Source: Herpetosiphonaceae bacterium
Lineage (GTDB): Bacteria > Chloroflexota > Chloroflexia > Chloroflexales > Herpetosiphonaceae
NCBI GenBank assembly: GCA_013538855.1
Contig: JABXJS010000087.1
Coordinates: 62,001-126,000 of the forward strand
Length of the DNA stretch: 64,000 nucleotides
Direction of reading: 5' to 3'
The position numbers and the translations under genes are program-made. This document shows, in pieces, positions 1 to 64,000 of this stretch (positions within the stretch are counted from its first letter, which is position 1; each line of letters begins with the position of its first letter). The notes under the pieces were generated by a model that saw only the letters and a list, made by a program, of their open reading frames with translations, did no database searches and was not told where the DNA came from.

Positions 1-2744
1 TCAGCGCCATCACCGAGCTGAGCTACAGCACCTACCGCTCGGTGCCAACCTCGACCTCGGCGCTCGCTGTTGCCCTGGGCCTCAATGTGGACTACGATCT
101 CACCGACGCCGTCACCAGCTGGCAGGGCCGCTTGAACTACGAGCCATATCACGGCGCGCCCGCCAACACCGTGCAGCCCAACATCTGGCAGACGTGGAAT
201 CCGCTTGATGCGACTGGCCCCGGTCGCTGGTGGCGCTCCAACACCAGCGTCGCCCCCAGCACCAGCTGCACCCAGGCCAACCCCTGCACGTGGGATCAGG
301 TGCTCCAGCTCTGGCCCAACATCGGCATTCACGGGCCGTTCGGCGGCATCGTCTTCAAGGCCGGCAGCGGCTGGACCAGCTTCGTCGGCAACGTTGATAA
401 CTTCACTATTGGCATCAACGGCAGCAGCACCACCTACAACTTCGACGCCGATCTGCCGCCGACGGTTCTCGTCAATCCAACCCAGCTCAGCGTCAGCGAG
501 GGCGGCAGCAGCGCCAGCTACACCGTGGCCCTCCAGGCCGAGCCAACCAGCCCGGTGACGCTCACCGCCAGCGTCGCCGATAGCCAGATCGCCATCAGCG
601 CTGACGACGGCGCAACTTTCACCAACAGCGTCACACTAGCCTTCGATAGCATCACCTGGAGCGAGCCGCAGACCATCACGGTGCAGGCGGTTGATGATAG
701 CAGCGTCGAGGGCAACCACAGCAGCAGTATTCAACATACGCTCGATCCCAACAGCGCCGCCGAGTATCTGGCGCTTGAGCCGCTCGCTAGCGTCGATGTC
801 GCCATCAGCGACAATGATTTCAGCTCCGACGTGGTCGTGGTTAAGCCCTACGATCTGCACGGCTGGGATTTAGCCGTCGATCCACCCTCAACCGACAACG
901 ACGCCAGCGGCGACTTCGTGCTTGGACCTGGCACGCCACCGCTTGGCGACGGCAGCGTCGAGCTAAGTGTCTACAACACCAACGGGCGCATGCTGCTGTA
1001 CAATCTCGATCACCTTGGCACGCGCTTCGACACCATCACCGAGCTGAGCTACAGCACCTACCGCTCGGTGCCAACCTCGACAGCAGCGCTCGCCGCCTCG
1101 CTGAGCTTCAACGTTGACTATGATCTCACTGATCCGATCACGAGCTGGCAGGGCCGCCTAACCTACGAGCCATACCTCGGCGCGCCCGCCGACACCGTGC
1201 AGCCCAACATCTGGCAGACGTGGAATCCGCTCGATGCGGCTGGCCCCGGCCGCTGGTGGCGCTCCAACACCAGCGTCGCCCCCAGCACCAGCTGCACCCA
1301 GGCCAACCCCTGCACGTGGGATCAGGTGCTCCAGCTCTGGCCCAACATGGGCATTCACGCCACGCTTGGCGCAACGCTCTTCAAGGCTGGCGGCGGCTGG
1401 CCAAGCTTCGTCGGCAACGTCGATAACGTCAGCCTTGGCATCAACAACGCCACCACCACCTACGACTTCGAGCCAATCGTGCCCGGCACAATCATCACTC
1501 CAACCACGCTCGCCATTACCGAGGGCGGCAGCACCGACAGCTACACGGTCACGCTGCACGACCCGCCAACCGGCCCGGTCACCGTCACCGCCAGCGTCGC
1601 CGACAACCAAAGCCTGATCAGCAGCAACAGCGCGCCCTTTACCACCAGCCTCGATCTCGTGTTCACCGCGCTCAACTGGAGCGAGCCACAGACGATCACG
1701 GTGCAGGCGGTTGACGATGCCGTGGCCGAAGGATCACACACCAGCGTGATCACCCACAGCCTCGATTTCAGCAGCGCGCCGGAGTATGCCGCCGCAGGCA
1801 CGCCCGTCAGCGTGACCGCCCAGATCGCTGATAACGACAGCGCCGCCGTGCTGATCAGCGGGCCGGAGGTCACCTCGATTGACGAAAATCAGACCCGCGT
1901 GGCCACCTACTCGCTAAGCCTGGGCAGCGCGCCAACCGCCGCTGTGGTCATCACGGCGCAGGTCAGCGATAGCCAAACGTTGCTCAGCAGCGACGGCGTG
2001 ACCTACGCGCCAACGCTCATGCTCAACTTTACGTCAAGTACATGGGCCACACCGCAGCTGATCTACCAGCGTGCGGTCGATGATCTGAGCGCCGAGCCAT
2101 CGCCGCATCAGGGCCGCTTCACCGTGAGCGTCGATCCAAATAGCGCAGCTGAGTACAGCGCCCTTGACTTCCAGACCACGCTGAGCATCGACATCATCGA
2201 CAACGACCAGCCCGGCCTCGCCGTCGAGCAGTCCGGTGGCGACACAAGCGTCGATGAGACCGGCCCCACCACCGATACCTACACGCTGGCGCTGACCACG
2301 CCGCCGAGCGCGCCGGTCAGCATCACCGCCAGCATCACCGACGGCCAGACGCTCATCAGCAGCGATGGCGTGAGTTTCACCACCAGCCTCACCCTCGTCT
2401 TCGACGACCAAACCTGGAGCGTCCCGCAGACCATCTATGTCCAGGCCGTCGATGATGCAGCCGTGGAAGGCTCGCCGCACAGTGGCCAGATCGCGCATAC
2501 CATCAGCAGCGCCGACAGCGACTACGCGCAGCTCGACGGGCCAACCCTCAGCGTCAGCATCACCGACAACGACACAGCGAGCGCGAATGCCGTGATCTAC
2601 CTCCCACTGGTGCTCAAAGATAGCCCGGCGGCACGGCCATCAGCAGCGCAGGCGACAGTTTCTGAGATTCGGCGCTATCTTGAGCGCTGGAACACTAGTT
2701 TAAACAGCAATTCAGCGCTACAATCGAAGCGATCAACAAACTAA
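1..2744 (+). CDS. Exported repeat protein with Calx-beta-like domains (5' end outside window)
   Basis: The reading frame is open from base 3, and the residues before the first Met (SAITELSYSTYRSV) match an internal repeat, so the gene starts upstream of the window. The visible part contains a tandem module of about 342 residues, seen once partly and once fully. It combines a beta-rich domain (ITELSYSTYRSVPTST, then a CTQANPCTWDQVLQLWP stretch) with a Calx-beta-like domain. Two more Calx-beta-like domains follow, recognisable by SEGGSS/DENQ starts, ITVQAVDD and SITDND endings. The carboxy end carries VIYLPLVLKDSP and a polar tail, a motif shared with the S8 protease at 20905. Inferred role: secreted or surface adhesive/scaffold protein. 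Calx-beta domains often bind calcium, but binding residues were not verified. No enzyme domain is visible. Confidence 0.85.
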   Translation, partial: SAITELSYSTYRSVPTSTSALAVALGLNVDYDLTDAVTSWQGRLNYEPYHGAPANTVQPNIWQTWNPLDATGPGRWWRSNTSVAPSTSCTQANPCTWDQVLQLWPNIGIHGPFGGIVFKAGSGWTSFVGNVDNFTIGINGSSTTYNFDADLPPTVLVNPTQLSVSEGGSSASYTVALQAEPTSPVTLTASVADSQIAISADDGATFTNSVTLAFDSITWSEPQTITVQAVDDSSVEGNHSSSIQHTLDPNSAAEYLALEPLASVDVAISDNDFSSDVVVVKPYDLHGWDLAVDPPSTDNDASGDFVLGPGTPPLGDGSVELSVYNTNGRMLLYNLDHLGTRFDTITELSYSTYRSVPTSTAALAASLSFNVDYDLTDPITSWQGRLTYEPYLGAPADTVQPNIWQTWNPLDAAGPGRWWRSNTSVAPSTSCTQANPCTWDQVLQLWPNMGIHATLGATLFKAGGGWPSFVGNVDNVSLGINNATTTYDFEPIVPGTIITPTTLAITEGGSTDSYTVTLHDPPTGPVTVTASVADNQSLISSNSAPFTTSLDLVFTALNWSEPQTITVQAVDDAVAEGSHTSVITHSLDFSSAPEYAAAGTPVSVTAQIADNDSAAVLISGPEVTSIDENQTRVATYSLSLGSAPTAAVVITAQVSDSQTLLSSDGVTYAPTLMLNFTSSTWATPQLIYQRAVDDLSAEPSPHQGRFTVSVDPNSAAEYSALDFQTTLSIDIIDNDQPGLAVEQSGGDTSVDETGPTTDTYTLALTTPPSAPVSITASITDGQTLISSDGVSFTTSLTLVFDDQTWSVPQTIYVQAVDDAAVEGSPHSGQIAHTISSADSDYAQLDGPTLSVSITDNDTASANAVIYLPLVLKDSPAARPSAAQATVSEIRRYLERWNTSLNSNSALQSKRSTN
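15..1500 (+). repeat. Direct duplication with 1,026-base period inside the surface-protein gene
   Basis: The stretch beginning GAGCTGAGCTACAGCACCTA at base 15 recurs at base 1041, an offset of 1,026 bases (342 codons, in frame). Long near-identical blocks follow, for example around 163-345 and 1189-1371. The copies diverge more in the Calx-beta part. This indicates a recent in-frame duplication or gene conversion, so copy number may differ between strains and short-read assemblies may collapse it. Confidence 0.85.
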
Positions 2745-2827
2745 GCAGTGCGTCACAAGCGGGAGGTCGTCGCCGAGCGTCGGCGGCTACAGCAAGCAGC
2801 GGCACTGCGGAGCATCAAACGATTAGT

Positions 2828-2854
2828 GGCGGCGGTCAACAAGCGACCGCCGCC
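2828..2854 (+). promoter_or_regulatory. Perfect 10-bp hairpin just before the LPDTG gene
   Basis: GGCGGCGGTC (2828-2837), loop AACAAGC, GACCGCCGCC (2845-2854). No T-run follows; instead the AGAGGAAA ribosome site and the ATG at 2868 come directly after. It could end transcription of the upstream gene, or control translation or stability of the downstream one. Confidence 0.6.
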
Positions 2855-2867
2855 AAGAGGAAACAGG

Positions 2868-3332
2868 ATGGACCGATCTCGCATGCTTTTGTGGTGTCTG
2901 GCGCTGATGGGATTACTGCTGGCCTTTGGCTCGACTGCGGCGGCACACCAAGCTCAGCAGCCCCCACGCCCGACGCTCACACCAACCACACCGCCCACGG
3001 CAACGCCTGTGCCCACTGACACGCCGGTGATCCCAACGGCGACACCCGCCCCGCCGACGCCGATTCAGGCTACGGCCGTTGTTGAGCCAACCGCCACACC
3101 AGCGCCAACCGCCACACCAGCCGACAGCGCAACCGCAACGCCGGTTGAGCCAACTGCAACGCCAGTTGAGCCAACCGCAGCGCCGGTTGAGCCAACCGCA
3201 ACGCCGATCATCCCGCCAAGCTTGCCAGATACAGGCAGCGGCGGCCCCAGCAGCGCTTGGATTTGGCTGCTGCTCGCTAGCGCATTATTTATGGTTGGTC
3301 TTGTGAGCCGTCGCACACAGCTCAAGCACTAG
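2868..3332 (+). CDS. Small LPxTG-type cell-wall-anchored Pro/Thr-rich protein
   Basis: About 154 residues. The ATG at 2868 is preceded by AGAGGAAACAGG. The frame stays open upstream to a GTG at 2748, but that stretch holds a 10-bp hairpin and reads as untranslated leader. Residues 1-32 form a signal peptide (hydrophobic WCLALMGLLLAFGSTAAA). A low-complexity stalk of PTATPVEPTA-type repeats follows, then SLPDTGSGG, a hydrophobic helix (WIWLLLASALFMVGLV) and a basic tail SRRTQLKH. That is the full sortase sorting signal: LPxTG, membrane segment, positive tail. The protein is probably a wall-linked spacer or stalk of unknown partner. No sortase gene lies in the window. It is separated from the preceding repeat-protein gene by 123 bases. 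Confidence 0.85.
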   Translation: MDRSRMLLWCLALMGLLLAFGSTAAAHQAQQPPRPTLTPTTPPTATPVPTDTPVIPTATPAPPTPIQATAVVEPTATPAPTATPADSATATPVEPTATPVEPTAAPVEPTATPIIPPSLPDTGSGGPSSAWIWLLLASALFMVGLVSRRTQLKH

Positions 3333-3360
3333 CACAGTGCGCAATGCACCATGGAACAGC

Positions 3361-3380
3361 ACCCGTCACATTTGGCGGGT
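3361..3380 (+). terminator. Possible terminator after the LPDTG gene
   Basis: ACCCGTCA, loop CATT, TGGCGGGT: eight pairs including one G-U, followed by the T-rich GTTGTTGATTCT. It lies 28 bases after the stop codon. The remaining gap to gltB (3381-3628) holds a promoter candidate and no recognised riboswitch. Confidence 0.5.
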
Positions 3381-3404
3381 GTTGTTGATTCTGCACAAGT
3401 GCTA

Positions 3405-3436
3405 TTGACGAATTTCACAAGATCGAGTAGTATAAT
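3405..3436 (+). promoter_or_regulatory. Candidate gltB promoter
   Basis: TTGACG at 3405-3410 and a perfect TATAAT at 3431-3436. The 20-base spacer is longer than usual for a housekeeping sigma factor, so the -35 assignment is doubtful while the -10 is good. It leaves a leader of roughly 185 bases before gltB with only short GC-rich hairpins (for example CCGGG/CCCGG near 3568). Confidence 0.4.
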
Positions 3437-3628
3437 TCGCACAATCAATTTCAATGCTTCCCACTTAATCCAAACACTATCCAATGTAGAATTTCCCCGC
3501 TGCAATGACGCACAACCTCCAATGCTGGAACCCTGCGCGGCGCTGACGCCTGCGGTGTTTCCATTACCGGGTGATTCTCCCTCCCCGGCCTGCGTGCAAT
3601 TCCTCACTGCACAGAAGGAGGTTCCGTC

Positions 3629-6600
3629 ATGGCTCGCCTGCTCTACGATCCACAGTTCGAACACGACGCTTGCGGCATTGGGTTTGTGGCGCGCATCGAC
3701 GCCAAGCCGACACATGCTGTGGTGCAGATGGCGCTCAAAGCTCTTGGCAGCCTGACGCACCGCGGAGCGGTTGGCGCAGATGGCGCTTCCGGCGATGGCG
3801 CGGGCATACTAACCACGCTGCCCTATGCGCTGCTCGCCCGTGAGCTTGCCGCCAACGGCTGCTCAACACCAGTCGAGCGCGTTGGTGTCGGCATGGTCTT
3901 TGGCCCACGCAGCCCGCTCGAGTTCGAGACTGCCCGCCAGATCATCGACGACGCGCTGAGCTGGCAAGAGCTGCACGTGCTCGGCTGGCGCAATGTGCCG
4001 CTCGACATGACCATCCTTGGCCCCGCCGCCTACGCCGCCTGCCCCACCATCGCCCAGGTGCTCGTCGAGCGCCCAGAGGCCATGGACGCCGACGACTTCG
4101 AGCGCTGCCTGTACCGCGCCCGCCGCCGCATCGAGAAAACCAGCGCCCAGCGCGGGCTGAACATCTACCTGCCCTCGCTGTCCGGGCGCACCATCGTCTA
4201 CAAAGGGCTGATGCTGCCCGAGCTGCTGGCCCAGTTCTACCTCGATCTGGCCGATCCCGACTACCGCGTGGCCGCCGCCGTCTACCATCAGCGCTACTCC
4301 ACCAACACCTTTCCCACCTGGGAGCGCGCCCAGCCCTTCCGCATCGTTAGCCACAATGGCGAGATCAACACGCTCGCCGGCAATGTGAACTGGATGCGCG
4401 CCCGCGAGCCACTGCTCGCCACGCCAGCCCTCGGCTCCATGGACGATCTGCGCCCGATCATCGACACCAACGGCAGCGACTCGGCCCAGCTCGACAATGT
4501 GCTGGAGTTGCTGGTGCGCGCTGGCCGCGATAGCCGCCACGCCCTGCTGATGATGGTTCCCGAAGCCTGGGAAAATATCACCGACCTGCCATCCACCTGG
4601 CGCGATTTCTACGCCTGGCACGCCAACTTGATGGAGCCATGGGATGGGCCAGCGGCGCTCACCTTCTGCGATGGGAAGATTGTCGGCTCGCTGCTTGACC
4701 GCAACGGCCTGCGCCCCGCCCGCTACCTCATCACCGACGATGGGCTGGTGGTGATGGGCAGCGAGACCGGCGCGGCCTGCATCCCTGAAGAGCGCATTAT
4801 TCGCAAAGGCCGCCTTGGCCCAGGCCAAATGCTCGCCATCGACCTGGAGCGCCACACCCTTTGGGACAACACCGCAATCAAAGATTGGGTCGCAGCACGC
4901 CAGCCCTATGGCTCCTGGCTGCGCCAGACGCAGGTGCTCATGGCCGATCTGCTCACGCCGGATCTGCCGGTGGCCGTGGTGGAGCACCTGACCGAGCAGC
5001 AGACCACATTTGGCTATACCGCCGAGGCGCTGGCGATGGTGCTCAAGCCTATGCTGCGCAGCGGTGCCGAGCCGATCGGCTCGATGGGCGACGACACGCC
5101 TGCCGCTGTGTTCTCACAGATCGGCCGGCCAGTGTTCAGCTATCTCAAGCAGCGCTTCGCCGAGGTGACGAATCCGCCAATCGACCCGCTGCGCGAAAAG
5201 ATGGTGATGTCGCTGGCGATTCGGCTTGGCGCACGCCACAACATTCTAGCCGAGTCGCCGGCGCACAATCATCAGGTCTGGCTCGACTCGCCGGTTCTGC
5301 GCGACAACGAGCTGATGGCGCTACGCTGCTGCACTGATCGCAGCTTCACCACCGCCACCATCGACGCCACCTTCCCGCGCACCGACGACCCCGCCTGGCT
5401 TATCGACGCGCTAACCGATCTGTGCACAGCGGCGGATCGCGCGCTCGATAAAGGCGCGACGCTGCTGATCATCAGCGATCGCGGCAGCAATCGCCAGCGT
5501 ATGCCCATCCCCAGCGTGCTAGCGCTCGGCGCAGTGCATCACCACCTGATTCAGACCGGCCGCCGTAGCACCTGCTCGCTGATTATCGAGACTGGCGAGG
5601 CGCACGAGGTGCACCATCTCGCGGTGCTGATCGGCTACGGTGCCGAAGCCGTCAACCCCTACCTGGCCCTGGCCAGCATCCGCGAGCTAGCCCAAGAGCG
5701 CTCGCGCACGCCGATCACGCCCGCCGAGGCCGAGCGTAACTACTGCCATGCGCTGGAAAAAGGCTTGCTCAAGATCATGAGCAAGATGGGCATCGCCACC
5801 ATCGATAGCTACTGCGGCGCGCAGGTCTTCGAGGCGCTTGGTCTGCACCCCAGCGTGATCGAGCGCTGTCTGCAGGGCACACCAAACTACCCTGGCAACA
5901 CCGACTTCAAGCGCCTCGGCCACGAGGTCTACACGCGCCACCAGCTCGCCTGGCGCTCCGAGAGCCTGGCGCTGAGCCACCCTGGCCTCTACAAGTACAA
6001 GAAAGACGGCGAGCAGCACGCCTACCAGCCAGCAGTTGTGCACGCGCTCCAGCAGGCGGTGCGCATCGCCAGCGATCCAGAACAAAGCTGGGCGGCAGGC
6101 TACGACGCCTACCGCGAATACAGCCGCCTGCTTGGTGCCAGCGGCCCGATTGACCCGCGTGACGAGCTGACTTTCGTGAGCGCCCAGCCCATCCCGCTCG
6201 CTGAGGTCGAGCCAGTGGCGGCAATTGTCAAGCGCTTTTCGACAGCGGCCATCTCGCATGGGTCGCTCAGCCGTGAGGCCCACGAGACACTGGCCCAGGC
6301 CATGAACCGCCTTGGCGGCATGAGCAACAGCGGCGAGGGCGGCGAAGACCCGCAGCGCTTCAACACCGACCGCGTGAGCGCGATCAAACAGATCGCCTCG
6401 GGCCGCTTTGGCGTGACGCCAGCTTACCTAATGCACGCCCGCGAGCTACAGATCAAAATGGCCCAAGGCTCCAAGCCTGGCGAGGGCGGCCAGATTCCCG
6501 GCGCGAAAGTGAGCGGCGAGATCGCTGCGATCCGCCACACCGTGCCCGGCGTGACCCTGATCTCGCCCCCGCCGCACCATGACATCTACTCGATTGAAGA

Positions 6601-8074
6601 CCTCGCGCAGCTGATCAATGACCTGCACGTGATCAACCCCAGCGCCGACGTGTCGGTCAAGCTCGTGGCCGAGTCTGGCGTCGGCACCATCGCCGCCGGC
6701 GTTGTCAAGGGTGGCGCAGATGTTGTGCTGATCAGCGGTCACTCAGGCGGAACAGGGGCCTCGCCGCTCTCGTCGATCAAGAATGCTGGCCTGCCGTGGG
6801 AGATCGGCCTCGCCGAGACGCAGCAAACGCTGATGCTGAATGATCTGCGCGGGCGGGTGCGGCTGCGCGTCGATGGCGGTCTGCGCACAGGCCGCGACGT
6901 TGTGATCGCAGCGCTGCTCGGAGCCGACGAGTTCTCGTTTGGCACCGCCGCCCTGATCGCGGAGGGCTGCGTGATGGCCCGCGCATGCCACAACAACACC
7001 TGCCCGGTGGGCATCGCCACCCAGCGACCAGAGCTGCGCGCTAAGTTCCCGGGCACCGTTGAGCACGTAATGGCCTTTATGCAGTTCATCGCCCAAGAGG
7101 TGCGCGAGTGGCTAGCCCAGCTCGGCGCGCGCTCGCTCGATGAGGTTATTGGTCGTGTCGACCTGCTGCAGCCGCAGAGCAGTAGTAGCGCGCTCGACCT
7201 AGAGCTGCTGCTCGCCAATGCCGACCCAACCGGTCAGCATGATCGCCGCTGGAGCGGCGAGCGTCAGCAGCATCCGCTTGATCGGCTCAACCAACAGCTG
7301 GTCGATACCGCGCTCGAATCACTGAAGTCAGGCGCAGCGGTCGCCCTCAGCAATCCCATCACCAATCAAGATCGCACAGCGGGCACGACGCTCGCCGGGC
7401 AGCTGGCGCTGCTGCCAGAGCACGGCGGTGTGGAGCTAGAGTTCCATGGCAGTGCTGGTCAGAGTTTCGGTGCGTGGGCCAGCAAAGGCATGCAGCTGAT
7501 CCTCGTCGGTGATGCCAACGACTACGTTGGGAAAGGTCTTGCTGGTGGCGAGATCGTGATTCGCCCCAGCGACGCCGCGCAGTTTGATCCGCACGAAGCG
7601 ACAATTCTCGGCAACACGGCGCTCTATGGTGCCACCGCTGGCCTACTCTGCGCCGCAGGCCAAGCCGGCGAGCGCTTCGCGGTGCGCAACAGTGGTGCGA
7701 CCGCAGTGGTTGAGGGCGTGGGCGACCATGCCTGTGAGTACATGACCGGCGGCACGGTGGTTGTGCTTGGCAAAACTGGGCGCAACTTCGGTGCCGGAAT
7801 GACCGGCGGCAGCGCCTTTGTCTACGATCCGATTGGCAGCTTCCCGCGCAACCTCAACAAAGAGCTTGTGCACGCCGAGCGTGTCACATCGCCGCTGCTG
7901 GCCGATCATGTGCGAGCGCTGGTTGAAAAGCACTGGGAGCGCACAGGCAGCCCACGCGCCGCCGAAATTCTGGCGAACTGGAAGTACACCCAGCAGTCCT
8001 TCTGGCACATCGCGCCCGAGAGCAGCGTCGCCGAGCAGGTTCAGCCAGTCGAGGCTGCCGCTAAAGCAGCGTAG
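3629..8074 (+). CDS. gltB: Glutamate synthase large subunit
   Basis: 1481 residues, full length for the family. It makes two glutamates from glutamine and 2-oxoglutarate in ammonium assimilation. The domain order is complete. A class II glutamine amidotransferase starts with EHDACGIGF; Cys15 would be the nucleophile after removal of a short propeptide. The central domain follows, then the FMN-binding synthase domain (GGMSNSGEGGEDPQRF, QGSKPGEGGQIPG, HSGGTGASPLSSIK). A 3Fe-4S cysteine set CVMARACHNNTCPVG lies near residues 1114-1125, and the C-terminal GXGXG beta-helix domain ends the protein (GNTALYGATAGLL, GMTGGSAFVYDP). AGAAGGAGG precedes the ATG at 3629. No gltD small subunit is adjacent: the next gene is on the other strand. 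The electron donor is therefore either a GltD encoded elsewhere or ferredoxin. Confidence 0.97.
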   Translation: MARLLYDPQFEHDACGIGFVARIDAKPTHAVVQMALKALGSLTHRGAVGADGASGDGAGILTTLPYALLARELAANGCSTPVERVGVGMVFGPRSPLEFETARQIIDDALSWQELHVLGWRNVPLDMTILGPAAYAACPTIAQVLVERPEAMDADDFERCLYRARRRIEKTSAQRGLNIYLPSLSGRTIVYKGLMLPELLAQFYLDLADPDYRVAAAVYHQRYSTNTFPTWERAQPFRIVSHNGEINTLAGNVNWMRAREPLLATPALGSMDDLRPIIDTNGSDSAQLDNVLELLVRAGRDSRHALLMMVPEAWENITDLPSTWRDFYAWHANLMEPWDGPAALTFCDGKIVGSLLDRNGLRPARYLITDDGLVVMGSETGAACIPEERIIRKGRLGPGQMLAIDLERHTLWDNTAIKDWVAARQPYGSWLRQTQVLMADLLTPDLPVAVVEHLTEQQTTFGYTAEALAMVLKPMLRSGAEPIGSMGDDTPAAVFSQIGRPVFSYLKQRFAEVTNPPIDPLREKMVMSLAIRLGARHNILAESPAHNHQVWLDSPVLRDNELMALRCCTDRSFTTATIDATFPRTDDPAWLIDALTDLCTAADRALDKGATLLIISDRGSNRQRMPIPSVLALGAVHHHLIQTGRRSTCSLIIETGEAHEVHHLAVLIGYGAEAVNPYLALASIRELAQERSRTPITPAEAERNYCHALEKGLLKIMSKMGIATIDSYCGAQVFEALGLHPSVIERCLQGTPNYPGNTDFKRLGHEVYTRHQLAWRSESLALSHPGLYKYKKDGEQHAYQPAVVHALQQAVRIASDPEQSWAAGYDAYREYSRLLGASGPIDPRDELTFVSAQPIPLAEVEPVAAIVKRFSTAAISHGSLSREAHETLAQAMNRLGGMSNSGEGGEDPQRFNTDRVSAIKQIASGRFGVTPAYLMHARELQIKMAQGSKPGEGGQIPGAKVSGEIAAIRHTVPGVTLISPPPHHDIYSIEDLAQLINDLHVINPSADVSVKLVAESGVGTIAAGVVKGGADVVLISGHSGGTGASPLSSIKNAGLPWEIGLAETQQTLMLNDLRGRVRLRVDGGLRTGRDVVIAALLGADEFSFGTAALIAEGCVMARACHNNTCPVGIATQRPELRAKFPGTVEHVMAFMQFIAQEVREWLAQLGARSLDEVIGRVDLLQPQSSSSALDLELLLANADPTGQHDRRWSGERQQHPLDRLNQQLVDTALESLKSGAAVALSNPITNQDRTAGTTLAGQLALLPEHGGVELEFHGSAGQSFGAWASKGMQLILVGDANDYVGKGLAGGEIVIRPSDAAQFDPHEATILGNTALYGATAGLLCAAGQAGERFAVRNSGATAVVEGVGDHACEYMTGGTVVVLGKTGRNFGAGMTGGSAFVYDPIGSFPRNLNKELVHAERVTSPLLADHVRALVEKHWERTGSPRAAEILANWKYTQQSFWHIAPESSVAEQVQPVEAAAKAA

Positions 8075-8093
8075 ACCAGCGCATCAATGGAGC

Positions 8094-8130
8094 AACGAGC
8101 GCAGGCTCCGAGACAGGAGCCGCGCTCGTT
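8094..8130. terminator. Bidirectional terminator between gltB and the phosphatase gene
   Basis: AACGAGCGC-A-GGCTCC, loop GAGACA, GGAGCC-GCGCTCGTT: 15 pairs with one bulged A, then GGTGTTTC. It sits between two genes that converge. Confidence 0.8.
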
Positions 8131-8209
8131 GGTGTTTCAAGCCCACTGCATCAAGCATACGCTATCCCTTACCGTAGCCGAGCGGACAGAATGGCATCTG
8201 TCAATACAG

Positions 8210-9691
8210 TCAGTGAATATGCACCACGATCAAGGTAATATCATCCTGCGGCGGCGTCTGATCAGCAAAGCTGTTGACCTGATCCAGCAGGTACTGCATT
8301 AACTGCTGTGGGGTAAGATGTCCGTAGGCGGCCAGCGTGGACTCCAGACGATCAAAGCCCCACAGCTCGCCCTGGGCATTGCGCACCTCAACGAGGCCAT
8401 CGCTGAGGATAAGCAGCCGATCATCGAACTCTAGCTGCTCGTTAATCTGTTTGTAGGTATTATTTGCCAGCGCGCCGAGCGGCAGCCCGGTCACCTCAAG
8501 GTAGCGCACGCTGCCTTTGCGCCACAAGAGCGGTGCAATCAACCCAGCGTTTGAAACCTGGAGCATCCTGGTCTCGACATCGAGCACTAGGCTGCACAGA
8601 CCAGCGTTGAGCTTGCTCTTCGAGAGTCGCGGGTACAAGATCTGATTGAGGTCACTGAGCAGGAGGCCCTGATCGAGATGAATGGCCGCAAACGTATCGA
8701 ACGTATTAACGATCAGCGCCATCAGCAGCGCCGCCGGAATGCCTTTGCCGCTCACATCGCCAACCGCCAAACTAAGATAGCGCTGTGAGCGCAGCGCATG
8801 GGCGTAGAAGTCACCGCCGACCTCGCGTGCAGGCAGCGAGATCGCCGCAAGTGTAAAGCGTGGATGGGCCGGGATCTCCTGTGGTAGTAAGTCAACCTGA
8901 ATCTGGTGGGCTACATTTAGCTCCTGGCGCATACGCTCTTGTGCCACCAGTGACGTGCGCAGCTCATGGGAGCGCCGCTCGATCTCCTGCTCTAAAAATT
9001 TTTGGTTGATCAGCAGAGGATTAAAGACCTGCTGTTTAAATACCTCGTAGGTGACAAACAGCACAGCGAACACCATGCCGAACGTCTGAATCGGCAGCTG
9101 CCAGTCAACCAAGGTTGCTAAGCTGCTTACGAACACAAGCGTTGTGCCAACGACTAAGTACCAGTTTTGCCGAAGCTGACGTTGGTAGATGAGCAGTGCG
9201 AGCGCCAACAGATCATACAAGAAGTGCACTCCGCCCAGCATCTGCCCAACCGGCTCGATCACATACGAGAGCTGCCCACCAGGCCGCAGAAACGGATCAT
9301 GAACCGCCTGGCCACTAAACAACAGCCAAATGCCTACAATCAAAAAAAGTAGGCCCAGGCCCTGAAAACCAGCAATTATGCGGCGCATATAGCGCCCCCA
9401 GCTGCTGTAGAACGCAGAAACAAACCAAAAAAGCGCCACACCAACAATGGCAAAGCCGCTGGCTGCTACCTCCAACATCAACACCGGACTACCGCCTAGC
9501 TGAGGAATGGCGACATACATGCGGGCAGCAAAGGTGCCCACCATCCAGACGAATGTACCTAAGGCGAAAGCAGCAAAGCTAAGATTTACGCGCCGACGGG
9601 CGTTAAACCACAGCACAATCATCAATGATGATAAGCTTACGACAGCCGTAAGAGCATTTGCTATTTGTGCAACCCGATAGTACAGCGGCAT
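8210..9691 (-). CDS. Membrane-bound SpoIIE/RsbU-type protein phosphatase
   Basis: 493 residues. The ATG at 9691 is chosen because AGGG stands eight bases before it; a GTG at 9724 gives eleven more residues but has no ribosome site. Residues 1-220 hold about seven hydrophobic helices (for example VVSLSSLMIVLWF, LLALALLIYQ), a 7TM sensor-like module. A short coiled coil follows (FLEQEIERRSHELRTSLVAQ). Then comes a PPM/SpoIIE phosphatase domain with metal-binding motifs PAREVGGDFYAH, AVGDVSGKGIPAALLM, LLILSDGLVEV and QDDITLIVVHIH. Such proteins dephosphorylate anti-anti-sigma factors or similar partners in response to membrane signals. No anti-sigma or STAS gene is adjacent. It is separate from, but next to, the secretion/kinase operon at 9974-19507, so a functional link is possible but unproven. 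Confidence 0.88.
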   Translation of the reverse strand: MPLYYRVAQIANALTAVVSLSSLMIVLWFNARRRVNLSFAAFALGTFVWMVGTFAARMYVAIPQLGGSPVLMLEVAASGFAIVGVALFWFVSAFYSSWGRYMRRIIAGFQGLGLLFLIVGIWLLFSGQAVHDPFLRPGGQLSYVIEPVGQMLGGVHFLYDLLALALLIYQRQLRQNWYLVVGTTLVFVSSLATLVDWQLPIQTFGMVFAVLFVTYEVFKQQVFNPLLINQKFLEQEIERRSHELRTSLVAQERMRQELNVAHQIQVDLLPQEIPAHPRFTLAAISLPAREVGGDFYAHALRSQRYLSLAVGDVSGKGIPAALLMALIVNTFDTFAAIHLDQGLLLSDLNQILYPRLSKSKLNAGLCSLVLDVETRMLQVSNAGLIAPLLWRKGSVRYLEVTGLPLGALANNTYKQINEQLEFDDRLLILSDGLVEVRNAQGELWGFDRLESTLAAYGHLTPQQLMQYLLDQVNSFADQTPPQDDITLIVVHIH

Positions 9692-9973
9692 GTGGTTTAC
9701 CCTAGCGGATAAGTAAAAAATCACTTAAAGTGTAACATAAAACTCCCTACCAAACGCACACAATAGTATGTAGCGCTAGGCCCTATAGTTTTATAATTAA
9801 GTGCCTGCCAAAACAACACAGAGTCCTATTCCTATGCATCGCTACTATGGAAACGATGGAATTACGCACGGGTTGCGAGAATTCACTCAACATCTGGACA
9901 ACCCTCGATGCAGCCTCCACACTGCATCAACAGCACGAACAATCGCAAAGAGCGCGCGCTGCCAACACATGGA

Positions 9974-11482
9974 TTACGGGACCAGCGTAGGTGGCCAAGG
10001 CGCAGCGGTAACAGGTATAGCCGTTAATGGCGGCTCCTCTACTGGCAGTGGGGTTGCTGTTGGCTCAACTGTTGGCGCTACAGCGGTTGGCTGAGCCGTA
10101 GGTACAGCTGTTGGCGATGGCTGCGGCGTTGGAACAGGTATTGATGTTGTCGGTGCAGTTGATACCGCCGTTGGTGGTACGATCCGCGTTGCCGCAACTG
10201 CGCTTGGCTGCGGCGCTCCTTCTGTCGGGCTAGGCGCAAGCGGCAGAGCTGTTGCCGACGGTGCAGGCATGCCAGGTTCAGCTTGCACCGGTGCAGTCGC
10301 TGTTGGTAGGGGCGCAACGCTGGTTGCTGTTGGCGGTGCACTAGTTGCTGGCACAGCCCTAGGCGTAGCGCTTACAAGGGGCAAAGCTGTTACAGCGGTC
10401 GGCACAGGCGGCAGAACAGGCGTAGGTGTGAGTGCAGGCATGGGCGGTAGATACACACCCGCTGACGTTGGCGGAGGATGTATCACTTTTCGCTCAGGCG
10501 TTGATGTTGGTAGCGCAGGCTGTAATGTAGCTGATGGCAACGGGGCCAGGGTGCTTGTCAATGCGAGTGCCACCTGCGCTCCTGTGCCCGCCTGGGACAA
10601 ACCATCAACTATCGCTACTTGGCGCGGCGTCTTGGCTGCCCACCAGCTAAAAGTTAGTGCAAGTATGGCGGCCATAGCGCTCAACAGCCAGCGTCGATAG
10701 CGCACAGCTTGGAGGCCGCCTGGGCGCACAATCAGCACCGAAATATTATCATGGCCACCAGCACGTTTAGCCTGGCACATCAGCGCCTTAACTGCCGTGC
10801 GTGGCTGAGCACTTCGAGCTAGCTGGGCGATGTGTGATCGAGCGACAGTATCGGTCAGGCCATCGCTGCAAAGCACCAGCACAGCATCGCGCTGTAGACG
10901 AAAAGCACACACAGATGGCTCAACAATCGCATCGCCCATCACCTGCCATAGACGGCCATCGGCAGCAACATGACGCTGTGATAGCTCGCTGGTCTGCTGC
11001 GGCTCACACAATAGCCCAACGCTATCGCCAACATTGACCAGCACACCAGCGTACTCACTCCCATCCGGGTAGAGCAGGGCCGCAACCAGTGTAGCCGCAC
11101 GATCAGAGCGATCATGGGCGGCGCGCTGGGCCATTGATCTATTTGTCTGGGACAGCGCGACCTGCAAGCGCTCGACCGGTGTATCTGCCACAATGCTCGC
11201 CGTATAGAAGGTATCGATCAAGCCCTGCACAGCTTGGTGGCTAGCTAGCGCGCCTTGGCGCTGCCCGCCAACCCCATCGGCCAGCACAAACAAGTAGCCC
11301 CAACGCTTAATCTGATCGACAGAGATAGCGCAGATCAAGCCTTGATCAAGTTGAGCATCACGCAGCCGCCAGCCAGAGTGCAGGGCAGGAAAAGCATGCA
11401 GCCAACCGATTTGGTCCTCATTATGCCTGCGCACCAAACCGCGATCAGTTGCACCAAATACGTTGAGTGGAGGGTTGCTCAT
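9974..11482 (-). CDS. PP2C Ser/Thr phosphatase with membrane anchor and extracytoplasmic Pro/Thr tail
   Basis: 502 residues from the ATG at 11482, which overlaps the kinase stop as ATGA (11479-11482) and signals coupled translation. Residues 1-245 are a PP2C catalytic domain: GATDRGLVRRHNEDQIG, VLADGVGGQRQGALAS, VNVGDSVGLL, LVLCSDGLTDTV, GGHDNISVLIV, so all metal-binding aspartates appear present. One membrane helix follows (WLLSAMAAILALTFSWWA), then about 200 residues of PTATPLP-like low-complexity sequence, probably wall-spanning outside the cell. This is the last gene of the operon. It would oppose the upstream Ser/Thr kinase, like PstP/PknB or PrpC/PrkC pairs. The tail resembles the stalk of the LPDTG protein at 2868 but has no sorting signal. 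Confidence 0.92.
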   Translation of the reverse strand: MSNPPLNVFGATDRGLVRRHNEDQIGWLHAFPALHSGWRLRDAQLDQGLICAISVDQIKRWGYLFVLADGVGGQRQGALASHQAVQGLIDTFYTASIVADTPVERLQVALSQTNRSMAQRAAHDRSDRAATLVAALLYPDGSEYAGVLVNVGDSVGLLCEPQQTSELSQRHVAADGRLWQVMGDAIVEPSVCAFRLQRDAVLVLCSDGLTDTVARSHIAQLARSAQPRTAVKALMCQAKRAGGHDNISVLIVRPGGLQAVRYRRWLLSAMAAILALTFSWWAAKTPRQVAIVDGLSQAGTGAQVALALTSTLAPLPSATLQPALPTSTPERKVIHPPPTSAGVYLPPMPALTPTPVLPPVPTAVTALPLVSATPRAVPATSAPPTATSVAPLPTATAPVQAEPGMPAPSATALPLAPSPTEGAPQPSAVAATRIVPPTAVSTAPTTSIPVPTPQPSPTAVPTAQPTAVAPTVEPTATPLPVEEPPLTAIPVTAAPWPPTLVP

Positions 11483-12672
11483 CGCTGCGTCCATTCTGCA
11501 CAAGTTTGCGCCGGAATCCACCCATGTGCGGCATCGCCTGTGCGCTCTACAGACAGCCATGCCTGCTGCTCAAACCAAACCTGATCAACGACAGTCAGTT
11601 GATCGTCAGCTCGCAGCGGAAGCCACCCTGCAGCAGCGTTCCCGCCTGGAGCTTGACGGAGGTCAGCGGCTGTGTCAGTGATCTGCGGTGTACAAGCCCG
11701 TTTAGGTACTGCTTCGCCGTAGAGACCGAGCGCAGCCAGCACAAAGCCCAACGTCAGGCTGGCCGTAATCCACCGGGCAGACTGTGAGCGCCAGGAGCGT
11801 GGCACAACGGGCAGCAAGCCTAGCCGAACACCATCGCCGGCTAAGGCTAGCCGAAGTTGTTGCGCAAATGTGCCACAGCGCTCAAAGCGTTGCTGCGGAT
11901 CGAAAGCCAGCGCACGCAACAACACAGCCTGCGTGCGCGTATGGCGCGGCAGCCGCTTTTGCACCTCCTGCACCATGAAGCGCCATGCCGCCTCGACCTG
12001 CTCTTTGCTCCCTGAATCATTGCCAAGGCCTTGATGTGCAAGTAGCGGCTGCCCGGTCAAGAATGTCCATGCGACAAGTGCCAGAGCAAACTGATCAGAT
12101 GCAGGCACTTCAGCGCTCCATAGCTGCTCAGGAGCCATATACTGCGGCGTCCCCAACACGCGATCTTCCACCAAACCAACATGCGGGCTACGCGCCACAC
12201 TCAAATCAATCAGCGTGGCATTTCCATACCGACGATCAACTAAAATATTGCCTGGTTTTACATCGCAGTGAATAATCGGATGGTTTGGATGACTCGTATG
12301 CAGGTAGTCTAATGCCGCAGCCACATGGTCAACGACCTGAATGATCAGCGTTGGGTTACGCTGGCGTAAAATTGCCCGCAACGGGAGCGCATTGACGAGG
12401 CGCGTGGCAATAAACCATGGCTCCTGCTGCATATTACGCTCAATTAACTCGCACACGTGCGGGTGTCCACCCTGAGCTTGCGCGGCGCTGAGTAAGCGCT
12501 GTTCATTAAAAAAGTACTGCCGAACTGCTAAATCAGGGTTTGTTAGCACCTTCAGAGCAACCTCCACACCTGTGTGCCGCTGGATCGCGTGGTAGACAGG
12601 CCCAGTCAATCCATGCGCTAGTCGTCTGATAATCCGGTATTTGCGCCGCAGCGCTCCATGGATACGCTCCAT
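11479..12672 (-). CDS. Membrane Ser/Thr protein kinase with outside SH3-like domain
   Basis: 397 residues. The ATG at 12672 is preceded by AGAGGAG at nine bases; a more distal start at 12714 would overlap the upstream gene. The kinase domain covers residues 10-285, with the VAIK-type lysine (EVALKVL), catalytic loop HCDVKPGNILVD and LGTPQYMAPEQL. The metal-binding DFG is DLS (LIDLSVARS), so Asp is kept. A membrane helix follows (ITASLTLGFVLAALGLYG). The extracytoplasmic end (ADLRQAPGG...GWIPAQTCAEW) looks like a bacterial SH3 domain, which suggests wall or peptide sensing. In other kinase-FHA systems the substrate is the FHA partner; here FHA proteins are encoded just upstream (13863, 18848). 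It is coupled to the PP2C gene by ATGA. Confidence 0.9.
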   Translation of the reverse strand: MERIHGALRRKYRIIRRLAHGLTGPVYHAIQRHTGVEVALKVLTNPDLAVRQYFFNEQRLLSAAQAQGGHPHVCELIERNMQQEPWFIATRLVNALPLRAILRQRNPTLIIQVVDHVAAALDYLHTSHPNHPIIHCDVKPGNILVDRRYGNATLIDLSVARSPHVGLVEDRVLGTPQYMAPEQLWSAEVPASDQFALALVAWTFLTGQPLLAHQGLGNDSGSKEQVEAAWRFMVQEVQKRLPRHTRTQAVLLRALAFDPQQRFERCGTFAQQLRLALAGDGVRLGLLPVVPRSWRSQSARWITASLTLGFVLAALGLYGEAVPKRACTPQITDTAADLRQAPGGNAAAGWLPLRADDQLTVVDQVWFEQQAWLSVERTGDAAHGWIPAQTCAEWTQR

Positions 12673-12697
12673 CGCTCTTCGCTCCTCTACTGTTAAA

Positions 12698-13861
12698 CTA
12701 CAAACGAGTTTCACTGCCTACTGATGGAATACGCTCGCCAAAGAATCGGCCAATTAGACCTGTGCCGAGCAGCGCAATAACACAGGCACAGCATGCGGCC
12801 TGCAAAAGGTAGATGCGTGCAGCGCCATTGAGCGATCGTAGTGGCACAGCCGGAATATGCAATGGGGGGATAATCACGACGCTGCTGTAGCTTGTTTGTC
12901 CCGCACGGTTGATTTGTAGCTGCACTGTATGGCGCTGGTTTGCAGTCAGAAGTGGTGGCGTATAGCGCACCCGGTAGCCAATGCGCTGCACAGGCTGGAC
13001 ATATTTGCTATAGACGGCGAGCATGTCTGCTGGTGCTGGTGCTGGTACGTACATGCCACCGCTGCGAACACTAAGCTGCCGTAGTAACTCTGAGCGCTGG
13101 TCAAGCAATACTTGTGGAGCCACGCCAAAGCTGAGCAGTTTCGTTGATGGTGGTATGTTCAGTCGAGCCAAATCGTCAGAATGCAGCCCGCCGCCATCGC
13201 TCAAAACGACAACAAAGCTGTTTGTCCCATGGGCTGTGGCGTAGCGATCCGTCTCGACGAAGGCAGTCTGAATCGCCCCTGCCAGATCAGTCGCTCCTGA
13301 TCGGGGCTGAGCTAGCTCCAGAGCATTGATCACGGCATTGCGATCGGCGCTAAATCCGGTCAGATCAGCGGGCTGTAGCGTCTCAGCTGCTCGACTAACT
13401 GGAATAAACAGCCCAATTGTCTCGTCAGTCTGATCACGACCTGCTTCAAGCCATACACGAGCAAGCTGGCGCATAGCCAGCACGTAGTCGGTTTGACCAT
13501 CGCTGCCAATGGCTGTGCTAAGATCCACAACAAGCCCAATTGTTGCCCCCCGTGACTGTAGTACACCATCGCCAAAAGGAATGCTTGGCGACACAGCTGA
13601 GGTCGCCACAGGCACTAAATCAACGACCAACTCCGGCTGAGCTTGGCCATCCTGCACGACCACAATCTGATCGGCAGTAACATCGGGTAGATCTAACCCT
13701 GTTTGAGGATCACGCACGAGCAGATCAACAATAATGTCGGTGACATTCGGCCGATCTACCCCGCGCACCTCTAGCTCTAGTGGTGCTTGCGCCTGTGCTA
13801 CGCTCAGCGCCAGGACCAGAGCCAGCATCAGCAGTAGCAGCACAATAAGCCAACGTTGCAT
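12698..13861 (-). CDS. Membrane-anchored von Willebrand factor A domain protein
   Basis: 387 residues. The ATG at 13861 starts one base after the preceding stop. A signal peptide spans residues 1-25 (LIVLLLLMLALVLALSVAQAQ). A short beta domain follows, then a vWA domain from about residue 105. Its metal site is partly conserved: DLSTA in place of DxSxS, then SGATDLAGA and VVLSDGGG. A C-terminal beta region and one helix (IYLLQAACCACVIALLGTGLIG) anchor it with most of the protein outside. vWA domains mediate metal-dependent protein contacts. The vWA/kinase/PP2C order recalls the known TerY-P triad (TerY vWA, kinase, PP2C), but this version is membrane-bound and sits next to EccC. Its partner is unknown. 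Confidence 0.85.
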   Translation of the reverse strand: MQRWLIVLLLLMLALVLALSVAQAQAPLELEVRGVDRPNVTDIIVDLLVRDPQTGLDLPDVTADQIVVVQDGQAQPELVVDLVPVATSAVSPSIPFGDGVLQSRGATIGLVVDLSTAIGSDGQTDYVLAMRQLARVWLEAGRDQTDETIGLFIPVSRAAETLQPADLTGFSADRNAVINALELAQPRSGATDLAGAIQTAFVETDRYATAHGTNSFVVVLSDGGGLHSDDLARLNIPPSTKLLSFGVAPQVLLDQRSELLRQLSVRSGGMYVPAPAPADMLAVYSKYVQPVQRIGYRVRYTPPLLTANQRHTVQLQINRAGQTSYSSVVIIPPLHIPAVPLRSLNGAARIYLLQAACCACVIALLGTGLIGRFFGERIPSVGSETRL

Positions 13862-13862
13862 C

Positions 13863-14687
13863 TTACTCTCCCTCTCGCTGATAGAGCAGCTCTATCGACT
13901 GCTCTAGGTTTGGATCTCCTAAAAATAGTCTATCGCCGCTAAATAGCTGGCACGGCTGCACACCGATTTCAAGTGTTTGCCCCTGCCGGCACAGATAGGT
14001 ACCGTTGCTGCTGCCAAGATCGTGTGCGTAGACGAGATTTCGCTGCACATCAAGGTGCACATGAGACCGCGATACACCAGCATCATTCAGCTGAATGCTG
14101 CCCTTAGAGCCGATCACCGTATTCGGACGTACAGCCTCGATAACGCCCTGACGTTGTCCACGGATGATGGTTAATGTGCCAAATGGCGCGAGCCGTGGAA
14201 CAGCGCCCGACCGCCGCCCAAACGTCTGCGTTACCAGGGCCGTCATCGCCCGCGAGACCTTGTTGACAATCGGCTGTCGCCACTCCGGCCTCTGTAGCAG
14301 CGTGCCAGCCAGGAGCATTGGCATACTCAGAAACGCTCCGGTCAAGCCCCATGTGCTGATCAAGTTAAGCGCCGCCCCAAGCTCACGCAGCGTCTCAAAG
14401 GCCAGCATTTGCGGCTGTTCAGGCAAGATAAGGCCAAGTCGCCGCGCCACCGTCGCCAACGATAGACGAGCAACGAGTGACGGGAGGATCAACAGCGGCG
14501 GCACACATATCAGCAGCATCCATAGCAGCCGACCAGCACTGGTGTGGATCTGGCGCGCTACGATAAGCCCCACCAGTGGCAGCAGCAGAACCACACAGCT
14601 CACTGGTAGCGCTAAGGTGCTAAACCACCATGCCGCATGCAAAAGCTTTTGCTGCTGCAGCGCCTGCCAAAATGCAGCATCATGCAT
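13863..14687 (-). CDS. FHA-domain membrane protein
   Basis: 274 residues. The ATG at 14687 has GGAGG six bases upstream and overlaps the end of the ATPase gene by eight bases. Two hydrophobic helices lie near residues 22-75 (LALPVSCVVLLLPLVGLIV, LLWMLLICVPPLLILPSL), and weaker hydrophobic stretches continue to about residue 135. The C-terminal 90 residues are a canonical FHA domain: TVIGSKGSIQLND, VSRSHVHLD, DLGSSNGTYL and SGDRLFLGD contain the Ser/His/Asn residues that grip phosphothreonine. It probably couples kinase output to the EccC motor. In Firmicutes EssC the FHA domains are fused to the ATPase; here they are encoded separately. Confidence 0.9.
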   Translation of the reverse strand: MHDAAFWQALQQQKLLHAAWWFSTLALPVSCVVLLLPLVGLIVARQIHTSAGRLLWMLLICVPPLLILPSLVARLSLATVARRLGLILPEQPQMLAFETLRELGAALNLISTWGLTGAFLSMPMLLAGTLLQRPEWRQPIVNKVSRAMTALVTQTFGRRSGAVPRLAPFGTLTIIRGQRQGVIEAVRPNTVIGSKGSIQLNDAGVSRSHVHLDVQRNLVYAHDLGSSNGTYLCRQGQTLEIGVQPCQLFSGDRLFLGDPNLEQSIELLYQREGE

Positions 14688-17600
14688 GCTCAACCTCCTC
14701 TCTATCTTCGAGTATCGGTTCACAGCCGATCACGGACTGGGCCGCGCTGGCTTGAATCTGAAGCACCCAATTGCGCGGTAAATGCCAAACCTGTACCAGC
14801 TGCTCTGAGCCATGATTAATCCAGAATCCTCGTCCTGGCGTAGCAGCTACACTAGTTGGCCAACGCAAAGACTTCGTTCCCAACCCCAGCTGGCTAGCGT
14901 TGACATCTTGCTGGCCAAGCACTACCACATTGCGCTCATGCTTAATCATCTTGATCATAGGGTTACTCCCAACAGCGCTAAAGTCAGTGCTAGAGACCAG
15001 CACATGAAACCCCAGCCGCCGCCCCTGCACCACCCAGCGTGATAACCGTCCAAGCTGCGTTAGCTCACTCGTCTCAAGCAAGTCGATGTTGCAGATGGCT
15101 AGCACAATTCGGTATGGCGGCGCAACACCGGCTAGCTCAGCCTGCTTTAGCTCTAACAACTCAGCCTCTAGCTGCTCCAGAACAGCTGGACAAAACATCT
15201 CCGCCGTTGCGTCATCTGCTGCACCAATGCCAGACATTGTGATGTATGCCTGCGTGTGCGGAAGCTTGGCAAATGGCCGTAGCACAGAAGCACGATAGTC
15301 AAACAAGTACAGCCGCAGCTCACTAGGCGCACTTCGTGCAGTAACTCCTGCCAGCATAGCGGTCATAAGGGCGCTCTTCCCTGTGCTTGGTCCACCACAG
15401 ATCAGCCAGTGCGGTGATTTGGTCAGATCAAACACGACCGGCTGGAGTGATCGATGCTCGGTGGCCAGCGCAAACCTATGTGGCTGCAGATAGCTCGCCA
15501 GCCACTGCTGCCAGTCGATGTCAATGACATTCGCTAGGAGCCGCAGCGGGCGAGCTGTCGCTGGTGCACCTGCCCACCGCTGTTGAATCCGCTGAATGGC
15601 ATTTGGCAGCTCGACCTCTAGCCAACGCAGCGAACTTAGATCGCTGCGCAGCGCCGTATCGCTGTCGCCAGCCGTACCACGAATCTCGCTACGTGAGCGC
15701 AGTGTGGGATAGGCGATTTGGATCTCCAGTGGTCGCCCAGGACTAGGCCAAAATCCTCGACCAAGTTGATCGGCACGAATTCGCGCTGCAAAAGGCTTGT
15801 TGAGTAGCTCAAGCGAGTCATTCTCGCTCATCACACGCAGAACAATTTTTTGTCCAAGCCGATTGCGCAAATCGGCAGGAAATACACTTGATGCCATTCG
15901 ATCAGCGGTCAGAATCCAGTAGATCCCATAGGCCCGGCCGTTGCGCAGCAGACGGCTGATGCTGGGCAGCAGACTGGTATTTTGCTCGACGAACTCCACA
16001 AATGTATCAATAAACACAACGATAGCCGGCAGCGGGCTTGCGCTAGCTTGTGGATACTCGCGCCAATCTTCGATACCATACTGTGCAAAAATCTCCTGAC
16101 GCAGCTGGATAGTTTGCTCCAGCTCGGTCAGTAGACGCTCGATTCGCTGCTGATCGCTACACGCTAGCGCCTCGCACAGATGCGGCAGTGCACCTGTCGC
16201 TTGCTGTGTGGCAAAGCCTAATCCATCACCTAAAGCATCAATAAGCCAGAGGTGACAGTGTTGGGGGCTGTACCTCCACGCTAGGGCAAGAATACTCGTG
16301 CGCATAAACGAGGTTTTGCCAACACCGCCGCCGCCGACCACCAGGACACTCCCACAGGTGGCCAAATCAAGCAGGAGTGGCTGCTGCTGTGCGCGCTCAG
16401 GCTGATCGATCAAGCCGATATGGAGCTGAAGGCCCGCTGGCTGATCGATATCGTTGCTGAGCACATCGCTCAACAGCAGATCAGCGCTGAGCGGCTCTTG
16501 CCAGATCCGGTAGCGCTCGGCAGCGTAGCCTGGCAGCGTAGACGCCATCTGCTCCTGCAAGAGATCTGCGTCGCTGCGCTGTACCGTATCACGAGCCTGC
16601 GGCCGAATCGAACTCAGTCGACGCTGCCGCTGCCGTGGGGAGATCGTTCGACCGAGCGCATCAAAAAGCAAGAATGGATCGTCGATACGCTCGCTGGTTG
16701 GACGATACGCCATGGTCGCGAGCGCGGACTGGAATGCTACTACAGTATTGTTCACACGCTTGTAGGCCCGTCCAGGTGTAGCATTCGAGATCAGTGCTGC
16801 ATCGCGGCTGCCAATCATCAGCTTGCTGTCTTCAGGATCAACGACGCGTAGTGCAATCCAGTAGCTTAGGTTTGTTTTTAGCCCAGCCTTAATCGCCCCG
16901 TTAGAGGGCGTCTGCGTTGCGAACAGTAGGTGGACGCCCAGACTGCGCCCTTGTTTAGCAACCCGAATTAGCTCCTCGATAAACTCGGGGTAGTCGCGTG
17001 CCATCTCATCAAACTCATCAATGGCGATCAGCAAGTTTGGGAGTGGGGCAGGCGTGGGCTTGAGCCGTCGATAGCGCTTGATATTGGGCACACCACACTG
17101 ACTCAACTGCTGCTTGCGCCGATCTAGCTCGCTGTTAATCGCAATGAGTGCTCGCTCTGCTAAGCTGCCTGTTAGATCTGTAACTAGCCCAGCCGTATGT
17201 GGCAGTGACTGCAGATCACGAAATGTCGCCCCACCTTTAAAGTCGATCAGAAGAAAGTTCAGTCGATCAGGATGGTGTCGAACTGCTAGGGCTAGCAGCA
17301 GCGTTGTTAGCAGTTCGCTCTTACCCGATCCTGTCGTGCCCGCAATCATGCCATGAACGCCCTCGCGTTTTTCATTCAGGTCAAGCCATACGATGGCGTC
17401 GGGCTGCATCCCATAGCGGCCGATTGGCACTGGAAATAGGCCCGATGGATGCTCATCATCGGTCGGTGGTAGCTCGCGCCAGCGCACCCACGGATCAAAC
17501 GTTTGCGCATCATCAATCCCAAGCAGCTCTAGCAGGTTAACAACAGCTGGCAGATCGCGGCCATTCCGCCCCAGTGCGAGCGAGCGCCGTCCAAGTATCT

Positions 17601-18822
17601 CGGCAAGCAGCATGGGATTGGTCGGCAGCGCTGTGTCCACATGGAGCAGGGTACGACCACCGGCAGGGCCGCTTTGGGCACAAACTGCGGGATGCACAGT
17701 CAGATCAATGTAGGCGGCGCAGTGCTCTGGTACTGCAGCAACCGCTGGACTAACACAGATGAGACTTGCCTTGAGCGCCGCACCGCGCTGCATAATGGTC
17801 TGCATGAGCAGGCTGAACATAGGCGCTGGCGTTGGATCAGCAATGCAGATAACCAAGTGCTCAATGGCGGATTCTGGCTGAGTTTGACGATCACGCAGCA
17901 GCCGTTCAAGGTGCCTGATCAGCTGAAGCGTGTGCTTGGCGTACTCGTTTGGGCCATCCAAAGGTATGTCGCTGTACGCGAGCAGCCGCGACGATGCGTC
18001 GCCAATTAACGAGCGCGTGTGGGGCAAGAAGCGCAGCCAATCCCAGTGTGCTGTCTGATCCAATGGCCAAAAACCAACAATCCGCACATCATCTGGGCTG
18101 TGATGTGTGACAATATGCCAAATGAGTGCATGCAGCAGCGTGACTGTAGCACCTAGATCACCAACGACGCCAAGTGCTCCTGCGCGACGCAGATCAAAAA
18201 TAAACGGGACCCCTTTGATCGTTCGGTAGCGGCGTACTAGCTTGTGGAGTTGTTGTGAGTAGCGCGAGGTATACTCCGTGCGCGGCAACTTGATCATTGT
18301 GGTGCTAGGATACTCGCTCTGTCCTAGGCGCAGAGCGAGAAAGTCGGCATCTTGGGTGCGCCGCTCCCACAAGCGTGCGTCACTCGTCTTGATCAACTGT
18401 TCCAGCTCCAGCGGGGGCGGATCGTTGACACAGCGCACATTGAACTGTTCTTGCCACAGCAGCTGGAGCTGCTGGTCACACTCGTTGAGCGCGATATTCC
18501 AAGCTGCCAGTGCTGCTGCTTTCGCCCGCCGATAGCTGCGCCGCTGACTGATGATGGTGTAGAGATTTGTTCCTATGCTCACACTGGCCATGCCGATCAT
18601 TGGCACCACCAGTAGCCATCCGCCACCGCGACCACCGCGCAGCCAAGCCATCAGCCCATAGACGAGCAGCATCAACAGCGGCGTTAGCAGCATGCTCCAA
18701 CGCTGCGTCGGTGGTGCTGGCAGCTGTGGCGGTGCTGGCAGTTCGATCTCTGACTGTGGTAGCTTCAGTAGAATTCGTGGCGGACGATCAACTCGCACCA
18801 CCTGAGATGTTGTACGCTCCAT
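14680..18822 (-). CDS. eccC: EccC/EssC-type triple-ATPase of a type VII secretion-like system
   Basis: 1380 residues. The ATG at 18822 follows GAGAGAGG. Two membrane helices lie near residues 43-90. The EccC-specific linker LWERRTQDADFLALRLG and FDLRRAGALGVVGD follow, then three FtsK/SpoIIIE-type ATPase domains. ATPase 1 (Walker A GTTGSGKSELL near residue 494) has a full Walker B, LLIAIDEFDE. ATPase 2 (GGGGVGKTSF near 832) has VVFIDTFVEF, where Glu is Thr. ATPase 3 (GGPSTGKSAL near 1144) has VLAICNIDLLE. A catalytic first domain with weaker C-terminal domains is the known EccC arrangement, where the last domain binds the substrate tail. The family exports WXG100-type helical pairs. No WXG100, EccB, EccE or mycosin gene is visible nearby, so the substrate and pore are elsewhere or different. 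Confidence 0.92.
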   Translation of the reverse strand: MERTTSQVVRVDRPPRILLKLPQSEIELPAPPQLPAPPTQRWSMLLTPLLMLLVYGLMAWLRGGRGGGWLLVVPMIGMASVSIGTNLYTIISQRRSYRRAKAAALAAWNIALNECDQQLQLLWQEQFNVRCVNDPPPLELEQLIKTSDARLWERRTQDADFLALRLGQSEYPSTTMIKLPRTEYTSRYSQQLHKLVRRYRTIKGVPFIFDLRRAGALGVVGDLGATVTLLHALIWHIVTHHSPDDVRIVGFWPLDQTAHWDWLRFLPHTRSLIGDASSRLLAYSDIPLDGPNEYAKHTLQLIRHLERLLRDRQTQPESAIEHLVICIADPTPAPMFSLLMQTIMQRGAALKASLICVSPAVAAVPEHCAAYIDLTVHPAVCAQSGPAGGRTLLHVDTALPTNPMLLAEILGRRSLALGRNGRDLPAVVNLLELLGIDDAQTFDPWVRWRELPPTDDEHPSGLFPVPIGRYGMQPDAIVWLDLNEKREGVHGMIAGTTGSGKSELLTTLLLALAVRHHPDRLNFLLIDFKGGATFRDLQSLPHTAGLVTDLTGSLAERALIAINSELDRRKQQLSQCGVPNIKRYRRLKPTPAPLPNLLIAIDEFDEMARDYPEFIEELIRVAKQGRSLGVHLLFATQTPSNGAIKAGLKTNLSYWIALRVVDPEDSKLMIGSRDAALISNATPGRAYKRVNNTVVAFQSALATMAYRPTSERIDDPFLLFDALGRTISPRQRQRRLSSIRPQARDTVQRSDADLLQEQMASTLPGYAAERYRIWQEPLSADLLLSDVLSNDIDQPAGLQLHIGLIDQPERAQQQPLLLDLATCGSVLVVGGGGVGKTSFMRTSILALAWRYSPQHCHLWLIDALGDGLGFATQQATGALPHLCEALACSDQQRIERLLTELEQTIQLRQEIFAQYGIEDWREYPQASASPLPAIVVFIDTFVEFVEQNTSLLPSISRLLRNGRAYGIYWILTADRMASSVFPADLRNRLGQKIVLRVMSENDSLELLNKPFAARIRADQLGRGFWPSPGRPLEIQIAYPTLRSRSEIRGTAGDSDTALRSDLSSLRWLEVELPNAIQRIQQRWAGAPATARPLRLLANVIDIDWQQWLASYLQPHRFALATEHRSLQPVVFDLTKSPHWLICGGPSTGKSALMTAMLAGVTARSAPSELRLYLFDYRASVLRPFAKLPHTQAYITMSGIGAADDATAEMFCPAVLEQLEAELLELKQAELAGVAPPYRIVLAICNIDLLETSELTQLGRLSRWVVQGRRLGFHVLVSSTDFSAVGSNPMIKMIKHERNVVVLGQQDVNASQLGLGTKSLRWPTSVAATPGRGFWINHGSEQLVQVWHLPRNWVLQIQASAAQSVIGCEPILEDREEVEHA

Positions 18823-18847
18823 CCAATCCTCTCTCGTGTCGCTGAAT

Positions 18848-19507
18848 TCAGCTAACCGTCAGCTGTATGGCAATACGAACACCGCGGCGACCAAGCCGTA
18901 GCTCGCTGTTGTGCATTGATAGCTCGACAACATGGCCAGCCGCGTAGACGCTTCCATTGAGCCACACACGTTGCTTGACATGCAACACCCAGCGTTGGGT
19001 TGCTCGATCTATGGCGATGCGACAGTGTTCCTGCCGAGAGACATAGGTGAGTGGGGTATCAAGCCCCAGTGTTGAGCGCACATTCCATAGCCGCCGCTTG
19101 TATGGGCTGAGCTGCCGCTCGATCCAGCTGCGGTCAATGCTTAATCCACTACGCTCAACATCTATCGGTGCCGCTTGAAATAGCGTTAGACGACAGCGCA
19201 GGTTGGTGCTTGAGCTGCTTGGTGCTAGCCCGAACGGCTGCAGCGTTGGCTCAACCGCTGCGCCTGGCGGCGGCTGCGAACGGAGGTGCAGCAGCGTCCC
19301 TGGCGGTAGGTCCACCTCACCAAGCAGCGCCGTCGGCTCAAGCGTATGCCACACCCCATCCGCAAACCAGCCGACGCTGTAGCACAGCGCTGCATCTGAC
19401 TGCACTGAGCGTACATAGGCGTGCGACCACTCCGCTACCGACTTCCATAGCGGCACAACGAGCGTATCTGTCTGACCTTTCCAGCTCACATGCACCAGCG
19501 TCTGCAC
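18848..19507 (-). CDS. EccD/YukD-like ubiquitin-fold protein with C-terminal FHA-like domain
   Basis: 219 residues if started at the GTG at 19507, which has AGAAGGGGG six bases upstream; an ATG at 19531 is an alternative without a good ribosome site. Residues 1-95 (QTLVHVSWKGQTDTLVVPL ... DLPPGTLLHLR) resemble the beta-grasp domain at the amino end of EccD and in YukD. Residues 150-219 look like a degenerate FHA fold (YVSRQEHCRIAID, WVLHVKQRVWLNG, ELRLGRRG). The protein is soluble: no membrane segment, unlike EccD. It is the first gene of the operon, 25 bases before eccC. The assignment to the type VII family is by pattern and context and is moderately sure. Confidence 0.65.
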   Translation of the reverse strand: MQTLVHVSWKGQTDTLVVPLWKSVAEWSHAYVRSVQSDAALCYSVGWFADGVWHTLEPTALLGEVDLPPGTLLHLRSQPPPGAAVEPTLQPFGLAPSSSSTNLRCRLTLFQAAPIDVERSGLSIDRSWIERQLSPYKRRLWNVRSTLGLDTPLTYVSRQEHCRIAIDRATQRWVLHVKQRVWLNGSVYAAGHVVELSMHNSELRLGRRGVRIAIQLTVS

Positions 19508-19603
19508 GATATTCCCCCTTCTTACACTCATGCGGGTCTTGTACACATCCATGATGCATGCTAGTGGTACTTTTGACCGCGCCGATTTAGGTCTGGATTG
19601 AGC

Positions 19604-19632
19604 TTCACGGTCACGATGGGCTGTGGTATACT
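19604..19632 (+). promoter_or_regulatory. Extended -10 promoter of the TM protein/HAD pair
   Basis: TTCACG at 19604-19609, 17-base spacer, TGG at 19624-19626 and TATACT at 19627-19632. The GTG start lies 38 bases downstream. The same layout (TTCACA, 18, TGG, TATAGT) recurs at 36072. Confidence 0.7.
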
Positions 19633-19669
19633 GGCTGAAATTCGCCCCATAAGACACAAGGAGGCCCCT

Positions 19670-20224
19670 GTGTCAGCCAAACCCGAGACAGTCGAACGCG
19701 TTGATATTGGTCGCGGCTATAAGGTCATGATCATCACATCGTTTGTGGTTAACATCATCCTGATCGCCGTCCTGGTGATTCTTGGCCTACAGTTGTTCAT
19801 TTTGAAAGGTGGCTTGGCTCCGCTCAAACCAACCATCGCCCAGCTAACGAGCACCATCGAGGGGCTGCAAAATGCAACCATCCGCGCCCAGATCCCGCTC
19901 AACGAGCAGTTGCCGATCAAGCTCGATGTGCCGGTAAGCCAAGAAACAATTGTGCGCGTAACCCGCGATGTGCCGCTGTCGGTGCCAGCGAACATCACGC
20001 TGCCAGGGGTTGGCTTTCTCCAAGCACAGGTCGATCTCAACCTGCCCGAGGGGCTTGAGCTACCGGTCTTCCTCAACATGACAATTCCGCTTGAGTCATC
20101 TGTGCCGGTAAGCCTCACGGTGCCTGTGTCAATTCCCCTCAAAGACACTGAGCTAGGCCCACAGTTCCAGAGTCTCGGCGAGCTTGTTCAGCCCCTTGCA
20201 GATCTTGTCAATGGCGAAAACTAA
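19670..20224 (+). CDS. Single-pass membrane protein with periodic Pro/hydrophobic beta repeats (unknown)
   Basis: 184 residues. The GTG at 19670 has AAGGAGG at the right distance. A short polar start is followed by one membrane helix (VMIITSFVVNIILIAVLVILGLQLF). The outside part of about 130 residues has a striking period: IPLNEQLPIKLDVPV, DVPLSVPANITLP, NLPEGLELPV, IPLESSVPVSLTVPV. Alternating hydrophobic residues with a proline about every 4-8 positions suggest one extended beta structure, perhaps an amphipathic sheet lying on the membrane. No family recognised. The stop overlaps the next ORF by 14 bases, so the two are co-translated. Confidence 0.75.
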   Translation: MSAKPETVERVDIGRGYKVMIITSFVVNIILIAVLVILGLQLFILKGGLAPLKPTIAQLTSTIEGLQNATIRAQIPLNEQLPIKLDVPVSQETIVRVTRDVPLSVPANITLPGVGFLQAQVDLNLPEGLELPVFLNMTIPLESSVPVSLTVPVSIPLKDTELGPQFQSLGELVQPLADLVNGEN

Positions 20225-20918
20225 ACTTGTTCTATGGGATATTGATGGGACGTTGATCCGAGGAGCACGCAGCGCGAGTCAGGCTTTTCTGGCCGCGCTG
20301 CGCACTGTTTTTGCGCTTGGCCCCGAGCTAAAAGGCATGTCTTTTGCTGGTAAAACCGACGCACAGATCGCCCGTGAGCTGCTGAGCAATCACGATGTTG
20401 ATAATGGGTTGATCGATGCACGCTTGGATGCGTTTCATATGCTCTATGTGCAGGAGTTTCAGCAGCGCGCAGCCCAACTCCACGCTGAGATTCAGATCCT
20501 GCCCGGTGTGCAAGCGCTGCTGCAGTTGCTCCAGCCCCGCACTGTCCAGGCTCTGCTCACAGGTAATTTCGAGGCCGGCGCACGTCTCAAGCTTGACGCA
20601 GCCGGCCTCAGTCATTTTTTTATGTGGGAGTGTAGCGCATTTGGCTCGGATCACGAGCAGCGTAATCAGCTTGTGCCGATCGCGCTAGAGCGCGCCCGCT
20701 CCCTCGGCTATGCGATATCTCCCGCTAACACGGTTGTTGTTGGCGATACGCCGTTCGATATCGCCTGCGCCCGCGCAGGTGGAGCACGGGCCATCGCCGT
20801 TGCAACCGGCTCCTTCGACCATGCTGCACTCGCACAGGCCGAGCCAGATGCACTGCTTGATAATCTCGCTGATCTGCAGCAAGTTCTCGCTGCCCTAGAG
20901 ATTTCTAGCGCCGACTAA
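20211..20918 (+). CDS. HAD-superfamily phosphatase (phosphoglycolate phosphatase-like)
   Basis: 235 residues. The ATG at 20211 lies inside the end of the preceding gene (ATGGCGAAAACTAA). HAD motifs: I VLWDIDGTLI (nucleophile Asp and acid/base Asp), II LLTGNF, IV VVGDTPFDIACARAGG. A helical cap lies between motif I and II (residues 15-100), as in the Gph/PGP-like subgroup. It hydrolyses a small phosphorylated metabolite in the cytoplasm; the substrate cannot be told from sequence. It converges with, and overlaps by 14 bases, the S8 protease gene on the other strand. No terminator separates them. Confidence 0.9.
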   Translation: MAKTKLVLWDIDGTLIRGARSASQAFLAALRTVFALGPELKGMSFAGKTDAQIARELLSNHDVDNGLIDARLDAFHMLYVQEFQQRAAQLHAEIQILPGVQALLQLLQPRTVQALLTGNFEAGARLKLDAAGLSHFFMWECSAFGSDHEQRNQLVPIALERARSLGYAISPANTVVVGDTPFDIACARAGGARAIAVATGSFDHAALAQAEPDALLDNLADLQQVLAALEISSAD

Positions 20919-23841
20919 CCTGCGGGAGGAACAACCGCGCTGTCGGTGGCCCAACGCTTACGCTCGCTGGCACTTCGACCAGCGGCAGCAGTGGATCATC
21001 TGACTGCAGCCGGATGCGCCCCTGGGCTGGTTCATCACGCCACGCCATATAGCCTAAGCCGCGTAGCGTTGCCTCGATCGTTTGCGTTGCACCTGGCGCA
21101 ACGGTCATAACGGCTGGCTGCACATTCAGCCACTGATCTGCAGCTGCTTGATTCATCAACGTCCAGCGCTGATAGCTCAAGTTGAGCGTCATCGGACCAC
21201 ACGCTAGCCGCTGACCACGCTGGTTGGAGTAGCCAACACCTACGCTCCAGCGCGTTGGCACCCGCCCCATATCACCGTACAAGTACTCGATGCGCCCATC
21301 AGCATGGAACACGATCTGAAATGTGTAGGTTGGATCGGATGGCGCAGGGCTTTCACGCCAGAGCGGCACCTGCTCATAGCTCACCACAAAGGTGGCTGAG
21401 TCCACCTGACCTGCACGCACTGCGCCACCTTGGCTCGGATCCAGGTCAGCCCAGAAGGGTGCAAAGGTGCTCGCCGGTACACCACCGCCTGGCAAGCAGT
21501 AGGCCCCTGGCAGTGCCGATTTCTGATAGCGCGTGCTGACCCATCCATTCGAGCTAACATAGATCTGATCGGCCCATCCGCCAAACATCGGTACATCAAA
21601 GCCAAGCTCAAGACTCTGCGTATAGACGAGATCGTCGCTCAGCGAGAGTGGTGTCATACTGCTCAAATCGTAGAGCGTTGGCGTCAGTGCACTTGTTTCC
21701 ACGCTCCACTCATCAGACGGCACATCGATGATGACATTCAGGGGCTGAGTTCCCCGGTTCTCAACAGCAAAGGTCGTTGTAGCACTCGCGCCAAATGCAA
21801 GTGTGTCACTGATCAGCGGCGCAGTGAGCCGTAGCTCCGGCGCATCGCGTACAAGCGCAAGCGCCAATGTGTCTGTATCAGGGACATTAAAATTGATTGT
21901 CTGCGAAATATAGCCTGTGCTCAGCACATTGAAGCTATATGCGCCTGCTAGCAGATTGACCAGAAAACCGCCGCTGTAGTCTGATGTGATCTTCGGGCCA
22001 TTGAGGAGCTGGAGATGCCCATAGATCGGCTGGTGTGTGCGCGCATCCGTCAGCCGACCTTGCAGCATAAATGCATCTGGGTTATCGGTTACAGTAAACG
22101 TTACGTCAATTGACTGCAATACATCGGCCCGCCGAACGAGCACACGTGCACTGTAGGTGCCGGACTCAGTCACCTGGCGCGCATCGAGCGTGATCGGCAG
22201 CGTCACTTGTGCGTTTGCCGGTAAGTTGAATGTCTGCGGCACAATCAACCAAGGCACGTCTACCTTGGCCTCTTGCAGTGCGGCGTAGGCATCGACACGC
22301 CCCCAGCCATAGACGCTGTTCGGGCGCAGATTCGGCACGCTGTCACACTGATCGGAGTACAGGCCGACACTGGTGCCATGAAGAATTTGGTTGGTCTGCT
22401 CCAAATTCCCGATCAAGGTTGGATTCGCCGACCACAGCAATGCCACTAAGCCGGCCACGTGCGGAGCAGCCATCGATGTGCCGTTGAGCGACAGCATGCC
22501 GCCGCCTGGCCAGCTGGATTCGACATTGACACCAGGCGCGCTCACATCTGGCTTGATACGGCCATCAACGGTTGGGCCACGTGATGAAAAAGAGGCGGCC
22601 AAATCATTGCTGTCTGTCGCTGCAACACTCACCGTTTCACTGTAGTCGCCAGGCGACTGGGTGGTGCCGCAGCCGAACGCACCTCGATTGCCTGCGGCAA
22701 AAACAGAGAGAATCCCTGCCGCGTTCCACGCCTGAACATAGCCCTGATACCACGGGTTATTTGTCTCACCAGCCCATGAATTGTTGATAATATGTGGCCG
22801 TAGATCAGGGCGCGGCTCGCTCCCATCACGGCGCGTCGGGGCCAGCATCCACTGCGCGCTAGCAATTAGATCAGCGTCATCACACAGATGGCTAGCACAG
22901 CCGCGCGCGGCGATCCACTTGGCATCAGGGGCCACGCCGATCGTCGAATATGGCCCAGCCGCACCGCCGATCATCGTGCCCATGGTGTGCGTGCCATGGC
23001 CGTCAGGGTCGGTGGCGACAGCATAGGGCGAGCTCGTCGGATCATACCAGTTGTAGTCATGGTCGATGACGGTCGGACTCCAGCCACGGTAGTTCTGCAA
23101 GAGGGCCGTGTGGCTATACTCAACGCCAGTGTCAATATTGGCAATCACGATGCCTTGCCCACGAATACCCCACTCCTGCCATACCCGTGGAGCTTGGATC
23201 TTATTCAAACCCCATGGCGCGCTTGTTGGCAGTAGCTGCGCTGCTGTGGCTATCTGCGGTGTATCAAGGATGTGCTGCGTGTTGGCCATGACTGCGCCCA
23301 CATCAGCGCGGCTCGCCAGCACACGTGCAAGCGCCAGATCACCGCGCACTGTTACCGCGTTGATAACCCAGAAGGCGTGCGGCTCATAGCCCGCTTCGCG
23401 TAGCGACAGCAGCAGCTGCGCCTGTGAGCGTGCCGCATGCGCGCGCAGTGTTTTGACCACCGCCTCGCCGCGCTGATTCCAATCCTCAATCAAAGCCGCA
23501 GGCCGTAGATTCGCTTGATCCTTGAGAAAAACAATCATTGTGCTTTGGCCATTGGGGGCAGCAGCGAAGTCGCGCAGAAGCTGAGGGTCAATTTCATCAG
23601 GGAAGACAGGCACCGGAACACGCAGTGGCGAAGTATCGACGTCGCCTTTGGCTCCAAGCGGCCAAGACTCAAACAGTTGGGCCTGCGTGGCAGGCTGACC
23701 AGTATTATCCAGCGTGAGCGTTGCGGTTGTCGTTGTACCAAGGAGGGTGGAGGCAGCAATACCAGACGGGAGCTGAGCCGCGCGCACTGGTGGAACGATC
23801 AGAGCGAGCACCAACAGCCAAAGAATAGACCAGCGAATCAT
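20905..23841 (-). CDS. Secreted S8 (subtilisin-like) serine protease, multidomain
   Basis: 978 residues. GAGGTGA precedes the ATG. Signal peptide residues 1-21; I9-type propeptide to about 190 (MIVFLKDQANLRPAAL). Catalytic domain with Asp237 (IANIDTGVEYSH), His282 (DPDGHGTHTMG), oxyanion Asn in NNSWAGE and Ser456 (LNGTSMAAPHVAG), so the triad is intact. Beta domains follow: a carboxypeptidase-regulatory-like domain (MLQGRLTDARTHQPIYG ... GGFLVNLLAGAYSF) and a region with an FGASATTTFAVENRG domain. The last residues are ARLFLPQVSRR, the same aromatic-LP-x-V ending as the repeat protein at 1-2744. It works outside the cell in protein degradation or processing. It follows the 444-aa gene by 8 bases. 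Confidence 0.95.
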   Translation of the reverse strand: MIRWSILWLLVLALIVPPVRAAQLPSGIAASTLLGTTTTATLTLDNTGQPATQAQLFESWPLGAKGDVDTSPLRVPVPVFPDEIDPQLLRDFAAAPNGQSTMIVFLKDQANLRPAALIEDWNQRGEAVVKTLRAHAARSQAQLLLSLREAGYEPHAFWVINAVTVRGDLALARVLASRADVGAVMANTQHILDTPQIATAAQLLPTSAPWGLNKIQAPRVWQEWGIRGQGIVIANIDTGVEYSHTALLQNYRGWSPTVIDHDYNWYDPTSSPYAVATDPDGHGTHTMGTMIGGAAGPYSTIGVAPDAKWIAARGCASHLCDDADLIASAQWMLAPTRRDGSEPRPDLRPHIINNSWAGETNNPWYQGYVQAWNAAGILSVFAAGNRGAFGCGTTQSPGDYSETVSVAATDSNDLAASFSSRGPTVDGRIKPDVSAPGVNVESSWPGGGMLSLNGTSMAAPHVAGLVALLWSANPTLIGNLEQTNQILHGTSVGLYSDQCDSVPNLRPNSVYGWGRVDAYAALQEAKVDVPWLIVPQTFNLPANAQVTLPITLDARQVTESGTYSARVLVRRADVLQSIDVTFTVTDNPDAFMLQGRLTDARTHQPIYGHLQLLNGPKITSDYSGGFLVNLLAGAYSFNVLSTGYISQTINFNVPDTDTLALALVRDAPELRLTAPLISDTLAFGASATTTFAVENRGTQPLNVIIDVPSDEWSVETSALTPTLYDLSSMTPLSLSDDLVYTQSLELGFDVPMFGGWADQIYVSSNGWVSTRYQKSALPGAYCLPGGGVPASTFAPFWADLDPSQGGAVRAGQVDSATFVVSYEQVPLWRESPAPSDPTYTFQIVFHADGRIEYLYGDMGRVPTRWSVGVGYSNQRGQRLACGPMTLNLSYQRWTLMNQAAADQWLNVQPAVMTVAPGATQTIEATLRGLGYMAWRDEPAQGRIRLQSDDPLLPLVEVPASVSVGPPTARLFLPQVSRR

Positions 23842-23849
23842 GGCTCACC

Positions 23850-25184
23850 TCAACTGGTTTCGTCATTGGGCAGCCATGCGTTGCCGCGATTGAACGTCTG
23901 ATTATAGAACCAGTCGCTCGCAACAGCGTACGCTGCATCCGGTAAAAACATCACATACTCTTTGAGCGGCGTAAGATCATGCTTCAGCAGCCACTCAATC
24001 CGCTTGCGCTTCACCGCACCATCAGGAACACCTGTCGCCGCATGCTGTAGCTCGATCAAATTACCGCTATGCTGGGCGAGCGCCGCAAGCATAAGCCACA
24101 GATCATTGAATGTGTATGTGATCAGCTGGCGACCTTCTTCAACCTGGAACACTGGCTCACCGCCAAGCGGATCAGGCCGGGGGATGAGGCTCAACTTATG
24201 CTTCGGCTGGGTCAGCTCATGGACCGCTGCCTTGACCCGTATCGCTGTCGCCGCACGCACAATGCCCTGATCACTCAGATAGGCGTACAGGCCAGCCAGC
24301 GTATGCAGGAGATGCTGCCGCGACGCCAGATCAACATACTCAGCGATCATATCATCGAGGAACTCGTTGGCTAGCTCGCTGATTTGATAGTCGGCGAGGT
24401 GATCAAGGCGCTCCAAATCGTCGCTGATCTCATCGAAGTACCACAGCAGCAGCTCGATATCGGACCAAGCCTGCGCCACTGCACCAGGATTTTCCGCCGC
24501 TAGGCGCGTTAGATAGCCGTGGACATGGCGTGCGCTCACCAGGAGCTGTGCACTCTCCTCGGCATAGTAGTCATCAACATCGGCCAGCACCTGCGCCAGA
24601 TCGGTGCCGCTCACCGCCGAGTCCAGATCGACGGCCTCCTCTAAGGCCAGAATCTTCTCCAGGGCCTCGCGCAGCTCACGCGGAATAACGGCGACCTTGC
24701 ACAGCTCACCGTTGAGGTCGGTCGTCCCAACGACAAGCAAACCATGCAGGCGCGCTTGGCCAATCGGTGACTGCGGTGGCTCTTGCTCCCAATCCCAGCC
24801 ATCGCTATGATCATCGCCGAAGGTGCGCAGCAGGCTGGCGTAAGGCACCCATCCGCCACGATCAAGCACAGTTTTGACGATGCGTCGCACCAGCGTCGGC
24901 AAGCGCTCGACAATGTGCGACAAACTAAATGGATCAGTTAAGGCACGGGCGATCTCTACAACCCGCTGTTTCTTGGTGCGCTCATCGATGCCCAGGACTT
25001 TGGCCATACCGCCAACCCAAAGCGCCGGCTGCTTGTTCAAAGCCCCGGAGATGCTGGTGCGTAGGCTAATTGGTCGATCTTCCTGCTGCAAACGCCAGTT
25101 GCGGGTTAGCGAGCGGGATAGCTCGGTCGGGTCGAGCAACATTGAAAGGTCTAGCTCAAAATCGTCCTGGTTATACGGGTTCAT
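23850..25184 (-). CDS. Conserved-looking cytoplasmic protein of unknown function
   Basis: 444 residues with no signal peptide or membrane helix. It is mostly helical, acidic, and rich in Leu and Asp/Glu. Residues 85-170 (LPTLVRRIVKTVLDRGGWV ... QARLHGLLVVG) have the look of a winged-helix segment like those in helicase-associated proteins, but the match is by eye only. The rest (YYAEESAQLLVSARHVHGYL, HLADYQISELANEFLDDMI) is helical repeats. It lies 13 bases after the S41 protease and 8 before the S8 protease, so it is co-transcribed with them. The amino end MNPYNQDDFELDLSMLLDP has an acidic linear-motif character. I do not assign a function. Confidence 0.75.
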   Translation of the reverse strand: MNPYNQDDFELDLSMLLDPTELSRSLTRNWRLQQEDRPISLRTSISGALNKQPALWVGGMAKVLGIDERTKKQRVVEIARALTDPFSLSHIVERLPTLVRRIVKTVLDRGGWVPYASLLRTFGDDHSDGWDWEQEPPQSPIGQARLHGLLVVGTTDLNGELCKVAVIPRELREALEKILALEEAVDLDSAVSGTDLAQVLADVDDYYAEESAQLLVSARHVHGYLTRLAAENPGAVAQAWSDIELLLWYFDEISDDLERLDHLADYQISELANEFLDDMIAEYVDLASRQHLLHTLAGLYAYLSDQGIVRAATAIRVKAAVHELTQPKHKLSLIPRPDPLGGEPVFQVEEGRQLITYTFNDLWLMLAALAQHSGNLIELQHAATGVPDGAVKRKRIEWLLKHDLTPLKEYVMFLPDAAYAVASDWFYNQTFNRGNAWLPNDETS

Positions 25185-25197
25185 CAGCGCTGCCTCG

Positions 25198-26568
25198 TTA
25201 GTTTCCGGCCTTCTGCTCGATAACAGCTATGGCGGTCAGAATGGCCGGATCATTGGGAATACTGTACTGGGTCCAGTCCTCTTCGATACGGTAGTCAGGC
25301 TGCACACCAACCCCTTCCAGGTTGGTGCCATTGGGCAGCCGAAAACCCTCCTGGGCGACCCAAAGGCGTGAGCCATCGTCAAAGTTATATTGAAAAATAG
25401 TCTCGGTGTTCCCCTGCGAGGGCGTGCCAATCACCGTGGCACCAGCATACTGCAGCGCTGCCGCCAGCACCTCGGCATATGAAGCGCTGTTGTGATCGAC
25501 AAGCACCACCAGGGGCAGATCCTGAAACAGCTCAAACTCTACGCCGCTGTTAATATTCAGCGGATACGCGCTACTCTGGCTATAGAACTCGCCCACATCG
25601 CCTTCGACAAATTGGCTCAACAGGCCCTGCAATACACTGCGCCAGCCACCGCCATTGCCACGCAGGTCGATGATCAAGCCCGCTAGCGGCGGATCTTGGG
25701 CTTGGAGTTCGGCGAGTTGGCTGATGACCTGCGTGTGCATATCGTCAGCCCACAAGCTCGGAATCAGCAGATAGCCAATTTCGGGCGCGTTGGGCAGGCG
25801 CTCGCTTGATGGCGTGATCCGGCCAACAACGGCTCGGCGTGTTAGCGCTAGCTCACGTGGATCAGCCTGAGGCGCTTGCACCGTTAGCTGAACCTGGGAG
25901 CCTTCGGGGCCGCGAATCGCATCTGTGGTGGTAAACGGCTGCCCATTGACGGCGATGATCCGGTCACCGCGTGTGATCCCTGCCTCTGCTGCTGGGCTAT
26001 CGGGAAACACCAGCGTGATAAACGCCGCCGCATCCTCGACATTCGTGAGCACGCCAATACCCACGTAGCTATCGGTGCCGCTGGCCAGGGCATCCTCAGT
26101 GCGCGCCTCGACAGGCGGCGCAAAGCGCGAGTGCTCATCATCTAGCTCAGCGACCAGCGCCTCGAGCAGGTGATAAAAATCGTCGTCGTTTGTGGCGGCG
26201 GCGATCTTCGGTGCATAGGCCGCACGAATTGCCGCCCAGTCCACACCATGAAAATCTTCATAGAGATAATGCTCATCGATTGTCTGCCACACATCGTTGA
26301 ACAGCTCCTGGCGTTGCTCTGCGCTCAGTGGGGGGCGCGGCGTAGCGGTTGGCACTGGCGGCGTGGTCGGCTCCACCGTTGGCTCCCCTGTTGGAGCCAT
26401 GGTTAAGGTTGGCTCAGGCAAGGTGGTTGGTGCGCTCGTTGCCGTCGGCGCTTGCGCCACAGCCGTTGGTGGCATCGTTGGCACTGCGGTTGGGTCAGCG
26501 GCCCAGGGGGCACTACACCCGCTTAACAGCGTCACTATCCCGATCAGCACCAGTAGTCGTTGTTTCAT
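25198..26568 (-). CDS. S41-family (C-terminal processing peptidase-like) lipoprotein
   Basis: 456 residues. The ATG at 26568 follows AGGA. A lipoprotein signal LLSGC gives lipidated Cys18, then a Thr/Pro-rich linker (PTAVPTMPPTAV). A tricorn/CTP N-terminal helical segment, a PDZ domain (AGITRGDRIIAVNGQPF) and the S41 core follow: GYLLIPSLWADD, GLIIDLRGNGGGWRS and VVLVDHNSASYAEVLAAAL, with the probable nucleophile Ser in NSASYAE. The usual lysine-containing GKG motif is replaced by GTPSQGNTE, so the base is uncertain. It acts on the outer membrane face, cutting proteins in a regulated way. It sits in one run with a PBP and other peptidases. Confidence 0.9.
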   Translation of the reverse strand: MKQRLLVLIGIVTLLSGCSAPWAADPTAVPTMPPTAVAQAPTATSAPTTLPEPTLTMAPTGEPTVEPTTPPVPTATPRPPLSAEQRQELFNDVWQTIDEHYLYEDFHGVDWAAIRAAYAPKIAAATNDDDFYHLLEALVAELDDEHSRFAPPVEARTEDALASGTDSYVGIGVLTNVEDAAAFITLVFPDSPAAEAGITRGDRIIAVNGQPFTTTDAIRGPEGSQVQLTVQAPQADPRELALTRRAVVGRITPSSERLPNAPEIGYLLIPSLWADDMHTQVISQLAELQAQDPPLAGLIIDLRGNGGGWRSVLQGLLSQFVEGDVGEFYSQSSAYPLNINSGVEFELFQDLPLVVLVDHNSASYAEVLAAALQYAGATVIGTPSQGNTETIFQYNFDDGSRLWVAQEGFRLPNGTNLEGVGVQPDYRIEEDWTQYSIPNDPAILTAIAVIEQKAGN

Positions 26569-26637
26569 GGTTATTCCTATGCCCACAGTGGGGAAGCAAT
26601 GGGCCAAGCGCAGCTCAGCCCATCACGGGGGAGATCA

Positions 26638-27723
26638 TCACGCGCTAGCCAGCACCACATATTCGACAATGCGGGCCGCGTTCTCTAGCTCGCTCACGGC
26701 GATATGCTCATCAACAGAGTGGATTTTCTCATAGCCCATGCTCAAGTTGACCGCCTCGATGCCCTTTTCTGTGATGATGCTTACATCGCTGCCGCCGCCG
26801 GTTACGACCAGCTCTGGCTCTAGGCCAATCGCGCGCACAGCCTGCTGGGCCAGCTGCACAACGGGCATATCTGGTGTCAGGACACTGGGGCCATAGTGGC
26901 GATGGTAGTCGAACTCAACACGTGCGCCAAACTGGGTCGCAGCGCTCTCTAGTGCTTGGCGCATGGCCAGCCACTGGCGATCAAGTTTATCCACGTTGCG
27001 CGAGCGTGCCTCGCCCTTGATCACGACCAGATCGGGAACAATATTATTGGCCTTGCCGCCCTCAATCGAGCCGATATTCGCCGTCGTCTCTTCATCAATG
27101 CGCCCAAGCGGCATGGCCGCAATCGCCTGCGCCGCCACCTGAATCGCGCTGATGCCTGTCTCTGGAGCCACGCCAGCATGAGCAGCAGCACCATGTATCT
27201 TGGCCGTAAATGAGTCGTGGGCAGGCGAGCCAATACAGATATTGCCCACTGGCCCGTTGAGATCAAAGGCCAAGCACAGGCGCGACCGCAGCCGCTCGAT
27301 CTCAGCGGCGCGTGCGCCGTTCAGGCCAACCTCTTCCTGCACTGTCCACAGCAGCTCGACCGGCCGCATCGTCTGACCGGTGCTGATCGCCGCCTCGACG
27401 CCCTCAAGCACTGCCGCCACTGCCGCCAGATCATCTGCGCCAAGCACCGTATCCCCAGCGCTATAGACGACACCATCGCGCACGACCGGCTCTTTGCCTA
27501 CTGCTGGAGCCACGCTGTCCATATGCGCGGTAAACATAATCGGCGTACCAACACCGTCGCGGTGCGCATAGACGTTACCAGCTGCATCTTGATCGCAGGC
27601 AAAGCCTAGCGCCTGACAGCGCTCGATCAGGTGGTTGGCCATGGCTGTCTCCTGGCCAGAGGGGTTATCGATGCGCACTAAGGCGCAGAAAGTATCAACG
27701 AGCCGCTCGCGATTAACCGTCAT
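26638..27723 (-). CDS. M20-family metallopeptidase, peptidase T-like
   Basis: 361 residues; GGAG five bases before the ATG. Two-zinc site residues are visible: His67 and Asp69 in FTAHMDSV, Asp97 in GADDL, the Glu pair 130-131 in VQEEVGLNGA, and DLNGP. A dimerisation domain lies between about 175 and 285 (AHAGVAPETGISAI, NIGSIEGGKANNIVPD), and GGGSDVSIITEKG closes the active site. It resembles cytosolic tripeptidase/aminoacylase-like enzymes (PepT-like) that finish peptide breakdown. It lies 42 bases after the PBP gene and 69 before the S41 gene. Confidence 0.92.
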   Translation of the reverse strand: MTVNRERLVDTFCALVRIDNPSGQETAMANHLIERCQALGFACDQDAAGNVYAHRDGVGTPIMFTAHMDSVAPAVGKEPVVRDGVVYSAGDTVLGADDLAAVAAVLEGVEAAISTGQTMRPVELLWTVQEEVGLNGARAAEIERLRSRLCLAFDLNGPVGNICIGSPAHDSFTAKIHGAAAHAGVAPETGISAIQVAAQAIAAMPLGRIDEETTANIGSIEGGKANNIVPDLVVIKGEARSRNVDKLDRQWLAMRQALESAATQFGARVEFDYHRHYGPSVLTPDMPVVQLAQQAVRAIGLEPELVVTGGGSDVSIITEKGIEAVNLSMGYEKIHSVDEHIAVSELENAARIVEYVVLASA

Positions 27724-27765
27724 GAAAGCTCCTTATCTCCTAGGGTGGCTGCTAAACCATACGAC

Positions 27766-29505
27766 TTAGGGGTTGATCTCAAGCGCTGCCTGCATCACCT
27801 GCCCGGCCAGCGCGCCGCCAACACTCGTGCCTTCGCCGCCGTTCTCGACCATGACAGCCACTGCGTACTTGGGATCATCAAGGGGACCAATCTCAATAAA
27901 CCATGCGTGGGGTGCGCCCAGCGGATTCTCGGCTGTGCCTGATTTACCACCGACAACATAGCCGGGCACTGCGGCAGCCTGAGCACCTGGCCAGCCCTTT
28001 TCAATCACAGCGCGCATCGCCTGGAACATGCGCCGCGCGACAGCACCGCTTAAAGGCGTGCCGATCTTCTTGGGCTGCGCCTGATAGACGACCTTGTTTG
28101 CATTGCTCATCACGCGCTCCACCAGATACGGCTTCATCATATCCCCGCCGTTGGCGATGGCCTGCGCCACCTGCGCCATCTCGAGTGGCGTGACCAGCAG
28201 CTGACCCTGTCCAAACGCCGTATCGGCAATCGCCGCCGGGCGATTCCAGTAGCCATCCTCTTGAACATAGAGCAAGCTCGGGCTTGATGGGAGATCAGTC
28301 ATGTCACCGTGATCCGGCGCTTGGCTGGGCGGATAGACATGGAAGCGCTTGGCCTGCTCCTCAAGCAGCCGATTGCCGTTCGCTTGCAGCCGCAGCCCAT
28401 ACTGGGCAAACGCCGTATTACACGAGTAAGCGTAGACTGCATCAAGGCCAAAATCGGGGCCATAGGCGGCGGCAATATAGTTGGCCTCGTCCTGAACAGC
28501 ATTATGAACAGCAAATTCCATGCTCACCTGTGGGTCAGCCTGAAACTCATTTGGGCAGGAGATCTCCTCGGGCTTGCCAACCTCAGGGCTGTTGAGGACA
28601 CCAACGGCCGTCACCGTCTTAAACGTCGAGCCTGGCGGGTACTGGCCTTGCAGCGGTCGATTGATCAGCGGGTGGCTTTCATCGCTCAGCAGGCTCTGCC
28701 AGTAGGCGGTAATATTCTGCGTCTGTGAGGACCAATTATCAGCGCTCGTGTTGAGCGTGAGCTGGCGCGGATCGAACGCTGGATAGCCAACGAGCGCACG
28801 CACAGCGCCAGTCTTGACATCCAGCACCACCACCGAGCCAACCCGGCCACCAAGAGCATCGTAGGCGCGCTGCTGAAGTGCAGCGTTGATCGTCAGCTGC
28901 AGATTGTGCCCCTCTTGGGGATGGTTGAGCAGGTCGTTTTGAATGCTCTGCCAGCTGCTGCCACGCTCGCCGGTCAGATAGGCGTTATAGCTATCCTCAA
29001 TGCCTGCCAAGCCATAGACAGTGCTAGCAAATCCAAGCACATGGGCGAAGGCTTCAATATTATAGGTATCGGCAATGGGGTAGGTGCGATACGAGAAATC
29101 GTCGCTCGTAACGACATTTTCGGCCAGGACTGCGCCCTGCGAGTCGAAGATAGTGCCGCGTTTGACCTTCATGCCGGCGATAACAGGGCGGGCATTGCTC
29201 GTAATATTGCCATTATCATCAGTTACCGTGCGCGAGTAGATCGCGCCTGCCTTGACCACCTGAAGGTAGAGCAGCTGCAGTGTCAACATCGAAAACCCGA
29301 TCACCAGCACCATGGCGAGGTTCTGCGTACCGCCATAGATGCCGGTGGAGCGCTGACGGCGCACAGGCCACACAGCAAACCCGCCCAGCAGCGTTGCCGA
29401 CCACAGGCAGAGCAACCAACGCTCTTCAGTTGACCATGGCGACATGCCATAGACAATCAGCCCAATGGCGATGATACCAGCAAAAATTTTCAGCGCTGCC
29501 CGCAT
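27766..29505 (-). CDS. Penicillin-binding protein, class B transpeptidase (PbpA/FtsI-type)
   Basis: 579 residues. The ATG at 29505 has GGAGG seven bases upstream. Two amino-terminal membrane helices (IFAGIIAIGLIVYGM; LAMVLVIGFSMLTLQLLYLQ), then the PBP dimer domain (VKRGTIFDSQGAVLAENV) and transpeptidase domain. Active-site motifs: SxxK with Ser293 in PPGSTFKTV, SxN as YSCNTAFAQYG, KTG-like as GGKSGTAEN. It cross-links peptidoglycan during elongation or division. The usual RodA/FtsW partner is not in the window. Its own promoter (-10 at 29538-29543) lies just past the clpC terminator. It is first in a run of peptidase genes ending at 20905. Confidence 0.94.
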   Translation of the reverse strand: MRAALKIFAGIIAIGLIVYGMSPWSTEERWLLCLWSATLLGGFAVWPVRRQRSTGIYGGTQNLAMVLVIGFSMLTLQLLYLQVVKAGAIYSRTVTDDNGNITSNARPVIAGMKVKRGTIFDSQGAVLAENVVTSDDFSYRTYPIADTYNIEAFAHVLGFASTVYGLAGIEDSYNAYLTGERGSSWQSIQNDLLNHPQEGHNLQLTINAALQQRAYDALGGRVGSVVVLDVKTGAVRALVGYPAFDPRQLTLNTSADNWSSQTQNITAYWQSLLSDESHPLINRPLQGQYPPGSTFKTVTAVGVLNSPEVGKPEEISCPNEFQADPQVSMEFAVHNAVQDEANYIAAAYGPDFGLDAVYAYSCNTAFAQYGLRLQANGNRLLEEQAKRFHVYPPSQAPDHGDMTDLPSSPSLLYVQEDGYWNRPAAIADTAFGQGQLLVTPLEMAQVAQAIANGGDMMKPYLVERVMSNANKVVYQAQPKKIGTPLSGAVARRMFQAMRAVIEKGWPGAQAAAVPGYVVGGKSGTAENPLGAPHAWFIEIGPLDDPKYAVAVMVENGGEGTSVGGALAGQVMQAALEINP

Positions 29506-29537
29506 GGTAAGGCCTCCAGAATACACCTACTGCTACT

Positions 29538-29543
29538 ATTATA
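29538..29543 (-). promoter_or_regulatory. -10 element of the PBP operon
   Basis: Perfect TATAAT on the minus strand 33 bases before the ATG. The matching -35 would fall at or near the T-run of the clpC terminator and is poor, so read-through from clpC is also possible. Confidence 0.5.
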
Positions 29544-29565
29544 CCCTGTTGCGCGCGTAAGGCAG

Positions 29566-29602
29566 AAAAACGCCCCTGTCCCACACAGCGGGATAGGGGC
29601 GT
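29566..29602 (-). terminator. Rho-independent terminator of clpC
   Basis: On the minus strand ACGCCCCTATCCC (29602-29590), short loop, GGGACAGGGGCGT (29582-29570), one mismatch in thirteen, then a T-run (29570-29566). Confidence 0.9.
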
Positions 29603-29621
29603 CCAAGTCGATATGCAGGGA

Positions 29622-32135
29622 CTACACCAACTCGGCTTCTGGCTCGACCGTTTCGTCGGTGGCAACATCGCCGCCTTCGCTGACTGAATGCAGCTGCAGC
29701 TCGTTGTTGTCATCGAGGTCGATCATAATTCGATCGCCTTGGGTAAAGCGACCTGCGAGCATGCCCTCGGCCAGCGCGTCCTCAATCGTGTTGGTGATCA
29801 CACGGCGGAGTGGGCGTGCGCCATAGGTTGGATCGTAGCCACGGCGGGCGAGCAAGTCGAGCGCCTCATCGCTAGCTGCCAGTGAGATCTGGTGCTCAGC
29901 CAGCTGCCCACGAACGCGGTTAAGCTCCAGCCGTGCGATGTTGCGAATCTCGGCATCCGTAAGCGGATGGAAGATTATCGCCGCATCGATGCGGTTGAGG
30001 AACTCAGGCCGGAACATGCGCTTCAGCTCATCGTCGACCTTCTTGCGGGTATCTTCTTCGTCGATCCCGGTACGTGTGCCACCGAAGCCGATGCGCGAGC
30101 CGCGCCGGATCTGCTCGGTACCCACGTTTGATGTCATAATGATGATGGTATTGCGGAAATCGACGCGGCGGCCTTTGCCATCGGTCAGGTTGCCATCCTC
30201 CAGCACTTGCAGCAGCAAGTTGAAGGTATCAGGATGGGCCTTCTCGATCTCGTCGAACAGCACAACGCTATATGGTCGGCGGCGCACTGCATCGGTGAGC
30301 TGGCCGCCCTCGCCATAGCCGACATAGCCAGGCGGTGAGCCAACCAAGCGCGATGTATTGAAGCGCTCTTGGAACTCGGACATGTCGATCTTGATCAGCG
30401 CATCTTCCGAGCCAAACATAAACTCGGCCAGGGCCTTGGCGAGCAAGGTTTTCCCAACGCCAGTGGGGCCAAGGAAGATAAACGACCCAATTGGGCGCTT
30501 CGGATCTTTCAGGCCAGCGCGGGCGCGGCGCACAGCACGTGCGATGGTGACAATCGGCTCTTCCTGGCCGATGACGCGCTCGTGGAGGTACTCCTCCATC
30601 TTCATGAGGCGCTGCGTCTCCTCGCCGGCAAGGCGGGTGACCGGAATGCCCGTCCACATTGCCACAACTTCGGCGATATCCTCCTCGGTGACGTAGGGCT
30701 TGCCGCGCGACTCATCGCCGTGGGCGCGCCGCTCTTCGTCCTCGAGGTCGGCGATACGCTGGAGCATACGCTCCTCGCGCACGCGCAGGTCCTGCACCAC
30801 CTCGAACTGACCTTCCTCCAGCGCTGCATCCTTCTCTTTACGGATTGCATCGAGGCCACGCAGGGCATCGCGCAGGGCCGACGGGGTGGCCGAGCGGTAC
30901 ATGCGCACACGCGAGGCGGCCTCGTCGATCAAGTCGATCGCCTTGTCGGGCAGGAAGCGATCGGGAACGTAGCGGGCGCTCAGCGTTGCCGCCGAGACAA
31001 GCGCATCGTCCTCGATCTGCAGCTGGTGGAAGTCCTCATAGCGGCTCTTGATACCGCGCAGAATCTCGACCGTTTCCTCGACCGTTGGCTCATCGACCAT
31101 CACCGGCTGGAAACGACGCTCAAGCGCGGCGTCCTTTTCGATGTACTTACGGAACTCATCGAGCGTTGTCGCGCCGATGCACTGTAGCTCGCCACGCGAC
31201 AGGGCGGGCTTAAGAATATTGGCCGCATCGAGCGTGCCCTCAGCGCCGCCAGCGCCGATGATGGTATGAAACTCATCAATAAAGAGGATACAGCGGCTCT
31301 CTTTGATCTCATCGACGACGCGCTTGAGGCGCTCTTCGAATTGGCCGCGATACTTGGTGCCGGCGACCAGCGCGCCCATATCGAGCGTCACAAGGCGCTT
31401 GCCCTTCAGCGAGTCGGGTACCTCTTCGGCGACAATGCGCTGGGCCAAGCCCTCGGCGATGGCCGTTTTACCAACACCAGGCTCGCCGATCAACGCCGGA
31501 TTATTCTTGGTACGCCGCGACAAAATTTGAATAACGCGCTCGATCTCATCTTGGCGACCGACCACAGGATCAAGGCGGCCAGCCTCGGCCAGCTCGGTGA
31601 GATCGGTGGACAGCGCATCAAGGTACGGTGTCTTGCTTTGCTTGGGCTGGCGCTCGCCTGAGCTAGAGCTTGACGACGAGCTACCGCCGACGCCCTGGCG
31701 CATAAGGCGCATCACCTGAGTGCGGACCACATCGAGGCCCACATTCATGATCTCAAGGACGCCGGTGGCAACACCTTCGGCATTGCGCACAAGGCCCAGC
31801 AAAATATGTTCGGTACTAATGTATGTATGATTGAGCTTGCGTGCCTCGTCGAAGGCGTACTCAAACACCTTCTTGGCGCGGGCAGTCAGATCAATCTCTG
31901 TATTTTGGCGTGGACCCTCGCCACGTCCTACGATGAATTCCACCGCATTACGCGCCTTCGTAATCGTCACGCCGAGTTCTGCCAGAACTCGTGCCGCCAC
32001 CCCTTCCCCTTCGAGGATGAGGCCCAACAACAGATGTTCCGTGCCAATATACGGATGATTAAACGCTCGCGCCTCTTCTTGGGCGAAGCTCATCACTTGC
32101 TTGGCGCGGCGGCTCATTTTATCGTATGCACCCAT
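29622..32135 (-). CDS. clpC: AAA+ unfoldase ClpC
   Basis: 837 residues, full length. GGAG precedes the ATG at eight bases. Double Clp N-domain (residues 4-145, the two repeats TEHLLLGLI and TEHILLGLV), a Ser/Gly linker, and D1 with [13 protein letters not shown] and [16 protein letters not shown]-like coiled coil ([19 protein letters not shown]) and D2 with [13 protein letters not shown] and [12 protein letters not shown] follow. The protein ends in an acidic tail. It unfolds substrates for ClpP, in stress response and regulated proteolysis. No ctsR/mcsA/mcsB genes precede it, unlike the Firmicutes operon. It is monocistronic here, between terminators. Confidence 0.97.
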
Positions 32136-32275
32136 AGTCTAAGCTCCATGCAGGGGCCTGTCACCCATGTAATACTGTGATCTAAGCCTCCACGTGTTTG
32201 CAACAATCAGGCCAACGGCTCTAGCGCTGGCAAGACAGCCCCCAGATGAGGCTGGGCACACGCTCAGCGTGGCGC

Positions 32276-33496
32276 TTAGTCAGCATCTTCACCAGTGGGC
32301 GATGGTTCGGTCTCCTCTGTGACCAAGGGCGTATCGGGAGTGTTGCGCAGGCTTAACCCAATACGCTTGCGGGCCGGATCGATCCGAATGATCCGTGTTT
32401 TAATTGTATCACCTTCTGCGATAACGTCACGGGGATGATTGATCCGCTCATCGCTTAGTTCAGAAATATGGACCAGACCCTCGATACCATCCTCGAGGCG
32501 CGCAAAGGCCCCAAATGATGTGAGCTGTGTGACAACTCCCTCGACGATCTGCCCAATTGCATAGCGATCTGCCACAGTTGACCATGGCTCCGGCTGAGTG
32601 CGCTTGATGCTCAGGGCGATCCGCTTGCGGTCTTCATCGACACTCAGCACGTAGACATCGACCTCATCGCCAACACTCAGCACCTCTTCAGGGTGTTTGA
32701 CCCGACTCCACGAAAGCTCCGATAGGTGGACCAGCCCATCGGCCCCGCCGATATCGACAAACGCCCCAAAGTCGCACAAGCTGGTTACCCGCCCGCGACG
32801 AATAACTCCTTCGTCGAGACGCTCCAGCAGCTCGTCCTTGCGCGCCTCACGCACCTCTTGGATGGCCTGGCGCTCGGAGAGAATCAGTCGATTACGGGCG
32901 CGATTGATCTCGATCACCTTCAGTGGCAATGTCTGACCAACAAGGCGCGCCATATCCGACTGCTTTTGTACTTCAGGCCCTCGGCTAACACTGGAAACCT
33001 GCGATGAAGGCACGAACCCGCGCACCCCATCAAGGTTTACCAACAAACCACCTTTGTTGTAGTTCACCACCTGAGCATGGATAACCTCGCCCGCCTCGTA
33101 GCTGCTCTGCAAAGCACGCCAGCTTTTCTCTTGACGCGCTTTATCGACCGATAGGACCATGCGGCCTTCAGCATCCTCAGGCTGAACGACAGTCACCAGC
33201 ATGACATCGCCAATCCTAAGCGCATCGCGCTCCTCTGGCGCAAGGCTGGTCATCTCCCGATTCGGGACAACGCCCTCCGATTTAGACCCGACATCAACCA
33301 ACAGCTCGTCGCGATCAATGCGCACAATCGTGCCATCGACGGAATCACCGTACTTGAGATTGCGATAATCATGGGCCGGATCGTTCAGGTACTGTTCCAT
33401 CAGACTGATGTCATCGGCAGCCTGTTGTTCGATATGGGAATCTGGCCCTCCTTCGGTTTGGGACTGAACCGCGTCGGTCCGGGTTTGATCGTCCAT
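32276..33496 (-). CDS. rpsA: 30S ribosomal protein S1 homologue (four S1 domains)
   Basis: 406 residues from the ATG at 33496, which has AAAGGA seven bases upstream; a TTG at 33514 is possible but less likely. Four OB-fold S1 repeats: GDSVDGTIVRIDRDELLVD, GEVIHAQVVNYNKGGLLVN, GVIRRGRVTSLCDFGAFVD and GQIVEGVVTQLTSFGAFAR. The last two have the strong RNA-binding pattern FGAFV...GLVHLSELS. Acidic tails at both ends. It is shorter than the six-repeat proteobacterial S1, as usual outside that group. It helps bind mRNA to the 30S subunit. Confidence 0.93.
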   Translation of the reverse strand: MDDQTRTDAVQSQTEGGPDSHIEQQAADDISLMEQYLNDPAHDYRNLKYGDSVDGTIVRIDRDELLVDVGSKSEGVVPNREMTSLAPEERDALRIGDVMLVTVVQPEDAEGRMVLSVDKARQEKSWRALQSSYEAGEVIHAQVVNYNKGGLLVNLDGVRGFVPSSQVSSVSRGPEVQKQSDMARLVGQTLPLKVIEINRARNRLILSERQAIQEVREARKDELLERLDEGVIRRGRVTSLCDFGAFVDIGGADGLVHLSELSWSRVKHPEEVLSVGDEVDVYVLSVDEDRKRIALSIKRTQPEPWSTVADRYAIGQIVEGVVTQLTSFGAFARLEDGIEGLVHISELSDERINHPRDVIAEGDTIKTRIIRIDPARKRIGLSLRNTPDTPLVTEETEPSPTGEDAD

Positions 33497-33564
33497 AGCT
33501 GCGTCCTTTGCCAAGCAAGAAAGAGGATAAAAGGTGAGCGGAACAAGTGGTGGTCTGCAAATTT

Positions 33565-33593
33565 ATTATACGGGAGGCAGAATCAAAGCGCAA
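33565..33593 (-). promoter_or_regulatory. Promoter of the S1 gene
   Basis: Minus strand TTGCGC (33593-33588), 17-base spacer, perfect TATAAT (33570-33565). It leaves a leader of about 60 bases before the ATG. Confidence 0.7.
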
Positions 33594-33637
33594 GGGTTTA
33601 GCCTATTTTGGGCCTGCGACCGCGGCTCGTCAGCAGT

Positions 33638-33677
33638 GTTGAGCCGAAGCTGCCATGCGGCGACACTCCGGCTCAAC
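33638..33677 (-). other. Inverted repeat between pfkA and the S1 gene
   Basis: GTTGAGCCG (33638-33646) pairs with CGGCTCAAC (33669-33677) across a 22-base loop. It lies 11 bases after the pfkA stop. There is no T-run, so it is a weak terminator candidate or an mRNA end-protecting stem. Confidence 0.4.
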
Positions 33678-33687
33678 AAGCACCGAT

Positions 33688-34800
33688 CTAGGCTGCGGTC
33701 GCCGTGGTATCGGCGGGGGGAGTTGCTGGATCGCCAAACACGATGCCGAGCGAGCGGGCGGTGCGCACCAGCTGGCCATCGACTGGCACCTGCTTAACAC
33801 GGTTAGCACACTCGTGCAGCGGCACTGTCGTCAGCAGATCGTTCTGCAAGGCCACGAGCTGTCCGAAGCGGCCCTGCGAAATCGCCCAGACCGCGCCCAC
33901 GCCATAGCGCGAGGCCAAAATCCGATCAAGCGGCGTCGGTGAGCCACCACGCTGGAGATGGCCAAGCACAACCGCCCGCGAGTCCTTACCGGTCAGTTGC
34001 CCTAGCTCCGCCGCAACCGCCACACCAATGCCACCAAGCAGGCCCTCGCGCTGGTAGGTGGCCGCGCCACCAGCAGGCATCGCACCCTCGGCGACCACAA
34101 CAATGCTGAACAGCGAGCCAACCTGATCGCGCTTGCGCACTTTGTCGGCGACAACCTGGAGGTCATAGGGTATCTCAGGGATAAGAATGGCATCAGCGCC
34201 GCCAGCCAGCCCAGCGTGTAGCGCAATCCAGCCTGCATGACGGCCCATCACCTCCAGTACCATCAGCCGATCATGGCTCTCGGCGGTGGTGTGCAGGCGA
34301 TCAAGCGCATCGGTTGCAACGCCTAGCGCAGTATCGAAGCCAAACGTCTGATCGGTGCCAACGAGGTCGTTGTCGATTGTCTTGGGCACGCCCACAACCG
34401 GTACACCGATTGAGAACAGATCTTGTGAGATTGACTGCGAGCCATCACCGCCAAGCACGACGACAGCGTCAATGCCCAGCTCGTGGGTGCGCTGCTTAAA
34501 CTCCTCGTAGACTGCATCGTTGCGCTGGAGGGTTCCATCGACGATCTTGGTGCCAAAGTTGCCTTTATTCGTGCTGCCGAGGATTGTTCCGCCACGACCG
34601 AGCAGGCCGCGCACATCGCTCAGGCCAAGCTTGCGCACACGCGGAGTGCCAATCAAGCCTTCAAAGCCATCCTCAATGCCGAACACTTCCCAGCCATGAT
34701 CAAGAACAGCTGACTTTACAAGCGCACGGATGACACCATTGAGTCCTGGCGCATCGCCACCGCTCGTGAGAACAGCGATACGCTTAATTGATTGACTCAC
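33688..34800 (-). CDS. pfkA: 6-phosphofructokinase
   Basis: 370 residues. GTG start with AAAGGAG six bases upstream. Motifs: TSGGDAPGLNGVIRA (ATP site), VLGGDGSQSIS, VPKTIDNDLVGTDQTFGFDT (catalytic TIDND), MGRHAGWIALHAG and HLQRGGSPTPLDR. The position that separates ATP from PPi enzymes is GGDGS (Gly, ATP type), yet the residue before TIDND is Lys, which is more common in PPi-dependent and group III enzymes. ATP is the more likely donor. Glycolysis, cytoplasm. Transcribed alone from an extended -10 promoter. Confidence 0.95.
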   Translation of the reverse strand: MSQSIKRIAVLTSGGDAPGLNGVIRALVKSAVLDHGWEVFGIEDGFEGLIGTPRVRKLGLSDVRGLLGRGGTILGSTNKGNFGTKIVDGTLQRNDAVYEEFKQRTHELGIDAVVVLGGDGSQSISQDLFSIGVPVVGVPKTIDNDLVGTDQTFGFDTALGVATDALDRLHTTAESHDRLMVLEVMGRHAGWIALHAGLAGGADAILIPEIPYDLQVVADKVRKRDQVGSLFSIVVVAEGAMPAGGAATYQREGLLGGIGVAVAAELGQLTGKDSRAVVLGHLQRGGSPTPLDRILASRYGVGAVWAISQGRFGQLVALQNDLLTTVPLHECANRVKQVPVDGQLVRTARSLGIVFGDPATPPADTTATAA

Positions 34801-34841
34801 ACTGGCTCCTTTCCGCTAAATGAGTGCATCGGTTTGCTGCT

Positions 34842-34850
34842 ATCGTAGCA
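34842..34850 (-). promoter_or_regulatory. Extended -10 element of pfkA
   Basis: Minus strand TGC followed by TACGAT (34850-34842). A poor -35 (TTGCGG) lies 18 bases before the hexamer. About 40 bases before the GTG start. Confidence 0.5.
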
Positions 34851-34900
34851 TTGAGGGTAGCGGTTCCGCAAGATTCACTCCAGTCTGGTTGCTAAAATAG

Positions 34901-34928
34901 TGTCGCCCCTGGGTTGCCAGGGGCGACA
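34901..34928 (-). terminator. Terminator of trxB
   Basis: Twelve perfect pairs, TGTCGCCCCTGG with CCAGGGGCGACA around a 4-base loop, then CTATTTTAG on the minus strand. Confidence 0.9.
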
Positions 34929-34948
34929 GGGCACAGCGCGTGCAGCCC

Positions 34949-35896
34949 TTACCACGTACCAAGGGCTTCTTGCACATGGTCCTGCTTATCGAGGAACCAG
35001 GAAGCCTCCATGGCGGCCATGCAGCCTGTGCCAGCGGCGGTGATCGCCTGACGATAGACGTGATCTTCAACATCGCCAGCCACGAAGACACCAGGGACAT
35101 TCGTGCGCGTGCGGCCGTCGCTGATCACATAGCCGTTTTCATCTAGCTCCAGCTGGCCCTTGAACAGAGCGGTATTGGGAATGTGACCGATGTACGGGAA
35201 CACGCCATCGGCGGCCATCTCGGTCGCTTCACCGGTCTTGACGTTCTTCAGCGCCACGCCTGTGACGCCTGTCTCGCCCTTGATCGCTGTCACCACGCTA
35301 TCCCAAACAAACGTGATCTTGGGGTTGGCTTGGGCGCGCGCCTGCAGCACCGGGTCAGCGCGCAGCTGATCGCGGCGGTGAATAATCACAACCTCGCTGG
35401 CGTAGCGGGTCAAGAACAGCCCCTCATCGAGCGCACTATTGCCGCCGCCAACCACCACGAGCTTCTTCTCGCGGAAGAAGAATCCATCGCAGACAGCGCA
35501 GTAGGACACGCCGCGGTTGGCCAGCTCCAGCTCGCCAGGCACGCCGAGCTTGCGCGGCGATGCGCCAGTGGAGACGATCACTGTCTCGGCCTGCACAGTG
35601 GTGCCATTATCAACCGTCAGCGTGAATGGGCGCTCGCTAAAATCAACGGACTGCACAATGCCGTCAATAAAGGAGGTGCCAAAGCGCGCGGCCTGCTTCT
35701 CCATCTTCTCGGCGAGATCAAAGCCGTTGATGGCATCAGGAAAGCCAGGGTAGTTTTCAACCTCGCTTGTCGTAGCAATCAGACCGCCAGGCTGAAGTCC
35801 GCGAATCACCACTGGCGCTAGATTGGCCCGCGCAGCATACAGCGCGGCGGTCAGGCCCGCTGGGCCAGAGCCAATAATGACAACTTTATGGATCAT
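34949..35896 (-). CDS. trxB: Thioredoxin reductase
   Basis: 315 residues from the ATG at 35896 (GGAG seven bases upstream). FAD-binding IIGSGPAGLTAALYAAR, redox pair Cys133/Cys136 in SYCAVCDGFFF (family consensus CATC), NADPH-binding VVGGGNSALDEG with IIHRRDQLRA (basic residues that select NADPH), and C-terminal FAD motif GVFVAGDVEDHVYRQ. It reduces thioredoxin in the cytoplasm. Preceded by a candidate promoter with a palindromic site just after the predicted start of transcription (35941-35956). Confidence 0.96.
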   Translation of the reverse strand: MIHKVVIIGSGPAGLTAALYAARANLAPVVIRGLQPGGLIATTSEVENYPGFPDAINGFDLAEKMEKQAARFGTSFIDGIVQSVDFSERPFTLTVDNGTTVQAETVIVSTGASPRKLGVPGELELANRGVSYCAVCDGFFFREKKLVVVGGGNSALDEGLFLTRYASEVVIIHRRDQLRADPVLQARAQANPKITFVWDSVVTAIKGETGVTGVALKNVKTGEATEMAADGVFPYIGHIPNTALFKGQLELDENGYVISDGRTRTNVPGVFVAGDVEDHVYRQAITAAGTGCMAAMEASWFLDKQDHVQEALGTW

Positions 35897-35912
35897 GATG
35901 GAGCTCCTCATA

Positions 35913-35929
35913 CGCCGAATATCTCGGCG
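35913..35929 (-). promoter_or_regulatory. Short hairpin in the trxB leader
   Basis: CGCCGA, loop ATATC, TCGGCG: six perfect pairs, about 16 bases before the trxB ATG and just upstream of its ribosome site. It could modulate translation; no known riboswitch class is recognised. Confidence 0.4.
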
Positions 35930-35940
35930 GAATCGTCTAT

Positions 35941-35956
35941 TGATCATATGTGATCA
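35941..35956. promoter_or_regulatory. Candidate operator in the trxB leader
   Basis: TGATCATATGTGATCA: two copies of the palindrome TGATCA four bases apart, immediately downstream of the predicted trxB transcription start. It has a CRP/FNR-site flavour (TGTGATCA) without matching either consensus. Regulator unknown. Confidence 0.4.
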
Positions 35957-35969
35957 TACTGCTGCTAAC

Positions 35970-35978
35970 AGTATAGCA
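35970..35978 (-). promoter_or_regulatory. Extended -10 element of trxB
   Basis: Minus strand TGCTATACT, identical to the nine bases before the DegS-like kinase gene at 52490. No good -35. Confidence 0.65.
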
Positions 35979-36071
35979 CGCCTTCAGCTACGGCTCATGG
36001 CACACATTCTCTGCACCTGCGGCTGCGTTCGCGTTACCGCATGGGTTATACCAAACAGTGACCTGCGTGGC

Positions 36072-36101
36072 TTCACACAAGTGCTTAGCATATGGTATAG
36101 T
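36072..36101 (+). promoter_or_regulatory. Promoter of the 105-aa orphan gene
   Basis: TTCACA (36072-36077), 18-base spacer ending in TGG, TATAGT (36096-36101). An extended -10 promoter with a 5/6 match to TTGACA, the strongest in the window by eye. Confidence 0.75.
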
Positions 36102-36158
36102 AGGCAATTGTAAATGCTCTTTTAAAGAAATTACCCCAATACTGTAGGAGGATGGAGC

Positions 36159-36476
36159 ATGTCAGGCCGAAACACCTATCGCATTTATATTCAAAGCCGC
36201 AGCGTTGACGATGTTTTGTCGATGATTCGGCAAAACCCCGATGCCAGCCTGCCGGTTGAAGCCTATACAGATCAAGGGTTTGTCACCAGCGATGTTGAGA
36301 TGGCACGCTCACTCAAGCGCGGGCTGCAATCGTGCCTTGAGTATGCCTTCCAAACCGAGCGCGTGGCCCGGCGCAACAGTCGCGGCCGCCACCAAACAGC
36401 GCAGCTTGAGTCGGAGTGGAGCAACGTCCGCGTGATCATTGATCCTGATCCAGACGCCGCACGCCTCCTGCGCTAA
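36159..36476 (+). CDS. Small soluble protein of unknown function
   Basis: 105 residues. GTAGGAGG precedes the ATG by about eight bases. No signal peptide or membrane helix. The first 60 residues (YRIYIQSRSVDDVLSMIRQ, LPVEAYTDQGFV) look like a small alpha/beta fold. A basic patch follows (RVARRNSRGRHQ), then IIDPDPDAARLL. No family recognised. It is a complete transcription unit with its own strong promoter and a 22-bp stem terminator, so it is probably well expressed. Confidence 0.8.
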   Translation: MSGRNTYRIYIQSRSVDDVLSMIRQNPDASLPVEAYTDQGFVTSDVEMARSLKRGLQSCLEYAFQTERVARRNSRGRHQTAQLESEWSNVRVIIDPDPDAARLLR

Positions 36477-36497
36477 CCAATGTGTTCCTTAGAACGT

Positions 36498-36551
36498 AGC
36501 CAAGCCGCAGCAGGGCCATATCTCAATTCATGGCCCTGCTGCGGCTTGGCT
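36498..36551. terminator. Very long bidirectional terminator
   Basis: A perfect 22-bp stem (36498-36519 with 36530-36551) and a 10-base loop, then GTTTGTTG. It lies between two convergent genes and serves both. Confidence 0.85.
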
Positions 36552-36560
36552 GTTTGTTGA

Positions 36561-37343
36561 TTAAGCTGCGTCGCTGTGCAGCAGTGTGCGCCATGTGCGC
36601 AGCGCAAGCGGCAGACGCGGCCCGTACCACGTGAGCAGCGTGCCATCGCACAGATAAACCTGACACCTCAGCTCAGCGAGCGCGGGCAAATCGACAGCAC
36701 TAAAAGGATATGGCTCATCGGGCAGCAGCAGCACCTCTGGCTGCAAGGCCGCTAGCTCGGGCAGCGTCACTCGCGGATAGCGCCCAGGCAGCGCAGCAGC
36801 GACGTTGACGCCACCACAGACGCGCAGCAGATCGGCGGCGTACGTGTCCGCGCCAACCAGCATCCAAGGATCACGCCAGATCGCCGCCGCCACGCGCACC
36901 TGGCGCGCTGGCTCAACCGCACGCTGGCGCTCGATTGCCCGCAGCAGCGGCTGGGCCGCGGCGGCAACAGCGCACAGTGCGGCGAGGTTGGTCAGCGTGG
37001 CGCAGGCACCGTCAACGGTTACGATATCGGTGACATATACCGGAATACCGGCGCTCGTGAGCGCCTCGACATCAACCGCTCGATTTTCCTCTTTGCTGGC
37101 GATCACCATATCTGGCTGCAGCGCGCTGATCGCCGCCCGATCTGGATTCTTCGTGCCGCGCACCGTCGGGATCGCGGCCACAGCCGCAGCAGGCGCAACG
37201 CAGAACTCCGTTCGGCCCACGATGTGCCGCGCTAAGCCAAGGCTGATCAGGTACTCGGTTAAGCTGGGCACCAGCGAGACGATACGCTGTGGCACGCGGG
37301 CCAGCGTTAGCTCACGGCGCAGATCATCAACAACATGAATCAT
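36561..37343 (-). CDS. BtuF-like helical-backbone binding protein without signal peptide
   Basis: 260 residues. The start overlaps the preceding stop as ATGA (37340-37343). The fold pattern is that of class III substrate-binding proteins for cobalamin and iron-siderophores: RIVSLVPSLTEYLISLGL, VGRTEFC, GTKNPDRAAISALQPDMVIAS, VTDIVTVDG, ALQPEVLLLPDEPYPF. No signal peptide or lipobox is visible, so it would stay in the cytoplasm or the signal is unusual. No permease or ATPase gene is next to it. The role may differ from uptake, for instance a cytoplasmic cofactor-binding protein. Last gene of the glycosyltransferase run. Confidence 0.8.
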   Translation of the reverse strand: MIHVVDDLRRELTLARVPQRIVSLVPSLTEYLISLGLARHIVGRTEFCVAPAAAVAAIPTVRGTKNPDRAAISALQPDMVIASKEENRAVDVEALTSAGIPVYVTDIVTVDGACATLTNLAALCAVAAAAQPLLRAIERQRAVEPARQVRVAAAIWRDPWMLVGADTYAADLLRVCGGVNVAAALPGRYPRVTLPELAALQPEVLLLPDEPYPFSAVDLPALAELRCQVYLCDGTLLTWYGPRLPLALRTWRTLLHSDAA

Positions 37344-37948
37344 AGGAAGCGCCCCAGCGCTTCGAGCAGCAGTGCATCGAGCATTGAGTAGAGGATCAAG
37401 CCCCAGGCGACGGGCGCGAAGCTCTCCTCGAATGGGCGCTGAAACAGGCTACGGATCGCCTTCTGCGACACATAGAACAGCAACACAATCAGGATGGTGG
37501 AGACGGCCGAGCCAATAACTGTGAGTGGCCCGATGAAGCCGAGGCCGCCCAAGAGCGCCGTCAGCACAGCCGTGATGATTAGCATGGGCACCCAGCCAAT
37601 CGCTGTCGCTGTGGCTAGATCGTCGCGCTCACGGCCAAGCAGATTAAGCAGGCGCGCGCTCACCGCCACTGCTCCGGCCCAGGCGACGGTGGCGCAAAAT
37701 GTTGCGAGCACAACTTGGGTGAAAGGCAAGGCCAACCGCAGATCGAGGAGCGAGAGCAGCAACCAGCGCAGCACAGCTGCCGCCAGATTGCCAGCCGCCA
37801 GATAGAGCGCAGCTATGCCGAAATTGCCTTGGCCGCGGAGCCAGGCAAACTGCGGATCGTCCAAGCGCCCAACCACATCAATCGAGGCGCGCGCCATCTG
37901 GGGCAGCGAGACAGGACGCCGCAGCGGCGGTGGAACTTTATAGCTCAT
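37340..37948 (-). CDS. Yip1-like integral membrane protein
   Basis: 202 residues. The ATG at 37948 follows GAGGAGG. An amino-terminal soluble segment (PPPLRRPVSLPQMARASIDV) is followed by about five membrane helices (YLAAGNLAAAVLRWLLL, PFTQVVLATFCATVAWAGA, MLIITAVLTALLGGLGFI, SAVSTILIVLLFYVS). The layout suits the Yip1/DUF1282 membrane family; exact function unknown. It overlaps the BtuF-like gene by four bases and lies 19 bases after the GT4 gene. Confidence 0.75.
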   Translation of the reverse strand: MSYKVPPPLRRPVSLPQMARASIDVVGRLDDPQFAWLRGQGNFGIAALYLAAGNLAAAVLRWLLLSLLDLRLALPFTQVVLATFCATVAWAGAVAVSARLLNLLGRERDDLATATAIGWVPMLIITAVLTALLGGLGFIGPLTVIGSAVSTILIVLLFYVSQKAIRSLFQRPFEESFAPVAWGLILYSMLDALLLEALGRFL

Positions 37949-37967
37949 CGGAGCCTCCTCTTGCAGA

Positions 37968-39230
37968 CTAGGTTTCCAGCAGCGTGCGATACAGGTCAAG
38001 GGTTTGGCGCGCCACGACTGGCCAGTCGAAGTGCTTGCGGACAATGGCCGCGCCTGCCGCGCCCCACTGCGGCCAGCGATCGCGCAGATACAAGGCCAGG
38101 CGCAGTGCCGCAGCCAGCGCCTGCGGATTATCGGGCGGCACAAGTAGGCCGTTGCGGCCATCGAAGACTTTATCGGGGATGCCGCCGGCGCGGGTAGCCA
38201 CCACCGGCAGCTGGTGGATCATCGCCTCCAATGTCACCAGCGATGAGCCTTCATACAATGTTGGGTGCACAAATAGGTCTACATGCTCATACAGCGAGTG
38301 CAGCTCGCTGTCGCTCAAACGTCCAGCAAAGGTGACATGCGCCGCGAGGCCCAGCCGCTCGGCCTGCGCCTGTAGTGTTGGCTGCTCTTTGCCTTGGCCA
38401 ACCATAATCAAGTGCCAGCGTGGCGGCAGCTCTGCGCGCAGCTGATGCAGCGCCGTGAGCAGATGATGGTAGCCCTTGTTGCGCTCCAGGCGGCTCACCG
38501 TGAGCAGCACAGGATCGAACTGATCAAGCCGCAGGCGCTCGCGCAGCACACGACCAACGCCGTGATCGACGGCCTCAAGCGACTCGGCCACATCGATCGC
38601 CGAAGGGATCACCGCGACACGCGACGGACGCACGCCGAGCAAGCGCGGCAGATCATCGGAGGTGCAGGCGTCGGTGGCGATTGCGCGATCAGCCTGGCGG
38701 TGCGCCCAGGAGTACAGCGCACGAAACGGCGTATAGGCGAGACGCTTGCGCCAGTCGGGGCCTTTGTACTCCTCCATACCGTGCGGATTGGCCACAAATG
38801 GCGTGGCCTGGAGCGCCCAGTCGCGCCGCCGCAGCCAGGCCCAGCCCAGCGCGCACAGCCCCTGCGTGTGCACCACATCAACCGCCTGCTCATGGACCAG
38901 CGGGAGCGCTGCGTGGGCCTCGGCGAGGCTAAACCAGGGATAGTTGATCTGGCGGCCGATGATGCTGTTGGGCCGCAGCGCTGGCGACGTGCGGTCATAG
39001 CGCAGGGTGTGGAGATTGATCAGCGGATGGCGCAGGCGCTCCGCCGCCGCACTATCGACAGGCTGCGGCGGCGGATCTTGCACAAACAGCTCGACAGGTA
39101 CGCCGAGCGCCGCCAGATGCGTGACAAGGTGAAAGACGTGGCGCTCGATGCCGCCAAAGCCGTGCAGCGGGAAGACAGCCCGTGCCAGCATTGCCACACG
39201 GGGCAGATTAGTTTCGCGCGCCTGTGCCAT
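37968..39230 (-). CDS. GT4-family glycosyltransferase
   Basis: 420 residues from the ATG at 39230 with GGGAG upstream. GT-B fold: amino-terminal acceptor half (MLARAVFPLHGFGGIERHV, the glycine-rich loop) and donor half with LLTVSRLERNKGYHHLLTA, HLIMVGQGKEQPTLQA and the E-x7-E region LYEGSSLVTLEAMIHQLPVVATRAGGIPD. It transfers a sugar from a nucleotide donor, retaining configuration, probably into an extracellular polysaccharide, glycolipid or protein glycan. It is grouped with two GT2 enzymes. Confidence 0.93.
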   Translation of the reverse strand: MAQARETNLPRVAMLARAVFPLHGFGGIERHVFHLVTHLAALGVPVELFVQDPPPQPVDSAAAERLRHPLINLHTLRYDRTSPALRPNSIIGRQINYPWFSLAEAHAALPLVHEQAVDVVHTQGLCALGWAWLRRRDWALQATPFVANPHGMEEYKGPDWRKRLAYTPFRALYSWAHRQADRAIATDACTSDDLPRLLGVRPSRVAVIPSAIDVAESLEAVDHGVGRVLRERLRLDQFDPVLLTVSRLERNKGYHHLLTALHQLRAELPPRWHLIMVGQGKEQPTLQAQAERLGLAAHVTFAGRLSDSELHSLYEHVDLFVHPTLYEGSSLVTLEAMIHQLPVVATRAGGIPDKVFDGRNGLLVPPDNPQALAAALRLALYLRDRWPQWGAAGAAIVRKHFDWPVVARQTLDLYRTLLET

Positions 39231-39252
39231 AGCATACGCTCCCAAACAATAC

Positions 39253-40200
39253 TTAGCGTGGATCGCTGACTTTAAGCAGGGTGGTAATCACTGCCGCATA
39301 CACCTGCATACGCTCACGGCGCAGCGCGCGCTTATGTCCCAATAGCCACTTACCAGCCTCAGTCAGCCAGTCGATCAGGTAGCCAAGCAGCAAAAAGAGG
39401 TGCAGGGTGGTGGCCACGCCGGGGCCAAACTGGCGCGCTGCAAAGCGCAGCTTCGAGCGCTGAAAGGCGATGTGCTTACGGGCAGGAACTTGGGCGCTTG
39501 AGCGGCCCTCGTGGTGAATCAGCACCGCCGCAGGCACATACCAAATTGCCCCCTGGCGCGACAGCCGCCACTGCCACTCTAGCTCCTCGGAATACATCCA
39601 AAAGCGCTCATCCATGCCACCGACCGCAGCGACCGCAGCGTGGCGCACCAGCAGCGCCGCACCGACGAGCCAGTCCACCGACTGCTCAGCATCAGCGGGC
39701 CGGTCATCCAGATGATAGCGGCGCGCCCAAGGATTGTGCGGCCACCAGCGCGCCAGCAGCGTGCTCTCCATAAACAGCGTCAGGCGGGTTGGCCAGCGGC
39801 GGCGCGAGGACTGGAGCGCGCCATCGGGGTAGCGCAGCTGCGGGCCAACGACGGCACAGTGCGGATGGGCAGCGGCCCAGGCCAGCAGCACAGGCAGCGC
39901 AGCATCCACCGCCTCGATATCAGGATTGAGCACCAGCAGCCAGCGCCCCTGCGCCACAGCTAGCCCAGCGTTCACACCGCCAGCATAGCCCAGATTCGCG
40001 CCAGTCTCGATCAGTCGCACTGTAGGGAACTCAGTGCGCACCAGCGCAGCGCTGCCATCGGACGAGGCATTATCGACGACGATGATCTCTGTTTGCCAGT
40101 CGGAGCCAGCGAGCGACTGCTGGAGCGACTCGACACAGCGCTGCAGCAGCTCGCGCACATTCCAAGAGATAATAATGATCGAGCAGTCGAGCTGGCTCAT
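39253..40200 (-). CDS. GT2-family glycosyltransferase (rhamnosyltransferase-like)
   Basis: 315 residues. The ATG overlaps the DUF402 stop (ATGA, 40197-40200). GT-A fold: CSIIIISWNVRELLQRCVES, IIVVDNASSDGS, NLGYAGGVNAGL, LLVLNPDIE (DxD-type), GAALLVRHAAVAAVGGMDERFWMYSEELEWQWRL. This is the pattern of the rhamnosyltransferase/WbbL-like subgroup. It adds a sugar to a surface polysaccharide or lipid carrier. The C-terminal helix may contact the membrane. Confidence 0.92.
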   Translation of the reverse strand: MSQLDCSIIIISWNVRELLQRCVESLQQSLAGSDWQTEIIVVDNASSDGSAALVRTEFPTVRLIETGANLGYAGGVNAGLAVAQGRWLLVLNPDIEAVDAALPVLLAWAAAHPHCAVVGPQLRYPDGALQSSRRRWPTRLTLFMESTLLARWWPHNPWARRYHLDDRPADAEQSVDWLVGAALLVRHAAVAAVGGMDERFWMYSEELEWQWRLSRQGAIWYVPAAVLIHHEGRSSAQVPARKHIAFQRSKLRFAARQFGPGVATTLHLFLLLGYLIDWLTEAGKWLLGHKRALRRERMQVYAAVITTLLKVSDPR

Positions 40201-40829
40201 AGCACATCCTCTGGCCAGTGATCAGCAGCGGTCAGCCAATGGCTGCTGGCCACACGTGGCTCAATCAACAGCGCGGGATTAAGCGGAGTCGGCGCAAGCG
40301 CGTTGATCCAGCTATTCCAGCGCTGACCTCTAAGCAGCGTCAGTATAAAGGTCAGCTCGTTTTCGATCAGCGTCTGCTGGGCCTGCGACAGCAAGCCTTT
40401 GGCGTGGGCAGCCTGCACCTCGTCCTCATCCTCAACCAGAAACTGCAAGCCATCGGCGCTGATAAAGCAATCGAGGTAGAGATCGGTCTGATAGATACCG
40501 GTGGAGGTGCGCAGCGCAGGCGTAGCAAAATCGATGCGCTGAACAATCGCATGGCCTTGGGCATCACAGAGCTGGGCAATATGGAGCGGACATGCGTGCC
40601 AGAACCAGAGGCGCGTGTAGTGCCACTCGGCGCTGTGCTCAAACAAGCGTGAGCGGGGAAACTCGCTGCGCCAGCCGCCGTGATGCACCAGCGGCTTAGG
40701 ATGCGGCTCAGCTACATCAACCACCGTCAGCGCGGCTGTCGCGTGGGCCACATACAGCCCGGCCGAATAGCAGGTTGCGTGGATATCGCCATCGAGAAAG
40801 CGGCGTCGGTACCATAGCGCGTAGGTCAT
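40197..40829 (-). CDS. DUF402 protein (nucleoside phosphate hydrolase-like)
   Basis: 210 residues. The start overlaps the previous stop as ATGA (40826-40829). The centre YQTDLYLDCFISADGLQFLVEDEDEVQAA is the DUF402 core, where Asp/Glu residues coordinate divalent metal in FomD and Ntdp-type nucleotide phosphatases. Trp-rich segments lie on each side (WHYTRLWFWHACPL). In this glycosyltransferase run it might remove or recycle nucleoside diphosphates released by sugar transfer; that is inference from context. Cytoplasmic. Confidence 0.75.
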   Translation of the reverse strand: MTYALWYRRRFLDGDIHATCYSAGLYVAHATAALTVVDVAEPHPKPLVHHGGWRSEFPRSRLFEHSAEWHYTRLWFWHACPLHIAQLCDAQGHAIVQRIDFATPALRTSTGIYQTDLYLDCFISADGLQFLVEDEDEVQAAHAKGLLSQAQQTLIENELTFILTLLRGQRWNSWINALAPTPLNPALLIEPRVASSHWLTAADHWPEDVL

Positions 40830-41641
40830 TGATGCTCACCATTGCGGCCCTGCTCGCGCTGTAAGCGCCAGAGGTGCACATATTTTATCAGCTCGTACCA
40901 GCCCATCACGCTCGCCAGGAGCACGCCGAGCCAGCCATCGCGATAGCCGCGCCACGTCCACCAGCGTCGCCACACTTCGCGCAGCGGCTGGAGCACCAGA
41001 TTGCGCGGGCGGCAGCGCACACCAGCGCGGTGCAGCGTCGCCGCCTCGGCCAGCGCGTAGGCGTGCTGCTTATGCCGCAGCTCACCCCATGACTCGATAT
41101 TGATATGCAGGAGGTGTGTGTGCAGATACTCGGTGGCACCAGTGGTCTCCACCAGCTCATGCACCAGCCGCTCGGAGTTATAGTGCACCTGACCACGGCG
41201 CAGCAGCCGTAGCTGATGGTCGGGGTACCATCCACCGCCGCGCAGCCTGCGGCCCCAGTAAAGATTGAAGCGCGGGATCCAGCAGCCAGTCGTCGGTGCA
41301 GTCGCTTGGGCGAGCAGGCTAGCCTTGAGCGCCAGCAGCTCGTGCTGCAGCTCGGGCGTAAGCCGCTCATCAGCATCGAGAAACAGCACCCAGCGCCCGT
41401 GCGCCAGCTCCAGCGCCAGGTTGCGCTGGGCGGGGAAGGACACAAACTCTGCCATGATCATACGAGCAGCATAGGCGCGGGCGATCATAGCGGTCGCATC
41501 GGTGGTGCGGGTATCGAGCAGCACCAGCAGCTCATCGGCAACTGGTGCCGCCGACGCAAGGGCCGCTGCAATATAGCGCTCTTCATCGCGGGCGATCAGC
41601 GCCACCGTGAGCGTGAGATCAGAGGCAAGAGATGGCATCAT
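40826..41641 (-). CDS. GT2-family glycosyltransferase (WaaE/LPS-core-like)
   Basis: 271 residues; tandem ATGs at 41641 and 41638. TLTVALIARDEERYIAAALAS, ADELLVLLDTRTTDAT, PAQRNLALELAHGRWVLFLDADERLTPEL (DxD) and the later region LVHELVETTGATEYLHTHLLHI match the WaaE/KdtX-type group. A C-terminal amphipathic region (RDGWLGVLLASVMGWYELIKYVHLW) suggests membrane association. It starts the run of genes that ends at 36561, 58 bases after the zinc-ribbon gene. Confidence 0.9.
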   Translation of the reverse strand: MMPSLASDLTLTVALIARDEERYIAAALASAAPVADELLVLLDTRTTDATAMIARAYAARMIMAEFVSFPAQRNLALELAHGRWVLFLDADERLTPELQHELLALKASLLAQATAPTTGCWIPRFNLYWGRRLRGGGWYPDHQLRLLRRGQVHYNSERLVHELVETTGATEYLHTHLLHINIESWGELRHKQHAYALAEAATLHRAGVRCRPRNLVLQPLREVWRRWWTWRGYRDGWLGVLLASVMGWYELIKYVHLWRLQREQGRNGEHQ

Positions 41642-41699
41642 CGCAGCAGGGTACCAGCACAGCTACAGGCCGTCAAGTCTGCGTCGGCGCACCGACCAG

Positions 41700-42449
41700 C
41701 TAGGCCCGGCGGCGCACCAAGAAGACGATGCTGAAAACAAACAGCAGCAAGCCTGCTACAGCAAGGGTGATCGCCCCAACGCCTGCGCCAAAGCCAGAGG
41801 TGTCTTGGCTTGCACCAAGCAACAACAGGCCGTTGAAGCCGCCAAGCACCAAGCCGGTGAGTAGTGAGAGTACACCCCACACAGCTCCGCGCCGCCAAAA
41901 GGCGAGCACAGTAAACCCACATGCGAGCAGCGCAAAGAGCGGCACTGCAATCACAATCCATGCCTCTGTTGGCACAGAACCAACATCGGAGGAAGCCTCA
42001 GTGAGCATATCAAACAGCGAGTAGCTTGAACTGCTATCAAAGACAAACGGCAGAAAGATCGCCACCACCATCGCCAAGCCACACGCTAGCATCAGCATGG
42101 CCGGAACTTTGCCACCAGTTCGCATCGTCGCCACAGCATACGGCTGCTGGTAGCCGGGGTTGGGCTGCTGGTAGGCCGCCGGCTGATAGCCAGGATTGGG
42201 CTGCTGGTAGCCTGCCGGCTGGTAGCCGGGATTGGGCTGCTGGTAGCCTGCCGGCTGGTAGCCGGGATTGGGCTGCTGGTAGTTGGCAGGTCCGACCTGC
42301 TGCGTTGGCGGCATCTGGTTTGGACCCGCTGGCGGCTGCGGCAGCGACGATGCGACCATTGTTTTATCGACAGCAGCAACAGTCGCCCCACAGTTGGCGC
42401 AAAAGCGCGCATCGGGCTTTAATGTTTCCCCACAAGAAGCACACACCAT
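41700..42449 (-). CDS. Zinc-ribbon membrane protein with YQQPNPGYQPAG repeats
   Basis: 249 residues. Amino-terminal zinc ribbon with two CxxC pairs (CASCGETLKPDARFCANCG). A Pro/Gln/Tyr-rich tandem repeat of twelve residues (positions 55-103), then four membrane helices (MLMLACGLAMVVAIFLPF, WIVIAVPLFALLACGFTV, WGVLSLLTGLVLGGFNGLL, AVAGLLLFVFSIVFLV). Such layouts are common in uncharacterised bacterial membrane proteins. The repeat is likely a flexible cytoplasmic linker. No specific function assigned. Confidence 0.8.
   Translation of the reverse strand: MVCASCGETLKPDARFCANCGATVAAVDKTMVASSLPQPPAGPNQMPPTQQVGPANYQQPNPGYQPAGYQQPNPGYQPAGYQQPNPGYQPAAYQQPNPGYQQPYAVATMRTGGKVPAMLMLACGLAMVVAIFLPFVFDSSSSYSLFDMLTEASSDVGSVPTEAWIVIAVPLFALLACGFTVLAFWRRGAVWGVLSLLTGLVLGGFNGLLLLGASQDTSGFGAGVGAITLAVAGLLLFVFSIVFLVRRRA
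42144..42284 (-). repeat. 36-base tandem repeat encoding the Tyr/Pro/Gln linker
   Basis: CTGCTG starts at 42165, 42201, 42237 and 42273, an exact 36-base period, plus a related short unit at 42144. In-frame, so copy number can vary without frameshift. Confidence 0.9.
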
Positions 42450-42600
42450 GGTAAAGCCTTTCTCTAGACAATGCAGGTCTATTGTACAAATCCTACGGCG
42501 CTGTTGCTAGAGGCAATTTACTACGTCAGCAGTGCAGCTACGAGGCTAGCGCTTAATGCACACTGCTGGACGACGCTTCTGCGGCAGTCAGAGCAGCCTG

Positions 42601-42609
42601 TGCTACAAT
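42601..42609 (+). promoter_or_regulatory. Extended -10 element of gatA
   Basis: TGCTACAAT, 36 bases before the ATG. No clear -35. Confidence 0.55.
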
Positions 42610-42644
42610 GCACGCAGCGAACAAGACATTCCGAGGTATTGCTT

Positions 42645-44111
42645 ATGCCCTTGCATGATTTAACATTGGCCGAGGCTCGCCGCCGCCTCGTTGAGCGCGA
42701 TGTTAGCTCCGTCGAGCTAACGCAGGCGGTGCTCGACCACATTCAGGCCGTTGAACCGCAGCTGCATGCCTTCCTAACCGTCACCGGCGAGCTAGCGCTC
42801 GAGCAAGCGCAGGCCGCCGACGACCGCCGCAAGAGCGGCCAAGCCAGCACACTGACTGGCATTCCGCTCGCCATCAAGGATGTGATTGTCACCAAAGACG
42901 TCACCACAACCTGTGCCTCGCGCACACTTGAGAACTGGGTCCCACCCTACGATGCGACGGTCGTCAGCCGCCTCAAAGACGCTGGCGCAGTGATGGTTGG
43001 CAAGACCAATATGGATGAGTTTGCGATGGGCTCATCCAACGAGAACAGCGCCTTTGGCCCGGCACATAACCCCTGGGACACCAGCCGCGTCCCTGGCGGC
43101 TCCTCGGGCGGGTCGGCCGCCGCCGTAGCCGCCTGCGAGGCGTTTGGCGCGCTTGGAACCGACACAGGCGGCTCGATCCGCCAGCCCGCTTCGCTCTGCG
43201 GCGTCGTTGGCATCAAGCCCACCTACGGCCGCGTCTCGCGCTACGGTCTGGTTGCCTTCGCCTCGTCGCTCGACCAGTGCGGCCCCTTCGCCCGCACCGT
43301 CGAGGATGCCGCGCTGCTGCTTGAGGCCATCGCTGGCTACGATCCGCGCGACTCGACCAGCGCCGACATTCCGGTGCCGCGCTATGCCGAGCAGCTCAAC
43401 GGCGATGTTCGCGGCCTGCGTGTGGGCGTGCCCAAGGAGTACTTTGTTGAGGGCATGGAGCCAGGCGTTGCAGCCGCCATCCGCACCGCCATCGACAATC
43501 TGCGCGATCTAGGGGCAACGATCGTCGATGTGTCGCTGCCGTATACCAAGTACGCGCTGCCGGTCTACTACATCATCGCTCCCGCCGAGGCCAGCGCCAA
43601 TCTGGCGCGCTTCGATGGTGTGCGCTACGGCGTGCGCGTCGAGGGCGGTAACCTGTGGGACGAGATCGAGAACACGCGCGGCCAGCTCATCGGCGCAGAG
43701 GTTCGCCGCCGCATTATGCTCGGCACCTATGCACTCTCCGCTGGCTACTACGACGCCTACTACCGCCGCGCCCAGAAGGTGCGCACGCTCATCCGCCGCG
43801 ACTTCCAGCAGGTCTGGGAGCAGGTCGATCTGCTGGCCGCGCCAACCTCGCCCACCGTGGCCTTCCCGCTGGGGGCCAAGGTCGACGACCCGGTGGCGAT
43901 GTATCTGTCCGATGTGTGCACGCTGCCGATCAACCTGGCTGGCGTGCCCGGCGTGGTTGTGCCCTGCGGCTTCAGCGAGGATCTGCCGGTGGGCCTCCAG
44001 CTGATCGGCAAGCCCTTCGACGAGGCCACGCTGCTGCGCGTCGCGCACGCCTACGAGCAAGATAATACCTGGATGGAGCGCCAGCCGAGCTTGGCACAGA
44101 CCACCGCCTAG
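42645..44111 (+). CDS. gatA: Asp-tRNA(Asn)/Glu-tRNA(Gln) amidotransferase subunit A
   Basis: 488 residues from the ATG at 42645 (GAGG nine bases upstream), the normal length. Amidase signature with catalytic Lys78 (PLAIKDVI), cis-Ser153 ([15 protein letters not shown]) and Ser177 ([19 protein letters not shown]). The typical GatA region [17 protein letters not shown] also matches. It releases ammonia from glutamine for GatB in the indirect synthesis of Gln- or Asn-tRNA. GatB and GatC are not adjacent, so the complex is encoded in separate places. Ends in a strong terminator. Confidence 0.97.
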
Positions 44112-44138
44112 ACAGCTTAACAAAACCCCGCGCATACG

Positions 44139-44167
44139 AAAACCCGCTGATCTACTCAGCGGGTTTT
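44139..44167 (+). terminator. Terminator of gatA
   Basis: AAAACCCGCTGA, loop TCTAC, TCAGCGGGTTTT: twelve perfect pairs ending in a T-run. Confidence 0.95.
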
Positions 44168-44219
44168 CTGGATTCATGATACCATGCGCGCTTGCCTGTT
44201 TCAATCGGGAATTCGGCTC

Positions 44220-44248
44220 ATGACAGATCTACGCAGCCAACCTACAAT
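44220..44248 (+). promoter_or_regulatory. Promoter of the J-domain-like gene
   Basis: ATGACA (44220-44225), 17-base spacer, TACAAT (44243-44248): 5/6 matches in each hexamer. Confidence 0.65.
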
Positions 44249-44333
44249 ACACCCACTGCCATGAATCCCGCTAGCTCTGCTGACCATCCAGCACAATACT
44301 CGGCCTTGCGCCAAGGCCACCGGGGAGGTTGTG

Positions 44334-44756
44334 ATGCCGCAAAATAAAATTGTCGATCCTGCCGAGCGCTATGCCGACTACGATCGGCGGCGCTTGGAGC
44401 GCGAGCTAGACGCCGCCGAGGCCAGCGCGCGCGATCTGCACCGCCGCCTTAAGAAAATGGAGGAGCAGTTTCGCGAAACAAAACACGCCTACGATAAAAC
44501 CGTCGCGAATATGCTCTCAATCGTGCAGGAAAATTTGCAGCTCACCCACGAGTGTGAGCGCCTGCGCATCTCACTTCAGCACGAGCAGGCTGGCACCGTC
44601 GCCCACCCCAGCGGTCTGCCACGCCTGTCGGCCGAAGAGCTGAGCGCCATCCGTCGCGCAATGGCCCGGCTGCACCATCCAGATGCCGGCGGCGATGCCC
44701 AACGAATGCAGTATTGGAACGCCTTGCTCGACCAGATCGAGCGTGATCTTCAGTAA
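44334..44756 (+). CDS. Coiled-coil protein with J-domain-like HPD end
   Basis: 140 residues. The ATG at 44334 has GGAGG five bases upstream; the GTG at 44331 is too close to it. Residues 10-85 form a charged coiled coil (RRRLERELDAAEASARDLHRRL). The last 45 residues (LSAEELSAIRRAMARLHHPDAGGDAQRM) have helix II, His115-Pro116-Asp117 and part of helix III of a DnaJ domain. The HPD is what activates DnaK-type Hsp70 proteins. This is not DnaJ itself: it has no Gly/Phe region or zinc fingers. It may recruit Hsp70 to a partner held by the coiled coil. Upstream of an ABC exporter pair, but with its own promoter. Confidence 0.8.
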   Translation: MPQNKIVDPAERYADYDRRRLERELDAAEASARDLHRRLKKMEEQFRETKHAYDKTVANMLSIVQENLQLTHECERLRISLQHEQAGTVAHPSGLPRLSAEELSAIRRAMARLHHPDAGGDAQRMQYWNALLDQIERDLQ

Positions 44757-44870
44757 CCATCCACCGTTCAGTGCCGTTCTGCTTTGCCTAATCTCGCGCC
44801 GCTCGCGGCCCGATCTGTGCCTGTGGCTTAATTCATCGGTCAATAGGTTGATACAATTATGCTCATTTTG

Positions 44871-44879
44871 TGATATAGT
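44871..44879 (+). promoter_or_regulatory. Extended -10 element of the ABC exporter operon
   Basis: TGATATAGT, 32 bases before the GTG start. TTGATA lies 20 bases before the hexamer, too far for a usual -35. Confidence 0.6.
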
Positions 44880-44910
44880 GCATGGACGTGTTTGCGCGAA
44901 AGGAGGCCAT

Positions 44911-46668
44911 GTGCAACGACTAAGGCAGTATCGACGACTACTGGGCCATCTGCGGCCCTATCCGCGCCAAGTCCTGCTCGCCTACGCAGCCACATTGATC
45001 GCGCTGGGTCTCAATATTATCGTGCCCCAAGTGCTCAAAAATGCAATCGATCAGGGTATTGCCGAGGGCAGCGCCCGGGCTTTATTTATCAGCGCTGGGA
45101 TCGTCCTCGGCATCGCCGTTATGCGCAGCGGGTTTGAGTTCGCCCAGCGCTATTGGGGCGAGTGGATGAGCTACCGCGTCGGCTACGACCTGCGCAATGC
45201 GCTCTACAACAAGCTTCAGCAGGTGCCGTTCTCGTTCCACGATCAAAATCAAACTGGCGATCTGATGAGTCGCGCCACCAGCGACATCAGCGAGACCGAG
45301 CGCTTTATAGGCGTTGGCCTGCTGGAGCTAACATCAACCTTGGCGCTGATGGTTGGTGTGATTATCGCCATGATGTTTGAAAGCGTCAGCCTGGCTTGGC
45401 TCGCGCTGATCCCAATGCCATTCTTGGTCTTCTTTACCATACGCTTTGGCCTGAAGGTCGAGCCAATGTTCAAGGCAATTCAGGAGCAGATGGGCCAGCT
45501 CTCGACCGTGATGCAGGAGAGTCTCACCGGCATTCGGGTGGTGAAAGCCTTTGCCCGCGAGCCATTTGAAAAATCAAAGTTCTCGGAGAATAACACCGAG
45601 TGGTTTAATCGCCGCTTTCGCGTTATTCGCGTCTGGGCCAACAACTGGCCGCTGTTCACCTTTCTTATCGCCACCAGCGTGATGATCCTGCTCTGGTTTG
45701 GCGGGCCACGCGCCCTCGATCAGCAGATCACCGTTGGCTCGCTGTTTGCGATGATCAGCTATGTGCTGCTACTCAGCCGCCCAGCCCAGCGCCTCGGCTT
45801 CTTGGTTAACTTGGCCTCGACCGCCGTTGCTAGCTCGCGCCGCGTCTTCGAGATTATCGACACCGATGACGCCCTGGCGGATGCGCCCAACGCGATCAGC
45901 CTGCCTCACGTCACCGGCCACGTGGCCTTCGAGCACGTATCATTTGGCTATGCTGACGGACAGCGCACGCTGCGCGATATCACCTTCAGCGCCCAGCCCG
46001 GCCAGGTGATCGCCCTGATGGGGCCGACAGGCTCTGGCAAAAGCACAATCACCAACCTCATCCCGCGCTTCTATGATGTCGCCGCTGGCCAGGTGCTGAT
46101 CGACGGCCACGATGTGCGCGATGTGGCCATCAAGAGCCTGCGCCAGCACATTGGCATTGTCCAGCAGGACTCGTTCTTGTTCAGCACGAGCATCGCTGAA
46201 AATATTGCCTACGGTCGGCCTGCTGCAAGCACAGACGAGATCATCGCCGCCGCCCGCGCCGCCCAAGCCCACGACTTTATTATGAATTTCCCTGATGGCT
46301 ATGAGACCCGCGTCGGCGAGCGCGGCGTCACGCTCTCCGGCGGCCAAAAGCAGCGCATCGCCATCGCCCGCGCACTGCTGCGCGATCCGCGTATTTTGAT
46401 CCTCGATGACTCAACCTCCAGCGTTGATACCGAGACCGAGCACCTCATTCAGCAGGCGCTCAATCGGCTGATGCAGGGCCGCACCACCTTTGTGATCGCC
46501 CAGCGCCTGCTCACGCTCAAAAACGCCGATCTCATCCTGGTTCTCGATCACGGCCAGATCGTCCAGCGCGGCACGCACGCCGAGCTTGTCGAGCAGCCCG
46601 GCCTCTACCGCACCATCTATGAACTGCAGCTCAAAGATCAAGATACCATCACCGCAGCGCTAGCCTAG
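44911..46668 (+). CDS. ABC exporter half-transporter, degenerate-site subunit
   Basis: 585 residues. The GTG at 44911 has AAGGAGG four bases upstream. Six membrane helices (residues 20-300), then the nucleotide-binding domain: GPTGSGKSTI (near 371), VTLSGGQKQRIA signature, Walker B ILILDDSTSSVD, where Asp500 stands for the catalytic Glu, and VIAQRL, where Gln531 replaces the H-loop His. These losses mark the noncatalytic ATP site of a heterodimeric exporter (TM287/288 and BmrCD type). The partner is the next gene, ten bases later. Exports a drug, lipid or peptide; substrate unknown. Confidence 0.93.
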   Translation: MQRLRQYRRLLGHLRPYPRQVLLAYAATLIALGLNIIVPQVLKNAIDQGIAEGSARALFISAGIVLGIAVMRSGFEFAQRYWGEWMSYRVGYDLRNALYNKLQQVPFSFHDQNQTGDLMSRATSDISETERFIGVGLLELTSTLALMVGVIIAMMFESVSLAWLALIPMPFLVFFTIRFGLKVEPMFKAIQEQMGQLSTVMQESLTGIRVVKAFAREPFEKSKFSENNTEWFNRRFRVIRVWANNWPLFTFLIATSVMILLWFGGPRALDQQITVGSLFAMISYVLLLSRPAQRLGFLVNLASTAVASSRRVFEIIDTDDALADAPNAISLPHVTGHVAFEHVSFGYADGQRTLRDITFSAQPGQVIALMGPTGSGKSTITNLIPRFYDVAAGQVLIDGHDVRDVAIKSLRQHIGIVQQDSFLFSTSIAENIAYGRPAASTDEIIAAARAAQAHDFIMNFPDGYETRVGERGVTLSGGQKQRIAIARALLRDPRILILDDSTSSVDTETEHLIQQALNRLMQGRTTFVIAQRLLTLKNADLILVLDHGQIVQRGTHAELVEQPGLYRTIYELQLKDQDTITAALA

Positions 46669-46678
46669 GAGGAACGCG

Positions 46679-48541
46679 ATGACAACCACACGTTTACGGC
46701 AGCGCCAGCAGCCCAAAACGGACAGCGAGCTTGAGCAGAAGATTGAGGACTTGCTGCCCAAAGATAATGATAATGTCCTTGGCAAAGCCTATGATCCGCG
46801 CCTAATGCGCCGCCTGCTGCGCTTCATCCGCCCCTACAAACGCCAGATGATCTTGGCGGTCATCTTGATGTCGATCAGCTCGCTGCTCAGCGTCGCTGGC
46901 CCCTGGATTGTGGGCCAAGCGATTGACCTCGGCATCAAGTCAGGCTCGCTCAGCACGCTGCGCTTGTGGACTGCCGTCTTCATCGTCGCAGCCATCGGCG
47001 AGTGGGTCACAAACCGCGGACGCGTGCGCATCCTGGCCTTCGTGGGCACACGCGTTGTGGCCGATGTGCGCGCAGCACTCTTCAATCACCTGCACACGCT
47101 ATCGCTCAACTTCTACAATCGCTATAGCGTTGGCCGCCTGATGAGCCGCCTCGGCTCCGATGTGGACGTGCTGCAAGATTTCGTCACCTGGTCGATCACC
47201 GGCCTGGCGCGGGCGCTCTTCAGCCTGTTTGGCATCACCGTGGCCATGCTCGTGCTCAACTGGAAGCTGGCGCTGGTAACCTTCGCCGTGCTGCCGATTA
47301 TGGTCTTCATCACCAATATCTGGCGCGTGCATGTGCGCCAGGCGTATCGCTCAACCCGCGAGCGTATCGCGCTGATCAACGGCTATCTCAACGAGTCGTT
47401 GTCGGGCATCCGCGTCACCAAGAGCTTCACCCGCGAGCAGCACAACAGCGACCACTTCGATGATCTCAACCGCGCGTACTTCAATGCCAACACCCGCGCC
47501 GCACGCCTGGCAGCGCTGTTTTTCCCGGCGGTAGATTTCATCGGCTCGCTGGCAACTGCGCTTGTTGTCGCCGTCGGCGGCTGGTTGATCTTTGGCAATA
47601 CGCTCACCTCTGGCGTGCTTGTGGCTTTCCTACTCTATGTCAACCGCTTCTTTGATCCAATCTTGGAGCTAGCTCAGCGCTACAACACCTTTCAGGCGAC
47701 CATGGCCGCCTGCGAGCGCATCTTCGCCTTGATCGACACCGAATCCGATCTCGTCGATGCGCCCAACGCCACCGCGCTGCCCCCGCTGCAAGGCCGCGTC
47801 ACCTTCGACAATGTCTCTTTCGGCTACAAAGACAACGAGCCTGTGCTGCGCAATGTCACGCTTGAGGCGCAGCCTGGCGAGACGATCGCGCTCGTTGGCG
47901 AGACCGGTGCCGGCAAAAGCACGATTATTCGCCTGCTCGGCCGCTTCTTCGACGTGACCGATGGCGCGATTCTGCTCGATGGCATCGACATCCGCAGTGT
48001 CACCCAGGCCAGCCTGCGCCAGCAGCTCGGCATTGTGCTGCAGGACACATTCCTCTTTGGCGGCACCATCGCTGACAATATTCGCTATGGCCGCCTCGAT
48101 GCCAGCGATGGCGAGGTCGAAGCTGCCGCCCAAGCCGTTGGTGCCCACGAGTTCATCGCTCGGCTGCCCCAGGGCTACCAGACCGAGGTCGGCGAAAATG
48201 GCGTCAACCTGAGCGTTGGCCAGCGCCAGATGATCTCATTCGCCCGTGCGCTGCTAGCCGACCCGCGCCTGCTCATCCTCGATGAGGCCACCAGCAGCGT
48301 TGACACCACCACCGAGCGCCAGATTCAACAGGCCCTCGATACGCTGATGCGCGGACGCACCTCCTTCGTGATCGCTCACCGGCTGAGCACCATCACCAGC
48401 GCCAGCAAGATCGTGGTGCTCGACCATGGCCAGATCGTTGAGATGGGCACGCACCAGGAGCTGCTCGCCCGCCGCGGTCGCTACTTCAATCTCTACGCCA
48501 TGCAGTGGGATAGTGGCCGCCGCGCCTACAGCCTCAACTAG
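46679..48541 (+). CDS. ABC exporter half-transporter, catalytic-site subunit
   Basis: 620 residues. AGGAGG precedes the ATG. An extra amino-terminal cytoplasmic arm (residues 1-45, polar) is followed by six membrane helices and the nucleotide-binding domain. GETGAGKSTII, Walker B LLILDEATSSVD with Glu536 present, VIAHRLSTI with His567 present. The signature is LSVGQRQ, with Val513 in place of Gly. So its own Walker residues are complete, and its weak signature serves the partner's degenerate site. Together with the upstream half this is one consensus and one degenerate site. Co-transcribed; a terminator follows. Confidence 0.94.
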   Translation: MTTTRLRQRQQPKTDSELEQKIEDLLPKDNDNVLGKAYDPRLMRRLLRFIRPYKRQMILAVILMSISSLLSVAGPWIVGQAIDLGIKSGSLSTLRLWTAVFIVAAIGEWVTNRGRVRILAFVGTRVVADVRAALFNHLHTLSLNFYNRYSVGRLMSRLGSDVDVLQDFVTWSITGLARALFSLFGITVAMLVLNWKLALVTFAVLPIMVFITNIWRVHVRQAYRSTRERIALINGYLNESLSGIRVTKSFTREQHNSDHFDDLNRAYFNANTRAARLAALFFPAVDFIGSLATALVVAVGGWLIFGNTLTSGVLVAFLLYVNRFFDPILELAQRYNTFQATMAACERIFALIDTESDLVDAPNATALPPLQGRVTFDNVSFGYKDNEPVLRNVTLEAQPGETIALVGETGAGKSTIIRLLGRFFDVTDGAILLDGIDIRSVTQASLRQQLGIVLQDTFLFGGTIADNIRYGRLDASDGEVEAAAQAVGAHEFIARLPQGYQTEVGENGVNLSVGQRQMISFARALLADPRLLILDEATSSVDTTTERQIQQALDTLMRGRTSFVIAHRLSTITSASKIVVLDHGQIVEMGTHQELLARRGRYFNLYAMQWDSGRRAYSLN

Positions 48542-48569
48542 TCACCACAGGCGCTGGCAATTTTATAGC

Positions 48570-48597
48570 AACGCCGCCCAACAATATGGGCGGCGTT
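48570..48597 (+). terminator. Terminator of the ABC exporter operon
   Basis: AACGCCGCCC, loop AACAATAT, GGGCGGCGTT, then CTTCTGTT: ten perfect pairs. Confidence 0.9.
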
Positions 48598-48682
48598 CTT
48601 CTGTTAACAAGGCGGCGTGTGCTCCCGGTATGCAACTTGCCTGTTTTCTAGGGCAAAGGACAAAGCATCAAGGAGCAACACT

Positions 48683-49525
48683 ATGTCAACGAATATGCAG
48701 ACGGCCCAGCAGCACGGGCAGCACTGGGCCAATAACGAGTGGGCGCAGCGCTTCGCTCGCTTCGGCTATCTCGCCAAAGGTATCGTCTACTTGATCATCG
48801 GTATTTTGGCCGCACAGGCGGCCGTTGGCCGTGGCGGTGCCACCACCGACCGTGAGGGCGCGCTAGTCAAAATCATTCAGCAGCCGTTTGGCCAAGTGCT
48901 GTTGGGGATTATCGCCGTCGGCCTGATCAGCTACTCGCTGTGGAATCTCGCCCGTGCCATCCTCAACCTCGATGACCTTGATACGGACGCCAAGGGCATC
49001 GGCAAGCGCATCTGGTACGCGGTGATCGCGATCTCCTACGGTACGCTCGCATGGACCGCCATCCAAATGATTATCGGCAGCAGCAGCGAGAGCGGCGGCA
49101 ACAGCACGCAGGACTGGACGGCCAAGCTGCTCAGCTGGCCCTTTGGTCAGTTCCTCGTTATCGTTGTTGGGCTGGCCTTTGCCGCCGCCGCCCTGTTCGA
49201 GTTCTACAAATCCTACTCGACCAAGTTCACCAAAAAGTTCAATCTGGCCAATCTTGACGAAAAAATGCGCACAGCCGTCATCTGGCTTGGGCGGATCGGA
49301 CTAGCCGCACGCGGCATTGTGTTCGGCATCATCGCCTACTTCTTGATCATGGCCGCCGTGCAGCACAACCCCGATAAGGCCAAGGGCCTTGGCGGCGCGC
49401 TACAGCAGCTTGCCCAGCAGCCCTATGGCCCCTGGTTACTGCTTGCCGTTGCGCTCGGTGTGGTTGCATATGGACTGTACGCGATCAGCGAGGCCCGCTT
49501 TCGCCGCCTCGGCACCAACAGCTAG
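48683..49525 (+). CDS. DUF1206 membrane protein
   Basis: 280 residues. The ATG at 48683 has AAGGAG seven bases upstream. Three repeats of two membrane helices each, recognisable by FGYLAKGIVYLIIGILAAQ, YGTLAWTAIQMIIG and GLAARGIVFGIIAYFLIM with a conserved QQPFGQVLLG / WPFGQFLVI / QQPYGPWLLL element after each first helix. This is the DUF1206 triple-repeat form. No function is established for the family. Overlaps the aminotransferase stop by four bases, tail to tail. Confidence 0.9.
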   Translation: MSTNMQTAQQHGQHWANNEWAQRFARFGYLAKGIVYLIIGILAAQAAVGRGGATTDREGALVKIIQQPFGQVLLGIIAVGLISYSLWNLARAILNLDDLDTDAKGIGKRIWYAVIAISYGTLAWTAIQMIIGSSSESGGNSTQDWTAKLLSWPFGQFLVIVVGLAFAAAALFEFYKSYSTKFTKKFNLANLDEKMRTAVIWLGRIGLAARGIVFGIIAYFLIMAAVQHNPDKAKGLGGALQQLAQQPYGPWLLLAVALGVVAYGLYAISEARFRRLGTNS

Positions 49526-50631
49526 ATAGTGTAGCAGCGGCGCACTGCGGCGATCACGCTGTCAATCTCGGCATCGTGCAGCTCGGGGTAGCACGGCAGC
49601 GAAAGCACCTGCTGCGCTGCCGCCTCGGTCACCGGCAACTGCACATCACGATAGTCAGCGGCCCACGCCGGCTGGCGGTGATCAGGGATAGGATAGTGCA
49701 CATCTGTGCCGACGCCCTGCTCGCGCAGCACTGCTTGCAGTGCATCGCGGCGCTCGACCGCCACGCGCACCACATACAGGTGATGCACATGCGCTCCTGC
49801 TGGTGCTGGCGCTGGCAGCTGCAGCGGCAGATCACCGAGGCCCGCCGCATAGCGCTCCGCGATCATCTGGCGGCGCTCATTCTGGCGCTGCAAGTGCGCC
49901 AGCTTCACCTGTAAGATCGCTGCCTGCAGCGCATCAAGGCGGCTGTTGCTGCCGCCGCTGAGCGTAATCGCATACTTGTGGCTCCAGCCGTAGGTGCGCA
50001 GCTGCCGCACGCGCTCGGCCAGCTCGGCGCTATTGGTGATCACCGCGCCGCCGTCGCCGAGCGCGCCTAAGTTTTTCGTCGGATAGAATGAAAAGCAGCC
50101 AATGGCCCCAAACGTGCCCACATGCTGGCCATTCCAGCGCGCACCGTGTGCCTGCGCGCAGTCTTCAACCAGCGGCACATTGTGCTCGGCAGCCAGCGCT
50201 GCAATCTGCTCAATTGCCGCCACACGACCGTACAAGTGCACCACAACAATCGCCTTGGTGCGCGGCGTGATCTGCGCTGCCAGTTGCTGTGGATCAAGCG
50301 TCAGCGTCGCGGCGTCAACATCAGCATAGCGCGGTGTCGCGCCAAGCAGACGCGTGGCGCAGCTCGTATAGCCGCCGGCATTCGCCACCGTCACAACCTC
50401 GTCGCCTGGCCCTACGCCGAGGGCGCGCAAGCTCAGCACCAGCGCATCGGTGCCGTTGGCCAAGGACACACACTGCTGTGCACCGCACCACTCGGCCCAG
50501 GCCTGCTCAAAGGCCGCTACTTCTGGGCCAAGCACATACCAGCCGCCGATCAAGACGCGCTGCACGGCTGCGTTTAACTCAGACTCCATCGACGTATAGT
50601 GGCGCTGTAGATCATTAAAAGGTACCGGCAT
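49522..50631 (-). CDS. DegT/DnrJ/EryC1/StrS-family aminotransferase
   Basis: 369 residues from the ATG at 50631 (GAGGAG upstream). PLP-dependent fold type I: ANGTDALVLSLRALGVGPGDEV, VVHLYGRVAAIEQI, VEDCAQAHGA and FSFYPTKNLGALGDGGAV with Lys186 forming the Schiff base. QLRTYGWSHKYA and the SNSRLDALQAAIL stretch are typical for enzymes that convert 3- or 4-keto nucleotide sugars to amino sugars. The sugar is unknown. No other nucleotide-sugar gene is adjacent, though a glycosyltransferase run lies 8 kb away. Confidence 0.93.
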   Translation of the reverse strand: MPVPFNDLQRHYTSMESELNAAVQRVLIGGWYVLGPEVAAFEQAWAEWCGAQQCVSLANGTDALVLSLRALGVGPGDEVVTVANAGGYTSCATRLLGATPRYADVDAATLTLDPQQLAAQITPRTKAIVVVHLYGRVAAIEQIAALAAEHNVPLVEDCAQAHGARWNGQHVGTFGAIGCFSFYPTKNLGALGDGGAVITNSAELAERVRQLRTYGWSHKYAITLSGGSNSRLDALQAAILQVKLAHLQRQNERRQMIAERYAAGLGDLPLQLPAPAPAGAHVHHLYVVRVAVERRDALQAVLREQGVGTDVHYPIPDHRQPAWAADYRDVQLPVTEAAAQQVLSLPCYPELHDAEIDSVIAAVRRCYTI

Positions 50632-50644
50632 AATCTCCTCGCAG

Positions 50645-50667
50645 AAAAAAACCCCGCCGAAGCGGGG
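50645..50667 (-). terminator. Terminator of the NarL-type regulator
   Basis: Minus strand CCCCGC, loop TTCG, GCGGGG, then a run of T residues. A classic tetraloop terminator. Confidence 0.93.
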
Positions 50668-50690
50668 AAATCGGTCTAGTAGCCCAAACA

Positions 50691-51401
50691 CTAAGAAGAT
50701 GCGCGGCCGCGATTTTCATCATAGCCGAGCTTAATCCAGCCCTGCTGGATCGCGTGAATCACCGCCATGGTGCGGTCGTTGACCTGAAGCTTGCTCAAAA
50801 TCGACGTGATGTGGTTTTTTACCGTCTGGCCGCTGATCGAGAGCTGATTCGCGATCTCTTTATTCGACAGACCGCGTGCAATACAGTCCAGAATCTCGAT
50901 CTCGCGGCTGGTGAGCGGGGCAAACATCACCGAGTCATCGCTCATGGTCGCGTTGGCCAGCTCGCGGAACTGGTTCAGCACCCGCGAGGCCACATGCGGC
51001 TTTGAGAGCACATTATCGTTGATCAGATAGCGCCCTGATGCAACATCACGGATCATCTGCACCAATCCATGCGGGTCGATCTCCTTTGAGGCATAGGCCG
51101 CAGCACCCACCTTGATCGCGTTGAACAGCTGCTCATCGTCATCGTGAATACTCAGCACAATGATGCCCATACGCGGCGAGCGGCGCTTCAGCACACGCGC
51201 AACCTCAAGCCCATTTAATCCTGGCAGATTAATATCCAGCAGCACCACATTGGGGCTAAGCGTCTCGGTGAGCTTAATCGCCTCTGTGCCGTTTTCGGCC
51301 TGTCCCACCACCTCGATATCAGCCTCGGCGCTGAGACTCCAGCAAATGCCCTGCCGAAATAAAGGATGATCATCAATAATCAACACCTTGATCGTATCCA
51401 C
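50691..51401 (-). CDS. NarL/LuxR-family response regulator
   Basis: 236 residues. Receiver domain with acidic pair IIDDHPLFRQG, phosphorylated Asp56 (VVLLDINLPG), switch Ser/Thr region IIVLSIHDDD and Lys in YASKEI. The LuxR helix-turn-helix (LTSREIEILDCIARGLSNKEIANQLSISGQTVKNH) covers residues 163-225. Activated by the upstream DegS-like kinase, 39 bases away. A DNA-binding transcription factor. Confidence 0.95.
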   Translation of the reverse strand: MDTIKVLIIDDHPLFRQGICWSLSAEADIEVVGQAENGTEAIKLTETLSPNVVLLDINLPGLNGLEVARVLKRRSPRMGIIVLSIHDDDEQLFNAIKVGAAAYASKEIDPHGLVQMIRDVASGRYLINDNVLSKPHVASRVLNQFRELANATMSDDSVMFAPLTSREIEILDCIARGLSNKEIANQLSISGQTVKNHITSILSKLQVNDRTMAVIHAIQQGWIKLGYDENRGRASS

Positions 51402-51440
51402 ACTGTCTCCTTCTAGCAGATCACACGGGGAAGCTGCGGG

Positions 51441-52457
51441 CTAAGTCGGCACTTTAATCGTCACTTCGGTGCCTAAGCCAGGGCGCGATGCAATTGCAAA
51501 CTGGCCTCCTACCAACGCCACCCGTTCACGCATACTTGTTAGCCCCCAGCTCTCCTTCCCTGTGCGCCGTGCCACCTCACGCGGATCAAACCCAGGTCCG
51601 TTATCGCGTATCACCAGCGTGAGCCAGCTATTAAGATAGGTGCTGCGAATGGTGACCTGCGCCTGACGCGCATACTTATTGACATTCTGTAGCGCCTCTT
51701 GCACCACACGATACACCACAATCTCGGCCTCTTTGGCCAGTTTGTCCGACCAGCTATGCATATCGAGCGTCACCTGCACGCCGGTAGTGCGCTCATAGGA
51801 GCGGATATATTCCGTCAGGGCCATTGCCAAGCCCTGATCAAGTGCGCCAGGCCGCAGATCAGCAATAAAGGTGCGAATCTCGCGCAGTCCGGTGCGGGCG
51901 GCATCGCGCAGCTCAGGCAGAAAGTCGCGCAGCTGCTCGCTGGTGCTACGCTCCAGATTGATCGCATGTTCAAGCCCCATCAGCACATTGGCCAGCACCT
52001 GTGCCGGCCCATCGTGAACCTCACGGGCGAGACGCACCCGCTCCTCCTCGCGGCCGTGGATGATCTGCCCGCGCAGCGCTAACATCCACGGATCATCGCT
52101 GTCAACGCTGTGGGTAGCGCCAGTTAAAATCGTGCTGCTCATCTCAAGCTGCCGAATAAACTGATCAAGGCGCTTCAGCGCTGCTCCGCCGTTGGTGGCT
52201 AAAGCTTCAACCGCCTGCAGCTGCTTGATCACATGCGCCTCTTGTTGCTGAATCCGCGCCAGATTTGGCGCATTCAGCTGCTCGGCAAACGCGCGCTGCA
52301 CCGATAGCTCATCGAGCGAGCGCTGGAGCTGGCGCGCTTGGCTTGCCGCGCTCGTATACTGCTGCCGCAGTTGCTCTGCCTCCGCACGAAGGCGTTCGAT
52401 GGTCGCGCTGACACTGGCACTGGCAGCATTCAACAGCGTAGATTCAGACACAGCCAC
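51441..52457 (-). CDS. Soluble DegS-like sensor histidine kinase
   Basis: 338 residues. GTG start at 52457 with AGAGGA upstream. No membrane helix. A long coiled coil spans residues 15-105 (RLRAEAEQLRQQYTSAASQ), as in Bacillus DegS. HisKA_3 dimerisation follows with His148 in LAREVHDGPAQVL, and a HATPase domain (VVQEALQNVNKYARQAQ, IRDNGPGFDP, GLTSMRERVALVGG). It phosphorylates the NarL-type regulator that follows. The signal is cytoplasmic and unknown. An extended -10 promoter lies just upstream. Confidence 0.93.
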   Translation of the reverse strand: MAVSESTLLNAASASVSATIERLRAEAEQLRQQYTSAASQARQLQRSLDELSVQRAFAEQLNAPNLARIQQQEAHVIKQLQAVEALATNGGAALKRLDQFIRQLEMSSTILTGATHSVDSDDPWMLALRGQIIHGREEERVRLAREVHDGPAQVLANVLMGLEHAINLERSTSEQLRDFLPELRDAARTGLREIRTFIADLRPGALDQGLAMALTEYIRSYERTTGVQVTLDMHSWSDKLAKEAEIVVYRVVQEALQNVNKYARQAQVTIRSTYLNSWLTLVIRDNGPGFDPREVARRTGKESWGLTSMRERVALVGGQFAIASRPGLGTEVTIKVPT

Positions 52458-52489
52458 ACGTATTCCTCTACTTAAGTGATTGTTCTACC

Positions 52490-52498
52490 AGTATAGCA
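52490..52498 (-). promoter_or_regulatory. Extended -10 element of the DegS/NarL-type operon
   Basis: Minus strand TGCTATACT, with TTGGAG 17 bases before the hexamer. Same nine bases as the trxB promoter. Confidence 0.6.
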
Positions 52499-52527
52499 CG
52501 AGCACACAGAGCCTCCAAACACAGAAA

Positions 52528-52545
52528 GCCCTCCACGCGGAGGGC
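52528..52545 (-). terminator. Terminator of the alpha/beta hydrolase operon
   Basis: GCCCTCC, loop GCGT, GGAGGGC, then TTTCTGTG on the minus strand. Seven perfect pairs, 21 bases after the stop. Confidence 0.85.
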
Positions 52546-52566
52546 CAGCAGCTCACACACATCAGC

Positions 52567-53409
52567 TTAGAGGTACTCGGTCTGCTTAACGCGCCGCCGC
52601 CACTCTTCTTTGATTTGCACGGCGGTTGCGCCAGGGCTGGTGAGGAAGTCAAGCAGCAGCCGATTGAACACATTGCCCTCTTCCAAAAATGGAAAGTGGT
52701 TGTAGTTCTCCATCGTCAGCACTTGGTGCTCGGTTGCATTTTCTTCAAAGGTTTCGGCTTGGGTTGGCGGCACGACCGCATCGTTGCCGGAGTAGACGCC
52801 CAGCGTTGGAATCGCCAGGGTGCGCAGATCATCACGCAGATCAACCTCAAGCATCGACTCAAAGACGTGCTCCATCACCGTCTGGAGTGTTGAGCTGGTG
52901 TCCTCCAGCAGCTCTTGACGGATCTCCTCATCGGCGATGCGCGACTGCACCTGCTTGAGCAGCTTGCCCATCGTGTCGTTGATGTTATTGCGCCCCATCA
53001 AGCGCGAGAGCGCCCCGCTCTTGGTGTGGATCGAGAGCGCCTCGCCCTCCACCGGCATGCCGGTGACCACAAGCTTCAAAAAGTTCTTCGGTGCTTGAGC
53101 CGCCGCCCGCACTGCCACAATGCCGCCCAGGCCGTGGCCAACCAGGTTGGCCTTGACCATACCTAGCTCGTGCATAAATGCCAGCAACTGATCGACGTAG
53201 GCCTGCACATTGAAGCTCTCGCCAGAGCGATCAGAGTCGCCGAAGCCCCAGAAGTCCATTGCATAGGCGCGAAAGCGATCTGAGATCATCTCCATCGAGG
53301 GCACCCAGTAGCGCCAAGAGCCTAGCCAACTGTGCAGAAAAATGACTGGCTGACCACGCCCGAAAACCTCGTAGTGGACAACCCGTTGTTCAATGAAAAT
53401 GGCGCTCAT
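52567..53409 (-). CDS. Alpha/beta-hydrolase-fold protein lacking the nucleophile serine
   Basis: 280 residues. The start overlaps the receiver stop (ATGA, 53406-53409). Fold motifs: VIFLHSWLGSWRYWVPSM (oxyanion loop), MDFWGFGDSD, the nucleophile elbow LVGHGLGGIVAV, acid Asp210 in YSGNDAVVPP and His238 in NYNHFPFLEE. The elbow should read GxSxG; residue 93 is Gly (codon GGC at 53133-53131, one base from AGC Ser). The fold and the other two triad members are kept, so the protein is probably non-hydrolytic: a binding, sensory or lyase-like role. Coupled to a receiver and a giant kinase. Confidence 0.9.
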   Translation of the reverse strand: MSAIFIEQRVVHYEVFGRGQPVIFLHSWLGSWRYWVPSMEMISDRFRAYAMDFWGFGDSDRSGESFNVQAYVDQLLAFMHELGMVKANLVGHGLGGIVAVRAAAQAPKNFLKLVVTGMPVEGEALSIHTKSGALSRLMGRNNINDTMGKLLKQVQSRIADEEIRQELLEDTSSTLQTVMEHVFESMLEVDLRDDLRTLAIPTLGVYSGNDAVVPPTQAETFEENATEHQVLTMENYNHFPFLEEGNVFNRLLLDFLTSPGATAVQIKEEWRRRVKQTEYL

Positions 53410-53783
53410 CGCGTCGAACCTAACAGTTCACGCACACGACCAATCAATGTTGCCGGTGCATACGGTTTCAACATATACTCAGTAGCCCCAGCTTCCCAGC
53501 CCTCATCAATCTCCGATTTCTGGCCTTTGGCAGTTAGCAGAATCACCGGAATATGCTTGAGGTTTGGCTCGGCGCGAATTCGTCGACACGCCTCGAAGCC
53601 GGTCATTCGCGGCATCTTAACATCCATCACAATCAGATCAGGTTGCTCTTTCGTCGCCAGTTCCAAAGCTTCCTGACCATCATGGGCTTCCAAAACTGTA
53701 TAGCCGCCAAGGCTGCGCAAGCTGAAACTGGTCATAAACAAGACATCTGGTTCGTCATCGGCCACCAGAATGGTTGCTGTCAT
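53406..53783 (-). CDS. Single-domain response regulator receiver
   Basis: 125 residues. Acidic pair VADDEPDVL, phosphorylated Asp54 (LIVMDVKMPRMTG), Thr in LLTAKGQKSE and Lys in MLKPYAP. No output domain. Its start codon shares one base with the kinase stop (TGATG at 53783), so it is translated with the kinase and is the probable partner, acting by protein contact or as a phosphorelay step. The next gene is the hydrolase-fold protein, overlapping by four bases, a candidate target. Confidence 0.95.
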   Translation of the reverse strand: MTATILVADDEPDVLFMTSFSLRSLGGYTVLEAHDGQEALELATKEQPDLIVMDVKMPRMTGFEACRRIRAEPNLKHIPVILLTAKGQKSEIDEGWEAGATEYMLKPYAPATLIGRVRELLGSTR

Positions 53784-56700
53784 CAGGATGCTGTCTCCTC
53801 GAAGGTTTGCACTGATGCCAACTCCTGTCCGTCGTCCTCAGGCCCCAGATCGGGGAGCGGCTGCTTTTCGGGCAACGAGAAGCTGAACGTGCTGCCTTCA
53901 CCATAAACGCTCTGCACCCACATATCGCCATGATGCAGTTCGACAAACGATTTGGCGATCGACAAACCTAGGCCGGTACCGCCCACTTCATCGCGCAGCG
54001 GACTGTCGGCGCGGTAGAAGCGTTTGAACAGATTCTTCTGCTGATCAGGCGTTAGACCCACACCGGTATCCTGCACATCAACCTGGATCAAGTTGTCCTC
54101 GTTGCGGAAGGTGCGGATGCGCACGACCCCACCAGCGTAGGTGTACTTGATCGCATTCGATACAAGGTTCGTCATCACCTGTCCGATACGCTTACTATCA
54201 TACTCGATTAAAGGCAGCGTGTCGTCAAGCTCAAGCGTAAGCGTCATATTCTTCGTGTTCAGCTCATTGGTCCACATACCCACAACGTCGCGCACCATCT
54301 GGTTAACATTCGCCGCCGATGTGTTGAGCTTAATCTTGCCAGCTTCGAGGCGGCCAATCTCCAGCAGGTCTTCAACGAGGCTCACCATGCGCAGCGTATT
54401 CGACTTGATGGTGTTCAGCGTCTCCCGCTGTGGGTCGCTCAGATCGCCCACGGCACCGAGCAGCATAAGGTCTACAAAGCCGCGGATTGGCGTGAGCGGC
54501 GTGCGTAGCTCGTGCGAGACGGTGGCAATAAAGTCGCGCTTGGCCCGATCGGCCTCAACCTCGCGCGTGATATCACGGAGCACCACCACAACGCCAAAGC
54601 GTAGCCCGCCCTCGCCTGTAACTGGCGCAAAGTTTGCTGCGATGATCTGGCCTGGCAGCTCGATCAGCGACGACTGTACGGCGTCGTTCTGCTGCACATA
54701 TTGAATGCCCTCGTGCAGACCGGTGTACAGCAGCAGGGCGCGGCCTTCTTCGTGCAGCTCTTCTTCGTCGCGTGGCTGGGCAAACGCCTGCAAGTTTTGG
54801 TCGATCACCGCTGGGCGCGGGATGCGCAGCACTTCCTCTGCCGCTGGATTGTACAAGATGATTCGCTCGGTATCGTGATCAAGCACGATAACGCCTTCCG
54901 AGATACTCTGCAGAATAGCTGTTGTCTTACTTGCTTCTTCGCGTTGCTGCCACATTGCATCGGAAAGACGGTCGGCTGAGTCATACACCAAGTTGTAGAG
55001 GTCGGCATTGTGCAGCGCCGATGATACTTCGCCGGCAATTGTCGAAAGGAAGCGCAGGTGATCGATGCTGAAGAAGCTGGGATTAGCATTGTACAGCATC
55101 AGCACACCCTGCGGCTGATCACTGGAGAACAGCGGCACAGCGATGACCGAGCGCACCGCGTTGTTACGACCATCGTTGAAGTCCATCCAGCGGCTGTCGT
55201 TGGTGACGTCTTCGATCACCACGCCTTCACTGTTGTTGAGCACCCAGTAGGCCAGCCCACCGTTTTCTTCAAACTCCACTGGAGTGTCCAGCGAGCGTAG
55301 GCCCAACTCTTCGTTCAGCACCGCCTGGCAGGTGAGCTTGCGCGTCTCGCGATCAAGCATCAGCACGGTACCACGGTCCACGTTCAGCGCCTTCGCCGAT
55401 AGATCGAGCGTGCGCACAAGCAACTCGCTGCGGTCAAGCGTGGTGCCAAGCTCGGTGGCAATGTTGTAGAGTGCCTCAACACGCTCTTTCTCACCAGTGA
55501 GCTGAGCGTTGGCATCGGCCAGCGCTTGCGTGCGCTGAGCCACGATCTCTTCCAGCTCTAAGTTGAAGCGCCGAATTTGATCAAATAGCTGCGCATTGTT
55601 GAGTGCCTGGCCGATCTGCGTCGTCAAAATCAGCAAGCTGGCAATCGAGCGATCCTCAAACGTATACGGCGAGCGCATCGCCACAAAGACCACACCGCGC
55701 AGCCCCTCGCGCATCATTGGCAGGAACACCACACCACGGATGCCAAGCGGCTGTATCAGTGGAGCCAGCTTCTCGTCAACTGCCGCATCATACAGCGTCA
55801 CAACTTGGCCTTCGCGTAGTGGCCGGAGCATCTTGAAGCTGGTGATGCTGGTTGCCGATAGTGTCATCGGCAGCTCGTTCCACGAGTTATCAAGGATCAG
55901 CGAGTGCGTGACCATATCGGTGTCAACATCGATCACAATCACGCCGCCGAAGTCAGCGCGCGCCATCTCAATTGCGCTCGACGCGCTGATCGCCAGCAGC
56001 TCATCAACATCGAGCGTACTCGCCAGCGACACACTTGTATCCGACAAGGTCGATAGCTCGCGCACGCTCTCGCGCGACTCAGAGAACAGACGCGCGTTTT
56101 CAAGCGCCTGTGCCGCTTGGTTGGCCACCGTTGATAGCAGCTGAATATCGTCGTCGTTGTATGCCGCATCATGCTCGTAGTCTTGGATGCTCATCACACC
56201 GATAACTTTATCGGCGGCGATCAGGGGAATACCAACCCACGAGCGCGACATCTCACCGATGATCTGCACATTGAGGCTTTCGAGCTGGCGCTTGATATCG
56301 CCCTGTAGCACCAGCGGCTGGCGCGCCTTGATCACATACTCGGTGAGACCATTGAGACCCCGCTGCGGCTCAATCTCCAGCGGCTCGCCATGCTCGAAGA
56401 ACAGCGGAAAGGTGACTTCATCACGCCGCTCATCATACATCGCTAAGTAGAAGTTGCGTGTATCCACAAGCAGGCTCGTCTGCTCGTAGATCACCTGAAG
56501 GAGATCCTCGAAGCGCACTGTCGAGCCCATCGCCTGACCGATGGTGCTCAGCGTGCGCAGCTGCTGGATCGAGCGCTCGCGGGCCTCAAATAGGCGCGCA
56601 TTGGCGATCGATGCCGCAGCCTGTGCCGCCATTGTCGACACAAAGCCCATGTCGTACTCGGAGAAGGCGTACTGCTCGTAGCTCTGGAGGTTGATCACGC

Positions 56701-59700
56701 CGAGCACGGTGTTGCCGACGATAATTGGCACCACCAGATACGACTGCTCAACGCCCTCGGCCCCAATCCGAGCCTGGATCACTCGAGCACGGGCAACCTC
56801 ATCGCGGTACTCGTTGGCCTCGTCAAATGTGTTCAGCAGCAGTGGCTGCCGATTTTGAATAACCCACGAGTTAACATTTACACCAAGCGGTGCTGACGGG
56901 AAGTGAATCTGCACGCCTTGGTCATAGGCCTGCTCGTAGTGCATGACATTGGTGCGATCATCATACAGGCCAATAAACGATGTACTCGTATCAACGATCT
57001 CAGACAGTCCATCGTGGAGGCGGGCCAGAATCTCGTCCAGATTGATGGTCGAGGTGATCGACTGACTAATCCGGTTGAGCGTATCAAGCTCGCGGATACG
57101 TCGCTCACGCTCGCTAAACAGAATGGCTTTTTGAACCGCATTGGACGACTGATTCGCCACCGCGTTCAAGAAGCGTAGATGAGCGTCGGTGTAGGCGTAG
57201 GGCTGCTCGCTCAAGATCGTCAGCACACCGAGTGGCTGATTGAGATGCATGCCCGTTGTCTGCGAACCCATCGTGATCGGCACCGCCAGCACCGAATGTG
57301 GCTCGATGAACGCTAGCTCTGTCGGCACGTTGGTTAGGCGCGGCGAGATATTGAACTCATCAATCGCTGCGCTGGTGTTGAGGATCACCGGCTGCTGCTC
57401 AAACATCAATGTCTTAAGGAAATCGTTGTTGAGCAGATGCGGCGGCACGTGGAACGGTTTGCCGCCACTGTAGCCAAAGGTGGTCGTGACCATACCAGAT
57501 GGGGCATCGTAGAGCACGATGTAGGCATTCTGCACATCAAGCACTGGCCGAATACCCTCTAGCACCGAGTTGGTCAGCGCCTCAGGTGAGAGCGTTGACG
57601 TGATCGACTGCCCAATCGCAGCCAAGATCTCGGCCTCGGCGATCTGGCGCTCGCGCTCAGCAAACAGACGTGCGTTCTCCAGCGCAATCGCGGCCTGGCT
57701 GCCGACGCTCTGCAAAAACTGCACGATCTCTGGCGTAAAGCTACGGGGCCGCTCGTTTTGAATATTGATCACACCCAGCACATGATCGCCTGAGATGATC
57801 GGCACACCGATCCACGACGCCATCTGCACATCCGAGCCAAGCACCAGCCGCGACGACTCGGCGGTCTCCTCGGCCGTATTGAGCACAATCGTGCGGCGCT
57901 CAAGCACGACTTGGCTGAGCACCCCCGAGGACAGGGGCAATTCCGCCTGCTCGCGCGGCTGCGAGTTGTCGATCAGCACCGGGAACGTCAGCATATTTGT
58001 CGTATCATCGTAGAGGGCGATAAACGAGTAGCGGTTATCAACCACCTTGCCTAACTGTGCATGGAGTTCACGGAGCAGCTGGTCTGTATTGAGCGTTGAG
58101 GTGATCGACTGCGTTACATCATTGAGCGCCTGGAGCATCGTAATCTGCCGCTCGCGCTCCGTGAAGAGCCGGGCGTTTTCCAGCGCAATCGCCGCTTGGT
58201 CGGCCAGCGCACTTAGCAGCGCGATGTCATCGTCGGAAAACTCGCGCAGCGAGTTGGTCATGACGCTCAGCACACCCATCACTTCTTCGCGATAGAGCAC
58301 CGGAACACCGAGGAACGATACCAGGTGATGATCACGATTGAAATCGGGGTACTGCGAGTTAGGTGGCATGTTTTGCACATCAGCCACCGTGAGCGGTGCC
58401 ACCGTCTGGGCCACTGACCCAATCAGGCCCTGGCCCGCAGCAACGCGCATGCTCTTAACAAACTCATTTGGTAGCCCCAGCGAGGCTGCCGGCACCAAGA
58501 TTTGCTCGCTGTTGAACGTCGACAGCACGACTGTATCAGCCTGGAGCTGGCGGGCCACAAGGCGCACCAGCGCATGCAGCACTTGATCCGGCTCACGAAT
58601 AGAGCTAAGCGCCTGGCCAGCCTCCAGCAGCACCGAAAGCTCGCCAACTTTACGGCTCAGCACGGAGGCCTGGCGCTCGGTCTCGGCAAACAAGCGCGCA
58701 TTTTCGAGCGCTTGCGAGACCTGGTTGGCAATCGTCTGGCACGTCTCGGCATCGCGTGGCGTGAACATCTTGCTTTCGTTATGGCTATCGAGGCCGACAG
58801 AGCCGATCAGCTCACCTTTGACAATCAGCGGCACCAGCATCAGGCGATGAATGCCCATTGCGCCGAGGATTTCGCGGAAGCCTTCAGCCAGCGGGTTGGT
58901 CTCCACATCATTGATGATCAGCGGACGCCGATGCTGCTGCATCCAGGGCAAAGTCGCATTGCCCTCGACCGGCACGGTGATCTCCACATCTGACGGTGGA
59001 TACTCTGCCCGTGCGATGCCCAGATTCTGCTCGTAGTCAAAGATCACGAGGCGCGCCTGATCCGCGCCAGAGACGTGCGCCATCTCCTCCACAGCGAGGC
59101 TATACAGCACCTGTGGATCAAGCGTTGACGCCGTTAAGTTCGAGACATGGTTGATCAGCGCTAGGCGCTCGGCTTCGGCTCCAAGCTGTTGGAGACTTTG
59201 CTCTGTCTGCTCATAGAGCCGCACATTCTGCACGCCCAGCGTCACCTGGTAGGCAATATTGCTCAGGAAATCGAGATCTTGCACGGAGAAGCGCTCGGCG
59301 TCGTAGTGCTGCAGCGCCAGCACGCCAATCGGATGCTCGCTCTTGGCCATCAGGGGCACGCCCATCCATGAGAGCGCGGTGGGGCCTTGGCCATGCTGAA
59401 GCGGCTCAATATCAGGATAGGTGCTGAGTTCTTCGGCCAAGTTGCGGAAAAGCAGCGGCTGGCGATGCCGCAAGATCCAGTCGGTCAGCGAGCGTGGGCG
59501 TACAGCGCGCACAGGTGGCACCTGGATCTGCTGATCACGGTCGATCAGCAAGCTGTAGACGAGCATATCAATCTGCGAGTCATAGATATTGATGACGAAG
59601 CTCTCAACCGGCAGCGACTCGGTGAGCACGTGATACACGTTGTGCATCATCTCATCCATATCTAGCGTCGAGCTTGTAACCTGCCCAATGCGCCGCATTG

Positions 59701-62700
59701 TTTCTAGCTCGCGGATTTGGCGATCGCGCTGCTGGAACAGCTCGACCTTCTGCAGACCTAGGCTAACGTGTGAGCTTACATTGGTAAGGAAGCTCACCGT
59801 GCGCTCGTCGAAGGTGCCCACATTGTAGTCTTGCAGCGAAAGCAGGCCGATTGGGGCACCGTCACGGGCGAAGATTGGCACGCCAATCCACGAGCGCGGG
59901 CCACGAATCTTCCCTTCGACTGGATTGCTCACCGGCACCAAGTTGAGCTGCGTCATCGACTCGGCATCGTTGATATCGACCAAAATCAGCGGCTCGCGAT
60001 GTTTGAGCACCCACTCGCTCAGGCTGCCTGGCCGCGGCGGACCACCCTGTGATGCTGCGCTAGCCAAGACACCCTCTTGGATTGCAAAGCTGCGGGTGAT
60101 CATATTGTGCTCAGGGTCGTAGACCAGCGTGAAGAAGATTGGCGCGCTGGTTACTTCTTGCAGGTACTTCGCCGTTTGCAGCAGCATATCGTCGAGCACA
60201 AACGAGGCGCTCATCAGCTGGCCAATTTTGCCAATCGCATCAAGTTCACGAATTTGGCGCTCGCGCTCGGCAAACAAGCGCGCATTTTGCACAGCCAGCG
60301 AAACCTGATTCGCGATGGTTTGCAGCAGCGCTTGCTCCCGCTCCGAGTACATATTGGGCTGATAGTGCTGGATCGAAAGCAGGCCCACGCTCTCTTCGGC
60401 GTTGATGCGCAGTGGCACGCCAACCCATGAGCGCACACGGCGGGCTAAGTTGCCAAAGCGCTTAACCTTAAAGCGCCCCTTCATCTGCACCGGCATATCG
60501 GTGAACAGCAGCGGCTCTTTGTGGTTAATAATCCACTCAGACGGCGAGCGTGACAGCAGTTTCTCGCGCTGGTGTTCGATGAAGAAGCGCCCTTCATCAA
60601 CATTGACCCGCAGATCTATCTCCTCGCGTTGCGGATCATAGATGAAGCTGTAGAACACGTCGATCGGCAAGATATCGCAGAGCGCTCGATATACTTCGCG
60701 CAGGATCTCTTCAAAGTCGAGTGTGGAGCTTGTTACACTGCCAATACGATTGACCAGCGCCAGCTCCTGAAGCCGCCGCTGGGCATTGCCAAATAAGCGC
60801 GAGTTTTCGATTGCTACAGCGAGCTGGTTAGCCACCGTTTGCAGCAGGTCGACATCACGTGCGCTATAGCGATTGACGTCGGAGTGCTGGATGGACAGCA
60901 CACCTTGAATAACGCCCTCACCCGTAATCAGCGGCATGCCAATCCACGAGCGCGAGATCAACTCGCCCATCTGTTGCCACTGCATACCCGTATACAGCTG
61001 AACCTCTTTGGGCAGATCGGAGAAGAGCAGCGGCTCACGGTGCGCAGCCATCCATCCGGTTAGGCTAGCTGGGTTCAGAGGACCCTTGTTCACATTGACC
61101 GTAATGTGCTCATGCTCAACGCCGTAGGAGCTAAGCACCTCATCAACGTTATCATTGAACACGCCAAGATAGTACGCCTCCAGCGGCAACGTCTCACGGA
61201 GCACCTCGTAGACTTCGTGGGCCAGCGCATTGAAGTCCAAGCTCGATGTTGCAGCACGGCTAATGCGGTTGATCGCGGCCAGCTCAGCGATCTGGCGGGT
61301 ACGGACCTCGAACAGCGATGCATTTTCAACCGCGATCGCCGCCTGATTAGCAAAAATCTCTAGCGTCTCAACAATCCGTCGATTCGGTCGCTCGTGATTG
61401 AACGGATCGTCGACAGTCATGATACCGATCAGCTCACGAGACGTGTTGTACAGGGGCACGAGCAGCTGGTCGGTGGTCTCCCAAGCCGTCGCATCTGGAT
61501 TGCTGTTTGGCGCGGGCACAAAGTAGACACGCCCAATCCGATACTGCGGATCGAAGTAAGGATCGTAGCGATCAAGCTGAATCTCGGCCTCGCGCCGTGC
61601 ATCAAGCTCTGTAAGGGCCAAGCCGGCACCTGTAACCAGCTTGAGCTGCTTGGGATGCTCAGGGTCCAGCAGATGAAATAGGACGATCCGATACCCGGCC
61701 GCCTCTGAGACGCTAAACGCAATCTGCTCGAGCAGGACGCTCAGCTCCATATCGGCCCTGAGTGCATTGCCAATTTCGAGCACTTCATTCAGCAAGCTCG
61801 CCCGCTGCTGGAGCAGCTCACGCTGGCGGACCTGCTCGGCAAAGTGCTGTGAGTTACCAATTGCAAGCGCTGCCTGATCGGAGACAGAGCGCACAAAGTC
61901 GAGGGCGGTGTGGTTAAAGGTACGCTCAACCGAGTCAGTGGCAATGATGGCCCCAGCGACACGATTCTCATACAAAATTGGGGCCATCAGCAACGAGCGC
62001 ACGTTAGGCCAGACAAGAGGTGGATCAAGTGTGGTCGAGTCGTCAATAATTATTGCATCGGCGCGCTGGAGATGGTCAGCGAGAACGCCGTGCTGCAGCA
62101 CCTGCGCCACCTTATGATCAATATCAAAGTCAGCGCTAAAGCCGAGCGCCGACACCACTTCAAAGGTATTCGACGTATCGTCGGTAGCGAGGGCGACCAA
62201 GCCCTGATCGCAGTTTGTCGCCTGCACAATCTCGGTGAGCATTGCTGGCAACAGCTGCTCCAAGCGCAGCGTAGATGTTAGCTCGCGGCTAATACGCTGA
62301 AGCGCAGTCAGCTCGCGTACACGCTCGCGGAGCACCTCGTCGGTCGCCTCATAGCGCCGGACATTGCGAATCGCCTGTGCAGCCTGCGAGGCAATAATCG
62401 TGACCAGGCGCTCATCTTCCTCATCAAAGTGGTGCAGCTGTGGCGAGCCAAGCTCTAGGGTGCCGATAAGCTCATCGCCGACGAGCATAGGGACGCCCAA
62501 ATACGAGTAAACCTGCGAGTCATCTGGCTCACGCATTGGTCGCACTGTCCGCTGCTCAACAGTATTGCCGATCCGCAGCGGCGTGCGATGGCGAGCGAGC
62601 CAGCCAGAGAAGCCCTCATCGAGCCGGTAGATGCCCGACTCGCTGGCAAAGTTATCGCGCACAACGGCGCTAGCATAGCCAGAGCGCAAGGTTTCGGTCT

Positions 62701-64000
62701 CTGGATCGTAGAGACAAATTTCTAACTGGATATCCGTGAGCAGCTTTTGCACACCTTCGCCAACTGCTTCAAGTACGGCAGAAAGATTGAGGCCTGCATT
62801 GAGGCGGCTGCTCAGCTCCTGCAGCAACGACAGCTCAACGCCGCGCCGACGCTCATCGTTGAGCAAGCGTGCATTGCCAATGGCGATCGCTGCTTGGCCA
62901 GCAAGCGTCTGTGACAGTGTAATATCGCTTGGCGACCACGACTGAGCGTGGGTATACACAGCGCAGACAAGCACACCAACGAGTGTATCGTGCACAATCA
63001 GTGGCACACCCAGCGCGCTACGCAGGCCGTGCTGCTCAAACCATGCCTGATCGGCAGCCACGCGCTTATCAGTTGCGACATTCGCGATAGCCAGCGGCTG
63101 CTGTGTTTCAGCAACATGCGCCAGCAATGTTTGCGCCGCAGACGAGCGCTGAGAGCCGATCTCCTCATCGGCAAGCTCAGCGTTGAAATCGTCATCGATG
63201 GCCAGCGCAGCAAGCTCGAAGGAGCGACCAGCCTCATTGTAGAGCCATGCGGTTACCTTCTCGACATTCAAGGCCAGCAAGACATTTTCCGTCAGCCGAT
63301 CCAGAATGTGGTGCTGATCGAGCGAAGAGCCGACAGAGCGGCTATTCTCATAGAGCACAAACAGCTCGCGCGACTGGCGGCGCTGTGCAGCAAACAGATT
63401 AGCAGTGCGTAGGGCCAACGAAGCCTGCGCCGCAAACGACTCAAGCAGCTCAAGGTCGGCGGTGGTAAAGGCTTTCGTAGCATCAACGTGGGCCACAGCC
63501 AGCACACCGCTCAGCGCATCGCCATCACGGAGTGGCACGGCGGCCAGCGCTGTAACAGGCACATCCTTGGGCAAGGCTATATGCTCTTGAGACTCAGCAT
63601 AGTGGTTAACTAGGCTCGACGTAGCTGTCTTTGCCACTTTGCCGACAACGCCCAAGCCCACCTTCAAGCGTGCGCCAAGATATTTTGCAGGAAACTGATG
63701 GATGTACTTGACTTCGAGAATATTGGGATTGGTGCCGAACGTATAGATACCGCCACCGGCGGCTTCTAGCAGCTCAGTTGCCTTAACCAGCACCATCTGC
63801 AAGAAGGCATCGACATCAAGCTGCTGAGCCAAGCCTTGCAGCGAGTGGGTAAACGCATCGAGGGCCTTCTCACGGCGCACAATTGCGGTAGCGACATACA
63901 GGCGCTCAAAGGTGGCAGCAACAGTTCGTGCCAGGAGCACACAGCTTGTGCGCAGTGCAGGCAGATCGGCATACTCGCTGGTCACAACGACCACGCCAAG
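53783..64000 (-). CDS. Giant multi-GAF sensor histidine kinase (5' end outside window)
   Basis: At least 3405 residues; the frame is still open at the right edge, where LGVVVVTSEYADL is the end of another GAF domain, so the start lies beyond. I count 17 complete GAF domains plus that partial one, each about 160-190 residues and joined by helices of the form ARLFAERERQIRELD...ITSTLD, a repeating signalling-helix register. Many keep SWIGVPL and GVLSIQ strands. A PAS domain (AILQSISEGVIVLDHDTERI) follows, then HisKA with SHELRTPLTPIRG near visible residue 3158 and a HATPase with LVSNAIKYTY, DTGVGLTPDQ and GGTGLGLSIAKSF. No membrane helix: cytoplasmic. No bilin-binding cysteine motif noticed. Phosphotransfer goes to the coupled receiver at 53406. 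Confidence 0.96.
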   Translation of the reverse strand, partial: LGVVVVTSEYADLPALRTSCVLLARTVAATFERLYVATAIVRREKALDAFTHSLQGLAQQLDVDAFLQMVLVKATELLEAAGGGIYTFGTNPNILEVKYIHQFPAKYLGARLKVGLGVVGKVAKTATSSLVNHYAESQEHIALPKDVPVTALAAVPLRDGDALSGVLAVAHVDATKAFTTADLELLESFAAQASLALRTANLFAAQRRQSRELFVLYENSRSVGSSLDQHHILDRLTENVLLALNVEKVTAWLYNEAGRSFELAALAIDDDFNAELADEEIGSQRSSAAQTLLAHVAETQQPLAIANVATDKRVAADQAWFEQHGLRSALGVPLIVHDTLVGVLVCAVYTHAQSWSPSDITLSQTLAGQAAIAIGNARLLNDERRRGVELSLLQELSSRLNAGLNLSAVLEAVGEGVQKLLTDIQLEICLYDPETETLRSGYASAVVRDNFASESGIYRLDEGFSGWLARHRTPLRIGNTVEQRTVRPMREPDDSQVYSYLGVPMLVGDELIGTLELGSPQLHHFDEEDERLVTIIASQAAQAIRNVRRYEATDEVLRERVRELTALQRISRELTSTLRLEQLLPAMLTEIVQATNCDQGLVALATDDTSNTFEVVSALGFSADFDIDHKVAQVLQHGVLADHLQRADAIIIDDSTTLDPPLVWPNVRSLLMAPILYENRVAGAIIATDSVERTFNHTALDFVRSVSDQAALAIGNSQHFAEQVRQRELLQQRASLLNEVLEIGNALRADMELSVLLEQIAFSVSEAAGYRIVLFHLLDPEHPKQLKLVTGAGLALTELDARREAEIQLDRYDPYFDPQYRIGRVYFVPAPNSNPDATAWETTDQLLVPLYNTSRELIGIMTVDDPFNHERPNRRIVETLEIFANQAAIAVENASLFEVRTRQIAELAAINRISRAATSSLDFNALAHEVYEVLRETLPLEAYYLGVFNDNVDEVLSSYGVEHEHITVNVNKGPLNPASLTGWMAAHREPLLFSDLPKEVQLYTGMQWQQMGELISRSWIGMPLITGEGVIQGVLSIQHSDVNRYSARDVDLLQTVANQLAVAIENSRLFGNAQRRLQELALVNRIGSVTSSTLDFEEILREVYRALCDILPIDVFYSFIYDPQREEIDLRVNVDEGRFFIEHQREKLLSRSPSEWIINHKEPLLFTDMPVQMKGRFKVKRFGNLARRVRSWVGVPLRINAEESVGLLSIQHYQPNMYSEREQALLQTIANQVSLAVQNARLFAERERQIRELDAIGKIGQLMSASFVLDDMLLQTAKYLQEVTSAPIFFTLVYDPEHNMITRSFAIQEGVLASAASQGGPPRPGSLSEWVLKHREPLILVDINDAESMTQLNLVPVSNPVEGKIRGPRSWIGVPIFARDGAPIGLLSLQDYNVGTFDERTVSFLTNVSSHVSLGLQKVELFQQRDRQIRELETMRRIGQVTSSTLDMDEMMHNVYHVLTESLPVESFVINIYDSQIDMLVYSLLIDRDQQIQVPPVRAVRPRSLTDWILRHRQPLLFRNLAEELSTYPDIEPLQHGQGPTALSWMGVPLMAKSEHPIGVLALQHYDAERFSVQDLDFLSNIAYQVTLGVQNVRLYEQTEQSLQQLGAEAERLALINHVSNLTASTLDPQVLYSLAVEEMAHVSGADQARLVIFDYEQNLGIARAEYPPSDVEITVPVEGNATLPWMQQHRRPLIINDVETNPLAEGFREILGAMGIHRLMLVPLIVKGELIGSVGLDSHNESKMFTPRDAETCQTIANQVSQALENARLFAETERQASVLSRKVGELSVLLEAGQALSSIREPDQVLHALVRLVARQLQADTVVLSTFNSEQILVPAASLGLPNEFVKSMRVAAGQGLIGSVAQTVAPLTVADVQNMPPNSQYPDFNRDHHLVSFLGVPVLYREEVMGVLSVMTNSLREFSDDDIALLSALADQAAIALENARLFTERERQITMLQALNDVTQSITSTLNTDQLLRELHAQLGKVVDNRYSFIALYDDTTNMLTFPVLIDNSQPREQAELPLSSGVLSQVVLERRTIVLNTAEETAESSRLVLGSDVQMASWIGVPIISGDHVLGVINIQNERPRSFTPEIVQFLQSVGSQAAIALENARLFAERERQIAEAEILAAIGQSITSTLSPEALTNSVLEGIRPVLDVQNAYIVLYDAPSGMVTTTFGYSGGKPFHVPPHLLNNDFLKTLMFEQQPVILNTSAAIDEFNISPRLTNVPTELAFIEPHSVLAVPITMGSQTTGMHLNQPLGVLTILSEQPYAYTDAHLRFLNAVANQSSNAVQKAILFSERERRIRELDTLNRISQSITSTINLDEILARLHDGLSEIVDTSTSFIGLYDDRTNVMHYEQAYDQGVQIHFPSAPLGVNVNSWVIQNRQPLLLNTFDEANEYRDEVARARVIQARIGAEGVEQSYLVVPIIVGNTVLGVINLQSYEQYAFSEYDMGFVSTMAAQAAASIANARLFEARERSIQQLRTLSTIGQAMGSTVRFEDLLQVIYEQTSLLVDTRNFYLAMYDERRDEVTFPLFFEHGEPLEIEPQRGLNGLTEYVIKARQPLVLQGDIKRQLESLNVQIIGEMSRSWVGIPLIAADKVIGVMSIQDYEHDAAYNDDDIQLLSTVANQAAQALENARLFSESRESVRELSTLSDTSVSLASTLDVDELLAISASSAIEMARADFGGVIVIDVDTDMVTHSLILDNSWNELPMTLSATSITSFKMLRPLREGQVVTLYDAAVDEKLAPLIQPLGIRGVVFLPMMREGLRGVVFVAMRSPYTFEDRSIASLLILTTQIGQALNNAQLFDQIRRFNLELEEIVAQRTQALADANAQLTGEKERVEALYNIATELGTTLDRSELLVRTLDLSAKALNVDRGTVLMLDRETRKLTCQAVLNEELGLRSLDTPVEFEENGGLAYWVLNNSEGVVIEDVTNDSRWMDFNDGRNNAVRSVIAVPLFSSDQPQGVLMLYNANPSFFSIDHLRFLSTIAGEVSSALHNADLYNLVYDSADRLSDAMWQQREEASKTTAILQSISEGVIVLDHDTERIILYNPAAEEVLRIPRPAVIDQNLQAFAQPRDEEELHEEGRALLLYTGLHEGIQYVQQNDAVQSSLIELPGQIIAANFAPVTGEGGLRFGVVVVLRDITREVEADRAKRDFIATVSHELRTPLTPIRGFVDLMLLGAVGDLSDPQRETLNTIKSNTLRMVSLVEDLLEIGRLEAGKIKLNTSAANVNQMVRDVVGMWTNELNTKNMTLTLELDDTLPLIEYDSKRIGQVMTNLVSNAIKYTYAGGVVRIRTFRNEDNLIQVDVQDTGVGLTPDQQKNLFKRFYRADSPLRDEVGGTGLGLSIAKSFVELHHGDMWVQSVYGEGSTFSFSLPEKQPLPDLGPEDDGQELASVQTFEETAS

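Follow-up and report, generated by a model that had tools for sequence, protein, structure and literature searches.

A type VII secretion-like operon in Chloroflexales that may be gated by threonine phosphorylation

Most descriptions of type VII secretion systems (T7SS) come from Actinomycetota and Bacillota (PMC11217815). Chloroflexota are not mentioned in the text of that study, a review reports a smaller number of WXG100 sequences from this phylum (PMC10765036), and the literature collection searched yielded nothing on T7SS in Herpetosiphon. The window, i.e., the whole stretch of 64,000 nucleotides that was analysed, from a Herpetosiphonaceae bacterium (filamentous, green non-sulfur), contains a six-gene operon in which a type VII secretion-like motor is joined by a Ser/Thr kinase, a phosphatase, FHA domains and a vWA protein. 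Is this an export system, and could export be switched by phosphorylation, as a preliminary description of the locus had proposed? We suggest, with a probability of roughly 0.6, that the operon is one of three EccC systems in its genome and represents a Chloroflexales-specific T7SS subtype, gated by threonine phosphorylation in a T6SS-like manner. What the sequences show directly is the gene content, the conservation of the gene order, the intact catalytic residues, the topology from hydropathy, the co-occurrence across genomes and a gene fusion found elsewhere.

The operon at 9974-19507 lies on the minus strand and all six reading frames are intact, see Table 1. The overlaps and gaps given in the preliminary description are confirmed on the sequence: genes 2 and 3 share 8 bases (14680-14687), genes 3 and 4 are separated by a single base, and genes 5 and 6 are joined through ATGA (11479-11482). 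Genes 4 and 5 overlap by 17 bases. Profile matches (Pfam, NCBIfam) bear out the identities proposed for the ATPase, FHA, vWA, kinase and PP2C proteins, with three FtsK_SpoIIIE domains as well as EssC/EccC models for gene 2 and E-values of 4.8e-10 for FHA (PF00498), 2e-5 for VWA_2 (PF13519), 9.5e-28 for Pkinase (PF00069) and 4.7e-9 for PP2C_2 (PF13672). Matches in a promoter and terminator scan were no more numerous than in shuffles. A SpoIIE-type membrane phosphatase (8210-9724, minus strand) was rejected as a seventh gene, as it lies 250 bases downstream of the operon and no counterpart was found next to the module in the relatives. Elsewhere, one SpoIIE-like match occurs near an EccC of type B, defined below (L110).

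Table 1. Genes of the operon and their positions in the window.
Gene	Coordinates	Strand	Product	Basis
1	18848-19507	minus	219 aa; predicted ubiquitin fold and FHA fold; longest ORF reaches 19657	
2	14680-18822	minus	Motor ATPase of the EccC/EssC type, 1380 aa; TM helices at the N-terminus and three FtsK-like domains, FHA absent	
3	13863-14687	minus	FHA membrane protein	PF00498, alignment of 11 orthologues, hydropathy
4	12698-13861	minus	Signal peptide, outside vWA and C-terminal TM helix, followed by a short tail in the cytosol with Thr-Arg-Leu at its end	PF13519, 12-sequence alignment, hydropathy
5	11479-12714	minus	Membrane Ser/Thr kinase with the kinase domain in the cytosol, a single TM and an SH3-like end outside; exact N-terminal start uncertain	PF00069, model
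6	9974-11482	minus	PP2C phosphatase with a single TM and a Pro/Thr-rich tail on the outside	PF13672

To judge from its sequence, the product of gene 2 is a true EccC/EssC protein. It scores 620 bits with TIGR03928, 481 with TIGR03924 and 336 with TIGR03925, each below the model's own equivalog cut-off; it matches EccC in PDB 4nh0 at 7e-91, and its best solved relatives are EccC and YukB. The Walker motifs are invariant. A membrane ATPase of the EccC/EssC type, the broad mark of type VII secretion, is thereby present; a TM helix lies at residue 43 and no FHA domain was matched in the protein, so the N-terminal FHA that marks the T7SSb type is not seen. In a tree of 43 sequences the window EccC falls in a clade of ten rows, type A (SH-aLRT 100), which adjoins a second lineage, type B (joint branch 99), and stands apart from FtsK, Actinomycetota EccC (T7SSa), Bacillota EssC and the Anaerolineae groups. 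Rooting of the tree is limited by the quick method used, by the great length of the FtsK branch and by uneven composition; the tree contained no T7SSc ATPase, as none was recognised in plasmids or in one scan of genome contigs. The preliminary description had named grouping with FtsK/TraB proteins as the result that would overturn its reading. A DNA translocase of that kind, which would share the FtsK_SpoIIIE domain, is ruled out here as the origin of the motor, as far as sequence can tell, by the tree and by the EssC/EccC profile scores, which cover the full length; together with the solved relatives this leaves that explanation practically no weight.

Gene 1, for which Pfam gives no match, is found upstream of EccC in the relatives as well. 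In an AlphaFold model based on ten orthologues (pLDDT 84.8), residues 1-79 match ubiquitin folds with Z up to 12.3, while residues 102-219 match the FHA domains of Chk2 (Z 11.2) and Rv1747 (Z 10.8). The earlier label of a ubiquitin-fold/FHA-like protein agrees with both predicted folds, and gene 1 is, according to the model, a ubiquitin-fold part resembling EsaB/YukD fused to an FHA-fold part. The Foldseek list also includes the EccD chain of the ESX-5 pore (7b9f_X, E 2e-3); however, ubiquitin folds generally match gene 1 equally, so this match shows fold and not descent.

The 6.3 Mb source genome has three EccC genes, the one in the window and those on contigs C79 (46% identity) and C264 (35%). 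No WXG100 gene was found between window genes 1 and 2, where the gap is only 25 bases. On C79, two WXG100 genes lie directly upstream of EccC, preceded by a gene 1 homologue, and a long WXG100 protein is also encoded. The absence of WXG100 noted earlier therefore holds for the window but not for the genome or the relatives, whose loci carry such genes. Another WXG100 pair, on contig C30 (L015:3776-4521), resembles the C79 pair; no EccC was found in the 16 kb read there, and the neighbours include a Tad-like type II/IV secretion ATPase. T7SSg/h have been reported beside Tad loci (PMC11217815). A separate locus (L016:89-5593) encodes a long protein with a WXG100-like start, below the cut-off, beside two kinase genes, one of them with TSP3 repeats.

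Contig C79 (L013) stops inside its FHA membrane gene, and contig C82 (L092) starts with the remaining FHA part followed by vWA, kinase and PP2C. At each of the two ends CAGTAGATCACAGGA is found next to a repeated ATGAT, the two copies facing opposite ways, which suggests, from the contig ends alone, that the FHA gene of this second copy may be split by a mobile element with inverted ends. One could read the window copy as a decaying or repurposed paralogue and the C79/C82 copy as the working system: the window operon is without WXG100, and its branch is slightly longer than that of its own C79 copy. However, the six frames are intact, the Walker motifs and catalytic residues are kept, and the split gene belongs to the C79/C82 copy, and we consider decay or repurposing of the window copy very unlikely.

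The arrangement was followed through 82 genomes of Chloroflexales (named records include Chloroploca, Oscillochloris and Chloroflexus). Gene maps show the FHA membrane protein, vWA, kinase and PP2C genes collinear in about 20 loci, and the order Ub-FHA, WXG100, EccC, FHA membrane protein, vWA, kinase, PP2C is found in all four families of the order. Type A loci consist of gene 1, one or two WXG100 genes, EccC, sometimes long WXG100 proteins and then the FHA-vWA-kinase-PP2C module; only the window and G042, which is frameshifted, have no WXG100 between gene 1 and EccC. Since the operon is conserved over the order, a chance arrangement is ruled out. The conservation of the six-gene order that the preliminary description asked for was thus found, and the linkage between eccC and the kinase gene, whose rarity would have spoken against it, holds across Chloroflexales.

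Is the module a part of the export system or only its neighbour? The four genes could form a general envelope-stress signalling unit that is merely co-expressed with the motor and acts mainly on other targets. In G043 the module lies about 0.5 Mb from EccC, and in the relatives whose genomes we take to be of Herpetosiphon type, as well as in G053, it also stands apart, with EccC still present in all of them. Of 400 Chloroflexota genomes, 20 match a vWA profile (E 1e-30), and 19 of these belong to Chloroflexales; the twentieth, a distant one (G102, L219:1-10808), encodes a related cassette in which a vWA-FHA fusion, PP2C, three FHA proteins and three kinases stand side by side. No EccC was found in G102, so the cassette is not tied to T7SS everywhere. 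Against a general stress unit, EccC (E 1e-50; 51 of the 82 genomes) is present in every Chloroflexales genome with the module, 22 of 22 versus 29 of the 60 without it (Fisher p 3e-6, kinship ignored), and linkage of the module extends to two EccC lineages, with gene orders that differ, as in G056, where it stands upstream of a type B EccC. We therefore hold the stress unit to be unlikely, and favour a module that serves the motor.

The residues on which a phosphorylation switch would depend are largely kept. Lys55, Asp151, Asn156 and Asp170 of the kinase are invariant in 16 orthologues, and so are the metal-site/catalytic aspartates of the phosphatase in 13; hydropathy gives each protein one TM helix. 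Pfam finds no SH3 match on the window kinase, whereas SH3_3 is significant (8.6e-8) on the outside part of an orthologue. PASTA domains (E-values 1.5e-15, 7.6e-11 and 1.4e-7) occur in three relatives (L086:4798-6567, L087:14655-16406 and L089:1-1596), on the PP2C and not on the kinase; the window phosphatase has only its Pro/Thr tail. Wall sensing is supported by these domains of the relatives, PASTA being carried by the phosphatase and SH3 by the kinase. In the FHA domain of gene 3, the Ser and Asn positions are invariant in 11 orthologues. Two features weaken the reading as a switch, however: the basic residue of gene 3 that would normally contact phosphothreonine (Lys/Arg in 8 of the 11) is Ser in the window copy, and the FHA of gene 1 is without one conserved Asn in the alignment. 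Conservation of the kinase, the phosphatase and most of the positions that read phosphothreonine, together with outside domains of a wall-binding type in relatives, makes a phosphorylation switch of export plausible at the level of sequence.

The vWA protein may link the outside to the reader. From hydropathy, gene 4 has a signal peptide and a TM helix that place the vWA domain outside, and the Thr third from the end of its tail recurs in 14 of 17 loci, with Arg or Lys after it in nearly every case; these loci are related to each other. In four loci (L095, L104, L119, L122), all of them EccC loci, genes adjoining kinase and PP2C encode fused proteins of 611-618 aa with a signal peptide, vWA, one TM helix and a C-terminal FHA domain; only L095 has a strong VWA score (3.2e-12), the remaining three scores being weak. 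Such a fusion, whose vWA lies outside and whose FHA lies inside, connects genes 3 and 4.

Which proteins would form the channel? EccB gave no match over the cut-off in six genomes, although no control genome passed it either, and EssB/YukC gave none in the same six, where 1 of 14 control genomes passed. The earlier proposal that the channel may be new stands solely in so far as EccB and EssB were not found in these six genomes. This absence would also fit a structural role, in which EccB/EccE or EssB/EsaA would be replaced by the membrane proteins with FHA, vWA and kinase domains, the kinase acting as a scaffold; EssB is a pseudokinase with a topology like that of the window kinase, and the FHA domains of EssC bind it (PMC11217815). 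However, a scaffold would not be expected to keep the invariant catalytic residues of kinase and phosphatase, and type B loci are mostly without the four separate genes, which makes purely structural stand-ins distinctly unlikely. A bolder form of our own proposal, possible although doubtful, is a distinct T7SS subtype in which EccC would be gated by an outside-vWA/inside-FHA receptor, a kinase that senses the wall and a phosphatase of the PASTA type, and the FHA and vWA proteins, not EccB/EccE or EssB/EsaA, would form part of the channel.

The closest known system is T7SSc of Bacillota (TscA-TscG), which has EccC, kinase, vWA, PPM phosphatase, a ubiquitin-like protein and WXG100; for TscG, which is EspG-like, no sequence model exists (PMC11217815). 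Shared with it are an EccC-like ATPase without FHA, a membrane kinase with an intact active site, vWA, a PPM phosphatase, the lack of EssB, a ubiquitin-like part and WXG100, here in relatives. Since EccC, kinase, vWA and PPM phosphatase are found together in T7SSc, the Chloroflexales system is a variant and its overall type is already known. It differs from T7SSc in several respects. The window vWA faces outside through its signal peptide and TM helix while TscE is cytosolic, the phosphatase is membrane-anchored with an outside tail while TscF is cytosolic, the ubiquitin part is fused to FHA while TscB stands alone, and there is an extra membrane FHA protein, in another phylum. The arrangement looks like a previously undescribed variant of T7SS, set apart from T7SSc by description, with no T7SSc sequence in the tree. 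T7SSe and T7SSj share a kinase-type component, a PPM phosphatase, a separate FHA protein and WXG100, whereas their ATPases bear N-terminal FHA domains and no vWA component is reported in the parts of the source cited here (PMC11217815). From gene neighbourhoods, phosphorylation control was suggested for some T7SS subtypes, with T6SS as the parallel (PMC11217815).

Secretion by T6SS is under the control of PpkA-dependent Thr phosphorylation, which FHA reads (PMC3953482), and the vWA of PpkA is extracellular (PMC3224232). The likeness to the PpkA/PppA/Fha pathway lies in membrane kinase, PP2C, FHA reader and outside vWA (PMC3953482, PMC3224232) and is one of logic, not membership; by this likeness, all four occur here in one locus with a secretion ATPase. 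T6SS is however a contractile machine, and its vWA and kinase are one protein. Kinase-PP2C-vWA triads are also known from conflict systems, where the three genes lie together, the vWA stands alone and no secretion motor is mentioned in the portions of PMC7159879 drawn on here.

TerY-P triads bring together vWA, kinase and PP2C. The preliminary description compared the locus with them, but T7SSc (PMC11217815) and the PpkA/PppA/Fha pathway of T6SS offer the stronger comparison.

From these observations we infer the phosphorylation targets, gating, signal and substrate of the system. The core would be the EccC motor, the ubiquitin-FHA fusion and WXG100 partners, which for the window may be supplied from elsewhere in the genome, perhaps by the motor-less C30 pair. 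The vWA protein, which faces outward, would form a sensor-reader pair with the FHA membrane protein. The membrane kinase, perhaps sensing the cell wall via its SH3-like end, would phosphorylate threonines on system components, the Thr of the vWA tail being a candidate. Once bound to the phosphothreonine, FHA domains could assemble the export complex or open it, and PP2C would reset the switch. Sensor, kinase, phosphatase and two readers share one operon with the motor, are kept over the order and include a sensor-reader fusion elsewhere; with such an operon-wide set, phosphorylation control of T7SS becomes directly testable in cultured relatives. The control logic of the T6SS threonine pathway would then recur on an unrelated export machine.

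Chloroflexota-like EccC loci were also seen on contigs labelled Arenicella, Pleurocapsa and Bacteroidetes (L113, L148, L142), which are possibly mis-binned. Giant EccC proteins of ~2,950 aa with seven P-loops, i.e., three tandem NBD1-NBD2 pairs and a last domain, are encoded in the Herpetosiphon-type genomes (L213:8356-17232, L215:6932-15772, L218:9169-18042). Four NTPase domains are described for EccC/EssC proteins in PMC11217815. Giant-EccC ORFs of 2,874-3,289 aa occur in about nine other Chloroflexales genomes.
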